Shown: positions 1 to 41,738 of the stretch, in pieces
How positions within the stretch are numbered: the stretch's first letter is position 1
How the letters are laid out: each line of letters starts with the position of its first letter
Assembly (NCBI GenBank): GCA_021813555.1
Contig: JAKAKG010000193.1
Coordinates: forward strand, 1 to 41,738
Source of the DNA: Acidobacteriota bacterium
GTDB taxonomy: Bacteria; Acidobacteriota; UBA4820; DSQY01
DNA: 41,738 nt
Direction: 5' to 3'
The notes under the pieces: generated by a model
What the model saw: the letters and a program-made list of their open reading frames with translations, nothing else
Databases searched by the model: none
What the model was told of the DNA's origin: nothing
Program-made: the position numbers and the translations under genes

Positions 1-886
1 GCCGGCCGCCCTCCCGCACCTTGGGGCGGGCCAGGACCGTGAGGTCTTTCATCCGCTCGCTGACGAGGCGGCCGTAGTCGCACATCCAGGGGCCGTTCAC
101 CTTGGGGTTGTCCCGCGGCACGAGGCGGAGGACCTCGCCTTTATAGGTGTCCACCCGAACGCTGCACCCCCGGGAGCACTCCTGGCAGACGGAGTTGGTG
201 GAGGTGAGGAACCAGACCCTCTGCTTGAACCGGAATTCCCTGCTCGTAAGGGCGCCCACGGGGCAGACATCCACCGTGCACACGGAGTAGGGATTGTCCA
301 GCTGCTTCCCGGGGAACGTCTCCACCCGCGCATGGACGCCCCGTTCGGCGAGGGTCAGCTCTTCCGTCCGCGTGATCTCCTTGCAAAAGCGGATGCACCG
401 CGTGCACTTGATGCAGCGCTCCACGTCAAAGACGACGTGGGGCCCGATGTCCACCCGCTTGGGCGCGTGGACTTTTTCGAATTCCAGGCGGCTCGCGGGC
501 TCTCCGTAGGTGTAGGAGTATTCCTGGAGCTGGCACTCCCCCGCTTGGTCGCAGATGGGGCAGTCCAGGGGATGGTTCAGGAGGAGGAACTCCAGGACGC
601 CTTTCTGGGCCTTCTTGGTGACTTGGCTCTTGGTATCGACCACCATGTCGTACTTGCCGTCGATCTTCTTGTCGGGCGGCAACGAGGTGACCGCCGTGGA
701 GCAGGCCGTGAGGGGCTTGGGGACGCCCTTCACCTCCACCAGGCACATGCGGCACTGGCCCACGATGGAGAGAGCCGGGTGCCAGCAATAATAGGGGATG
801 TAAATCCCGTGCTTCAGCGCCAGCCGAAGGATGGTTTCCCCTTCAGGCGCTTCGATCTCCTTGTCGTCGATCCTGATCAGCGGCAT
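1..886 (-). CDS. nuoG: NADH-quinone oxidoreductase subunit G, N-terminal part (runs off the left edge)
   Basis: This is the iron-sulfur subunit of the peripheral arm of complex I, which passes electrons from NuoF towards quinone. About 295 residues are visible, starting at ATG 886 (MPLIRIDD). In order they show a ferredoxin-like [2Fe-2S] domain (YYCWHP, GQCRMC, TACST), a His/Cys cluster region (NHPLDCPICDQAGEC), two 4Fe-4S motifs (CIKCTRCIRFC and CTVDVCP), and the start of the molybdopterin-oxidoreductase-like domain. That last part has a CX2CX3CX27C motif (CQECSRGC then WMC), the signature of the extra N7 cluster seen in E. coli and Thermus. The C-terminal part lies outside the window. It is the last visible gene of nuoABCDEFG, 115 bp after nuoF. 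The identity is very secure. Confidence 0.96.
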   Translation of the reverse strand, partial: MPLIRIDDKEIEAPEGETILRLALKHGIYIPYYCWHPALSIVGQCRMCLVEVKGVPKPLTACSTAVTSLPPDKKIDGKYDMVVDTKSQVTKKAQKGVLEFLLLNHPLDCPICDQAGECQLQEYSYTYGEPASRLEFEKVHAPKRVDIGPHVVFDVERCIKCTRCIRFCKEITRTEELTLAERGVHARVETFPGKQLDNPYSVCTVDVCPVGALTSREFRFKQRVWFLTSTNSVCQECSRGCSVRVDTYKGEVLRLVPRDNPKVNGPWMCDYGRLVSERMKDLTVLARPKVREGGR

Positions 887-1001
887 GAAATCCTCAAAAG
901 AAAGCATCCACGGGGAGGACGCGAGGATGTGAGGCGTTTTCTTTTACTCACGGTTGTCTCCCCTCCCCTACCACCATACTCGCCGTTCGATCCCTTGGCG
1001 T

Positions 1002-2297
1002 CTAGACCGCCACGGTCATGTGGGTGTGGGCCATGGGGCAGCGGCCCTCCCGGATGTGCGCCTCGAATTCATCACGGAACTGCGTGGCGAAGGCGATGGC
1101 GGGCATGGCCGCCGCATCGCCCAGGGGGCAGATGGTGCGTCCCATGATGTTGTTGGAGACGTCCAAAATGAGATCCACGTCGCCCGGCTTGCCTCCCCCC
1201 TCCTCGATGCGCTGGAGGATGAGCTTCAGCCAGTGCGTTCCCTCGCGGCAAGGCGTGCACTGCCCGCATGACTCGTGGGCGTAGAACTGCATCAGGTTGA
1301 CCATGGCTTTCACCATGCACACCGTATCGTTCATGACGATGACGCCCGCGGATCCCACCATGGTCCCCACCTTTTTCAGGCCGTCAGGATCCATGGTCAC
1401 GTCGATCTGGTCCGCCCGCAGGACGGGCACGGAGGAGCCGCCGGGGATGACAGCCTTGAGAGGACGGTCGCCGAGGATACCCCCCGCGTGCTCGTAGATG
1501 AGCTCGCGCAGGTTCACGCCCGAGGGCAGTTCGTAGACGCCCGGACGCTTCACGTGTCCCGAGACTCCGTAGAGCCTGGGACCCGGGGCGCTGGGCGCGC
1601 CGATGGCCGCGTACCATGCCCCGCCGTTCTTGATGATCAGCGGAACGTTGGCGTAGGTCTCCACGTTGTTGATGTTGGAAGGCTGGCCGTAGACGCCGAA
1701 GCCCGCGGGAAACGGAGGCTTGAGCCGCGGCTCGCCGCGCTTGCCCTCCAGCGAGTTCATGAGGGCCGTCTCCTCGCCGCAGATGTAGGCACCGGCGCCG
1801 CGCGACACATAGACGTCGAAGCTGAAACCGGAGCCCAGAATATTCTTGCCCAGGAATCCCCGCTCGTAGGCCTGATCCACGGCCCGCTGGAAGATGCGGA
1901 AACCCTGGGGCATCTCGCCCCGGATGTAGAAGAACGCGCCGGCGGCCTGAGTGGCGAAGCCGGCGAGGATCATACCTTCGAGGATCGCGTGGGGGTCGTT
2001 CTCGATGAGGAGCCGGTCCTTGAAGGTCCCCGGTTCGCTCTCGTCGGCGTTGCAGACGAGGTATTTGACCCGGTCCTTGCCTTTGGGAAGGAAGGACCAC
2101 TTGAGGCCCGCCGGGAAGCCCGCGCCGCCGCGTCCTTTGAGATTGCTCGCCTTGACCTCGCCCAGGACCTGCTCGGGGCTCATCTTGTGGAGGGCGGTCA
2201 TGAGCGGCTCATAGCCGCCCGAGGCCATGTATGAGTCCACGTTGGTGGAGTTGGCCTTCCCCACGTTTCTCGTCAGGAGCTTGAGGACCTCAGCCAT
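1002..2297 (-). CDS. nuoF: NADH-quinone oxidoreductase subunit F (NADH- and FMN-binding)
   Basis: NuoF oxidises NADH through FMN and passes electrons to the N3 [4Fe-4S] cluster at the tip of complex I. The 431-residue protein has the NADH/FMN-binding stretch (LKGRGGAGFPAGLKW), the flavin-site segment (CNADESEPGTFKDR) and the C-terminal cluster ligands (ESCGQCTPCREGT with a later TICPLGD). Its length is normal. I chose ATG 2297 (MAEVLK) because the longer open frame upstream is low-value sequence that runs through an intergenic inverted repeat. It follows nuoE after 138 bp, an unusually wide gap inside a nuo operon, and that gap is filled by the 9-nt-unit repeat described separately. Confidence 0.97.
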   Translation of the reverse strand: MAEVLKLLTRNVGKANSTNVDSYMASGGYEPLMTALHKMSPEQVLGEVKASNLKGRGGAGFPAGLKWSFLPKGKDRVKYLVCNADESEPGTFKDRLLIENDPHAILEGMILAGFATQAAGAFFYIRGEMPQGFRIFQRAVDQAYERGFLGKNILGSGFSFDVYVSRGAGAYICGEETALMNSLEGKRGEPRLKPPFPAGFGVYGQPSNINNVETYANVPLIIKNGGAWYAAIGAPSAPGPRLYGVSGHVKRPGVYELPSGVNLRELIYEHAGGILGDRPLKAVIPGGSSVPVLRADQIDVTMDPDGLKKVGTMVGSAGVIVMNDTVCMVKAMVNLMQFYAHESCGQCTPCREGTHWLKLILQRIEEGGGKPGDVDLILDVSNNIMGRTICPLGDAAAMPAIAFATQFRDEFEAHIREGRCPMAHTHMTVAV

Positions 2298-2324
2298 GGC
2301 ACCATCCCAAGAGATTAAACACTG

Positions 2325-2409
2325 AACCGCCAAGGCGCAAAGGGCGCAAAGGTCTTTCTCTGAAAGAATAAATCTCTTCATTCTTGGCGTTCTTGGCGTC
2401 TTTGCGGTT
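2325..2409. repeat. Imperfect inverted repeat made of 9-nt units, between nuoE and nuoF
   Basis: Each arm starts with AACCGC and continues with 9-nt units of the form (C/A)AAG-R-(G/A)CGC. The left arm (2325-2352) reads CAAGGCGCAAAGGGCGC, and the right arm (2383-2409) on the other strand reads AAAGACGCCAAGAACGCC. The two arms can pair over about 25 bases in RNA, with an AT-richer loop between them. It sits inside the nuo operon, so it would be transcribed between nuoE and nuoF, where it could act as an RNA stability element or an attenuator. Similar AACCGCAAAGACGCCAAG-type sequences are familiar intergenic repeats in many bacteria. That comparison is from memory and was not searched. Confidence 0.7.
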
Positions 2410-2435
2410 AAATTGTGGCCCTTTCATTGTCTTCG

Positions 2436-2927
2436 TCATTCCAACTCGCCAAGGATCCGGTCCGCGTCGGCGGGAGTCACGTGCCGGTGGAGGGTCTCGT
2501 TGACCATGAGGGCCGGTCCGCCGTCACAGCAGGCGATGCACTCGACGGTGATCAGGGTGAAGCGCCCGTCGCCCGAGGTCTGGCCGGGCTTAAGGGCGAG
2601 CTTGGCCTGAAGGTGCTCCAGGAGGATTTCTGACCCGGCGAGCATGCAGGGCAACGTCTTACACACCTGGAGAAGGTACCGGCCGAGCTGCTTCTCGCTG
2701 TACATCTCGTAGAAAGTCACCACGCCCCGAACGTGGGCGGGGGCCATGCCGAGCCTTTCGGCGATAAAGGCCTGGAACTCCACGGGAACGTGGCGGAGCT
2801 CGGCTTGGCACAGATGAAGCGCGGGCAGGAGGGCGGTGCGCGGTTCGGGGTAGGACTTGGCCAGGTCTTCCACCTTGGCCAGGAATTCGGAGTTCGCAAG
2901 CATCTCGGACACGTTCGCGTAGCTCAC
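2436..2927 (-). CDS. nuoE: NADH-quinone oxidoreductase subunit E ([2Fe-2S], thioredoxin-like)
   Basis: NuoE carries the off-pathway [2Fe-2S] cluster N1a next to NuoF. The 163-residue protein has the expected helical N-terminal half (YPEPRTALLPALHLCQ, VVTFYEMY) and the thioredoxin-like half with ligands CKTLPC and CIACC (CX4C and CX3C-type pairs). The start is taken as GTG 2927, whose bases overlap the nuoD stop (GTGA), with GGAGAGG a few bases upstream inside nuoD. An ATG eight codons later is possible, but the Shine-Dalgarno favours GTG. The four-base overlap implies translational coupling to nuoD. Confidence 0.95.
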   Translation of the reverse strand: MSYANVSEMLANSEFLAKVEDLAKSYPEPRTALLPALHLCQAELRHVPVEFQAFIAERLGMAPAHVRGVVTFYEMYSEKQLGRYLLQVCKTLPCMLAGSEILLEHLQAKLALKPGQTSGDGRFTLITVECIACCDGGPALMVNETLHRHVTPADADRILGELE

Positions 2928-4144
2928 CGGTCCACCTCTCCGAGCACGGGATCGAGCGAGGCGACGGTGGCCACCACGTCCGCCACCATCTGGCCCTCCA
3001 CCATCACGGGGAGCGCCTGCAGGTTCACGAAGCAGGGGCTCCGGAAGTGGCATCGGTGCGCCACGTTGGTGCCGGAACCCACGAGGTAGAAGCCCAGCTC
3101 TCCCTTGGTCGCCTCGATGGAGAAGTAGATCTCCTTGCCCCGTTCGGTCTTGGGACCCTCGGTGGCCACGATGAACTGGTGGATGAGCTCCTCCATTTTG
3201 GTGAGGACCCGGTCCTTCCGGGGCAGAAAAACCTTTTGAGATGCCGGATCGGTGGGGAAGAGCGGGCCCGAGGGGTCGTACTCCTTGAGCGCCTGCTCCA
3301 CGATGCGGATGCTCTGGCGCATCTCTTCCATGCGGACGAGGTACCGGTCGTAACAGTCGCCGTGCTCGCCCACCGGGATCTCGAAGTCGTACCGGTCGTA
3401 GCCGAGGTAGGGGTAGGCCTTGCGGATGTCCCACTCGACCCCTGCCGCGCGGAGGTTGGGCCCGCTCAGCCCCAGGTCGATGGCGTCCTCCGCGGAGATG
3501 GGCCCCACGTTCTGGTTCCGGTCGCACCAGATTTTGTTCCGGGTGAGGAGCTTGTCGACCTCGCTGATGGCGTCCTTCGTGAGGTCCATGACCTTGAGGA
3601 TGTCCCGCTCGATCCCCGCTTCCCAGTCCCGGGCGAGCCCGCCGATGCGGCCGTAGGAGACCGTGAACCTCGCGCCGGACATGCGCTCGAAGAGGTCCAT
3701 GATGCGCTCGCGGCCCGTGAACGCGTAGAAATAGACGGTTCCCGCGCCGATGTCCAAGCCCGCGGTGGCAAGCCAGAGGAGGTGGCTCGACAGGCGCCCC
3801 AGCTCCATGCAGACCACGCGCATGACGCGGCATTTCTCGGTGATCTGGAAGTCCACCAGCTTCTCGACGGCCATGGCCAGGCCCAGGTTGTTCACGACGG
3901 GTGCGAGGTAGTCCATCCGGTCGGTGTAGGGGATGGCCTGGTGGAGGGTCATGGTCTCGCAGATTTTCTCGATGCCTCGGTGAAGGTAGCCCACGTCGGG
4001 CCTGGCCGACACGACGACCTCGCCGTCCAGGGTCAACACGATGCGGAGCACCCCGTGGGTCGCCGGGTGTTGGGGGCCCATGTTGACGGTCACCAGCTCG
4101 GTGTTGAGGCCGAGGCGCTCGCGGTCCACGGTGGTGCGGTTCAA
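2924..4144 (-). CDS. nuoD: NADH-quinone oxidoreductase subunit D
   Basis: This is the 49-kDa-type subunit that forms the quinone-binding cavity with NuoB, and it is related to [NiFe]-hydrogenase large subunits. The 406-residue product has the family hallmarks MGPQHPATHGVLR, LHRGIEK, the YTDRMDY segment and the conserved C-terminal end GEVDR. I start it at TTG 4144 (leading into NRTTVDRERLG) because GGAGG lies 6-7 bases upstream. The open frame extends about nine codons further, but without a comparable signal. It is separate from nuoC, not fused as in E. coli. The nuoC-nuoD gap of 121 bp holds a 7-nt-period repeat that ends just before the Shine-Dalgarno. Confidence 0.95.
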   Translation of the reverse strand: MNRTTVDRERLGLNTELVTVNMGPQHPATHGVLRIVLTLDGEVVVSARPDVGYLHRGIEKICETMTLHQAIPYTDRMDYLAPVVNNLGLAMAVEKLVDFQITEKCRVMRVVCMELGRLSSHLLWLATAGLDIGAGTVYFYAFTGRERIMDLFERMSGARFTVSYGRIGGLARDWEAGIERDILKVMDLTKDAISEVDKLLTRNKIWCDRNQNVGPISAEDAIDLGLSGPNLRAAGVEWDIRKAYPYLGYDRYDFEIPVGEHGDCYDRYLVRMEEMRQSIRIVEQALKEYDPSGPLFPTDPASQKVFLPRKDRVLTKMEELIHQFIVATEGPKTERGKEIYFSIEATKGELGFYLVGSGTNVAHRCHFRSPCFVNLQALPVMVEGQMVADVVATVASLDPVLGEVDR

Positions 4145-4170
4145 GAGACGCCTCCGGGGGTGCAGAAGCA

Positions 4171-4250
4171 ATTGCGAAGTTCGAAGTGCGAAGTGCGAAT
4201 TGCGAAGTGGCAGGAGACAATTACTCCATTCGAAATTCGAAATTCGAAAT
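4171..4250. repeat. 7-nt-period array between nuoC and nuoD (TTCGAAN/TTGCGAA theme)
   Basis: Two adjacent blocks have an exact 7-nt period. At 4171-4210 the plus strand reads attgcga agttcga agtgcga agtgcga attgcga agtgg. At 4228-4250 it reads attcgaa three times in a row. TTCGAA is itself a palindrome, so the array looks similar on both strands. A 17-bp unrelated spacer (caggagacaattactcc) separates the blocks. It lies inside the nuo operon, after the nuoC stop and just before the nuoD Shine-Dalgarno. It is one member of the heptad-array family found through this window. Confidence 0.85.
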
Positions 4251-4265
4251 CACCCATTCTCGTTC

Positions 4266-4751
4266 TCACGGCTGGGACTCCTCCGGCGGCAGATAGTTCC
4301 GCCACTCGTCGTCTCCCTCCATAGGGTACTCCTTGCGGAGCGGGTGCCCCTCGAAATCCTCCGGCAGCATGATGCGCCGGAGGTCGGGGTGCCCCATGAA
4401 CATGATGCCCATGAGGTCGTACACCTCGCGCTCCAGCCAGTTGGCCGTGCGCCAGAGGTCGGCGACCGTTTCGATGGAGGGATCCTCCACGGGAAGCGCG
4501 GCGCGGACACGGACCTGCTCGCGGGTGGAGAGGTTCCTGATCTGGTAGACCACGTCGATGCGCCCCTCGTCGGGCCAGTGGGCGCAGGAGACGTCCACAA
4601 GGTAGTTGAACCCGCGCTCCGCCTTCATGAAGCGCAGGATCGCCTTGGCTTGGGCAGCCTCCACCACGAGGGTGGTCTCCCCGGGGGTCACGACGACCTC
4701 CTTGAGGGCATCGGGGAAGCGGTCTCGGATGTCGTTCGTCAGGTCGGCCAT
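4266..4751 (-). CDS. nuoC: NADH-quinone oxidoreductase subunit C
   Basis: NuoC is the 30-kDa-type subunit of the peripheral arm, which packs against NuoD and NuoB. The 161-residue protein contains the conserved stretch TANWLEREVYDLMGIMF followed by HPDLRRIMLPEDFEGHPLRK, diagnostic for this family. The N-terminal half (FNYLVDVSCAHWPDEGRIDVVY) is also typical. It starts at ATG 4751, 28 bp after the nuoB stop. Length and order are normal. The C terminus ends in a short polar tail (PPEESQP). Confidence 0.97.
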   Translation of the reverse strand: MADLTNDIRDRFPDALKEVVVTPGETTLVVEAAQAKAILRFMKAERGFNYLVDVSCAHWPDEGRIDVVYQIRNLSTREQVRVRAALPVEDPSIETVADLWRTANWLEREVYDLMGIMFMGHPDLRRIMLPEDFEGHPLRKEYPMEGDDEWRNYLPPEESQP

Positions 4752-4779
4752 GCGTCTTTTCGCTTCCCCGCGGTCTTGA

Positions 4780-5442
4780 TCAGCCGCCGTAGTAGCCCTT
4801 GCGCCAGGTCGGCGTGTCCTTGTCGTCCGGATTGCCTTCGAGCTGCTTCACGCCGGGATCCAGGACGGGGAGCGCGCCGTACTTCGGGTCGCGTCCGCGA
4901 TAGTGTCCGCTGCGGCGGCGCTCTCCGGCGGGCCGCCACTTCTCCTTCATGACGCGCTCCTGGATTTTCATGACGGCGTAAATGAGCGCCTCGGGCCTCG
5001 GCGGACAGCCCGGCACGTAGACGTCCACCGGGATGATGTGGTCGATGCCCTGGACCACGCTGTAGCTGTTGAACATGCCGCCGGTGGTCGTGCAGACTCC
5101 CATGGCGATGACCCACTTGGGTTCAGGCATCTGGTCGTAGATGCGCCGTGCCGCCGAGGCCATCTTTTTCGTGAGCGTGCCCGCGACGATCATGAGGTCG
5201 CACTGGCGGGGGGTGAAGCGCATGGCCTCCGCGCCGAAGCGGGCCAGGTCGTACCGGCTCGCCGCCACGGCCATCATTTCGATGGCGCAACAGGAGAGCC
5301 CGAAGGGCATGGGCCACAGGCTGTATTTGCGGGCCAGGTCCACGACCTTGGACAGGGTGCCCAAAACGACGCCGTCTTTGAGAAGCGCCAGGTCGTCTTG
5401 AGTCCGTGTATCAAGCGCGAGAGTTTCCGTATCTACTCCCAT
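4780..5442 (-). CDS. nuoB: NADH-quinone oxidoreductase subunit B (N2 cluster)
   Basis: NuoB holds cluster N2, the [4Fe-4S] centre that hands electrons to quinone. The 220-residue protein shows the tandem-cysteine motif ([11 protein letters not shown]), the downstream ligand region ([14 protein letters not shown]) and the last ligand ([11 protein letters not shown]). The C-terminal tail of about 50 charged residues ([16 protein letters not shown]) is longer than in E. coli but ordinary for the bacterial family. The start at ATG 5442 overlaps the end of nuoA by 10 bp. Confidence 0.97.
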
Positions 5443-5804
5443 CGCAAAGCGCCTTTCTTGAGGGCGTACACGTAGCCCACGAGGAGGATCGCCAGGAAGA
5501 GGAGCAGTTCGCCGTACACGAAGAGCCCCCAGCCCGCGGCCACCCGCTCGCGGTATACGGCCGCCACCGGGAACAGGAAGAGGGTTTCCACATCAAACAG
5601 GAGGAAAAGAAGAGCCACCACGTAATACCGAACCGAAACGCGCCTGAAGGGCTCGTCCATGGGGTCCAAGCCGCATTCATAGGGCGTCAGCAGAGTCCTG
5701 GAGCGGCGCACGTAGCCCAGGAGCCACGAAGCCACCGCCAGCCCGACGGCGATGCACATCGCCACCGCAACCATGATCAGGATCGGCAGATATGCGCTCT
5801 GCAT
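5433..5804 (-). CDS. nuoA: NADH-quinone oxidoreductase subunit A
   Basis: NuoA is a small membrane subunit at the junction of the two arms of complex I. The 123-residue protein has three predicted membrane helices (about 6-30, 60-85 and 92-115) and the conserved loop [20 protein letters not shown] between the first two, which carries the family cysteine. The acidic residues [12 protein letters not shown] in helix 2 are also typical. It is the first gene of the operon, with a sigma-70-like promoter about 60-90 bp upstream. Confidence 0.96.
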
Positions 5805-5864
5805 CCAGACCCCCTTCGATGAAGCTGTGTTGTGACACCCTGACCGGGCGAAAGTCAGGCGAGG

Positions 5865-5893
5865 AGCCTAACACAGCCCTATAGACGTGTCAA
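5865..5893 (-). promoter_or_regulatory. Promoter of the nuo operon
   Basis: On the minus strand a perfect -35 (TTGACA, 5888-5893) is followed after exactly 17 bp by TAGGCT (5865-5870), which matches the -10 consensus at three of six positions including its first two bases and final T. Transcription would start near 5858 and leave a leader of about 55 bases before nuoA. The radical SAM gene upstream ends at 6022, so the promoter lies in the free gap. Confidence 0.6.
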
Positions 5894-6021
5894 CACGAGC
5901 TCAAGGCCCGTATTCCATGGCTTTGGGGATATTGCACCTCTCCCTCGGGAGCGGTGGCCTCACATCACTGAGAGTCTGCGCGATTTGCCCCACTATACGA
6001 GACTCTTCGCCGTGGAGCCGA

Positions 6022-7641
6022 CTATTCCAGGAAGCCCTCGCTGACGTACTGGCCGCCTCGCTGCTTGAGCCACACGTCCTTGGGCACGCTGAACTCGCGC
6101 TCCACCTCGTCCCGGAATACGTGGCCCGAATTGTAGGTGCAGAAGGGGTAGATGCGGCCCCGGGGCGTGCTGTAGTGGATGGTGCAATTCTTGACCCGGC
6201 TCACCTGGTAGTTGTAGGCATCCATGAAGTGCATGGAGGCCACGAGGAGAAGACGCCACTCGTAGCGCCGCTTCTTGGCGATGCCCATGAGGCGCTTCCC
6301 CGAAATGGCATCCACGGTCTTAGCCATTTGGAGGAAGTTGAGGCCCGGCGGTGCCTTATCTGGGCGGTAGGTCTTCATCAGGATGTTGAAGATCTGGGCG
6401 GTGGTGTACAGGCGCGAGGGCCTTCGGCGGGTCTTGCGGCCCAGTTCGTCCATAAGCAGGAGGGCCCGGTCGATGTCGAACACCTCATTGAGAGGGGCCG
6501 TGGCTCCCGTGCGCTGGTTCACCAGGAGATAGGCCGATACGCCGCAGCCGGGATGGGCGCTGCAGTGCATGGGGAGGAATCCGTTGGCGTCTGCGCCCAA
6601 GACGTTCTCCGCCACCCTCGTGAAGGGCACGGTGATGCTGAAGGGATACCAGTCCCGCTCCGCCTTGAGCAGGCCCGTCTGGCGCTCGATATCCAGGGCC
6701 ACGTCGGCGCTGGTGTAGCGCCGGGCCAGGCGTTCCGCCTGGTCGATGCGCCCCGTGAAGGAGACGGGCTGGGGAGCCACGCCCACGATGACGTCCATGT
6801 GGGCGAGGGCGAATTTCAGGATGTCACCCAGCTGGTGGTCGTTCACCCCTTTGATGAGCGTGGGGACGAGGGTCACGCGAATCCCCGCTCGGCGGAAGGC
6901 CTCCAGCGCCTTGAGCTTGATCTCGTAGAGGCCCTTGACGCCGCGGGTGACTCGGTGGACCTCGTCGTCCACCCCGTCGAACTGGAGGTAGGCGGCGTTG
7001 AGGCCCGCCTCCGCGGCCTTCTCGGCGAAACCCTCCTCTTGGGCGAAGCGGATGCCGTTGGTGGCCGCCTGGATCATCTTGACGCCTCTGGACTTGGCCA
7101 GGCGGCAGGCCTCGATGAAGTGGGGGGAGAGGGTCGGCTCCCCGCCGGAGAACTGGATCGCCTGCATGCGGCGCGGCCTCATGGCGAGGGCTTGGTCAAT
7201 CATGGCCTCGATCTGGGCCAGGCTCGGCTCGTACACGTAAGGCTGCACGTTGGCGTTGGCAAAACAGTAAGGGCAGCGCAGGTTGCAGCGGTTGGTCAGG
7301 TCCAGGTTGGTGAGGGCCGCGTGGGACCGGTGGCCCGCACAGAGCCCGCAGCCGTGGGGACACGAGCCGGAATCTGGCTCCATGGGATTCTCGAAGTCCA
7401 CCGACCCGTCCACGGCGTAGCGCTCCATTCTCAGAAAGACCGCCGAGTTGGACGAGACGATGTCTTCGAAAGGGCCGTGCTGCGGACACGTCTTGCGCAT
7501 GACGACCTTGCCGCCCTCCTCCGCGAGGTCCGCGGAAATGACGGCCAGGCATTCGGGACAAAGGGAGTCTTCCTTTCGAGGGAGCCCCAACGGCACCTCG
7601 GGAGCCTGATCCGCAAGCAAGGGTTTGTGCCTGGTGGTCAT
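6022..7641 (-). CDS. tes: Radical SAM protein of the tetraether lipid synthase (Tes/MJ0619) family
   Basis: The 539-residue protein matches the Tes/MJ0619 radical SAM family, which in archaea joins two lipid chains tail to tail to build membrane-spanning tetraethers. The cysteine plan fits: an N-terminal rubredoxin-like pair CPEC (28-31) with a later CPQHG (52), a second cluster motif CPHGCGLC (94-101), the SAM-cluster motif CNLRCPYC (CX3CX2C, 119-126), SGGEPT (165-170), and C-terminal cysteines near 360, 366, 486 and 501. Family-typical stretches are RCNLRCPYCFANANV, AYLQFDGVDDEV, VPTLIKGVNDHQ and QPVSFTGRID. The start is ATG 7641. It lies 25 bp after a PHP phosphoesterase gene, probably co-transcribed. 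Substrate and product in this bacterium are inferred; an older role proposed for MJ0619 was pterin methylation. Confidence 0.8.
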   Translation of the reverse strand: MTTRHKPLLADQAPEVPLGLPRKEDSLCPECLAVISADLAEEGGKVVMRKTCPQHGPFEDIVSSNSAVFLRMERYAVDGSVDFENPMEPDSGSCPHGCGLCAGHRSHAALTNLDLTNRCNLRCPYCFANANVQPYVYEPSLAQIEAMIDQALAMRPRRMQAIQFSGGEPTLSPHFIEACRLAKSRGVKMIQAATNGIRFAQEEGFAEKAAEAGLNAAYLQFDGVDDEVHRVTRGVKGLYEIKLKALEAFRRAGIRVTLVPTLIKGVNDHQLGDILKFALAHMDVIVGVAPQPVSFTGRIDQAERLARRYTSADVALDIERQTGLLKAERDWYPFSITVPFTRVAENVLGADANGFLPMHCSAHPGCGVSAYLLVNQRTGATAPLNEVFDIDRALLLMDELGRKTRRRPSRLYTTAQIFNILMKTYRPDKAPPGLNFLQMAKTVDAISGKRLMGIAKKRRYEWRLLLVASMHFMDAYNYQVSRVKNCTIHYSTPRGRIYPFCTYNSGHVFRDEVEREFSVPKDVWLKQRGGQYVSEGFLE

Positions 7642-7666
7642 GGCGTATCCTCCAACAAGGGATCGG

Positions 7667-8608
7667 TCAAAGGGCCGGCGCCTGGATTCTATTCCAATTC
7701 AAGCCCGGCAGCCTCGTCAAGACGGCCCGTGAAATGCACTTCTGGCGGATCTGGTTGGCCGCCACGACGGCCAGCGGAAAGGGCCCGAAGGCGGCGGGAA
7801 GGCAAAGGGTGGCTCCCAGAAGGTCGCTCGCCGAATCCCAGGCCGTGCCGCCTTCGCCGCGCCCCGTGTAAAGGCGCCCGTAATAGGTCGCGATGATGGA
7901 TTGGACATCCGCGAAGAGCCCCCAGGTGCCGCCAATGGTGCCGCCGGGATGGCAGCGCCCCGCCTTGACTTCCTCCAGGAACGCCGCCGCCGTGTCCCCG
8001 GCGGCCTCCGTCCAGGCCGCCCCCACGCGCCCGGCGAGATGGGCATCCGATCCTCCCACCTGCGTGAGCCGGTGGCCCCTGGCGCCGGCCTCCCGGCACA
8101 GCGCCCCCACGGCCCTGTTCTGGAGAAGGGTCACCCCTCCGTTAAACCCCTCCACGTGCGTGAAGAGGGCGAGGATGTCCTCGATATAGGCCTGGAGAGG
8201 CTTCTGGCCGAAATAGGACTGGAAGGGATGGTTCAGTACGTGGAGGAGGCCGCGGCCCTGGCAATACTCCACGACCGCCCTGACGTCATCCCGGCGCCGC
8301 CTCAGTTCGTGGTGATCCGCCTCCATGAGCCCGAGCACGTTCACGTGGACCCACTGGCCCGTCTCCGGAAAGGTGCACTCCACCTCCTCGCCCACGATGA
8401 TGCGCTCAGGCTCGACCTCGGGGTGGTGCATGAGGCCCAAGGCGCCCTCCACCGCGTCGTGGTCCGTGATGGCCACCAAGTCCATTCCCGCACGGCGTGC
8501 CGCCCTGTAGGCATCCACGGGTTCGACGTAGGAGTCCCTGGGGTGGACGAACCGCATGTGGCGCCATTCGGAGTGACGGGTATGTACGTGCAAGTCTACG
8601 CGGGACAA
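7667..8608 (-). CDS. PHP-domain metal-dependent phosphoesterase
   Basis: PHP proteins use a cluster of metal ions to cleave phosphate esters. Visible ligands are HVH (residues 7-9), TDHD (48-51), GEE (73-75), NHPF (126-129) and GSDAH (186-190), so the active site looks complete. The 313-residue protein has an extra C-terminal region of about 90 residues with no motif I recognise. The start is TTG 8608 with GGGAG six bases upstream; no ATG lies nearby in frame. It is directly upstream of the Tes-like gene, which suggests a shared pathway, perhaps trimming a phosphate-containing head group or intermediate. That link is inference. Its substrate cannot be told from sequence. Confidence 0.85.
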   Translation of the reverse strand: MSRVDLHVHTRHSEWRHMRFVHPRDSYVEPVDAYRAARRAGMDLVAITDHDAVEGALGLMHHPEVEPERIIVGEEVECTFPETGQWVHVNVLGLMEADHHELRRRRDDVRAVVEYCQGRGLLHVLNHPFQSYFGQKPLQAYIEDILALFTHVEGFNGGVTLLQNRAVGALCREAGARGHRLTQVGGSDAHLAGRVGAAWTEAAGDTAAAFLEEVKAGRCHPGGTIGGTWGLFADVQSIIATYYGRLYTGRGEGGTAWDSASDLLGATLCLPAAFGPFPLAVVAANQIRQKCISRAVLTRLPGLNWNRIQAPAL

Positions 8609-8637
8609 GGCCGTCTCCCTTCGTTTTCAGGTTGGGG

Positions 8638-8643
8638 AGTGTA
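8638..8643 (-). promoter_or_regulatory. Extended -10 element upstream of the PHP-Tes gene pair
   Basis: On the minus strand TACACT is preceded directly by TGG, giving an extended -10 (TGnTACACT). There is no good -35 at 17 bp. Transcription would start near 8631, about 23 bases before the TTG start of the PHP gene. Confidence 0.4.
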
Positions 8644-8693
8644 CCACATTTGGCGGGCTAGTTTAGATGTCTGGCCGCCGCGGGGCAGGCTAC

Positions 8694-8718
8694 GGGGGGA
8701 GGGCAGCCCCTCTCCCCC
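8694..8718 (-). terminator. Strong GC hairpin after the secreted-protein gene
   Basis: The minus strand reads GGGGGAGAGGG, loop GCTG, then CCCTCCCCCC, giving a stem of about ten pairs with one mismatch. It lies 26 bases after the stop of the gene ending at 8744. There is no T-run, so it may be a stability hairpin or a Rho-assisted end and not a classic intrinsic terminator. Confidence 0.45.
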
Positions 8719-8743
8719 GGTTCGTCCGCGAAGGGAGCCTCCG

Positions 8744-9727
8744 CTACCTCCCAAGCCCCTTGAGAAGATCTTTGAAGGAGGGCTTCTTCTTCGGCTGGTT
8801 CTGTTGCTCCTGCTGCTGGCCTTCTTGGGAGGAGGAAGCTTCTGCCCCCTCCTCGCCCCCGCTTCCACCTTGCTTGAACATGTTCTTCATCATGGAGCCG
8901 GCGCCGAATTCGGTTTTGGTGTACCCCGAGGGGAGATCGAAGGTTCCCGGCAACATGGCCGTAAGCTGGATATCTTTGGTGGTGTAAGTGGTGGTTCCCT
9001 CGTCCTTCCCGTTCACGAATCGGTGGCTCACGATCTGGACGGGGAAGCCCAGGAACCCGACCTTGGCGGCGATGGACTTGTCGAACTCCTTGTCCCCCGT
9101 CACCATGCCCATCGCTTGCCAGTTGCGCCCGCCGAAAAGAGTCAGGGCGTCGTACGCGTTGGTCGTGTAGTAGTCGGTCGTCTCTTCCGTGTGGGATTTG
9201 CTTGAGAATCCCATGACCTTCGCCGACGTGTCGTAGGACAGGGCCACCCGCTTGCCCTGGCAGAGTGTTCCCTCCACCAGCTTGGGGGGAAGCGCCGTCA
9301 CGTCCGCCTTCTGATTCGCGTAGGTGATCTTCATGGACTGGGCCATGCTGCTGGCCGCGCTCTGCAGCCGCTCCGTGTCCATCTCGATGTACTCTTTCTT
9401 GTCGGGAAACACGAAATATCCCTTCTTAGCGGCGGCGTCCCCGAGCAAGTAGCTGCCCTTGCCGAAAAGCCCGAAGTCGGTGAGGTACGTCATCTTGAAT
9501 TTGCCGCCCTCGGCCCTGGCCTCGAACTCATACCCCACAAAGGCATCGGGATTCAGGCCCATCTGGCGCATGTTCGCCTTTTCTTCGGCGGACATTTTCT
9601 CCGCCTTGGCCTGCGAGTCACCGCCTTCCACCATGACGGATCCCTTGTAGTAGATGCCCAACCCGGCCGCGTGAGACTGCAGGCTCAGCGCCGCAATCGC
9701 AGCGGCCAACAATAGCGTCGTTTTCAT
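8744..9727 (-). CDS. Secreted protein of unknown function (DUF4412-like)
   Basis: The 327-residue product begins with a clear signal peptide (MKTTLLLAAAIAALSLQSHAA), so it is exported. The body has repeated beta-strand-like segments (FKMTYLTDFG, KGYFVFPDKKEYIEMD, GKRVALSYDT, FPVQIVSHRF) and resembles, from memory, the DUF4412 family of periplasmic proteins. A Gly/Glu/Gln-rich low-complexity stretch (GGEEGAEASS, QEGQQQEQQNQ) precedes a basic C-terminal tail. I start it at ATG 9727 because GGAGGAAT lies just upstream; the longer frame has no signal. It has its own promoter and a downstream hairpin, so it looks monocistronic. The role is unknown. Confidence 0.8.
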   Translation of the reverse strand: MKTTLLLAAAIAALSLQSHAAGLGIYYKGSVMVEGGDSQAKAEKMSAEEKANMRQMGLNPDAFVGYEFEARAEGGKFKMTYLTDFGLFGKGSYLLGDAAAKKGYFVFPDKKEYIEMDTERLQSAASSMAQSMKITYANQKADVTALPPKLVEGTLCQGKRVALSYDTSAKVMGFSSKSHTEETTDYYTTNAYDALTLFGGRNWQAMGMVTGDKEFDKSIAAKVGFLGFPVQIVSHRFVNGKDEGTTTYTTKDIQLTAMLPGTFDLPSGYTKTEFGAGSMMKNMFKQGGSGGEEGAEASSSQEGQQQEQQNQPKKKPSFKDLLKGLGR

Positions 9728-9759
9728 GATCCATTCCTCCCTGGTCAACGACCATGAAG

Positions 9760-9788
9760 AGCATAACCAAAGATACACGGCACCTCAA
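9760..9788 (-). promoter_or_regulatory. Promoter of the secreted-protein gene
   Basis: On the minus strand TTGAGG (-35, 9783-9788) and TATGCT (-10, 9760-9765) are separated by exactly 17 bp. Each matches the consensus at four of six positions. Transcription would start near 9753, 26 bases before the ATG. Confidence 0.5.
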
Positions 9789-9849
9789 GCGCGGCACGGG
9801 CCTTTGTGAGAAGGGTCACAGCGAAGGCGGGCGTCCTCCACCCGCTCCC

Positions 9850-10173
9850 TCAGTTGCCATTCGGACTTTGCAGGGTGACCACATACTGGATGAGATTCCG
9901 CCTGGCCTCTCCTTGGATGCCTGGAAACGCGGGCATCTTTTTCCCGCCCCTGTCGAGCGTTTGCGCCACCTTTTCGGGTGTAAGCCTCATGCCCACGAGG
10001 TTGGGACCCGTGGCGGGAGGCACGGCATGGCAGGAGGCGCACGCCTCGCGGTAGATGGTTCTGCCGTCCGTCGTCGTAGGCCGGTACGTGGTGCAGGCCA
10101 GAAAGGCCAGGCTCAACACCACGAGCCATGGGAGACGCCCTTGCCCCCTTAGGACCCGGCTCAAGGCCTCCAT
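9850..10173 (-). CDS. Small c-type cytochrome lipoprotein
   Basis: The 107-residue protein begins with a basic N terminus and a hydrophobic segment ending in LAFLAC, a lipobox whose cysteine (27) would carry the lipid anchor. A single haem-binding motif CASCH (45-49) follows within the usual context ATGPNLVGMRLTPE. A later methionine in KKMPAFPG is a candidate sixth haem ligand. This is the class I cytochrome c fold in minimal form, so it probably shuttles electrons at the outer face of the inner membrane. I chose ATG 10173, behind GGGAGGG, over an upstream frame extension. It has its own promoter. Its redox partner is not in the window. Confidence 0.88.
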   Translation of the reverse strand: MEALSRVLRGQGRLPWLVVLSLAFLACTTYRPTTTDGRTIYREACASCHAVPPATGPNLVGMRLTPEKVAQTLDRGGKKMPAFPGIQGEARRNLIQYVVTLQSPNGN

Positions 10174-10210
10174 CAATTTACCCTCCCTCGTTTCGGTGCC
10201 GTCCAGCTCC

Positions 10211-10239
10211 ACTTTAGGGGCTCCTGCCAGGGACGTCAA
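10211..10239 (-). promoter_or_regulatory. Promoter of the cytochrome lipoprotein gene
   Basis: The minus strand has TTGACG (10234-10239), 17 bp, then TAAAGT (10211-10216), matching the sigma-70 consensus at five and four of six positions. The leader before the ATG at 10173 is about 30 bases. Confidence 0.6.
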
Positions 10240-10349
10240 CAGCCAGGAACATTCCCTCGAAAAGTCGAAATCGCGTAGGCGCCCCCTGCGGAGATGACCA
10301 GTCCAGCAGCGTCCTGCGGCCCCTTTCGCTCAGAGACCCCCGGCCCGTC

Positions 10350-10378
10350 TTGACTTCTGGCTGTTCCGGGGCCATCCT
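10350..10378 (+). promoter_or_regulatory. Possible promoter of the small membrane-protein gene
   Basis: TTGACT (10350-10355) is followed after 17 bp by CATCCT (10373-10378). The -35 is good but the -10 is poor (three of six). It lies 70 bp before the ATG of the DUF5684-like gene. No better candidate was seen in this gap. Confidence 0.35.
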
Positions 10379-10447
10379 ACGGCCAAATTCCTACCCCAGC
10401 AGGCGCAAGGCCTGGCCGGGCGGAAGGCAAACGGGAGGAGGCAAACC

Positions 10448-10819
10448 ATGGAAGAAGCTGGAAGACAGGCGCTAGGAGGCGGATTGCTCGCGGGAATGAT
10501 GGGGGCATACTGCTGCTTCATTCTCGTCATCTATGTCTATTTTTCCATGTGCCTGATGAAGATCGCACAGAAGCTGGGCGTTGAAAACGCCTGGCTCGCG
10601 TGGATCCCCATCGTCAACCTTTGGACCCTCGTCCAGTGCGCGGGGAAAGAGTGGTGGTGGATCATCATGCTCTTCATCCCGCTCCTCAACATCGTCTTCG
10701 GTATCCTCATCTGGATGAGCATCTCCGAGCGCAGAGGGAAGCCCTCGTGGCTGGGCATCCTCATGATCATTCCCCTGCTCAACCTCATCATTCCGGGGTA
10801 CCTGGCTTTCAGCGACTAG
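10448..10819 (+). CDS. Small membrane protein, DUF5684-like
   Basis: The 123-residue protein has three hydrophobic segments (about 12-38, 68-90 and 98-119). The motif order is AQKLGVENAWLAWIPIVN, then a Trp-rich short linker (GKEWWW), then LFIPLLNIVFGI and IPLLNLIIPGYLAF. This W-aPivN...W...iPllN pattern is what I know from the DUF5684 family of small membrane proteins, whose function is not known. The start ATG 10448 has GGGAGGAGG a few bases upstream. It is a single gene with an intrinsic terminator right after it, convergent with the POT transporter gene. Confidence 0.8.
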   Translation: MEEAGRQALGGGLLAGMMGAYCCFILVIYVYFSMCLMKIAQKLGVENAWLAWIPIVNLWTLVQCAGKEWWWIIMLFIPLLNIVFGILIWMSISERRGKPSWLGILMIIPLLNLIIPGYLAFSD

Positions 10820-10837
10820 CAGGCGGTCCACACGACG

Positions 10838-10866
10838 AAAGAGGCGGGCGCGTGCCCGCCTCTTTT
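10838..10866 (+). terminator. Intrinsic terminator after the DUF5684-like gene
   Basis: A near-perfect stem AAAGAGGCGGGC, loop GCGT, GCCCGCCTCTTTT is followed by more T-rich sequence. The A-tract on the left side gives it some activity in the reverse direction too, which suits the convergent gene pair. Confidence 0.9.
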
Positions 10867-10903
10867 CTTGCGTTTCCTCGTTCGGCGGGACCAACGGGGA
10901 GGT

Positions 10904-10939
10904 TGCTCCCCGCTCCCTGCTTCCCGCTCCCCGCTCCCT
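10904..10939 (-). repeat. 7-nt-period array starting at the POT transporter stop codon (GGGAGCR theme)
   Basis: The plus strand reads tgctccc cgctccc tgcttcc cgctccc cgctccc: five heptads in exact phase. On the minus strand, the coding direction, this is GGGAGCG/GGAAGCA and follows directly on the TAG stop of the transporter gene (10938-10940), whose last G begins the first GGGAGCG. The same theme and orientation recur after four other minus-strand genes in the window. Confidence 0.9.
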
Positions 10940-12353
10940 AACTCTCCACCGCCGCGTTCACCTTGCGCAACACCAACCCCAGCAAGAGGGCCGCGAAGAG
11001 ACTCGATGCCACGAGGAAGAAGAAGAACCCGCTGTGAGGCCAGCGATCCCAAAGGAATTCAATGCCTCCCGCCAGATAGTTCCCGCACGCCGTGGCGCCG
11101 AACCAGAGGCCCATCATGAGGCCCCTGAAGCGGGGCGGAGCCACCTTGGAGCAGAAGGCCAGCCCCATGGGGCTGAGATTGAGTTCACCCAAAGTCACGA
11201 CGCAGTAGGCCGCCACGAGCCAGAGGGGGGAAACCCGTCCCACGTCTCCTCCCATGCGGCCCGCCAAGCCCATGACACCGAAGGCCCCGGCCGTCAGGAT
11301 CATGCCGATGCCCATCTTGGCGGGCGTGGAAGGCTCCAATCCGCGTCCCCGAAGCCTGCCCCAGAACCAGACCACCAGGGGCGTGAGCGTCACGACAAAA
11401 AATGCGTTGGCCGCCCCGAAAGCCTCGGGAGGGATCTGAAACCCGAAGATGGGCCCCGTGGAGTCCCGCGCCCATAGGGTCATGGTGAATCCGTTCTGGT
11501 GGAACGCCATCCAGAAGAGGACGACGATGGCGTAAATGGCGAGGAGCGCGAAAATGCGGTTCCATTCCTGCTTCTTCGTCAGCGCCTCGCCCTTCACCAC
11601 GGAACCCGAATGGTTGCTGATCTCCGCGTGAGCGATGAAGCGTTGGAAAAGGAGGAAGATGGCCAGCCCGATGAGCATGCCCACGGCGGCGGCGCCGAAG
11701 GCCCACCACCAACCGAGCTTGTTGCGCAAAAACGCCGCCGCCAGCGGGGCGAAAAAGGCTCCGATATTGATGCCCATGTAGAAAATGTTGAACGCCGAAT
11801 CCTTGAGCGGGTCGTCCTCCGCGTAGAGATTGCCCACCATCACCGAAATGTTGGGCTTGAAAAGGCCGTTCCCGAGGACCAGGACCAGAAGGGACAGGAA
11901 GAGGAGCGGCTGGCCCGCCGTCCGCTCGGGGCCATCGTACCGGGGCTGGGCTTCGCTGAAGGGCTGGCCTTGCGCCTCGGCCGCCTCTCCCCGCTTCTGC
12001 CAGTCAGCGAAGGCCTGGGCCTGGGCCTTTTCCGCGGCCACCACCTGCTGCTCCACCTGGGGGGAGTTGGGCACCTTCACGGCCATGATGGCGTAACCCG
12101 CCGCCAGGAGCATGGCGCCCAAGACGATGGTCTTGCGGAAGCCCAGCACCCGGTCCGCCACCCAGCCTCCCGCGATGGGGGTGAAGTAGACGAGGGCGAG
12201 GTAGGCGCCGTAGATGGTTCCCGGGTGCCGAAAATGGAAATACTCGTCCAGGTACAGGGTGAAGATGAACAGCATGGTGTAGAAGCCGAACCGCTCCCAC
12301 ATCTCGGTGAAGAACAAAACGTACAAGCCTTTAGGATGCCTTGCCTTGGCCAT
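10938..12353 (-). CDS. Proton-dependent oligopeptide transporter (POT/PTR family)
   Basis: POT transporters take up di- and tripeptides (sometimes other solutes) with protons. The 471-residue protein starts with the family signature HPKGLYVLFFTEMWERFGFY, which includes the proton-coupling ExxER motif (residues 17-21). About 12-14 membrane helices follow. A second typical stretch is FNIFYMGINIGAFFAPL, where the family has the NxGs motif. The start is ATG 12353 behind GGGGAGGGG; an upstream extension of 35 codons is rejected because it crosses the predicted promoter. The closest characterised relatives are DtpA-type carriers. No operon partners are present. Confidence 0.92.
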   Translation of the reverse strand: MAKARHPKGLYVLFFTEMWERFGFYTMLFIFTLYLDEYFHFRHPGTIYGAYLALVYFTPIAGGWVADRVLGFRKTIVLGAMLLAAGYAIMAVKVPNSPQVEQQVVAAEKAQAQAFADWQKRGEAAEAQGQPFSEAQPRYDGPERTAGQPLLFLSLLVLVLGNGLFKPNISVMVGNLYAEDDPLKDSAFNIFYMGINIGAFFAPLAAAFLRNKLGWWWAFGAAAVGMLIGLAIFLLFQRFIAHAEISNHSGSVVKGEALTKKQEWNRIFALLAIYAIVVLFWMAFHQNGFTMTLWARDSTGPIFGFQIPPEAFGAANAFFVVTLTPLVVWFWGRLRGRGLEPSTPAKMGIGMILTAGAFGVMGLAGRMGGDVGRVSPLWLVAAYCVVTLGELNLSPMGLAFCSKVAPPRFRGLMMGLWFGATACGNYLAGGIEFLWDRWPHSGFFFFLVASSLFAALLLGLVLRKVNAAVES

Positions 12354-12388
12354 GACCCCTCCCCTGCGGACGCCGCCGCGTCCGCCTA

Positions 12389-12418
12389 ACCATAGCTTCA
12401 TGGTGCCGTGGCGGTCAA
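12389..12418 (-). promoter_or_regulatory. Promoter of the POT transporter gene
   Basis: The minus strand has TTGACC (12413-12418), an 18-bp spacer and TATGGT (12389-12394). The leader contains the small hairpin GGACGC-GGCG-GCGTCC just ahead of the Shine-Dalgarno region, which could modulate translation. Confidence 0.5.
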
Positions 12419-12501
12419 GGCGTGGGCCGGGACTGACTGACGCGCAAGGCTGCTGCAAGTTGCCTAAATTCTCGGGGGGATTGCTCCCCGCGAAGGGCTG
12501 G

Positions 12502-12507
12502 TATAAG
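12502..12507 (+). promoter_or_regulatory. Possible -10 element of the Kelch-PKD gene
   Basis: TATAAG, preceded by TGG (extended -10 pattern), lies 67 bp before the ATG. The -35 region is weak (TTGCTC at a 15-bp spacing). It is the only promoter-like site seen in the gap. Confidence 0.35.
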
Positions 12508-12574
12508 CTTTCGTCTGGAATGAGTTGGACATGGTCTGCAAGGGCATCCGCACCACACTTTCAGGGAGGAACGC

Positions 12575-15280
12575 ATGGTCAAGGTCTCTCGTTTAGCGAG
12601 GTTCACCCTTCTGGCCGTCTTGGGCCTGGCGCTCGGCATCGCCGTTCTCGCCGCGGCACCCCCGTTCCCCATCACCTGGCAAGGGGTCAAGGCGCCCTTG
12701 CCGCAAAGCGCCGGCTGGTCGGGAGTGGCCACCGTGAACGGCAAGATCTACGTCTTCGGCGGCCTCACGGGCACCGAGACGGAGAACTCTCTCACCCTCA
12801 ACACCACCCAGATATACGACCCCTCGTCCGACACGTGGACCGCCGGTGCGGCCATGCCTACGGCGCGGTACCTGTGCACCGCAGCCGTCGTGGGCGGAAA
12901 GATCTACGTCATGGGCGGCCGAACCATCGACTCCTCCGGCGCGGGCGGCCCCGTTGACGTGAACGAGGTCTACGATCCGGCCACCAACACCTGGACCACG
13001 GCCAAAAATACGCCGTCCCCCATCCGGGGTCAGATGTCAGCGGTATGGAACAACAAGATCTACCTATTTGGAGGCAACACGGGCACCTACCAGAAGACCG
13101 TGAACATCTACGATCCGGCCTCCAACGCCTGGAGCACCGGCGCCAGCATGCCCGTGGTGCGTGCCTACGGTGCGGCCGTGGCGGTGCCTTCCAAGAACCG
13201 CATCTACGTCATCGGCGGCGACAACGGCGGGACCACCGCCTCCAAGTACATCGGCAACGCCATCTCCTACGATCCCGCGGGCAATACGTGGGACTCCACG
13301 ACTATCCCCATGGTCTCGGGTGAGTTCACCTCCAACTTCGGCGCCGCCCTCGGAGACGACGGCAAGGTCTACGTTTTCCCCGGCAGCAAGTGGAACACTT
13401 CGGTCAGCCCGCCCGCCGATAACGGCTATTCGGGCGTCATCCAAATCCTGGACCCCGCCGCCGGAACCATGACGGCCTTCACCGGCCATTCCCCGAGTCC
13501 CCTCGTCCGCAACGAAGCGGGCGCCATCAATGTTGGCGGCAAGATCTACGTCATCGGCGGCGCTTCCGGCTTCCGCGTCGTGGACGTTTTTGACCCGGCC
13601 ACGGGAACCTTCTTCGAGCCCAACAAGCCCGTACCCAATTACGTGGGCTCCGCTGCGGCACAGGCCGTCAACGGCAAGATCTACGTCATCGGCGGCGGCA
13701 ACGGGGGCGGCATGAACAGCGCCGTCTACGTCTACGACCCCGCCTCGGGCACCTGGACCACGGCTAGCGCCACCAATCCCAAACCCCTGTTCAGCCCCGT
13801 GGCGGACGTGTGGAACGGCAAGATCGCTATGGCCGATGGGGCCACCAGTTCAGGCGTGGACGGGAGCGCCCAGATTTACGATCCGGCCGCCGGCACCTTC
13901 ACCGCCATGGCCACCGATCCCAACGCCACCAACGTGGCCTGCGGCGCCGTGGTGGGGAATGCCCTTTACGTCTTCGGCGGCTACAACGGCACGGCCGATG
14001 TGGCGGCTGTCCGGGCGCTGGACCTCAGCGCCAACACCTGGAGCACCAAGGCCAACCTCCCCAACGCCATGGAGGCCGGCACCGCCGTCGCCTACAATGG
14101 TAAGATCTACATCTTCGGCGGGTACGTCGGCTCCGCAACGACGTCCAACCTGAACGAAAACGTGATCATCTACGACCCGGCGGGCAATACCTTCTCCACC
14201 GGAGCCGCTTTCCCCATTCCCATCTACGAAGCGGCGGCGACGGTGTATAACAACCACATCATCATCTCCGGCGGCCGAAACCTTTACAACCAGGGCGTCA
14301 CCAACTACTACCGATTGGCTCCCTTCATCCAAGTGTACGATCCCGCGGCGGATTCATTCACCTCGGCTCAAGGCCTTTACAGCCGTGCCAATCACAAGAT
14401 CTGCGTCGTGAACGGCCTCCTCTACCAGGTGGGAGGTGACGACGGCAACAGCTACGGATTCCTCGAAGACCGCCTCGACATCGCCAACCTCGGCGGCGGC
14501 CCCAGCCCCCTGGCCGCTCATGCCTCCGCCGACAAGACGGGCGGCGCCACGCCGCTGGCCGTCCAGTTCACGGGTTCCGCCTCGGGCGGAACGGGCCCTT
14601 ACACCTACTCGTGGAACTTCGGTGACGGCAGCGCCGCTTCGACGAGCCAGAATCCCTCTCACACGTACACAGCGGCGGGGACCTTCAATGCCGTCCTGAC
14701 GGTGAAGGATTCCACCAACGCCACGGCCACCGCCCAGGTCACCATCACTCCCGGCGCCGCGGCCCTCGTGGCCACCGCCTCGGCGGACAAGACCTCGGGG
14801 TCCAAGCCGCTGGCCGTCCAGTTCACGGGCTCCGCCTCGGGCGGCACGGCTCCCTACACTTACTCCTGGAACTTCGGTGACGGCAGCGCCGCTTCAACGG
14901 TGCAGAACCCGTCTTACACGTACGCCGACGCTGGGACTTACCACGTCACCCTCACGGTGACCGACAGCAAGAGCGCCACGGCCACGGACACCCACCTGGC
15001 CATCACCGTCACGGCTGCTGCTCCGCCCGTAGTGACCCTCATGAAGAAGGCCGCTCCCCCCGCCGCCTTCACCCTCATCGTGACGGGGAGCAACCTGCAA
15101 GCCAACATGAAGGTGTACATCAACGAAACGCAGTGGACCAACGTGCAGTACAAGACCACCGCCAAAATCAAGATCGCGGGCGGCAAGGCGCTCAAGGCTC
15201 TGGTGCCCAAGGGCCAGACCACGCACTTCCGCTTCGAGAATCCCGACGGCGGCGAGACCACCTACGACTTCCACTACTAG
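12575..15280 (+). CDS. Large secreted Kelch-repeat protein with two PKD domains
   Basis: The 901-residue protein has a signal peptide (about 1-28). Residues about 30-640 form many Kelch repeats, each with a strand such as NGKIYVFGG and a later YDPASNTW; together they probably make one or two beta-propellers. Two PKD domains follow (about 645-730 and 731-815; YTYSWNFGDGSAAST in both), nearly identical at DNA level. The last 85 residues (from PPVVTLMKK) form an IPT-like domain that also ends the IPT-repeat protein at 25.7 kb. ATG 12575 has GGGAGGAA just upstream. Expected location is the cell surface or outside, binding carbohydrate or protein. There are no catalytic motifs. It is a single gene with a strong terminator. 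Confidence 0.9.
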   Translation: MVKVSRLARFTLLAVLGLALGIAVLAAAPPFPITWQGVKAPLPQSAGWSGVATVNGKIYVFGGLTGTETENSLTLNTTQIYDPSSDTWTAGAAMPTARYLCTAAVVGGKIYVMGGRTIDSSGAGGPVDVNEVYDPATNTWTTAKNTPSPIRGQMSAVWNNKIYLFGGNTGTYQKTVNIYDPASNAWSTGASMPVVRAYGAAVAVPSKNRIYVIGGDNGGTTASKYIGNAISYDPAGNTWDSTTIPMVSGEFTSNFGAALGDDGKVYVFPGSKWNTSVSPPADNGYSGVIQILDPAAGTMTAFTGHSPSPLVRNEAGAINVGGKIYVIGGASGFRVVDVFDPATGTFFEPNKPVPNYVGSAAAQAVNGKIYVIGGGNGGGMNSAVYVYDPASGTWTTASATNPKPLFSPVADVWNGKIAMADGATSSGVDGSAQIYDPAAGTFTAMATDPNATNVACGAVVGNALYVFGGYNGTADVAAVRALDLSANTWSTKANLPNAMEAGTAVAYNGKIYIFGGYVGSATTSNLNENVIIYDPAGNTFSTGAAFPIPIYEAAATVYNNHIIISGGRNLYNQGVTNYYRLAPFIQVYDPAADSFTSAQGLYSRANHKICVVNGLLYQVGGDDGNSYGFLEDRLDIANLGGGPSPLAAHASADKTGGATPLAVQFTGSASGGTGPYTYSWNFGDGSAASTSQNPSHTYTAAGTFNAVLTVKDSTNATATAQVTITPGAAALVATASADKTSGSKPLAVQFTGSASGGTAPYTYSWNFGDGSAASTVQNPSYTYADAGTYHVTLTVTDSKSATATDTHLAITVTAAAPPVVTLMKKAAPPAAFTLIVTGSNLQANMKVYINETQWTNVQYKTTAKIKIAGGKALKALVPKGQTTHFRFENPDGGETTYDFHY
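14551..14895 (+). repeat. Near-identical DNA copies of a PKD-module core
   Basis: The segment at 14551-14640 recurs at 14806-14895, an offset of 255 bp (85 codons), with only scattered mostly third-position changes. Both encode LAVQFTGSASGGT and YTYSWNFGDGSAAS. This marks a fairly recent in-frame duplication of one PKD domain. Confidence 0.9.
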
Positions 15281-15298
15281 GCGCTGTTTGCTTGGCTG

Positions 15299-15329
15299 AA
15301 AGGGCGGCCTTCGGGCCGCCCTTTTTTTA
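15299..15329 (+). terminator. Intrinsic terminator of the Kelch-PKD gene
   Basis: The stem AAAGGGCGGCC, a TTCG tetraloop, and GGCCGCCC are followed by a run of seven T. It is a textbook terminator, 18 bp after the stop codon. Confidence 0.95.
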
Positions 15330-15382
15330 TCTTTGGCTGGTTACATGGACAGGTGGGCAGGGCACCAGCGCGGTGATCTTCC

Positions 15383-15418
15383 CGCTTCCTGCTCCCTGCT
15401 TCCCGCTTCCCGCTCCCT
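15383..15418 (-). repeat. 7-nt-period array starting at the oppF stop codon (GGGAGCR theme)
   Basis: The plus strand reads cgcttcc tgctccc tgcttcc cgcttcc cgctccc tt. In the coding (minus) direction the TGA of oppF (15419-15421) is followed at once by AGGGAGCGGGAAGCGGGAAG. About 20 bp further on, at 15340-15362, lies a weaker second theme (minus strand CTGCCCACCTGTCCATG). Confidence 0.9.
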
Positions 15419-16396
15419 TCACTCTCCCGCCCGATGGCACGCGGCCTGCTGGCCGTCGAAGTTCCGGAGAAGAGGCTCCTCCAGCCGGCACCTCTCGCCG
15501 GCGAGGGGACACCGCGGAGCGAAGCGGCAGCCTCCGCGGAGGCCCGGCTCCACCGTCAGTTCACCTTGGATGAGGACGGAGGTCCTTGGGCAATCCGGAT
15601 CAGGTTCGGGAACCGAGGCCAGGAGAGCCCGGGTGTAAGGATGGAGGGGCCGTTCAAAGACTGCTTCGGTGGGGCCGAGCTCTACGATGCGCCCGAGGTA
15701 CATGACCGCCACCCGCCCACTCACGTGCGCCACGACCTGGAGGCCGTGGGCGATGAACAGGTAGGCCAGGCCCCGCTCCTCCTGGAGGTCCTGAAGGAGA
15801 TTCACTACCTGGGCTTGCACCGATACATCAAGAGCCGAAACAGGCTCGTCAAGGACGATGAACTTCGGGTTTAGGGCCAGGGCTCTGGCGATCCCGATGC
15901 GCTGGCGCTGCCCTCCCGAGAACTCATGGGGGTATTTGTCCGCCGCCGAGGCGCTCAAGCCGACTCTGTCCAGGAGGGCCGCCGCCCGGTCCTTGCGTTC
16001 ACGCGGGGTTCCCAGCTTGTGGATCAGCAAGGGCTCCGCCACGATGTCCCTCACGCGCATACGTGGGTTCAGGCTTCCCATGGGATCTTGAAACACGATC
16101 TGAAACTGGCGGCGGCGCTGGCGAAGGTCTTTTCCCTTCAGGGCCAGGAGATCCTGGCCGTCGAAGAGAACCTGGCCCGAATCGGGCTCCTGGAGGCGTA
16201 CGAGGATCCGTCCCACGGTCGTTTTGCCAGATCCCGTCTCTCCGACCAGGCCCAGGGTCTCCCCTGCCCCCACGGTGAGGCTCACGCCGTCCACGGCATG
16301 CACGTAGGCCACGGGTTTTCCCCAGAGGCCGCGGCGGAGAGGGAAACGGCAGACCAGGTCACGAGCCTCCAGGAGGGCCTGGTTCCCTTCCCTCAC
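15419..16396 (-). CDS. oppF: Peptide/nickel-type ABC transporter ATPase (OppF/DppF)
   Basis: This is an ATP-hydrolysing subunit of an oligopeptide or dipeptide importer. The 325-residue protein has Walker [11 protein letters not shown]-loop region [15 protein letters not shown], signature FSGGQRQR, Walker B FIVLDEP and the C-terminal oligopeptide-transporter segment with cysteines ([14 protein letters not shown]). The residue after the switch histidine, usually Asp (AHDL), is Gly here (AHGL). The start is GTG 16396, four bases overlapping the oppD stop (GTGA), with GGAGGGG upstream. No permease or binding-protein gene is adjacent, so the pair must work with membrane parts encoded elsewhere. 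The substrate cannot be assigned. Confidence 0.9.
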
Positions 16397-17385
16397 GGCG
16401 TCCCCTCCGGGAAAGCGCCCTCTCCCGCCGCGAAGATGCACCGCGCGGCGTGCCCCGGGGCCAGGTCACGCCAGTCAGGGACCCGGCGCCGGCACGCCTC
16501 GACGGCAAGTGCACAGCGGGGGGCGAAGGCGCAGGAATGATCGAAGGATCCGGGGGGAGCCACGGCGCCAGGAATGGCCACGAGGCGGCGCTCACGCCTG
16601 TCCAGGCGCGGCAGGGACTGGAGAAGCCCGCGGGTGTAGGGGTGCCCCGGCCCGGAGAAAAGGCTCCTCACGGGAGCCTCCTCCACGACCCTTCCGGCGT
16701 ACATGACGTAGACCCGGCGGGCGGCGCGGGCCACCACGCCCAGGTCGTGGGTGATGAGAAGCAGCGCCATCCCCATGGTCTCTCCCAGGTCCGCCAGCAG
16801 ATCGAGGATCTGGGCCTGAACGGTCACGTCCAGAGCCGTCGTCGGTTCGTCGGCGATGAGGAGGGCGGGCTTGCAGGCCAGTGCCATGGCGATCATGGCG
16901 CGCTGGCGCATGCCGCCGCTGAGCTGGTGCGGGTAGCTCGCCAGACACCGCCCGGGATCGGCCATCCGGACCTTGGCCAGAAGGTCCCTCGCCCGGGCCC
17001 ATGCCTCTTTCTTGGGCACCTTCTCGTGCGCCAGAACTGCTTCGGCGATCTGAAAACCCACGGTCAGGACGGGGTTCAATGCCGACTGGGGCTCCTGGAA
17101 GATCATCGCCGCGTCCTTGCCCCGGAAGGCCCTGAGCGCCTCATCCCCCAAACCTGGCACCTCTTTGCCTCTGAAGAGGATTCGCCCTCCGGCCATGCGG
17201 CCCGGCGGGGGAATCAGACGAAGGATGGCCAGGGCGGAGAGCGTCTTACCCGAACCGGACTCGCCCACGAGGGCCACGGCTTCGCCCTCCTCCACCCGGA
17301 AGGAAGCCTCTTCCACCGCGGTGACCGGCCCCGACGCAGAGGGAAATTCGACGCGAAGGTCTTGCACCTCCAGCAATGCCGCCAT
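16393..17385 (-). CDS. oppD: Peptide/nickel-type ABC transporter ATPase (OppD/DppD)
   Basis: This is the partner ATPase of the adjacent oppF. The 330-residue protein shows Walker [10 protein letters not shown]-loop region [13 protein letters not shown], signature LSGGMRQR, Walker [13 protein letters not shown], switch histidine ITHDLG and the family C-terminal cysteine segment ([14 protein letters not shown]). The start is ATG 17385. No Shine-Dalgarno is visible: a good -10 box ends just six bases before the ATG, so the message may be leaderless. It overlaps oppF by four bases, implying coupled translation. Confidence 0.92.
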
Positions 17386-17391
17386 GAATCA

Positions 17392-17420
17392 AGGATAGCC
17401 TGAGGCTCGGCCCGGAGCAA
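17392..17420 (-). promoter_or_regulatory. Promoter of oppDF, placed for a leaderless transcript
   Basis: The minus strand has TTGCTC (17415-17420), 17 bp, then TATCCT (17392-17397), then six bases (TGATTC) and the ATG of oppD. The normal distance from -10 to the first transcribed base puts that base on the A of the ATG. No ribosome-binding site is present. Confidence 0.5.
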
Positions 17421-17527
17421 ACCGTGCGGCACACTACGGTGGCGGGGACGGGCGGGCGCTTGCCATCCAAGGCCGGTTGCGGCTCCTGACTGCGTGCTTC
17501 CACCACGCCCATGAAAAGGATTTAGGT

Positions 17528-17605
17528 GTCTTGCATTTCGCGTCTAGCGTTTCGCGTCTCGCGTCCTGCGTCTCGCGTCTTGCGTCTTGCGTCTAGCGTC
17601 TCGCG
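17528..17605. repeat. Longest 7-nt-period array (GCGTCTY theme), about 11 heptads
   Basis: From 17528 the plus strand repeats units such as tcgcgtc, tagcgtt, ctgcgtc and ttgcgtc in unbroken phase for about 78 bp. It lies in a 575-bp stretch without a protein gene, between oppD and the tRNA-Leu relic. Unlike the other arrays it follows an RNA-gene region, not a protein stop codon. No coding potential is credible. Confidence 0.9.
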
Positions 17606-17612
17606 CTTTCCC

Positions 17613-17734
17613 AACCGCCGCCCGCGGGTTTCCCGCCCTTCTCGTCCCCTCCCGTAGAACCTCCGCTAACGCAAAACGGAGAGGGTCGCCCCTCTCCGCT
17701 TTCGAGCCTTGGTGCCGAAGGGGGGACTCGAACC
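17613..17734 (-). repeat. Direct-repeat copy 1: duplicated 3' end of tRNA-Leu plus downstream DNA
   Basis: This 122-bp segment matches 17864-17985 at an offset of 251 bp, with only about two mismatches. In minus-strand direction it holds the last 25 bases of the tRNA (T-arm side, acceptor strand and CCA, 17710-17734) and about 97 bases beyond, including a terminator hairpin. The rest of the tRNA is missing: the bases that should hold the 5' part (17735-17796) are unrelated. It is therefore a relic, not a working tRNA. Duplicated tRNA 3' ends are typical scars of tRNA-targeting integrative elements, but no integrase is present. Confidence 0.85.
17673..17698 (-). terminator. Terminator hairpin in the duplicated copy
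   Basis: The minus strand reads CGGAGAGGG, GCGA tetraloop, CCCTCTCCG, followed by TTTT. It is the same hairpin as the tRNA-Leu terminator 251 bp away, with a better T-run. Confidence 0.75.
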
Positions 17735-17863
17735 TGCGCGGCCTAGAAGCCTCGCCGCTCGCGAGTCTCGCGGCTTGCGTTTCAAGGCCGCCCACGGTTC
17801 CCGGGGCGGGGCCCTCCCGCTGCGGTGTAACTCCGAACGCTCGCTCCTCGCTCGCGTTCTCGT
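17735..17863. other. Structured, non-coding spacer between the two repeat copies
   Basis: These 129 bp contain nested palindromes, including CGCGAG-A-CTCGCG (in minus and plus reading) and GAACGC...GCGTTC around a GAGCGAGG-rich centre. No tRNA cloverleaf or credible reading frame is visible, although an open minus-strand frame runs through the whole block. I see no gene here. Confidence 0.6.
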
Positions 17864-17985
17864 AACCACCGCCCGCGGGTTTCCCGCCCTTCTCGTCCCC
17901 TCCCGTAGAACCTCCGCTAACGCAGAACGGAGAGGGTCGCCCCTCTCCGCTTTCGAGCCTTGGTGCCGAAGGGGGGACTCGAACC
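17864..17985 (-). repeat. Direct-repeat copy 2: tRNA-Leu 3' end and downstream DNA
   Basis: This is the copy attached to the intact tRNA-Leu gene. It overlaps the tRNA from 17961 and continues downstream of it through the terminator hairpin at 17928-17949. Confidence 0.85.
17924..17949 (-). terminator. Terminator of tRNA-Leu
   Basis: The hairpin CGGAGAGGG-GCGA-CCCTCTCCG lies 11 bases after the encoded CCA of the tRNA on the minus strand. It is followed by TTCTG, a weaker T-run than in the duplicated copy. Confidence 0.75.
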
Positions 17986-18047
17986 CCCACGACCGTGAGA
18001 TCACTGGACCCTGAACCCAGCGCGTCTACCAATTCCGCCACTTCGGC
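17961..18047 (-). tRNA. tRNA-Leu (anticodon CAG)
   Basis: The minus strand gives an 87-base class II tRNA with encoded CCA. The acceptor GCCGAAG pairs with CTTCGGC, the D-loop region reads TGGCGGAATTGGTAGAC, the anticodon loop reads TTCAGGG, and the long variable arm is TGATCTCACGGTCGT. The T-arm is GGGGGTTCGAGTCCCCC. All features fit leucine tRNA for CUG codons. Its 3' end is duplicated 251 bp downstream. Confidence 0.97.
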
Positions 18048-18187
18048 CAAGTGAAAAGGATACCGTTGAGGGCCATCGCCTGTCAAGGGAGGGTCCTGCG
18101 AGGGGGTCCCGCGACACATGGGAGTTCTCGATGGCGGGCATCATTTCTTTTTCGCAACATCTGCGCAAGGTCCGCGACACGCTTCCC

Positions 18188-18199
18188 CTGTCATATAAT
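18188..18199 (+). promoter_or_regulatory. pst promoter: perfect -10 overlapped by a Pho-box-like half site
   Basis: CTGTCAT (18188-18194) matches one half of the PhoB-box direct repeat, and TATAAT (18194-18199) is a perfect -10. There is no sigma-70 -35 at 16-18 bp, which would fit an activator-dependent promoter. The second half site is poor, and the half site overlaps the -10, not the -35, so PhoB control remains a guess. Confidence 0.45.
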
Positions 18200-18231
18200 T
18201 GATTTGAACTTTTGGCCGTGGAGGCCGTTCC

Positions 18232-19311
18232 TTGGGGGCGCGAGTGAAGAAATACCGATTCCTGGCGGCGGGTCTCCTCATGGCCCTGGCCTCGCAAGTC
18301 CCGTGGGCGCAGCACCCCGTCCATGGAGGGGGGGCCACATTTCCGTTTCCTCTTTACGCGAAGTGGGCCTACCTATATAAGGCCAAAACCGGATTTGTGG
18401 TCAATTATATCTCCATCGGGTCGGGCGGCGGGCTGGAGCAAATCAGCGCGCGTACCGTGGACTTCGGAGCCTCGGAGGCGCCCCTCCCAGAGAAGGCTCT
18501 GGAGGCGGAGCGCCTGGTCCAGTTTCCCATGGTGGTCGGCGCTGTGGTCCTGGCGGCCAACCTTGAGAACCTGAAACCGGGGGACCTGAAACTCACGGGT
18601 GACGTGGTGGCCCGCATCTACCTCGGGAAAATCACCGCGTGGAACGACGCCTCCATCCGCGCCCTCAATCCCGGGCTCAAGCTTCCCGATCTGCCCATCA
18701 CCGTGGTCCAGCGCGCCGACGGCTCGGGAAGCACCTGGCTCTTCACCCACTACCTCTGCATGGTTTCTCCCGAGTGGGCGCGAAGCGTGGGGGCGGGGAC
18801 GTCGGTTCGCTGGCCCGTGGGCGCGGGTGCCAAGGGCAGCGAAGGGGTCTCCGCCTTCGTCAAAACCCTTCCGGGAGCCCTGGGATACGTGCAGGCCGCC
18901 TATGCGGAGCAGAGCAAGCTCCTCACCCTCGCGCTCAAGAACCGCGATGGCGCTTTCGTCACCCCGTCGCCTTCCGCGTTCAAGGCCGCCGCGGATCAGG
19001 CCGATTGGTCTCGCGCTCCGGGCGAGGCGGCCCTCCTCCTGGACCTCCCGGGTGAGCGGACCTGGCCCATCACGGGGGCATCCTACGTCCTCGTCTACCG
19101 GGATCAGGCCGAATCCGAAAAGGCGGCGGGCTTGCTGTCCTTCTTCGACTGGTGCCTGCGCGACGGGGCTCCGGTGGCCGCGGAACTGGGTTATGTTCCC
19201 CTTCCGGAAGGAGCGGTTCGCCGCGTGGAGGAGGTGTGGGCCACCCAGCTCAAAAGCGGGGGCAAGGCCCTTTGGAATCCGGCGGGCGGGCCGGTTCCCA
19301 AGGTGAAATGA
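18232..19311 (+). CDS. pstS: Phosphate ABC transporter, phosphate-binding protein
   Basis: PstS captures phosphate outside the inner membrane and delivers it to PstCA. The 359-residue precursor has a signal peptide ending near WAQ. Family motifs are GGGATFPFPLYAKW, YISIGSGGGL, FGASEAPL (phosphate contacts), KITAWND and RADGSGSTWLFT. The start is set at TTG 18232 because GGAGG lies seven bases upstream. A GTG four codons later (18244), with GGGGG before it, is the alternative; both leave the signal peptide intact. It is the first gene of pstSCAB-phoU, three bases before pstC. Confidence 0.95.
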   Translation: MGARVKKYRFLAAGLLMALASQVPWAQHPVHGGGATFPFPLYAKWAYLYKAKTGFVVNYISIGSGGGLEQISARTVDFGASEAPLPEKALEAERLVQFPMVVGAVVLAANLENLKPGDLKLTGDVVARIYLGKITAWNDASIRALNPGLKLPDLPITVVQRADGSGSTWLFTHYLCMVSPEWARSVGAGTSVRWPVGAGAKGSEGVSAFVKTLPGALGYVQAAYAEQSKLLTLALKNRDGAFVTPSPSAFKAAADQADWSRAPGEAALLLDLPGERTWPITGASYVLVYRDQAESEKAAGLLSFFDWCLRDGAPVAAELGYVPLPEGAVRRVEEVWATQLKSGGKALWNPAGGPVPKVK

Positions 19312-19314
19312 ACC

Positions 19315-20289
19315 ATGGCTGAGCCTTCGCCGGCACCCGCCGAAAACCGGCGCCCCTCCCGCAAAGCCCCTGCGCCTTGGGGCGACATCGTGTTTAAAGG
19401 GTCGACCACGGCCTTCGCGATCCTGGTGTTGGCGCTCATCGGAACGATCTGCGTCGTCCTGTACTCCAAGGGCCACTTGGCCATCAGTACCTTCGGCTTC
19501 AAGTTTCTGTGGAACACGGCCTGGGACCCGGTCCGCGAGGATTTCGGCGCCCTGCCCTCCATCTTCGGCACGGTCGTCTCCTCCCTGCTGGCCATTCTCA
19601 TCGCCACCCCCATCAGCATCGGAATCGCCGTCTTCCTCACGGAGATGGCGCCGCCTTGGCTCCAGAAGCCCGTGGGGCTGGGCGTGGAGATGCTGGCCGC
19701 GGTCCCGAGCATCATCTACGGTATGTGGGGCCTGTTCATTTTCGCCCCCATCATGGCCAGGACCGTGCAGCCCTGGCTCAAGTCCACCCTGGGCTTCCTC
19801 CCCCTCTTTCAAGGAATCCCCATGGGGATCGGCATGCTCACGGCGGCCATCATTCTGGCCATCATGATCATTCCCTTCATCGCCTCGGTGTCCAGGGACG
19901 TCTTCAGCCTCGTCCCGGCCATGGCCAAGGAATCCGCCTACGGGCTGGGGGCCACCACCTGGGAGGTCATCCGAGGGGTGGTCATTCCCCACACCCGGTC
20001 CGGCCTCGTGGGCGCGGTGTTCCTGGGCCTGGGCCGCGCCCTGGGCGAGACCATGGCCGTGACCTTCGTCATCGGCAACGCCCACAGAATCTCCGCGAGC
20101 CTCTTGAACCCCTCCAATACGATCGCTTCCACCCTCGCGAACGAATTCAGCGAGGCCACGTCCCCCTTGTACATCTCCAGCCTCATCGAGCTGGGGCTGA
20201 TCCTGTTCCTCATCACCACCACCATCCTGGCCCTCGCCAAGTTCATGCTCTGGCGCATCGAGGCCCAGGTAAAGGGAGCGCCGAGATGA
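19315..20289 (+). CDS. pstC: Phosphate ABC transporter permease PstC
   Basis: PstC is one of the two membrane subunits of the phosphate importer. The 324-residue protein has a proline-rich cytoplasmic N terminus of about 25 residues, then six predicted helices. The coupling-loop region is [26 protein letters not shown], followed by [16 protein letters not shown], which is diagnostic for the PstC/PstA family. It begins three bases after pstS and overlaps pstA by four bases (ATGA). Confidence 0.96.
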
Positions 20290-21155
20290 GCGCGGGAAAG
20301 ATTTCGGGCGGCCGATACATGAGACGCAAGGCCGTGAACGTGGCCATGTTGGTCCTTTCGGGCGCCTCGGCCGCCTTCGGTCTCTTCTGGCTCTTCTGGA
20401 TTCTGGGGATCCTGATCCTCCGAGGTGCTCCTGCCCTGAATTGGGCCTTCTTCACCCAGCTCCCCACCCCCCCGGGAATGGCGGGCGGGGGCTTGGCCAA
20501 CGCCATCGTGGGCACCCTGATGCTCACCGTTCTCGCGACGGCCATGGGGGTGCCCGTGGGCCTCATGGCCGGAACCTATCTGGCCGAGTTCGGCCGGCAG
20601 ACCGCGCTCGGCCGCGTGGTCCGGTTCGTGGCCGACGTCATGACCAGCGCGCCCTCCATCGTGATCGGCGTCTTCGTCTACGCGGTCCTGGTCCAGCCCA
20701 TGCGGGGGTTCTCCGGATTCGCGGGAGCCGTGGCCCTGGCGGTCATCATGATCCCGGTGGTGGTCCGAACCACGGAGGAGATGCTCAAGCTCGTTCCGAA
20801 CTCCCTCCGGGAGTCGGCCCTGGCCTTGGGAGCTCCTTACTGGAAAGTGGTCTTCCGGATTTGTTACCGGCGCGTTTTCGGCGGCCTCACCACGGGGATC
20901 CTCCTGGCCATCGCCAGGGTGAGCGGCGAGACGGCGCCCCTCCTCTTCACGTCCCTGAACAACCCCTACTGGAACTTCGACTTCACCAAGCCCATGGGGA
21001 CCCTCAACGTGACCCTCTTCAACTACGCCATGTCGCCGTACGACGACTGGCGTTCCAAGGCCTGGGGCGCGGCCCTCCTCATCACCCTGGGAGTTCTCTG
21101 CACCACGGTCGTCGCCCGGCTCGTGGTGTCCCGAACCCAGATAGGAAGGAGCTGA
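20286..21155 (+). CDS. pstA: Phosphate ABC transporter permease PstA
   Basis: PstA is the second membrane subunit of the importer. The 289-residue protein has six predicted helices. Typical features are [23 protein letters not shown], the coupling loop [19 protein letters not shown] and [13 protein letters not shown] near the C terminus. It starts at ATG 20286, overlapping the pstC stop by four bases, and ends two bases before the pstB start. Length is normal. Confidence 0.96.
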
Positions 21156-21157
21156 CC

Positions 21158-22021
21158 ATGAATCTGACCGTCACATCGCCCCCTCCCGAGATCACGCGGA
21201 GCGGGTCCTCCACGGAGGCGGCTCCGGCCAGGGACTCCGCCACGCAGGGCTGCGATTTGTCCGGGAAGGCGCTCCGCATCGAGGTGCGCTCCCTCCATTT
21301 CTATTACGGCACCAACCTGGCCCTGAAAAACATCTCCCTCCCCATCGTCTCCAAGGAGGTGACCGCCTTCATCGGGCCCTCGGGGTGCGGCAAGTCCACC
21401 CTCATCCGGTGTTTCAACAGGATGTACGACCTCTACCGGGGCCAGCGTGCCACGGGTGAAATCCTCCTGGACGGACAGAACCTCCTGGACCGGGACATCG
21501 ACGTGACGTCCCTGCGGGCCCGGGTGGGCATGGTATTTCAGAAGCCGACGCCCTTTCCCATGTCGATTTTCGACAACGTGGCTTTCGGCATCCAGCTGCA
21601 CGAGAAGGTCTCCCGCTCCATCCTCCGGGAGCGGGTGGAGCAGGCCCTCCACCGGGCGGCCCTCTGGGACGAGGTTAAGGACAAGCTCAAACACAGCGGC
21701 ATGAGCCTCTCGGGAGGACAGCAACAGCGCCTGTGCATCGCCAGGGCCATCGCCGTGGAACCGGAGGTCATCCTCATGGATGAGCCGGCCTCGGCCCTTG
21801 ACCCCATCGCCACGGCGCGAATCGAGGAACTGGTGGAGCAGCTCAAGGAGCGCTACACCATCGTCATCGTCACGCACAACATGCAGCAAGCCGCGCGCGT
21901 GGCGGGCTACACGGCCTTTCTCTACCTGGGCGAGCTGGTCGAATTCGGAGAGACGGAAAAATTGTTCACGACGCCGAGGCAAGCCCGAACCCGGGACTAC
22001 CTCACGGGCAGGTTTGGCTGA
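21158..22021 (+). CDS. pstB: Phosphate ABC transporter ATPase PstB
   Basis: PstB powers phosphate import by ATP hydrolysis. The 287-residue protein has an N-terminal extension of about 38 residues that the family usually lacks. The core follows: [13 protein letters not shown], Walker [10 protein letters not shown] (73-81), Q-loop [16 protein letters not shown], signature LSGGQQQR, Walker [14 protein letters not shown] and switch ITVIVTHN-like [20 protein letters not shown] precedes ATG 21158. The conserved [10 protein letters not shown] stretch is specific to PstB. Confidence 0.97.
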
Positions 22022-22035
22022 GGACCGGAGCGACC

Positions 22036-22692
22036 ATGAGCAGAGAGCGAGAGGAAATCAGAGGCCTGATGGCCAGCATCGTCTCCATGGCGGACGAGGT
22101 GGGCAAGTTCCTTCGCGACGCCGCGGAGGCCTTCGTCAACAGGGACGCGGACGCCCTTCCCCGCCTCCACGCCAGGGACGAAGAGATCGACCAGATGGAG
22201 AACGCCAATGACGCAAGGTGCCTGCGCATCCTGGCTTTGTACCAGCCCGCGGCGGACGACCTTCGGACCGTCTTCATGGCGCTGAAAATCAACAACGACC
22301 TGGAGCGCATCGGAGACCACGCCCTGAACATCGCCGAACGCGCCGAAGCCATCGCGGCCTTCCCCGTTCCGATCCCCGCGGACCGGTTTCGCCGTATGGC
22401 CGACCTGGCCCTCGGCATGCTCGGAGACGCCATCGGCGCCTTCATTTCCGGGGACGCGGTCCTGGCCAAGAGCGTCATCGCACGGGACGACGAGGCCGAC
22501 GACCTCCTCCGGGAAAGCGTGGAAACGGTCCTCTCGGAAACGTGGCGAAGCCGGCCCGAACGGGAGACGGCCATCGCCATGGTCTTCGCCGCGAAGGAGT
22601 TCGAGCGCATCGCGGACCTGTGCACGAACCTGGCCGAGGACGTGGTCTTCATGGCCGAGGGAACGAACATCAAGCACGAACGGCCCGTGTGA
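22036..22692 (+). CDS. phoU: Phosphate transport regulator PhoU
   Basis: PhoU links the state of the Pst transporter to the PhoR/PhoB sensor pair and dampens phosphate uptake. The 218-residue protein is all-helical with two PhoU repeats, each with the metal-binding pattern: NDLERIGDHALNIAE in the first and KEFERIADLCTNLAEDV in the second. It is the last gene of the operon, 14 bp after pstB. No phoB or phoR gene lies in the window. Confidence 0.96.
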   Translation: MSREREEIRGLMASIVSMADEVGKFLRDAAEAFVNRDADALPRLHARDEEIDQMENANDARCLRILALYQPAADDLRTVFMALKINNDLERIGDHALNIAERAEAIAAFPVPIPADRFRRMADLALGMLGDAIGAFISGDAVLAKSVIARDDEADDLLRESVETVLSETWRSRPERETAIAMVFAAKEFERIADLCTNLAEDVVFMAEGTNIKHERPV

Positions 22693-22720
22693 GCTTGCGC
22701 CCACCGGCCTTGCCGAGGAT

Positions 22721-22734
22721 CGGCCCCGGGGCCG
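22721..22734. terminator. GC palindrome between convergent phoU and the MDR gene
   Basis: CGGCCCCGGGGCCG is a perfect 14-bp palindrome in the 51-bp gap between two converging genes. It lacks a T-run, so a role as a two-way transcription barrier is only possible. Confidence 0.35.
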
Positions 22735-22743
22735 GGCGAGGGG

Positions 22744-23766
22744 CTACAGTGTCAGAACCACCTTGCCCACGGTTTGCCTGTCCTGCATGCGCCGGTGGGC
22801 CTCCGAGGCCTTCTCCAGAGGAAGGGAGAGCCCCACCCTGGGCTTGACGACGCCCTTGGACCTAAGGTCCAGAAGGGCGCGCACCGCTTCATCCATGAGA
22901 TCGGCCCGGTCCGGCAGGTGGTACAAGTTGAACGCCGACAAGGTGCGATTCCTGTCAATCATAGCCAGGGGAGAAACCAGAAGCATTCGGCGCAGCCGCC
23001 AGAGCGCTCCGAGGCGGGCGATGGCTCCCGGCCTTACGGCGGCGGCGGCCCCGAAGAGGATGTGGCGGCCAAAAGGCGCAAGAAGGCCCCAAGACCGCTT
23101 GAACGTGTCTCCGCCCACCGAGTCCATGACCACGTCCACGCCGCGTCCTCCCGTCTCCGCCCGTATGGCCGCGGCAAAGTCCTCCACCGCGTAGTTCACG
23201 ATCCGAGCCCTCGGACACTCCTCCAGCACCACCTTGCCCTTGACCTCAGTGCTCACGGTGGCGTAGACCTTGGCCCCCACGGCGTTCAGGATTTGCAGGC
23301 ACGCGATGCCCACCCCGCCGGCGGCGGCGTGGACCAGCACCGTGTCCCTCTGCCGAACGTGGCCGAGCTGGATCAGGCCGTGATAGGCCGTGAGGTATTG
23401 AACCGGAAACGCGGCGGCCTCGTTGAACGTCATGTCCTGGGGGACTTTCATGGCGTAGGCGGCGGGGAGGACCACCCGTTCGGCGTATCCGCCGAAGGTG
23501 CAGAAGCCCATGACCCTGTCTCCCTTGGCGAAGCCCGTGACACCGCCGCCGAAGGCCTCCACGACGCCGGCCACCTCTATGCCGGGGACGAAGGGAGGCT
23601 TGGGGGCCGCCTTGTAAATGCCCAGGCGGGACAGAACGTCGGCGAAGTTCACCCCCGCCGCCTTCACGGCCACGAGGAGATCTCCATCTTGGGGTGCGGG
23701 CGCCTGGAGGTCCTGTACCTCCATCTGGTCCACGTCCCCGTGCTTTTTGACCACGATGGCCTTCAT
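22744..23766 (-). CDS. Zinc-free MDR-family quinone oxidoreductase-like protein
   Basis: The 340-residue protein belongs to the medium-chain dehydrogenase/reductase superfamily, in the quinone oxidoreductase/VAT-1-like group. It has the N-terminal GroES-like domain (AAGVNFADVLSRLGIY, PFVPGIEVAGVV) and the NAD(P)-binding motif VLVHAAAGGVGIA. The catalytic zinc ligands of alcohol dehydrogenases are absent. It probably reduces an enone, quinone or acyl intermediate with NADPH. ATG 23766 follows GAGGGGG; a GTG two codons earlier is less likely. It is the last of a possible three-gene unit with a membrane protein and a radical SAM gene. Confidence 0.88.
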   Translation of the reverse strand: MKAIVVKKHGDVDQMEVQDLQAPAPQDGDLLVAVKAAGVNFADVLSRLGIYKAAPKPPFVPGIEVAGVVEAFGGGVTGFAKGDRVMGFCTFGGYAERVVLPAAYAMKVPQDMTFNEAAAFPVQYLTAYHGLIQLGHVRQRDTVLVHAAAGGVGIACLQILNAVGAKVYATVSTEVKGKVVLEECPRARIVNYAVEDFAAAIRAETGGRGVDVVMDSVGGDTFKRSWGLLAPFGRHILFGAAAAVRPGAIARLGALWRLRRMLLVSPLAMIDRNRTLSAFNLYHLPDRADLMDEAVRALLDLRSKGVVKPRVGLSLPLEKASEAHRRMQDRQTVGKVVLTL

Positions 23767-23813
23767 GAGCACCCCCTCAGCGGCGAATCGCGAGCCGAGC
23801 GCGTCCCCTTTCT

Positions 23814-23864
23814 CGCTGCTCCCCGCTTCCTGCTCCCCGCTTCCTGCTCTCCGCTCCCGTTCCC
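23814..23864 (-). repeat. 7-nt-period array starting at a stop codon (GGGAGCR theme)
   Basis: The plus strand reads gctcccc gcttcct gctcccc gcttcct gctctcc gctcccg ttccct, about seven heptads. In the coding direction it follows directly on the TAG (23864-23866) of the small membrane-protein gene as GGAACGGGAGCGGAGAGC. It fills most of the 97-bp gap to the MDR gene. Confidence 0.9.
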
Positions 23865-24166
23865 TACCCTACATACACGGTAACGGCGATGGTAGCAAAG
23901 ACCGCGGCGAGGAGCGCGCGCCGAAGCCAGTAGAGCCTGTAGGACCACTTGCCCTCCCGTGGGATTCCCCTGTCCATGCCGAAGAGAAGGCCGATGGCGA
24001 GAATGATCCATAAGACGACATAGGCCCATGGCCCCAGGTCGGGAGGGCGCCAGAGGCTCTTGTAGGCCGCCAGGCGGCCGATGATGACGGCGGCGCACAG
24101 GAGGATCAGCACACCCGTCCCGATGCAGAGCCGTTTTGCCGCTTGTTCGGTCCAGTGCCGCGTCAT
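23864..24166 (-). CDS. Small membrane protein of unknown function
   Basis: The 100-residue product has three hydrophobic segments: about 15-35 (IGTGVLILLCAAVIIGRLA), 43-64 (WAYVVLWIILAIGLLFGM) and 83-100 at the very C terminus. A basic loop, REGKWSYRLYWLRR, separates the second and third. I do not recognise a family. ATG 24166 has AAGGAG at a good distance, whereas the longer open frame upstream has no signal and crosses a repeat-like stretch. It lies between a radical SAM gene and an MDR gene on the same strand. Confidence 0.7.
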   Translation of the reverse strand: MTRHWTEQAAKRLCIGTGVLILLCAAVIIGRLAAYKSLWRPPDLGPWAYVVLWIILAIGLLFGMDRGIPREGKWSYRLYWLRRALLAAVFATIAVTVYVG

Positions 24167-24186
24167 GGGGCTCCTTAGGAATAAGT

Positions 24187-24213
24187 GAGCAGATGAATGG
24201 GTGGGCAGGGAAA
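24187..24213 (-). repeat. Weak heptad-like tract (TGCTCAC/TGCCCAC theme)
   Basis: The minus strand reads CTGCCCACCCATTCATCTGC then TCACTTATT. The phase is loose, but the opening CTGCCCACC is shared with the tract at 15340-15362 next to oppF. I list it as a diverged member of the heptad-array family. Confidence 0.4.
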
Positions 24214-24255
24214 ACCGAACAGGTACGCTTGGTCTTCTTGCCTCGCACCTGAGGC

Positions 24256-25509
24256 TCACGCCCTCCCTTGCGGCTGATAATCACTCATCCGCGCTGGACG
24301 GGGCCGCGCCCTCATTTTCCACCAGAAGAGCGGCCCGGCCAGGGTTTTATAGGCTTTGAGTTTGGCCTCGTAAAGGGCCTTGCGCGGACCCGTGGGCACG
24401 AGGAATTTGGCGTCGTCCGGGTTGACGATGAGGCTCACCTCGATGTTGGGCGCCATGCCGATGGGCAGGCCCGCCCTCATGCACGCCTGGTACATGTACC
24501 TCATGACCGGGAGCATATCCTCATACGGCGGCGAGGGGACCTGCTCCATCTCCGCCCCGATGACCGGGCGGAAGATGCAGACCGTGGGGAAGCACCCCAC
24601 GGACACGATGTAGTCAATGGCCTTGAGCGTCTCCTCGATGGGTTCAACCCCTGCGATGATTTCTCCAGAGTTTCGCCCTGGCCCCATCTTCTTGGCGCAG
24701 TATTCCATGGCATCGAAGAAGGCGCGCTGCCCGAGCGTGGCTTCCTTGCCCGGCAGGTACCTGGCGAAGGCGCCTGGATCGTGAAACTCGTAGCAGAAGG
24801 AGAAATGGTCGGCCCCTAGGTCCATGAGCCAGTCGTATTTCCAGAGATCCTTGCTGGGAGTGACCTGGACGCCCACCAGGGCTCCCACCCGTTCTTTGAC
24901 GGCCTTCACATACGGCGCCACCTCATCGAGCCCCTTGCCGCCGTGCTGATAGCCGGAATTGAAGTGGACGAAGGTGACGCCGCTCTCCGCCTTGGCGGCC
25001 CGCGCCGTTTCCACCACGTCGTCCACGTCCTTGGCGGCCACCTCGTTGACCCCCACGTTCAGGCCCGTTGTGCAGAATTTGCACGCCTGGCTGGGCGTGG
25101 TGTACCAGTAGAGACAGGAGTTGCTGATGTAGATGCCGAGGTAGGTGCCCTGCAGGACGCCCACTTTGCTCATGGGGGTGCCCTTGCTGGTGAGGCGGTC
25201 GTACCAGAGGGGCTGAGGAGGGATCACCGCGGCATACGCCAGGGAGGGGTCACGGTCGTCCCGGACCACATACCGCTGCCCTTCCTTCGCGAGATGGTAG
25301 GGCGTTGCGGCGACGAAGTCTTCCTCCACGGGAACATTCACCCAGATGTCTTTGCTCCGCGCGGGAAGGACGAGCTCAAGGCCCGAACCCAGGCCCGCCC
25401 TCGTGCGGGAGAAAAATCGCGCGTCCTCCGTAAGGGCGCACGTGGCATCGATGCGGATCCCCTTGCACAGCAAATCGATTTCCAGCTCGGCCGGATTCAG
25501 AGGTGTCAT
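24256..25509 (-). CDS. Radical SAM protein with unusual CX10CX2C cluster motif
   Basis: The 417-residue protein has a radical SAM-like barrel, but the expected CX3CX2C motif is replaced by C132-X10-C143-X2-C146 (SCLYWYTTPSQACKFC). The surrounding YLGIYISNS and CTTGLNVG look like a genuine cluster-binding loop. Later features are FVHFNSGYQHGGKGLDEV, GVQVTPSKDLWKYD and a GVEPIEET segment, in positions expected for barrel strands. The first 120 residues form a separate domain I cannot name. ATG 25509 follows GGGAGGAG. Downstream genes (membrane protein, MDR oxidoreductase) may be co-transcribed. I do not recognise a characterised relative, so the reaction is unknown. Confidence 0.75.
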   Translation of the reverse strand: MTPLNPAELEIDLLCKGIRIDATCALTEDARFFSRTRAGLGSGLELVLPARSKDIWVNVPVEEDFVAATPYHLAKEGQRYVVRDDRDPSLAYAAVIPPQPLWYDRLTSKGTPMSKVGVLQGTYLGIYISNSCLYWYTTPSQACKFCTTGLNVGVNEVAAKDVDDVVETARAAKAESGVTFVHFNSGYQHGGKGLDEVAPYVKAVKERVGALVGVQVTPSKDLWKYDWLMDLGADHFSFCYEFHDPGAFARYLPGKEATLGQRAFFDAMEYCAKKMGPGRNSGEIIAGVEPIEETLKAIDYIVSVGCFPTVCIFRPVIGAEMEQVPSPPYEDMLPVMRYMYQACMRAGLPIGMAPNIEVSLIVNPDDAKFLVPTGPRKALYEAKLKAYKTLAGPLFWWKMRARPRPARMSDYQPQGRA

Positions 25510-25531
25510 GCCCTGCTCCTCCCCCCCATGA

Positions 25532-25561
25532 AGGGTAGGCCACTTGGAAGAACTCTGGCAA
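25532..25561 (-). promoter_or_regulatory. Possible promoter of the CX10CX2C radical SAM gene
   Basis: The minus strand has TTGCCA (25556-25561), 18 bp, then TACCCT (25532-25537). The -35 matches five of six and the -10 three of six. The leader would be about 15-20 bases. Confidence 0.35.
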
Positions 25562-25582
25562 GGGCGCGGTTAAGAGGGGAAG

Positions 25583-25611
25583 TTGGGATTGCAGGTTCCT
25601 TGGTGTAGATT
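25583..25611 (+). promoter_or_regulatory. Possible promoter of the IPT-repeat gene
   Basis: TTGGGA (25583-25588), 17 bp, then TAGATT (25606-25611), each four of six. It lies 62 bp before the ATG and divergent from the radical SAM promoter. Confidence 0.45.
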
Positions 25612-25672
25612 AATGTGGTGCGCCCATGGACATGAGATGCCACGTGAGCCGGGCGCGATGGAGGATGTTCCC

Positions 25673-27877
25673 ATGACCCGTTTTTCGGCCCGGCTTCCCC
25701 TAATCATGGCAGCGCTCCTTTGCACCGCCCTGGCTGGCCCTTCCTCAGCCCGCGTACCCGAAGGCTCGGTCATCATCACGTCGGTGACCCCAGCCTCAGG
25801 GCCTACTGACGGCGGCACCACGGTAAGCATCGCGGGGTCGGGCTTTCAAAGCGGTCCCACTCTAGCGGTGACCTTCGGCGGAGTGGCCGCCCCTGCCGTG
25901 AGTTACGTCAACGCCAATCTGGTCAATTGTACGACACCGGCTCATCCGGCCACGGGTGCTGTGGACGTGGTCCTCACCAACCCTGATGCGACAACGGCCA
26001 CCCTTCCTGGAGGATTCACGTACACCAGTTCTGCTCCCGCGCCAACCGTAAGCGCGGTGAGCCCGATTTCGGGCGACGTGGCCGGGGGGACAGCAGTCAC
26101 CATCACCGGCACCAATTTCGTCGATGGAGCAGGCTTGACGGTGGACTTCGGCGGAACTCAGGCCACGAGCGTCACTTTTGGCAGCAGCACCTCGATCACC
26201 TGCACGACACCACCTCATAGCGTGGGCCCCGTGGATGTGGTGGTCATCAATCCGGACCTTCAGACCGGCACTCTGCCCAAAGGGTTCACCTATACGAGCA
26301 CCACGCCCGCCCCTACCGTAACGGCCATTAGTCCCACGGCCGGCCCCACAACGGGCGGCACGAGCGTGACGATCACGGGTACCAATTTCATCTCGGGGGC
26401 TACCGTGAGCTTCGGGGGAACGACGGTCAAGACCGTTACCGTGACAGGCTCCACGTCTATCACGTGCGCTACCCCCGCTCACACCGCAGGCACCGTGGAC
26501 GTGGTGGTCGCCAACCCAGACGCGCAGACTGGCACCTTGCCCGCCGGGTTCACCTACATGAGTACGAACCCCGCCCCGACCGTGGCGTCCGTCAGCCCTA
26601 CGTCTGGCCCTACCACGGGCGGCACAGCCGTGACCATCACCGGCACCAACTTCGTGGCGGGTGCCGCCGTGACCTTCGGCGGAACGGCGGCCGCGGGTGT
26701 CGCCTTCGTGAGTGCCACCTCCCTCACCTGCACCACGCCGGCTCATACCGTAGGGTCGGTGAACGTGGTGGTCACCAACCCAGACGCGCAGACCGGCACT
26801 TTGCCCGCCGGGTTCACCTACACGAGTACGAACCCCGCCCCGACCGTTACGGCCGTCAGCCCGACGTCTGGCCCTACCACGGGTGGCACCGCCGTGACCG
26901 TCACCGGCACCAACTTTGTGGCGGGAGCTACCGTGACCTTCGGCGGAATGGCGGCCACGGGCGTCGCATTCGTGAGTGCCGCCTCCCTAACTTGCACTAC
27001 GCCGGCTCATGCCGCAGGGGCGGTGAACGTGGTGGTCACCAACCCCGACGCCCAGACCGGCACCTTGCCTAGCGGATTCACCTACACCAGCGCCACACCT
27101 GCTCCCATGGTTTCCAGCATTATGCCCACTTCGGGCTCCACGGCAGGTGGTACTGCCGTCACCATTTCCGGCGCCAATTTTCAGGCCGGGGCGCGGGCAT
27201 ACTTCGGCGGCTATTCCGGGACATCCATATCCGTGGCCTCCTCCTCGTCCATCACCTGCCTGACCCCCGCCCACCTGGCTGCCGTGGTGGACGTGACGGT
27301 GACCAACCCGGACGCCCAATCGGGAAACCTCCGCAGCGCCTTCACCTACGTGGCCCCGTGCGACCTATCTTGTACGGCTACCGTGCCGGGTACGGGAACG
27401 GCGGGAAGCCCCGTGTCCTTCCAGGGGAGCGCTTCCTCTACGACCTGCACCGGCCAGCCCTCTTTCCAGTGGACCTTCGGCGACGGACAGACATCCTCCC
27501 AGCAGAGTCCGAGCCACACCTACGCCAACCAGGGCGACTTCTCCTGGTCCCTCACAGCCACCCTGCAGGGCACGGCGTGCTCGAAGTACGGCACCATTCA
27601 TCTTTCGCCCGCAGTACCGGCCCCGATCATCACCTCCGTAGTGAAGGTCCCCAACCCCTTCCGTCTCAAGGTATCGGGCACGAACTTCCACGTGGGCTGC
27701 ACGGTGAAGATCAACGGCGTCCCCGTCCCCACTACCACGTACAAGAGCGGAACCCTGGTGGTGGCCAAGAAGGGTGCGGTTCTGAAGGCCATGGTGCCCT
27801 TGGCCGTCCCCGTTCAGATCACGGTAACCAACAACGACGATGGCGGTGTATCGGCACCTTATCCTTACGTCCGCTAG
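25673..27877 (+). CDS. Large secreted protein with six IPT/TIG repeats
   Basis: The 734-residue precursor has a signal peptide (MTRFSARLPLIMAALLCTAL...). Six IPT/TIG domains of 88 residues follow, each starting with a pattern such as VSPTSGPTTGGTAVTI and ending in GTLPAGFTYTS. Next come a PKD-like domain (about 565-645, QWTFGDGQTSS) with several cysteines, and an 80-residue C-terminal IPT-like domain (from APIITSVVK) shared with the Kelch-PKD protein. ATG 25673 is preceded by GGAGG. The protein should lie on the surface or outside the cell, probably as an adhesion or binding stalk. No enzyme motifs are visible. It is a single gene with its own terminator. Confidence 0.9.
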   Translation: MTRFSARLPLIMAALLCTALAGPSSARVPEGSVIITSVTPASGPTDGGTTVSIAGSGFQSGPTLAVTFGGVAAPAVSYVNANLVNCTTPAHPATGAVDVVLTNPDATTATLPGGFTYTSSAPAPTVSAVSPISGDVAGGTAVTITGTNFVDGAGLTVDFGGTQATSVTFGSSTSITCTTPPHSVGPVDVVVINPDLQTGTLPKGFTYTSTTPAPTVTAISPTAGPTTGGTSVTITGTNFISGATVSFGGTTVKTVTVTGSTSITCATPAHTAGTVDVVVANPDAQTGTLPAGFTYMSTNPAPTVASVSPTSGPTTGGTAVTITGTNFVAGAAVTFGGTAAAGVAFVSATSLTCTTPAHTVGSVNVVVTNPDAQTGTLPAGFTYTSTNPAPTVTAVSPTSGPTTGGTAVTVTGTNFVAGATVTFGGMAATGVAFVSAASLTCTTPAHAAGAVNVVVTNPDAQTGTLPSGFTYTSATPAPMVSSIMPTSGSTAGGTAVTISGANFQAGARAYFGGYSGTSISVASSSSITCLTPAHLAAVVDVTVTNPDAQSGNLRSAFTYVAPCDLSCTATVPGTGTAGSPVSFQGSASSTTCTGQPSFQWTFGDGQTSSQQSPSHTYANQGDFSWSLTATLQGTACSKYGTIHLSPAVPAPIITSVVKVPNPFRLKVSGTNFHVGCTVKINGVPVPTTTYKSGTLVVAKKGAVLKAMVPLAVPVQITVTNNDDGGVSAPYPYVR
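25775..27356 (+). repeat. Tandem 264-bp repeats encoding IPT domains (six units)
   Basis: The repeat period is exactly 264 bp: for example CGCGCAGAC at 26521 and 26785 and CGCCCAGAC at 27049. Units three to five are close at DNA level, while the first and last are more diverged. This points to recent unequal expansion within the middle of the gene. Confidence 0.88.
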
Positions 27878-27899
27878 CTGCATTGGGGAATCAGTACGC

Positions 27900-27937
27900 G
27901 AACGGCGCCGGAGAAAACCCGGCGCCGTTCTTGATTT
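27900..27937 (+). terminator. Intrinsic terminator of the IPT-repeat gene
   Basis: The stem GAACGGCGCCGG, an eight-base A-rich loop and CGGCGCCGTTC are followed by TTGATTT. It sits 23 bp after the stop and also separates this gene from convergent metG. Confidence 0.9.
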
Positions 27938-28009
27938 AGGGCCTATCCGCAAAGAAGGTATCGCCGCACCCTAGTTAGGGACAGGCCTTAAGATCTTGAA
28001 GCGCAAGAC

Positions 28010-29986
28010 CTAGGTAATCTTGCTTCCCGGGGGAACGTCTTCGAGGAACTGGAGCAGGATGGGCTCGCCTTCGATGTTCCCGGCCATGATCATGCCGTTG
28101 GACTCGACGCCCATGAGTTTGGCGGGCTGAAGGTTGGTGACGAACGGGCAGGTGCGGCCCACGAGCTGCTCGGGAGGGTATTTCTTGCCGATGCCGCCCA
28201 CGATCTGGCGCCGCTCGTCTCCGAAGTCCACGATCATTTTGACGAGCTTGTTGCTCTTGGGGACGCGCTCCGCTTCGAGGATTTTACCGGCCCGGAGTTG
28301 GACCTTGCGGAAATCGTCGATGGAGATCCGCTCCGCGACGGGCTCCGCCAGGATGGCCGCGACCGGGGGCGCCGCCGGAGCCGCCGGGCCGGCTTGAGGC
28401 GCGGCTGCCGATAGGTCGGACTGCTTCTTCTCTTCTTCCATCTTTCCCTCGCTGGCCCGTTGGCCCGTTGGCTTGTTGGCTCGAACTTTTCCGAAGTACT
28501 CCGCCTTGTCCACCCTTGGGAAAAGTCCCGAGAGCTTTCGCGCGGGGATTCGCTGGCCATCTTCCCACCTCAGGTTGGCGAAGGCCATTCCCTCGAACCC
28601 GAGGGCGTTCGTAATGGCCGCGGCAGAGGCGGGCAGGGCGGGCGTCAGGGCGAGCGCGGCCAGACGAAGGGCCCGGGCGGCCTCCGAGAGGGTGGCCAGG
28701 GCGCCGGGCGTGCCCGGCGCGGCCCAGGGCTCGCGCTCAACCAAGTATTTATTGAGGTCCGAGATGAGGGACCAGATCTCGATGAGGGCGTCCCGGGGGG
28801 AGAGCCCCTTCACCGCCGAATGATAGCGTTCCATGGCCTGTTCGGCCCGGGCCTTGAGGCTGCCGTCCCCGGGCCCCACCTTTCCTCCGGCCTGCCGCTC
28901 CAGGAGGTTCGTGAGGCGGGAGGCCAGGTTGCCGAGGTCGTTGGCTAGGTCGGCGTTGATTCGGTCCAGAAGCGCCTCGTCCGAGAAGGACCCATCGGTG
29001 CCGATGGGCTTTTCCCGCAGGAGAAAGTAGCGCACGGCGTCGGCGCCGAACTCTTCCACGTAGGGCCACGCGTCCACCACGTTCCCGAGGGACTTGCTCA
29101 TCTTGGTGCCGTCCTTCACCCACCATCCATGGCCGAAGACGTGCCCGGGCAGGGGCAGGCCCGCGCTCATGAGGAAAGCGGGCCAATAGACGGCGTGGAA
29201 CCGCAGGATGTCCTTCCCGATCAGGTGCACGTCGGCGGGCCAAAACGTCTTGAACTTCGTCTCATCCCCGGACCCGAAACCCAGGGCTGAAACGTAGTTG
29301 GAGAGCGCGTCGAGCCAGACGTACAGCACGTGCTTCTCGTCGCCCGGGAAGGGAATGCCCCAGGTGATGCTGGTCCGGCTGATGGAGAGGTCCTTCAACC
29401 CGCCCTCCACGAAGGCCCGCACCTCGTTCATGCGGCTCTCCGGAAGGACGAAGTCAGGGCGCTCGGCGTAAAGCTTCAGGAGGGGTTCCTGGTAGTTTGA
29501 CAGGCGGAAGAAGTAGGATTCCTCCTCCAATTCGGTGATCGGGTGGCCGAAGTCGGGGCACTTGCCGTCCGTCACCTGGTTCTCGGGAAAGAAGGCCTCG
29601 CAGGCAACGCAGTAGGGCCCGCGGTAGCTCGCCTTGTAGACGTCTCCCGCGTCCATGAGGCGCTGCAAGATGGCCAGGACGCCGTGCTGATGTCGGTCCT
29701 GGGTCGTGCGGATAAAATCGTCGTGGCTGATGTTGAGGCGCTTCCACAGCTCGTGGTAGCGGGCCACCACCCGGTCCGCCAAAACGATGGGTGGAACACC
29801 CTCTTTCGCGGCGGTCTTCTCCATTTTCTGGCCGTGCTCGTCGGTGCCCGTCAGGAAATAAGTCTCATCCCCCAGCAAGCGGTGGTACCGGGCGAAGAAA
29901 TCGGCGCAGACCGTGCAATAGGCGTGTCCTATGTGCGGGTAGTCGTTGACGTAGTAGATCGGAGTGGTGATGTAGAAGCGTCCCAT
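28010..29986 (-). CDS. metG: Methionyl-tRNA synthetase with C-terminal tRNA-binding domain
   Basis: MetG charges tRNA-Met for protein synthesis. The 658-residue protein has the class I motif HIGH (18-21), a one-knuckle zinc region (CVAC 126-129 with CPDFGH 143-148), KMSKS (295-299), the helical anticodon-binding domain and, after a linker, a Trbp111-type domain (from about 550; DFRKVQLRAGKILEAERV, KMIVDFGDE). The knuckle histidine sits two places later than in the Thermus-type CPxH pattern. The linker at residues 501-512 (ANKPTGQR) is encoded by a short 8-nt-period array like those between genes. The start is ATG 29986 with AGAGGA upstream. Confidence 0.96.
   Translation of the reverse strand: MGRFYITTPIYYVNDYPHIGHAYCTVCADFFARYHRLLGDETYFLTGTDEHGQKMEKTAAKEGVPPIVLADRVVARYHELWKRLNISHDDFIRTTQDRHQHGVLAILQRLMDAGDVYKASYRGPYCVACEAFFPENQVTDGKCPDFGHPITELEEESYFFRLSNYQEPLLKLYAERPDFVLPESRMNEVRAFVEGGLKDLSISRTSITWGIPFPGDEKHVLYVWLDALSNYVSALGFGSGDETKFKTFWPADVHLIGKDILRFHAVYWPAFLMSAGLPLPGHVFGHGWWVKDGTKMSKSLGNVVDAWPYVEEFGADAVRYFLLREKPIGTDGSFSDEALLDRINADLANDLGNLASRLTNLLERQAGGKVGPGDGSLKARAEQAMERYHSAVKGLSPRDALIEIWSLISDLNKYLVEREPWAAPGTPGALATLSEAARALRLAALALTPALPASAAAITNALGFEGMAFANLRWEDGQRIPARKLSGLFPRVDKAEYFGKVRANKPTGQRASEGKMEEEKKQSDLSAAAPQAGPAAPAAPPVAAILAEPVAERISIDDFRKVQLRAGKILEAERVPKSNKLVKMIVDFGDERRQIVGGIGKKYPPEQLVGRTCPFVTNLQPAKLMGVESNGMIMAGNIEGEPILLQFLEDVPPGSKIT
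28451..28486 (-). repeat. 8-nt-period array inside metG (GCCAACRR theme)
   Basis: The coding strand reads GCCAACAA GCCAACGG GCCAACGG GCCAGCGA. It codes for the ANKPTGQRAS part of the MetG interdomain linker. Four units in exact phase inside a codon-constrained gene are unlikely to arise by chance. It resembles the intergenic arrays, with a period of eight in place of seven. Confidence 0.8.
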
Positions 29987-30017
29987 GGAATCCTCTGAAG
30001 GAAGGCCTTCGCGGGCT

Positions 30018-30090
30018 CGGGAGCAGGAAGCGGGGAGCGGAAGGGATCTTGGATTCTCTGCTCCCAGCTCCCCCTCTGCCCGCTCCCTTC
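30018..30090. repeat. Facing pair of 7-nt-period arrays upstream of metG
   Basis: At 30018-30046 the plus strand reads gggagca ggaagcg gggagcg gaag. At 30056-30090 the same theme appears on the other strand (tgctccc agctccc cctctgc ccgctccc). The two arms can pair to form a long imperfect hairpin with a loop around GATCTTGGATT. One arm begins 8 bp after the stop of the Cys-rich membrane-protein gene; the other points towards it. This is the only inverted pair of this theme in the window. Confidence 0.85.
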
Positions 30091-30097
30091 TTTTCAG

Positions 30098-30469
30098 CTA
30101 GTGATGCGCTCCGTGAGCCGCCACCTGGGGCGTGGCTGCGGGTTTGGCCTCGGCCTCTCGCAGCATGCGCTCGCCGTCGTCGTGAACGCGCTCCGCGGAC
30201 TCCCGCCCCGCGCGGTAGATGGCCAGACCGTAAACGAGCGCCGCGAAGGCCAGCCAGGGCGAGCCGTGAGGCATGTCGCCCCAGAGGGAGAAAGCCACGG
30301 CCAGACCCGTAACGGCCAAGGCGTAGCCCAGACCCTGCCCGACGCGATCGGCCGCCAGCGCGCCCTTCAGGTAAACGGACTTGGTGCACTCTTCGAAAAT
30401 CTCGCAATGGGCGCACTCTCGAAACTTGACTGCGTCCACCACGTCCTGTTTGAAGCAATCTTTCATCAT
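30098..30469 (-). CDS. Small membrane protein with Cys-rich N terminus, unknown function
   Basis: The 123-residue protein begins MMKDCFKQDVVDAVKFREC and continues AHCEIFEECTK, so four cysteines lie within 35 residues (C, C-X2-C, C), a likely metal site on the cytoplasmic side. Two hydrophobic segments (about 53-70 and 79-95) follow, then a charged helix (RESAERVHDDGERMLREAE) and an Ala/His-rich tail ending in HGAHH. ATG 30469 or 30466 follows GAGGTGG. I do not recognise the family. Neighbours are metG downstream and DUF507 genes upstream on the same strand. Confidence 0.7.
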   Translation of the reverse strand: MMKDCFKQDVVDAVKFRECAHCEIFEECTKSVYLKGALAADRVGQGLGYALAVTGLAVAFSLWGDMPHGSPWLAFAALVYGLAIYRAGRESAERVHDDGERMLREAEAKPAATPQVAAHGAHH

Positions 30470-30642
30470 GGCCCACCTCGTGCGAGAGGAGAAGTATAGC
30501 ACAGCGGTGGCGCGGAAAAGGCAGGTGATGGGGTGGTTGGATGAGGGGGAACACCTACCGGGGACGGGATCGGGTATGGCCGGCCCTAGCCCTCATGAAT
30601 GTCCTGCGCGCCTATGCTACGCTCCGCCCACCCATCTCGCCG

Positions 30643-30915
30643 CTACTGGCCTTTGTCCAGCAATTCTTTGTAGAACTGCTGGAACAGGGCGTGGAACTCC
30701 CCCGACTCTTCGGGGATGTTCCTGCGGATGCGCCTCACTTTATCCCGGGCCTTTTCCTCACGCGCGGCGTCGTGGGCCAGCTCCAGTTCGAGCGCTCGCA
30801 GGATGGCGTTGCGTAGGTCCTGATCCTTGACGAAGTACTCGATATCCGGATCCTTGAGGAACATGGCGTAGATCTGGGACGTGAGATTCTGCATTTTCTC
30901 GCGGCTCAATTTCAT
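30643..30915 (-). CDS. DUF507 family protein (copy 2)
   Basis: The 90-residue protein MKLSREKMQNLTSQIYAMF is helical and highly charged, with KARDKVRRIRRNIPEESGEF and FQQFYKELLDKG. It matches the DUF507 family, whose function is unknown and which I associate with Acidobacteriota, Aquificota and related bacteria. It follows a second DUF507 gene on the same strand by about 130 bp. The two differ clearly in sequence but share the layout (D-x-E-x-F/I, then K-K-R/R-x-I near the centre, E-x-F/Y-H-x-L-F near the end). Confidence 0.85.
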   Translation of the reverse strand: MKLSREKMQNLTSQIYAMFLKDPDIEYFVKDQDLRNAILRALELELAHDAAREEKARDKVRRIRRNIPEESGEFHALFQQFYKELLDKGQ

Positions 30916-30996
30916 CGAAGAGGTCCTTCGCGTGCATAGCAGAAAACGAGGGCCGCAAGAAGGAAAGGACGCAACGATCCGGCTCGTTTATTCTTT

Positions 30997-31032
30997 CCCT
31001 TCCTCACGCCTCACTCCTTACTCCTCACTTCC
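30997..31032 (-). repeat. 7-nt-period array after the first DUF507 gene (GGAGTGA theme)
   Basis: The plus strand reads ccttcct cacgcct cactcct tactcct cacttcc. In the coding direction this is GAAGTGA GGAGTAA GGAGTGA GGCGTGA, starting 12-14 bases after the TGA of the DUF507 gene at 31045. The theme differs from GGGAGCR, but period, position and orientation agree. Confidence 0.85.
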
Positions 31033-31044
31033 AGGCTTATCCCC

Positions 31045-31323
31045 TCAGATCACGTAGCCCCGCTTGGCGGCGAGTTCCGATTTCACCTTGGAGAAAAGCC
31101 GGTGGTACTCCATATCCTGCCCTTTGAGCTCGTCTTGGTGGTCCAGGAGGATCTGGCGCGCTTCTTCGGTGATCTCGTCCTCGATCTTGAGGTCGGCGGT
31201 GATGAGATGTGCCACCTTGTCAATGGTCCGTTCAAGGTGATCGCTCGAGATGACGCCCTTGTCCACGAGTCCCATGACCACCCGCCTGGCCACGAGCTCG
31301 ATGAGAGGCGGAGGCAGTCTCAT
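31045..31323 (-). CDS. DUF507 family protein (copy 1)
   Basis: The 92-residue protein MRLPPPLIELVARRVVMGL continues with LITADLKIEDEITEEARQIL and MEYHRLFSKVKSELAAKRG. It is an all-helical DUF507 family member. ATG 31323 has GGAG seven bases upstream. It is followed by a heptad array and then the second DUF507 gene. Finding the two together suggests they act as a pair, possibly as a complex. The function is unknown. Confidence 0.85.
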   Translation of the reverse strand: MRLPPPLIELVARRVVMGLVDKGVISSDHLERTIDKVAHLITADLKIEDEITEEARQILLDHQDELKGQDMEYHRLFSKVKSELAAKRGYVI

Positions 31324-31358
31324 GGGCCCACTCCGAGGAAGGAGGGCACCTGCAAAGC

Positions 31359-31386
31359 AAAAAGGGCCGACGGCGCGGCCCTTTCC
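31359..31386 (-). terminator. Intrinsic terminator of the zinc-ribbon gene
   Basis: On the minus strand the stem GGAAAGGGCCG, loop CGCCGT, CGGCCC ends in TTTTTGC. It lies 35 bases after the stop at 31421 and 36 bases before the first DUF507 start, so it separates the two transcription units. Confidence 0.88.
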
Positions 31387-31420
31387 GTTCTGAGGCAGCG
31401 GAAGGAGGACTCAGGTTGGG

Positions 31421-32140
31421 TCATGGGGTCCTGCCGGCGTCATCGAGGTACAGGATGCGCTGACAGCCCTCGCAAGACACCACGTCCTCGCCGTAGTGGA
31501 GATCCTGTACCAGCTTGGGGCGAACCCCGATAAAGCAGCCCTGGCACGTACCCCCCTTGACGGCCGCCACGGCCAGTCCGTTGCGCTGGGCCGCGATGTG
31601 CGTGTACTTTTTGAACCAGGCGGGCTTCATCTCCGCCTGGAGGAGGCCGCGCTCCTTCTGTTTCGCCAATAGCTCGGCGGAGATATGTTCCTGTTCAGAC
31701 TTGAGGGCGGCCCGGTCAGCGGCCACCCCTTCTTCGCCCTTCTTGTAGGCATCTTCCAAGGGCGGCAATTCCACCTCGAGGGCCTCGAGACGTTCCATGG
31801 CCTTGAGAGACCGCTCTTCGGTCTTATCCCGCTCTCGCTTGGTGGCGTCCATCTCCCGGAGGAGGGCGCTGTACTCCTCGTTGGAGCGAATTTCGGGCAT
31901 CTTCAGCTTGAGCTGGCGCTCCTTGTCCTCCAGCGACTTGATGGCCGCTTCCTGGTCGGAGCGGGCCTGTTCGAGATCCGCCTTCTCCTGGAGCGCGCGG
32001 TCCAGCGGGTCTCGCACGGCGCGGACCTTGTCATCGATGAGCTTGCTTTTCTTGGGAATCTGCTGCAAATCGTGGCCCAGAGCGCGGATGTCCGTGTCCA
32101 GGCGCTGTAACCGGAGCAACTGTTCAACAATCGGATTCAC
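31421..32140 (-). CDS. Coiled-coil protein with C-terminal C4 zinc ribbon (CdsZ/DUF164 type)
   Basis: The 239-residue protein is a long antiparallel coiled coil (about 15-170, very rich in Glu, Lys, Leu) followed by a zinc ribbon with two CXXC pairs (GTCQGCFIG and VSCEGCQRI). This is the zf-RING_7/C4 zinc ribbon family, known from chlamydial CdsZ and its bacterial relatives. Nucleic-acid or secretion roles have been suggested, but none is certain here. I start it at GTG 32140 (VNPIVEQLLRLQRLD) because GGAGG lies seven bases upstream and because an intrinsic terminator occupies the region that a longer frame would use. Confidence 0.88.
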   Translation of the reverse strand: MNPIVEQLLRLQRLDTDIRALGHDLQQIPKKSKLIDDKVRAVRDPLDRALQEKADLEQARSDQEAAIKSLEDKERQLKLKMPEIRSNEEYSALLREMDATKRERDKTEERSLKAMERLEALEVELPPLEDAYKKGEEGVAADRAALKSEQEHISAELLAKQKERGLLQAEMKPAWFKKYTHIAAQRNGLAVAAVKGGTCQGCFIGVRPKLVQDLHYGEDVVSCEGCQRILYLDDAGRTP

Positions 32141-32159
32141 CGTCGCGCCTCCGCCCAAC

Positions 32160-32188
32160 AAAAAAGGGGTGCACTTCAGCACCCCCCG
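32160..32188 (-). terminator. Intrinsic terminator of the CAU tRNA
   Basis: The minus strand has GGGGTGC, loop TGAA, GTGCACCCC and then TTTTTT. It lies about 55 bases after the tRNA and just upstream of the zinc-ribbon gene's Shine-Dalgarno. Confidence 0.9.
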
Positions 32189-32243
32189 CTATGCTCTCCA
32201 GAAGAAGTTCTTAAGCCTGATCGGCACGCGCGGCTCCTTCTCG

Positions 32244-32319
32244 TGGTGGGCCCTCCAGGATTCGAACCTGGGACCAACCGGTTATGAGCCGGTGGCTCTC
32301 ACCGCTGAGCTAAGGGCCC
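32244..32319 (-). tRNA. tRNA with CAT anticodon, probably tRNA-Ile2
   Basis: This 76-base tRNA has encoded CCA. The acceptor GGGCCCT pairs with AGGGCCC, the D-arm is AGCTCAGCGGTGAGAGC, the anticodon loop is CTCATAA and the T-arm CCAGGTTCGAATCCTGG. The GGGCCCT-type acceptor and D-arm resemble the minor isoleucine tRNA (C34 modified to lysidine by TilS) more than elongator tRNA-Met. CAT anticodons are hard to separate by eye, so Met remains possible. Confidence 0.9.
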
Positions 32320-32334
32320 CGACCTAACCAAGTG

Positions 32335-32364
32335 AGTTTAGCATGGGCCGTGCCAACCTGTAAA
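32335..32364 (-). promoter_or_regulatory. Promoter of the CAU tRNA
   Basis: The minus strand has TTTACA (32359-32364), 18 bp, and TAAACT (32335-32340), with TGC directly before the -10 (extended -10). The tRNA would start about 16 bases after the -10. Confidence 0.6.
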
Positions 32365-32482
32365 GAGGGTGACGATGGAACCACTGGCCGGAGCACCGGC
32401 GGCCCCCCAGATATTGAGGCGTCACTCGCGAAGCCCGCACATGTCGTAGGCAACCGGGAGCGAGCCCTTGCTCCATAGCGCC

Positions 32483-32509
32483 AGGGCCTGGATTACTCCA
32501 GGCCCTTTC
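32483..32509. terminator. Perfect 10-bp hairpin downstream of the TPR gene
   Basis: AGGGCCTGGA, loop TTAC, TCCAGGCCCT is perfect over ten pairs. The plus strand continues TTTC; the minus strand (the direction of the TPR gene, which ends 71 bases upstream) has no T-run. It may still end or protect that message. The rest of the 260-bp gap to the tRNA shows only a weaker GGAGC...GCTCC stem and the tRNA promoter. Confidence 0.5.
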
Positions 32510-32579
32510 ATCACCTCATCTCGAGTATACGCCGCGATACCGGCTCGGCCCACCTCAAGGCAGAGCGCGAGCGTACGAT

Positions 32580-33851
32580 CTACTTCTTTTTATGCTGCTG
32601 CTGTACGGCCTGCTCCAGGCCTGCGATGGCCTGCTTCCAGGTCTCGGCGTCATCGGCGTTGGGCTTCATCTTCAGGTAGATCTTGAGTTCCTCAATGGTC
32701 TCCGGAAACTTGCCCAACTGGGCGTAGGAGCGGGCGAGCTCGCGGTGGCTGTCGGGATCCGCGGGGTTTTCCTTGATGGCCGCCTGAAAGAGCGTCACGG
32801 CCTTCTCAGCGTTTCCGTCGTTGAGGGCGTTGACCCCTTCGTTGTAGGTGGCGCCCTGGACCTGGCCGCCCTTGGCCTGGAACTCCTTCTTGTACATCTC
32901 GGCCTTGGCCTTGTCGCCCTTCTTTTCGCAAAGGTTGTAGAGCTCACCCAGGACGTTCACGTTGCCGGGATTGTCCTTGTTGTAGTCTTCAAAGGCGGCG
33001 ATGGCCTCATCAGTGCGATCCAGCTTCTTCAGGCAGGTTGCCCTGATGAGTTTGGCGGCCTTGAGGCTCTCCTTGTCCGTGTCCTTGGAGGCGATGGCCT
33101 CGTCGGCTTTGGCGAGCGCTCCCTCGTAATCGCCAAGGTCGTACATCTGCTTCGCCTCGGCGGTCTGGCTTGCGGTCTGTGATGTCCCAGTACTCCCCTC
33201 CTCAGGAGCGCCGAATTTGAGGTCGGCTACCATGACGGCCACCTGATGAATTGGACCTTCCGCCTGGCTATCGGCTTGACCGACCATTTGGGGAGGCACG
33301 GCTAGTGATTTGGAAAGCGGTGCCTCGCCGGGGATCTGAGCGGTCAGTTTGTAGCCCTTGTCGGAGTAGGGAAGGTCCGTTTTCTTATAGAACCCTTTTG
33401 AGTCGGTCTTCGTGGTGAAGGGGTGGGCTTCATCATCGAGATTGGTGATGGTCACCGTCACGTTTGACAGGGGCCGGCCGCCCTTGTCGTTGACTGTACC
33501 TTGGAATCCCACGCATTTTCTCGGATCGAACGTCAGATCCGTGAGGGTCATGAGTTTGGGCTTGGCGATCATTCCGAGGACCGGCATCCCCGGCAAATGT
33601 ACCGACACCTCATAACCCTTTTCGGAATATGGGATTCCGATCTGAATGTATTCACCATGGTCATCGGTCTTGACGTCGTAGTGATTTCCAGGGTTGGACT
33701 CATCCGTCAAGCTGACGGTTGCCCCGGCCACTGGCTTCCCGCCCATGTCGAGAACCTTTCCTCGGAACCCCTTGGCCAGTTGGGCTGAAGCTGCGGCGGC
33801 CACGAGAAACGTCAGGGCACCCAGGATTGCAAACCGGAACGCGACTTTCAT
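32580..33851 (-). CDS. Secreted protein with two carboxypeptidase-regulatory-like domains and TPR repeats
   Basis: The 423-residue precursor has a signal peptide (about 1-23, ending in ASAQ). Residues about 27-115 and 116-215 are two beta-sandwich domains of the CarboxypepD_reg type (GKVLDMGGKPVAGATVSL and GTVNDKGGRPLSNVTVTI). Residues about 230-415 are TPR-like helices (LGDYEGALAKADEAI, LDRTDEAIAAFEDYNKDNP, NAEKAVTLFQAAIKENPAD). The C terminus is QQQHKKK. Such proteins often scaffold envelope complexes. ATG 33851 follows GGGAGG. Its leader has two hairpins, one partly covering that Shine-Dalgarno. No partner genes lie beside it. Confidence 0.88.
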   Translation of the reverse strand: MKVAFRFAILGALTFLVAAAASAQLAKGFRGKVLDMGGKPVAGATVSLTDESNPGNHYDVKTDDHGEYIQIGIPYSEKGYEVSVHLPGMPVLGMIAKPKLMTLTDLTFDPRKCVGFQGTVNDKGGRPLSNVTVTITNLDDEAHPFTTKTDSKGFYKKTDLPYSDKGYKLTAQIPGEAPLSKSLAVPPQMVGQADSQAEGPIHQVAVMVADLKFGAPEEGSTGTSQTASQTAEAKQMYDLGDYEGALAKADEAIASKDTDKESLKAAKLIRATCLKKLDRTDEAIAAFEDYNKDNPGNVNVLGELYNLCEKKGDKAKAEMYKKEFQAKGGQVQGATYNEGVNALNDGNAEKAVTLFQAAIKENPADPDSHRELARSYAQLGKFPETIEELKIYLKMKPNADDAETWKQAIAGLEQAVQQQHKKK

Positions 33852-33854
33852 CTA

Positions 33855-33895
33855 TGCCTCCCTCGAAGAGGGTACCGCAGGCTCAGCACCTGCGG
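33855..33895 (-). promoter_or_regulatory. Structured leader of the TPR gene
   Basis: The minus-strand leader has a perfect hairpin CCGCAGG-TGCTGAG-CCTGCGG (33875-33895) and then CCCTC-TTC-GAGGG, whose right side runs into the GGGAGG Shine-Dalgarno. The second stem could hide the ribosome-binding site. No known riboswitch class is recognised. Confidence 0.4.
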
Positions 33896-33985
33896 CATCC
33901 ATAGTCCGTGCTGATCTTACGCTTCCCCCGTGCCTCTGCGTGGGGCCGCTTCGGCGGCCCTGCGTTCACAAGGTACTCCCTGCCT

Positions 33986-34013
33986 GCACCGGGTTCAAGC
34001 CCCGGCCTCCGCC
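33986..34013 (+). other. tRNA 3'-end-like relic (T-arm and acceptor strand)
   Basis: CCGGGTTCAAGCCCCGG folds as a perfect T-arm with a TTCAAGC loop, followed by CCTCCGCCA, resembling a tRNA acceptor 3' strand. No matching 5' acceptor (GCGGAGG), D-arm or anticodon arm is present upstream, so it is not a gene. It may be a leftover of an insertion or a tRNA-derived repeat, like the tRNA-Leu relic at 17.7 kb. Confidence 0.5.
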
Positions 34014-34062
34014 ACGGCCCGCGGCGGGCGATTTGGCTTAGCCCTCCGCCTGCCAGACCCTG

Positions 34063-34085
34063 AAAGAGAAGGCGCGCCTCTCCCG
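34063..34085 (-). terminator. Likely terminator of the rpsU-mutS2-dnaG-rpoD cluster
   Basis: Directly after the rpoD stop the minus strand reads GGGAGAGGCGCGCCTTCTC and then TTTC: a GC-rich hairpin with one bulge and a short T-run. It is moderate in quality. Confidence 0.4.
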
Positions 34086-34086
34086 C

Positions 34087-35748
34087 TCAGGACCTCGTCC
34101 CCTCCAGGAAGGCGCGCAGGTGGCGGCTTCGAGAGGGCAGCTTGCGCAGGGCCTTGGCTTCGATCTGGCGAATGCGCTCGCGGGTCACGGCGAAGGCCCG
34201 GCCCACCTCTTCGAGGGTGTGTTCCGTGTCGTATCCCAGGCCAAACCGCATGCGGATGACCCGGGCTTCGCGCTCGGGCAATTCGCTCAGGAGCTGGGAA
34301 ACGTGATCCCTGCGGTCTTCCGAGATGACGTGATCGATGGGCGAAGGGATGTCCTGATCCTCGATGAAGTCCCCCAGGTGGCTGTCCTCCTCTTCCCCGA
34401 TGGGGGTCTCGAGGGAGATGGGCTCCTGGGCGATCTTGAGGATCTTGCGCACCTTAGGCACGGTGATACCCATCCGTTCGGCCACCTCCTCGGGGGTGGG
34501 CTCGCGGCCGATTTCCTGAACGAGGGTCCGCATGGTCTTGAAGAGCTTGTTGATGGTCTCGATCATGTGCACCGGGATACGGATCGTCCTGGCCTGGTCC
34601 GCGATGGCCCGGGTGATGGCCTGCCGGATCCACCACGTGGCGTACGTGGAAAATTTGTAACCTCTGCGGTACTCGAACTTTTCCACGGCCTTCATGAGGC
34701 CGATGTTGCCCTCCTGGATCAGATCCAGGAATTGGAGGCCCCGGTTCGTGTACTTCTTGGCGATGGAGACCACCAGCCGGAGGTTGGCGCGCACCAGGTT
34801 GCTCTTGGCGTTCTCCATGTCCTCTTCGCCTTTGGCGATGAGGGTGGCGATGTGCTTGACCTCCACGAGCTGGGAACCCATGTGGTTCTCGATCTCCTGG
34901 AGGCGCGCCTCCACCTCGCCCATGCGCACGGAGAGCTGCTTTTTCTGCGCTTTATTGGTGATTTTCTGCTGGCGGGCCCTGAGGCGCTTGAGCGTCGCCT
35001 CCAGGGCGCGGATCTCCTGGTTGGAGCGCTTGAAGGAGCTCATCATCTCGTTGATGAAGCGCGTGTTCAGCTCCAGGCCCCTAATCTTCTGGGTCAGCTC
35101 AACGTAAATGCGGCTCAGGGCCCAGCGCAGTTCCCTCGCCCGTTTGGTCCTCGGGTTCGGGAGCCGCGTGATGCGTTTGGAGAGGGACTGCACTTCCTTC
35201 TGGATGGCGTCGATGCGGTCGATGATCTCGATCTGCTCCTCCAGCTTCCGGGCGAGGGCCTCGTCGTCGTCCACGTCGTCGTAAAAGGAGAAGTACTGTT
35301 TGGCCGCCTCCGAGTCCTGCTTGATCTCTTCCCCGATGTCCAGGATCATCTGGGCCGCGTAACGGGACCGGCTGAGGGCCTTGATCATGACCTTGCGCCC
35401 CCGCTCAATGGCCTTGGCGATCCGGACTTCTCCCTCGCGGTTGAGGAGAGGCGTCTGGCCCATCTCACGCAGGTACATCTTCACCGGGTCGTTGGTGCGC
35501 TCCAGGTCCGGATCGTACTCGAGGAGGGCCTCGGCGGTGTGGGGCTTGACGAGGGCGGGGATCTCCTCCACGACCCGCTTCTCGCCGATGTCGATGCCCT
35601 CGTCGTCCAGGAGCTGGAAGAGGAAATCCATGTCCTCGGTCGAGCTGAACTCAGCAGGAAGCAGCTCGTTGATCTCGTCGTAGTTCACGTAGCCCTTGCT
35701 GCGCGCGTAGGCCACAATCTCTCGAAAATCTTCCAGTCGTTCGTCCAT
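34087..35748 (-). CDS. rpoD: Primary sigma factor RpoD (sigma-70)
   Basis: RpoD directs RNA polymerase to housekeeping promoters. The 553-residue protein has an N-terminal region 1.1-like part, region 1.2 ([21 protein letters not shown]), a non-conserved helical insert (about 150-300), region 2 ([21 protein letters not shown] and [20 protein letters not shown], with the -10-reading residues), region 3 and region 4 ([27 protein letters not shown]). Length and domains are complete. It follows dnaG by 41 bp, in the classic macromolecular synthesis gene order. Confidence 0.97.
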
Positions 35749-35789
35749 CGGTCTGCGGTCTCCCGGAATCCCTCGTCCGCCGCGGCGCT

Positions 35790-37520
35790 CTACGGCCGGC
35801 CCAGGGCCCTCATCTGATCGAGTATGGCCATCTTCTCTCTGTTCAGTATTTGCACGAGCCCCAGATCGCCCTGGCGGCTCGCGTCCTTGATCTGCTGCTG
35901 AAGGCGCCGCTCATGCGCCCGAAGGCCCGCCTCCAAGATCCGCGTGATTGCGCGCTCAAGATCCTCCGCCGAGGGCACCTCGTGGCAGCTGTTGAGGATG
36001 AAGGCCAGAAGGCCGGTCTCCTCGGGGCTCCGAACCCCGTTCCCGGCCGCGAGCCCGCGCAGGAGGGGCGCCGTGGCCAGATCGCCGAGGATTTCCTCGG
36101 GAAGCGCACGGACGAGGGCCACGGCCCTGTCCCGGTATTCGGGCATCATCATCCCCTTCACCAGGAGCTGCTCATCTACGGGCACCTCGCCGCGCACCGG
36201 AGCCCCTTCCACGGGGACCGGTCCCTTGTCGCCCGCCGACGCCTTGGCCAGACGGCCCAGGACCAGGCCCACGTCCAGGCCGGCCCGTCCCGCCACGTCC
36301 TTGGCGTACTCCTGCCTCTCAATGGGATCTCCCACGGCGGCCAGGTAGGGCAACACATCATCCAAAAACGCCATCTTGCCGTCCACGCCGCCTCGGACCA
36401 GGAGGGGCTTCCCCTGCTCCACAAGGACGTCGAAAAAGGGCTTGGCGCCTTCCACAAGCTTCTCGTAGGCTTGGGCACCGTTCAGCTTGATGAATTCGTC
36501 CGGATCTTTCCCGTCCGGAACCGAGATGACTCGCAGGCCCAGGCCCTCCCCCAGCAAGACCTGAATGGCCCGCCGGGAGGCGGCGACGCCCGCCGCGTCG
36601 CGGTCGAAGTTCAGCACGACCGACTTCGCGTAGCGCTTGACGAGGCGAACTTGCCCCTCCGCGAGGGCCGTACCCAGTGTCGCCGCCACGTTGGGCACGC
36701 CCGCCTGGTAGACGGCCAGGAAGTCCATGTAACCTTCCACGAGGACCACTTGTTCCCTTTCGCGAACCGCGCTCTTGGTCCAGTTCAGCCCGTAGAGGAT
36801 GTCCCGCTTTTGGAAAAGGGGGCTCTCGGGGGAATTCAGGTACTTGGGCTCGTCGTCGCCCAAGGCGCGTCCTCCGAATCCCACGGTCCTCCCTAAGACA
36901 TCTACGATGGGAAAGAGGAGCCGGTTGCGAAACCGCTCGCCCCACTCCCCCCCGCCCCGATCCAGGACCAAGCCCGCCTCCTGGGCCTCCTCCGCCGTGA
37001 AGCCGGTCCGTTTGAGCCGGGCCATCAGCCCGCCCCCCGCCGGAGCGAAGCCCAGCTGCAAGGCCTCCTCCGTGGCGGGCAGGATCCCTCTTCGCTGCAC
37101 GTAGGCCCTCACCGGTGATGCCGCCGGGGCCGCCGCGAGAGCCCCCCGGTAGTAGGCCTGGGCCTCCTGGACGAGCTTTCGAAGGCGTTCCCTGCGGTCG
37201 GGCGCCTGGTCCCGCCCTCCGGCAGGACCCCGCAACTCCAGGGTCACCCCCGCCTTTCGGGCAAGGACCTCCAGGGCCTCTTTGAAGCCGACCCCCTCTA
37301 TTTCTTGAACGAACTGGATCATGTCGCCGCCCTTGTGGCAACCAAAACAGTAAAAAAGCCCATTGTCCAGGTCCACGGAAAAGGAGGGGGTCTTTTCCTT
37401 GTGAAAGGGGCAGAGGCCAACGCTTCGACGGCCACGCTGCGCCAACCTGACGTAGTCCTGGTAGACGGTGAGTGGCCCGAGGAGGTGTTTAAGCTCGTCC
37501 AAGTTGTGGGCAATCCCCAT
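35790..37520 (-). CDS. dnaG: DNA primase DnaG
   Basis: DnaG makes RNA primers at the replication fork. The 576-residue protein has the CHC2 zinc finger (CPFH 37-40, CFGC 58-61), the RNA polymerase core with TOPRIM motifs ([28 protein letters not shown]) and a helical C-terminal domain for the helicase. Residues about 105-130 contain a charged linker. ATG 37520 follows GAGGG. It sits between mutS2 and rpoD; a weak promoter just upstream could allow separate expression. Confidence 0.96.
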
Positions 37521-37541
37521 GATCCCTCACAATCAAACGTT

Positions 37542-37570
37542 AATGTAGTGCCCGGCTCCCACCCGCGCAA
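37542..37570 (-). promoter_or_regulatory. Possible internal promoter for dnaG-rpoD
   Basis: The minus strand has TTGCGC (37565-37570), 17 bp, then TACATT (37542-37547), about 20 bases before the dnaG start. Internal promoters between rpsU and rpoD are known in E. coli. This one is weak. Confidence 0.35.
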
Positions 37571-37616
37571 CCGGCCACGGCCGTGCCCCGCCCAGCCCGG
37601 CTGGAGCCTGTTTCGA

Positions 37617-39968
37617 TCAGCCCTTGAGCGATGCGAGGGTGACGCCGGCGCCTCCGCCCGCGGAGGGAGCGTCCTCGAAGCCTGAAACCAGGGGGCTGCG
37701 CTTCAGGAGAGCCCGGACGGCCGTCTTGAGCCGGCCCGTGCCTATGCCGTGGATGATCCGCACTTCCCTCAGATCCGCCATGGCCGCCCGCTCAAGAAAG
37801 GGCTCCAGAAGCGCCTCCGCCTCGGCCACGGTCTGCCCGATGAGGTTGATTTCCCAGCCGGCGTCCGCGGCGCTGACGCCGAACCCGCCGCGCCTGGCCT
37901 TCGGAACCTCCTCCGGCGGCAGGCCCTCCACGTCACCGTACCCGACGGTCAGGCTCTTCCCGTTGCAGTCCAAGGTCAGCCGCCCGCTTCCCGGATCCGC
38001 TTCGGATACGCTGCCGGTCACGCCGAATCCCTTGACCCGAACCCTGTCCCCCTTCGTGAAGAGGGGAGCCGGACGGGCCTCCGGGCGCGCCACTTCGATC
38101 TCCGCGGCCACCTTCTCTACCACCTCCGACACGGCCTTGCGGGCTATCCGCTTGACGGACTGGCGGTTGACCTCGGGTTTGAGCTGGTCCAGAAAGGCCG
38201 CCTCCCAGGCCTCGATTCGCCCGGGCAGGGAAGCCAAGAACTTTTCCTTTTCGGCCTCCGCTGCGCCAAGGGCCGCCTGGACCTTCCGCCGCACGGCCTC
38301 CACCTCGGCGCTCTTGTCTTTGAGCCGCTCCACCTCCCGCTCGTGGGCGGCGATTTCTTCTTCGAGCGCGTTCAGAATCTCCCGAAGGTGCTTCTCGCCT
38401 TCAGGAAGGAGAGACCGGGCCATGGCCAGGAGTTCCTGAGGAAGTCCCGAACGCTCGGCGATCTCCAGGGCACGGCTGGCGCCCACCTGGCCCGCTTTCA
38501 TTCGGTACGTGGGCCGCAGGGTGGCTTCCTCGAACTCCATCCCCGCATTGCCCATGCCCTCCGTCACCAGGGCTCGTGCCTTTACGGCTTCATAGTGCGT
38601 GCTGCAGATGGTGAACCCCCTGCGGGCGTGCAGGTGGAGGAGGATGGCTTCACCCAGCGCGGCGCCTTCGTGGGGGTCCGTACCCGACCCCACTTCATCC
38701 AGAAGGACCAGAAACGGCTCTTTCAGGCGATCCAGGGCCTCCTTGATGGCTGCCATCCGGGCCGAGAAGGTGGAGAGGTCGTCCAGGATGGACTGGCTGT
38801 CCCCAACGGTGGCGTGCATGAAAGGGAAAACGGGCAGGAGCGTGCCCTCGGCCACGGGGATGGGAATGCCCGCCTGGTGCATGGCGCAAAGAAGGCCCAC
38901 GGTTTTGAGGGCCACGGACTTGCCTCCCGCGTTAGGCCCGCTGATGACCAGGGTTCTGGTTCCGTTCAGATCGAGGCTCACGTCCAGGGGGACGGCGTCC
39001 CTAGGCCCTTCTTCTCCCCAGGCCTCGCGCCGCAGCCCCGCCAGCCCCGCGTCCAGGAGGGGGTGCCGCCCTTGCCTCAACTCCAGGCGGCTCCCGTCGT
39101 CGATGAGGGGCAGGATCCCCCCGCAGGCCTTCCCCAACCTCGCGCAGGCCAGGCTCACATCCAAAGCCTCCAGCGCCTCCCAGGTCGCCTCCATCTCCTC
39201 CGAGCAGGCGGACACACGGGCCGTGGCATCCAGGAGGATCCGCTGGATCTCCTCACGCTCCTCCGCGTCGAGGGCCGTGAGCCTGTTGTTCAGATCGACC
39301 ACCTCCAGGGGCTCCACGAAGGACGTGGCCCCCGTAGAAGAGGTGTCGTGGAGGATTCCCTTCACGTCCGACCTGCGGCTCGACTGGACGGGGAGCACCA
39401 GGCGGCCGTTTCGGACGGTGTAGGTGGCCTCCCGGAGGATCCCCGTCCCGAGGGTGCTGGAAAGGGATTCCATGCGGGCAAGGACCTGCCCGCGGGCGCG
39501 TTCGCGCTCCCGGCGAATGCCCCGCAGGCGGTCGGAGGCCGTGTCGGCCACCTCCCCGCGCACGTCGAGGAGGCGCTCCATGTGGGCCGCCAGGCGGTCC
39601 ATGGCGTCTGAATCGGGAAACGCCGAGCCCAGAGCCGGCTTTGCCACCGCCGGATCCTTCAGCCAATCCAGGACGGCCCGGCGGATGCGCAGGTTCTGTC
39701 GGAACTGGCGAAAGGTTTCGAGGGGGAAGGCGAGGCCCTGGGGCAAGCGCACGGGTGTCCGGCCGTATCCCTCTACGGAGATTCGGCCGCACAAGGCTTC
39801 GCCCGCGAGGCACTCGGCCGCGCGGGCGTGCCGGTGAAGCACATCGATTCGTTCGGTCCCAGGCAGGAGCGTCTCGGCGCGCGTCTTTCCTTCGGCCGTG
39901 GAGGCACACACAGAAAGAAGCGCCAGGACGCGGTCCCATTCCAGGGCCCGCAGGGTCCTGACGTCCAT
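37617..39968 (-). CDS. mutS2: MutS2 family ATPase with C-terminal Smr domain
   Basis: MutS2 acts on branched DNA (limiting recombination) and, in Bacillus, on collided ribosomes. The 783-residue protein has the MutS core with Walker A (SGPNAGGKSVALKT), DDLSTFSARM, LLDEVGSGTDPHEGAALGEA and the STHYEAVKA switch, then a coiled coil (about 520-600), a small beta domain (KGDRVRVKGFGVTG) and a C-terminal Smr domain with HGIGTGRLK. The usual LDLRG-like motif of Smr is replaced by INLIGQ, so its nuclease activity is uncertain. It starts at ATG 39968, 19 bp after rpsU, with no clear Shine-Dalgarno. Confidence 0.95.
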   Translation of the reverse strand: MDVRTLRALEWDRVLALLSVCASTAEGKTRAETLLPGTERIDVLHRHARAAECLAGEALCGRISVEGYGRTPVRLPQGLAFPLETFRQFRQNLRIRRAVLDWLKDPAVAKPALGSAFPDSDAMDRLAAHMERLLDVRGEVADTASDRLRGIRRERERARGQVLARMESLSSTLGTGILREATYTVRNGRLVLPVQSSRRSDVKGILHDTSSTGATSFVEPLEVVDLNNRLTALDAEEREEIQRILLDATARVSACSEEMEATWEALEALDVSLACARLGKACGGILPLIDDGSRLELRQGRHPLLDAGLAGLRREAWGEEGPRDAVPLDVSLDLNGTRTLVISGPNAGGKSVALKTVGLLCAMHQAGIPIPVAEGTLLPVFPFMHATVGDSQSILDDLSTFSARMAAIKEALDRLKEPFLVLLDEVGSGTDPHEGAALGEAILLHLHARRGFTICSTHYEAVKARALVTEGMGNAGMEFEEATLRPTYRMKAGQVGASRALEIAERSGLPQELLAMARSLLPEGEKHLREILNALEEEIAAHEREVERLKDKSAEVEAVRRKVQAALGAAEAEKEKFLASLPGRIEAWEAAFLDQLKPEVNRQSVKRIARKAVSEVVEKVAAEIEVARPEARPAPLFTKGDRVRVKGFGVTGSVSEADPGSGRLTLDCNGKSLTVGYGDVEGLPPEEVPKARRGGFGVSAADAGWEINLIGQTVAEAEALLEPFLERAAMADLREVRIIHGIGTGRLKTAVRALLKRSPLVSGFEDAPSAGGGAGVTLASLKG

Positions 39969-39987
39969 AGATGCGTCGGAGGAAGCC

Positions 39988-40194
39988 TTAAGCGTTAAAC
40001 TTGCGTTCCTGGGCCAGGCGCTTGAGGAGTTTCTTGCGGGCGGCCAGGGCCTTCTTCTTACGCTTTACGCTGGGTTTTTCGTAGTGCTGGCGTTTTTTGA
40101 GCTCCGACAGCACGCCCGCTTTTTCGCACTTGCGCTTGAACCGGCGGATGGCGCCGTCAATGTTTTCGCCGTCTTTCAGCACGATCGTGGGCAA
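39988..40194 (-). CDS. rpsU: 30S ribosomal protein S21
   Basis: S21 is a small basic protein at the platform of the 30S subunit, near the anti-Shine-Dalgarno. The 68-residue protein reads [19 protein letters not shown] and continues with [20 protein letters not shown] and a basic tail ([15 protein letters not shown]). The start is TTG 40194, behind GGGGAGG; the longer frame to the next ATG-like start lies in promoter DNA. It heads the cluster rpsU-mutS2-dnaG-rpoD, driven by a good promoter with a palindromic site. Confidence 0.96.
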
Positions 40195-40257
40195 ACTTAT
40201 CGCCTCCCCTCTTTTCGGATTGTGCACCCTAAAAGTCTCTCGGCGCACGGAATGAGT

Positions 40258-40286
40258 TTTATACCAGACTTTTCAGGAGGATGCAA
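40258..40286 (-). promoter_or_regulatory. Promoter of the rpsU-mutS2-dnaG-rpoD cluster
   Basis: The minus strand has TTGCAT (40281-40286), 17 bp, then TATAAA (40258-40263), with TGG directly upstream of it as an extended -10. The transcript would start near 40251 with a leader of about 57 bases. Confidence 0.65.
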
Positions 40287-40296
40287 GCCCTTGCAT
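40281..40296. promoter_or_regulatory. Perfect palindrome over the rpsU promoter -35 (possible operator)
   Basis: ATGCAAG-CC-CTTGCAT is a 16-bp dyad with two perfect 7-bp arms. It covers the -35 box of the rpsU cluster promoter, where a bound dimeric repressor would block RNA polymerase. The regulator is unknown; the sequence does not match the E. coli LexA box. Confidence 0.5.
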
Positions 40297-40299
40297 GCG

Positions 40300-40363
40300 C
40301 CCCGCTCCCTGCTCCCCGCTTCCTTCCTCCTGCCCTTGCCTACTGCCTACTGCCTATTGCCTA
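40300..40363 (-). repeat. Two-theme 7-nt-period array beginning in the ribF stop codon
   Basis: In the coding direction the stop TAG opens the array: TAGGCAA TAGGCAG TAGGCAG TAGGCAA, then GGGCAGG AGGAAGG and then the GGGAGCR theme (AAGCGGGGAGCAGGGAGCGG). Two different heptad themes therefore lie head to tail in one 64-bp array. It ends about 14 bp before the -35 of the rpsU promoter. Confidence 0.9.
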
Positions 40364-41311
40364 GTAATACATCCGCCTTTGCAGCGGGCTCTCCCTGAAG
40401 AACTCCCGGGCCGCCTGGACGTCCAGGGCGATCTGGGCTTTGAGCTCCGCCACCGAGCCGAAGCGGACTTCGGGGCGCAGGAATTTGAAAAAGAGGCAAC
40501 GGATGCGGTGCCCATAGCAATCCCGTCCCCCCTCCAGGCAGTGAACCTCCACCGCCACCTCGGACTTGTCGAAGGTGGGCCGGGTCCCGAGATTGGCCAC
40601 TCCAGGCAGGAGGGCGGCCTCGCCCAGATCCACGGCGACGGCATAGACGCCGTGCGCGGGGACCAGTTCGTTTTCGATGGCCAGGTTGGCGGTGGGAAAC
40701 CCCAGCGTCCTCCCCCTGCCGTCACCTCGCTGGACCACTCCCTCGATGACGTACGGGCGTCCCAGCAGGTGTACGGCCTCCTCCATGCGCCCTTCCATCA
40801 AGAGCTTTCGGATCCTGGAGGAGGACACGTCCTCGCCCCCGGCCTGGAGCTTGGGGAAGGATTCGGCGATGAATCCAAGCTCCCCTTGGAGGGCCCGCAG
40901 GAGCTCGATGTTGCCCTCCCGGCCACGGCCGAAGCGGAAATCCTCACCGATGTAAATTTCCTTGGGCTGCAGGCGGGCGGCCAGGAGGCGGGCGAAGCTT
41001 TCGGCGCTCATGACGCTGAACTCGGGCGTGAAGGGCACCTCAAGGAGGATCTCGATGCCCAGGTGGGCCAGGATGTCGCGCTTTTGAGACCGGGTCTGGA
41101 TGAGCTGGGGGGCGCGTTCGGGGTGGAGAACCTTGAGCGGGTGAGGCTCGAAGGTCACTACCGCGCTCGTGCCGCCTTCTTCCCGGGCCCGGGTGATGAC
41201 TTTTCTCAGGACGCGCTTGTGGCCCCGGTGAAGGCCGTCAAAGTTGCCGATGGTGAGCATCACCGGTGGGCTGAGCGCGGGAATGCGGTCCAAATCCGTC
41301 AGCAGAATCAT
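40361..41311 (-). CDS. ribF: Bifunctional riboflavin kinase / FAD synthetase
   Basis: RibF makes FMN from riboflavin and then FAD. The 316-residue protein has the N-terminal FAD-synthetase domain (LTIGNFDGLHRGHKRVL, a nucleotidyltransferase HxGH-type motif, and FEPHPL, IGEDFRFGRGREGN, SSSRIRKLL) and the C-terminal kinase domain (GRTLGFPTANL, GVYAV, NLGTRPTF). All key motifs are present and the length is normal. ATG 41311 overlaps the pgpA stop by three bases (ATGA), implying coupling. FMN for NuoF would depend on this enzyme. Confidence 0.97.
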   Translation of the reverse strand: MILLTDLDRIPALSPPVMLTIGNFDGLHRGHKRVLRKVITRAREEGGTSAVVTFEPHPLKVLHPERAPQLIQTRSQKRDILAHLGIEILLEVPFTPEFSVMSAESFARLLAARLQPKEIYIGEDFRFGRGREGNIELLRALQGELGFIAESFPKLQAGGEDVSSSRIRKLLMEGRMEEAVHLLGRPYVIEGVVQRGDGRGRTLGFPTANLAIENELVPAHGVYAVAVDLGEAALLPGVANLGTRPTFDKSEVAVEVHCLEGGRDCYGHRIRCLFFKFLRPEVRFGSVAELKAQIALDVQAAREFFRESPLQRRMYY

Positions 41312-41738
41312 GAAAACCTCATGACCAGAATGGCTAGAAGGCCCGCCAGGAGCCCCGCCGCAACGTCATCCGCCATCACGCCCCAGGCCCCGGGGAGCCG
41401 CTCCAGCCGGTTGATGGGCCAGGGCTTGAAGATATCCAGAAGTCTGAACAGGAGGAAGCAGACCAAAATTCGCATGAAGTCCGGCTCGTTGAGGGAGAGG
41501 GCGCAGAGCATCCCGGCCACCTCGTCGATGACCACGAAGGACGGGTCCGTGAGTCCCGTGGCGCCCAGGACCCTCGGCACGGCCAGGGCGGCGAGGAGGA
41601 AGACGAGGGCCAGCTCGGCGAGGGGCAGGATGAACGCCCACTCATGGGACATGAGGAAGGCGGGAAGGTAGAGGAACACTCCCACCAAAGCGCCCACCGT
41701 CCCTGGCATCCGGGGCGTAAAGCCCAGGCCCAGGACCG
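41308..41738 (-). CDS. pgpA: Phosphatidylglycerophosphatase A (5' end beyond the window)
   Basis: PgpA removes a phosphate to form phosphatidylglycerol. The visible 143 residues begin in frame at the right edge (VLGLGFTPRMPGTVGAL, the family's opening G-x-G-x-x-P-x-x-PGT motif), so the real start lies outside. Further signatures are VIDEVAGML and FRLLDIFKPWPINRLE, plus DDVAAGLLAG near the end. Four hydrophobic segments match the membrane enzyme. It overlaps ribF by four bases. Confidence 0.94.
   Translation of the reverse strand, partial: VLGLGFTPRMPGTVGALVGVFLYLPAFLMSHEWAFILPLAELALVFLLAALAVPRVLGATGLTDPSFVVIDEVAGMLCALSLNEPDFMRILVCFLLFRLLDIFKPWPINRLERLPGAWGVMADDVAAGLLAGLLAILVMRFS

Follow-up and report, generated by a model that had tools for sequence, protein, structure and literature searches.

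Branched tetraethers are proxies for past temperature and pH. To our knowledge, the bacterial enzymes that weld lipid tails together to form these compounds are not settled, and acidobacteria are the main suspects. Among the described systems, the archaeal tetraether synthase Tes, or GDGT-MAS (MJ0619, PDB 7tol/7tom), has been crystallized from M. jannaschii (MjTes), and the crystal held a bound bacterial phosphatidic acid from E. coli, which makes the coupling of fatty-acyl tails chemically reasonable (PMC9433317). Tes homologues of acidobacteria were published in 2022-23 along with a proposed role in branched tetraethers, or brGDGTs (PMC8941075, PMC10087280; see also PMC11868695); the proposal of an acidobacterial Tes is therefore not novel in itself (PMC8941075, PMC10087280), and the activity of the bacterial enzymes is unconfirmed (PMC11868695). 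Iso-diabolic acid is a major membrane component in most acidobacteria, and S. usitatus, which has PlsAR and Tes, makes ethers and does not make iso-diabolic acid (PMC10087280). The protein described here resembles archaeal Tes in its full-length homology, its fold and four iron centres with all of their ligands; it differs in being about 38% identical and somewhat longer, in having a PHP hydrolase gene upstream, and in a bacterial host without archaeal lipid genes over the search cut-offs. With the short-form bacterial Tes of Zeng et al. (2022) and Halamka et al. (2023) it shares the family, the ligands and the phylum Acidobacteriota, but it lies in a separate clade, and its GTDB family lacks the PlsA/Ger-type gene that the others nearly always have. 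Mss of Thermotoga and Bacillota is similar by description, in that the same chemistry is expected on fatty-acyl lipids and its models are reported to share the Tes architecture (PMC13274423).

The window, the whole stretch of 41,738 nucleotides analysed here, comes from an uncultured metagenome-assembled genome (MAG) that is 98.6% complete and in which gene absences rest on family searches. The 539-residue protein given in the initial annotation kept its length and span, with the gene now placed on the minus strand (Table 1), where it starts with ATG after a good ribosome-binding site and ends in a stop codon. An overlapping open reading frame on the plus strand was rejected as spurious (GC at the three codon positions of 0.82, 0.49 and 0.62 on the plus strand versus 0.63, 0.44 and 0.88 on the minus strand). 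Genes of the complex I operon follow tes, with the start of nuoG also present after nuoF on the same strand, and the gap of 217 bp between tes and nuo contains a sigma70-like TTGACA-N17-TAGGCT recognized by eye. A relative with 97% identity was found in Acidobacteria bacterium BP8.bin17. The MAGs L003 and L004, with about 70% identity, repeat the tes-nuo order. Because this order recurs in independently binned MAGs, tes is considered chromosomal and not a binning contamination, in line with the location on the normal chromosome that was first deduced from the respiratory neighbours. The origin from Acidobacteriota was likewise supported.

Table 1. Positions in the window of tes, its predicted metal sites and neighbouring genes.
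Feature	Position	Strand	Basis or remark
nuoA, B, C, D, E, F (complex I operon; context only)	1002..5804	minus	downstream of tes
tes, Tes-family radical SAM lipid-coupling enzyme (predicted), 539 aa	6022..7641	minus	NF045702, PDB 7tol
C-terminal auxiliary cluster C366, M470, C486, C501, and Y490	6139..6546	minus	aligns with MjTes C338, M439, C455, C470, Y459
Radical SAM motif C119-X3-C123-X2-C126	7264..7287	minus	aligns with MjTes C98, C102, C105
N-terminal auxiliary [4Fe-4S] C94-X3-C98-X2-C101-X2-H104	7330..7362	minus	aligns with MjTes C73, C77, C80, H83
Rubredoxin-type Fe site C28-X2-C31-X20-C52-X2-H55	7477..7560	minus	aligns with MjTes C9, C12, C33, H36
PHP / CehA-McbA-like metallohydrolase, 313 aa	7667..8608	minus	Pfam PHP_C 39 bits; 25 bp upstream of tes

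Several lines of evidence place the protein in the Tes family, as the annotation had proposed, and agree on sequence and fold. The NCBIfam model of tetraether lipid synthase Tes (NF045702) matched residues 25-520 over profile positions 3-485 of 486 with 493.3 bits (cut-off 450; E 6.7e-148), Pfam Radical_SAM gave 111.7 bits, and phmmer aligned the archaeal GDGT-MAS 7tol/7tom over residues 20-527 (E 1.8e-110 for PDB 7tol). The two peptides quoted earlier as family stretches, VPTLIKGVNDHQ and QPVSFTGRID, are both found in the translation. An AlphaFold model (pLDDT 86.5, pTM 0.90) was compared by Foldseek with the Tes crystal structure 7tol, resulting in a TMq of 0.84 and a TMt of 0.91 over 508 columns, and the next-best solved radical SAM enzymes had a TMq of 0.35 or lower. 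The query was also aligned with the 7tol sequence and 93 other homologues, using the MjTes ligands of PMC9433317. In this alignment, the enzyme retains all known metal ligands of the four iron centres, with every MjTes ligand having a counterpart, and the rubredoxin-type, auxiliary, radical SAM and C-terminal sites follow one another in the order first noted. For the C-terminal cluster, the cysteines C366, C486 and C501 were assigned by conservation and the methionine from PMC9433317; M470, C486 and C501 are near-invariant among the 95 homologues, and Q291, R298 and Y490 are also conserved. No second Tes was found among the radical SAM proteins scanned in the same genome.

A maximum-likelihood tree of 87 proteins, built without a non-Tes outgroup and with no root inferred, put nearly all bacterial Tes in one group (support 100/99) that contains the query and is apart from archaeal Tes. 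Neither of the two sequence-based signs that the initial annotation had listed as counter-evidence, a position in a non-Tes clade or the loss of cluster ligands, was observed. The query grouped with its own GTDB family (100/100), and this family formed one group, also with 100/100, together with another short form (L091) and the long form of acidobacteria (L099-L101 and L008b); the grouping of the family with the long form to the exclusion of L091 was weaker (95/68), and the long-form branch is long. The archaeal rows nearest to bacterial Tes are two Thermoplasmatota MAGs. These Candidatus Thermoplasmatota contigs (L018 and L026) carry a Tes that clusters with the bacterial and not with the other archaeal proteins, which may reflect either transfer or a binning error.

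The long form emerged from a survey of 199 genomes of the phylum, in which Tes scored over the NF045702 cut-off in 27 and many more genomes carried a relative of 630-850 aa scoring 310-350 bits with the same model, under the cut-off. All four ligands of the N-terminal auxiliary cluster are missing in 37/37 long-form copies checked, whereas the query retains them. The rubredoxin, radical SAM and C-terminal cluster ligands are kept in these 37 copies, except for the rubredoxin histidine, lost in one. Besides falling into the same supported tree group as the query, the long form shares the PHP neighbour in some genomes. Short and long forms occur in tandem in a Solibacteraceae MAG (L008), in keeping with a published account of two Tes homologues in S. 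usitatus (PMC10087280).

The PHP hydrolase is probably an operon partner of tes. Its gene is the immediate upstream neighbour of tes in the window, in the 97% relative (L002) and in two more genomes (G091 and G109), lies one gene away in L004, and is adjacent to tes or one gene off wherever the contig permits checking. Within the query's GTDB family, the hydrolase was found in 7/7 genomes bearing tes (one tes being a contig-end fragment, G127), and it was absent from the two genomes without tes, save for one fragment of 20 bits. It also precedes the long-form tes in f47 and f18 genomes, where it is accompanied by genes for a sensor kinase and for regulators of the sigma54 type and of the Rrf2 family. 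The protein scored 65 bits with NF038032, under the cut-off of 80, and no solved relative was found by sequence; its reaction therefore stays guesswork.

Considered as a whole, the findings are best explained by a Tes that probably couples ester-linked fatty-acyl tails into a membrane-spanning lipid of the diabolic-acid type, with the PHP hydrolase probably acting in the same pathway. The choice between ester and ether lipids depends largely on PF09989, which we take to be a domain of PlsA/Ger-type ether enzymes and which was detected in the T. maritima control. The domain is absent from the query's genome and from all 9 sampled genomes of its GTDB family (0/6 of those with short-form tes). 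Outside the family, it was present in 19/21 genomes with short-form Tes versus 31/169 without it (Fisher p 7e-11, an optimistic value given that the genomes are related), and in 12/80 genomes having the long form only, the form with which the query's family groups in the tree. Since the domain also occurs in other proteins, its absence is stronger evidence than its presence. As the PlsA/Ger-type enzyme is absent family-wide, a tetraether product, as the title of the initial annotation suggests, is doubtful for this lineage and an ester-linked one fits better. The ether-route search consisted of PF09989, with the ElbD and Agps routes outside its reach, and PF07993, used as a proxy for ElbD, gave weak, non-diagnostic matches. 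It is nevertheless conceivable, if rather unlikely, that true branched tetraethers are made, with an unrecognised enzyme forming the ether bonds and Tes condensing diethers, as has been proposed for Solibacter usitatus. The literature already proposes such a product for acidobacterial Tes (PMC8941075, PMC10087280), and the tandem of both forms in the Solibacteraceae MAG is in its favour, but the family-wide lack of PF09989 and the poor PF07993 matches argue against it. A point against the favoured reading is that the only E1 keto-acid dehydrogenases found (PF00676, a proxy for branched-chain precursors) were PDH-like and of the 2-oxoglutarate type, which lends no specific support to an iso-branched-chain route.

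Less probable still is a change of function within the Tes family, towards a different hydrophobic substrate or a different reaction, such as the pterin methylation once assigned to MJ0619 or a TrsS-like role. Pfam calls the N-terminus an HMPTM zinc ribbon, Halobacteria have Tes homologues without GDGTs (PMC8941075), and the TrsS model (NF045646) did match with 318.5 bits. This score is well under the cut-off of 490, however, and a TrsS identity was rejected; all Tes-specific ligands are kept, those of the C-terminal cluster included, and the authors of the MjTes structure failed to corroborate a methylase role (PMC9433317). It is highly improbable that the bacterium has a mixed membrane with isoprenoid GDGTs of the archaeal type: the enzyme family is shared with archaea and its nearest archaeal relatives are the two Thermoplasmatota MAGs, but in the 98.6% complete genome GGGPS (PF01884) reached 19.8 bits against a cut-off of 23.9 and the G1P-dehydrogenase family (PF13685) gave nothing over cut-off, which makes archaeal lipids unlikely and bears out the earlier preference for a fatty-acyl over an isoprenoid substrate.

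By analogy with M. jannaschii Tes, for which the mechanism has been shown, the fatty-acyl coupling favoured here would consume two SAM, with one hydrogen taken from the terminal carbon of either lipid tail. The radical formed first would be parked on the C-terminal auxiliary cluster through a carbon-sulfur bond until the tails are joined sp3-sp3. The substrates would most likely be ester-linked fatty-acyl (probably iso-branched) phospholipids and the product an (iso-)diabolic-acid-type membrane-spanning lipid instead of a tetraether. The PHP hydrolase would probably belong to the same pathway and, speculatively, might act on, for example, the phosphate head group. A bolder version, put forward tentatively, is that the enzyme with its PHP partner is a 'tetraester synthase' dedicated to ester-linked fatty-acyl phospholipids and a relative, with all four centres, of the long form, that the long form, having lost the N-terminal cluster, is the candidate iso-diabolic-acid synthase of the phylum, and that the two Tes lineages correspond to ether (with PlsA) and ester (without PlsA) lipids. 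The comparison offers a testable split between short-form Tes with PlsA on one side and the Tes of the query's family and the long form, mostly without PlsA, on the other. From this split it can be predicted whether a given acidobacterium makes tetraethers or membrane-spanning lipids with ester links, and the PHP partner and the long form stand out as two candidate genes. A non-exhaustive literature search found no earlier report of this division into lineages, of a long form devoid of the N-terminal cluster, of the PHP pairing or of the PlsA contrast.

Other genes near tes were also recorded. A sensor kinase and a sigma54-type regulator lie upstream of tes on three contigs (L150:527-7749, L147 and L142), with an Rrf2 iron-sulfur-type regulator on L150 and L147, and a kinase-regulator pair precedes the tes of L091; these regulators hint at redox control of an oxygen-sensitive enzyme. 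In three distant lineages, tes adjoins a gene for a B12-binding radical SAM protein, the three proteins belonging to one family (L004:8497-9840, L028:11785-13332 and L035:13311-14663, all on the plus strand); in L004 this is the gene between PHP and tes. None of these relatives scored over a curated cut-off; the query's genome encodes one elsewhere (L130, 33%), and the protein is possibly a lipid-modifying partner. Upstream of PHP, a 344-aa protein (8744-9778, minus strand) had neither a Pfam or NCBIfam match nor a relative near other tes genes, and has a signal-peptide-like N-terminus. Further along the window, positions 12575-15280 on the plus strand encode a 901-aa protein that combines Kelch repeats with PKD domains and is probably extracellular.
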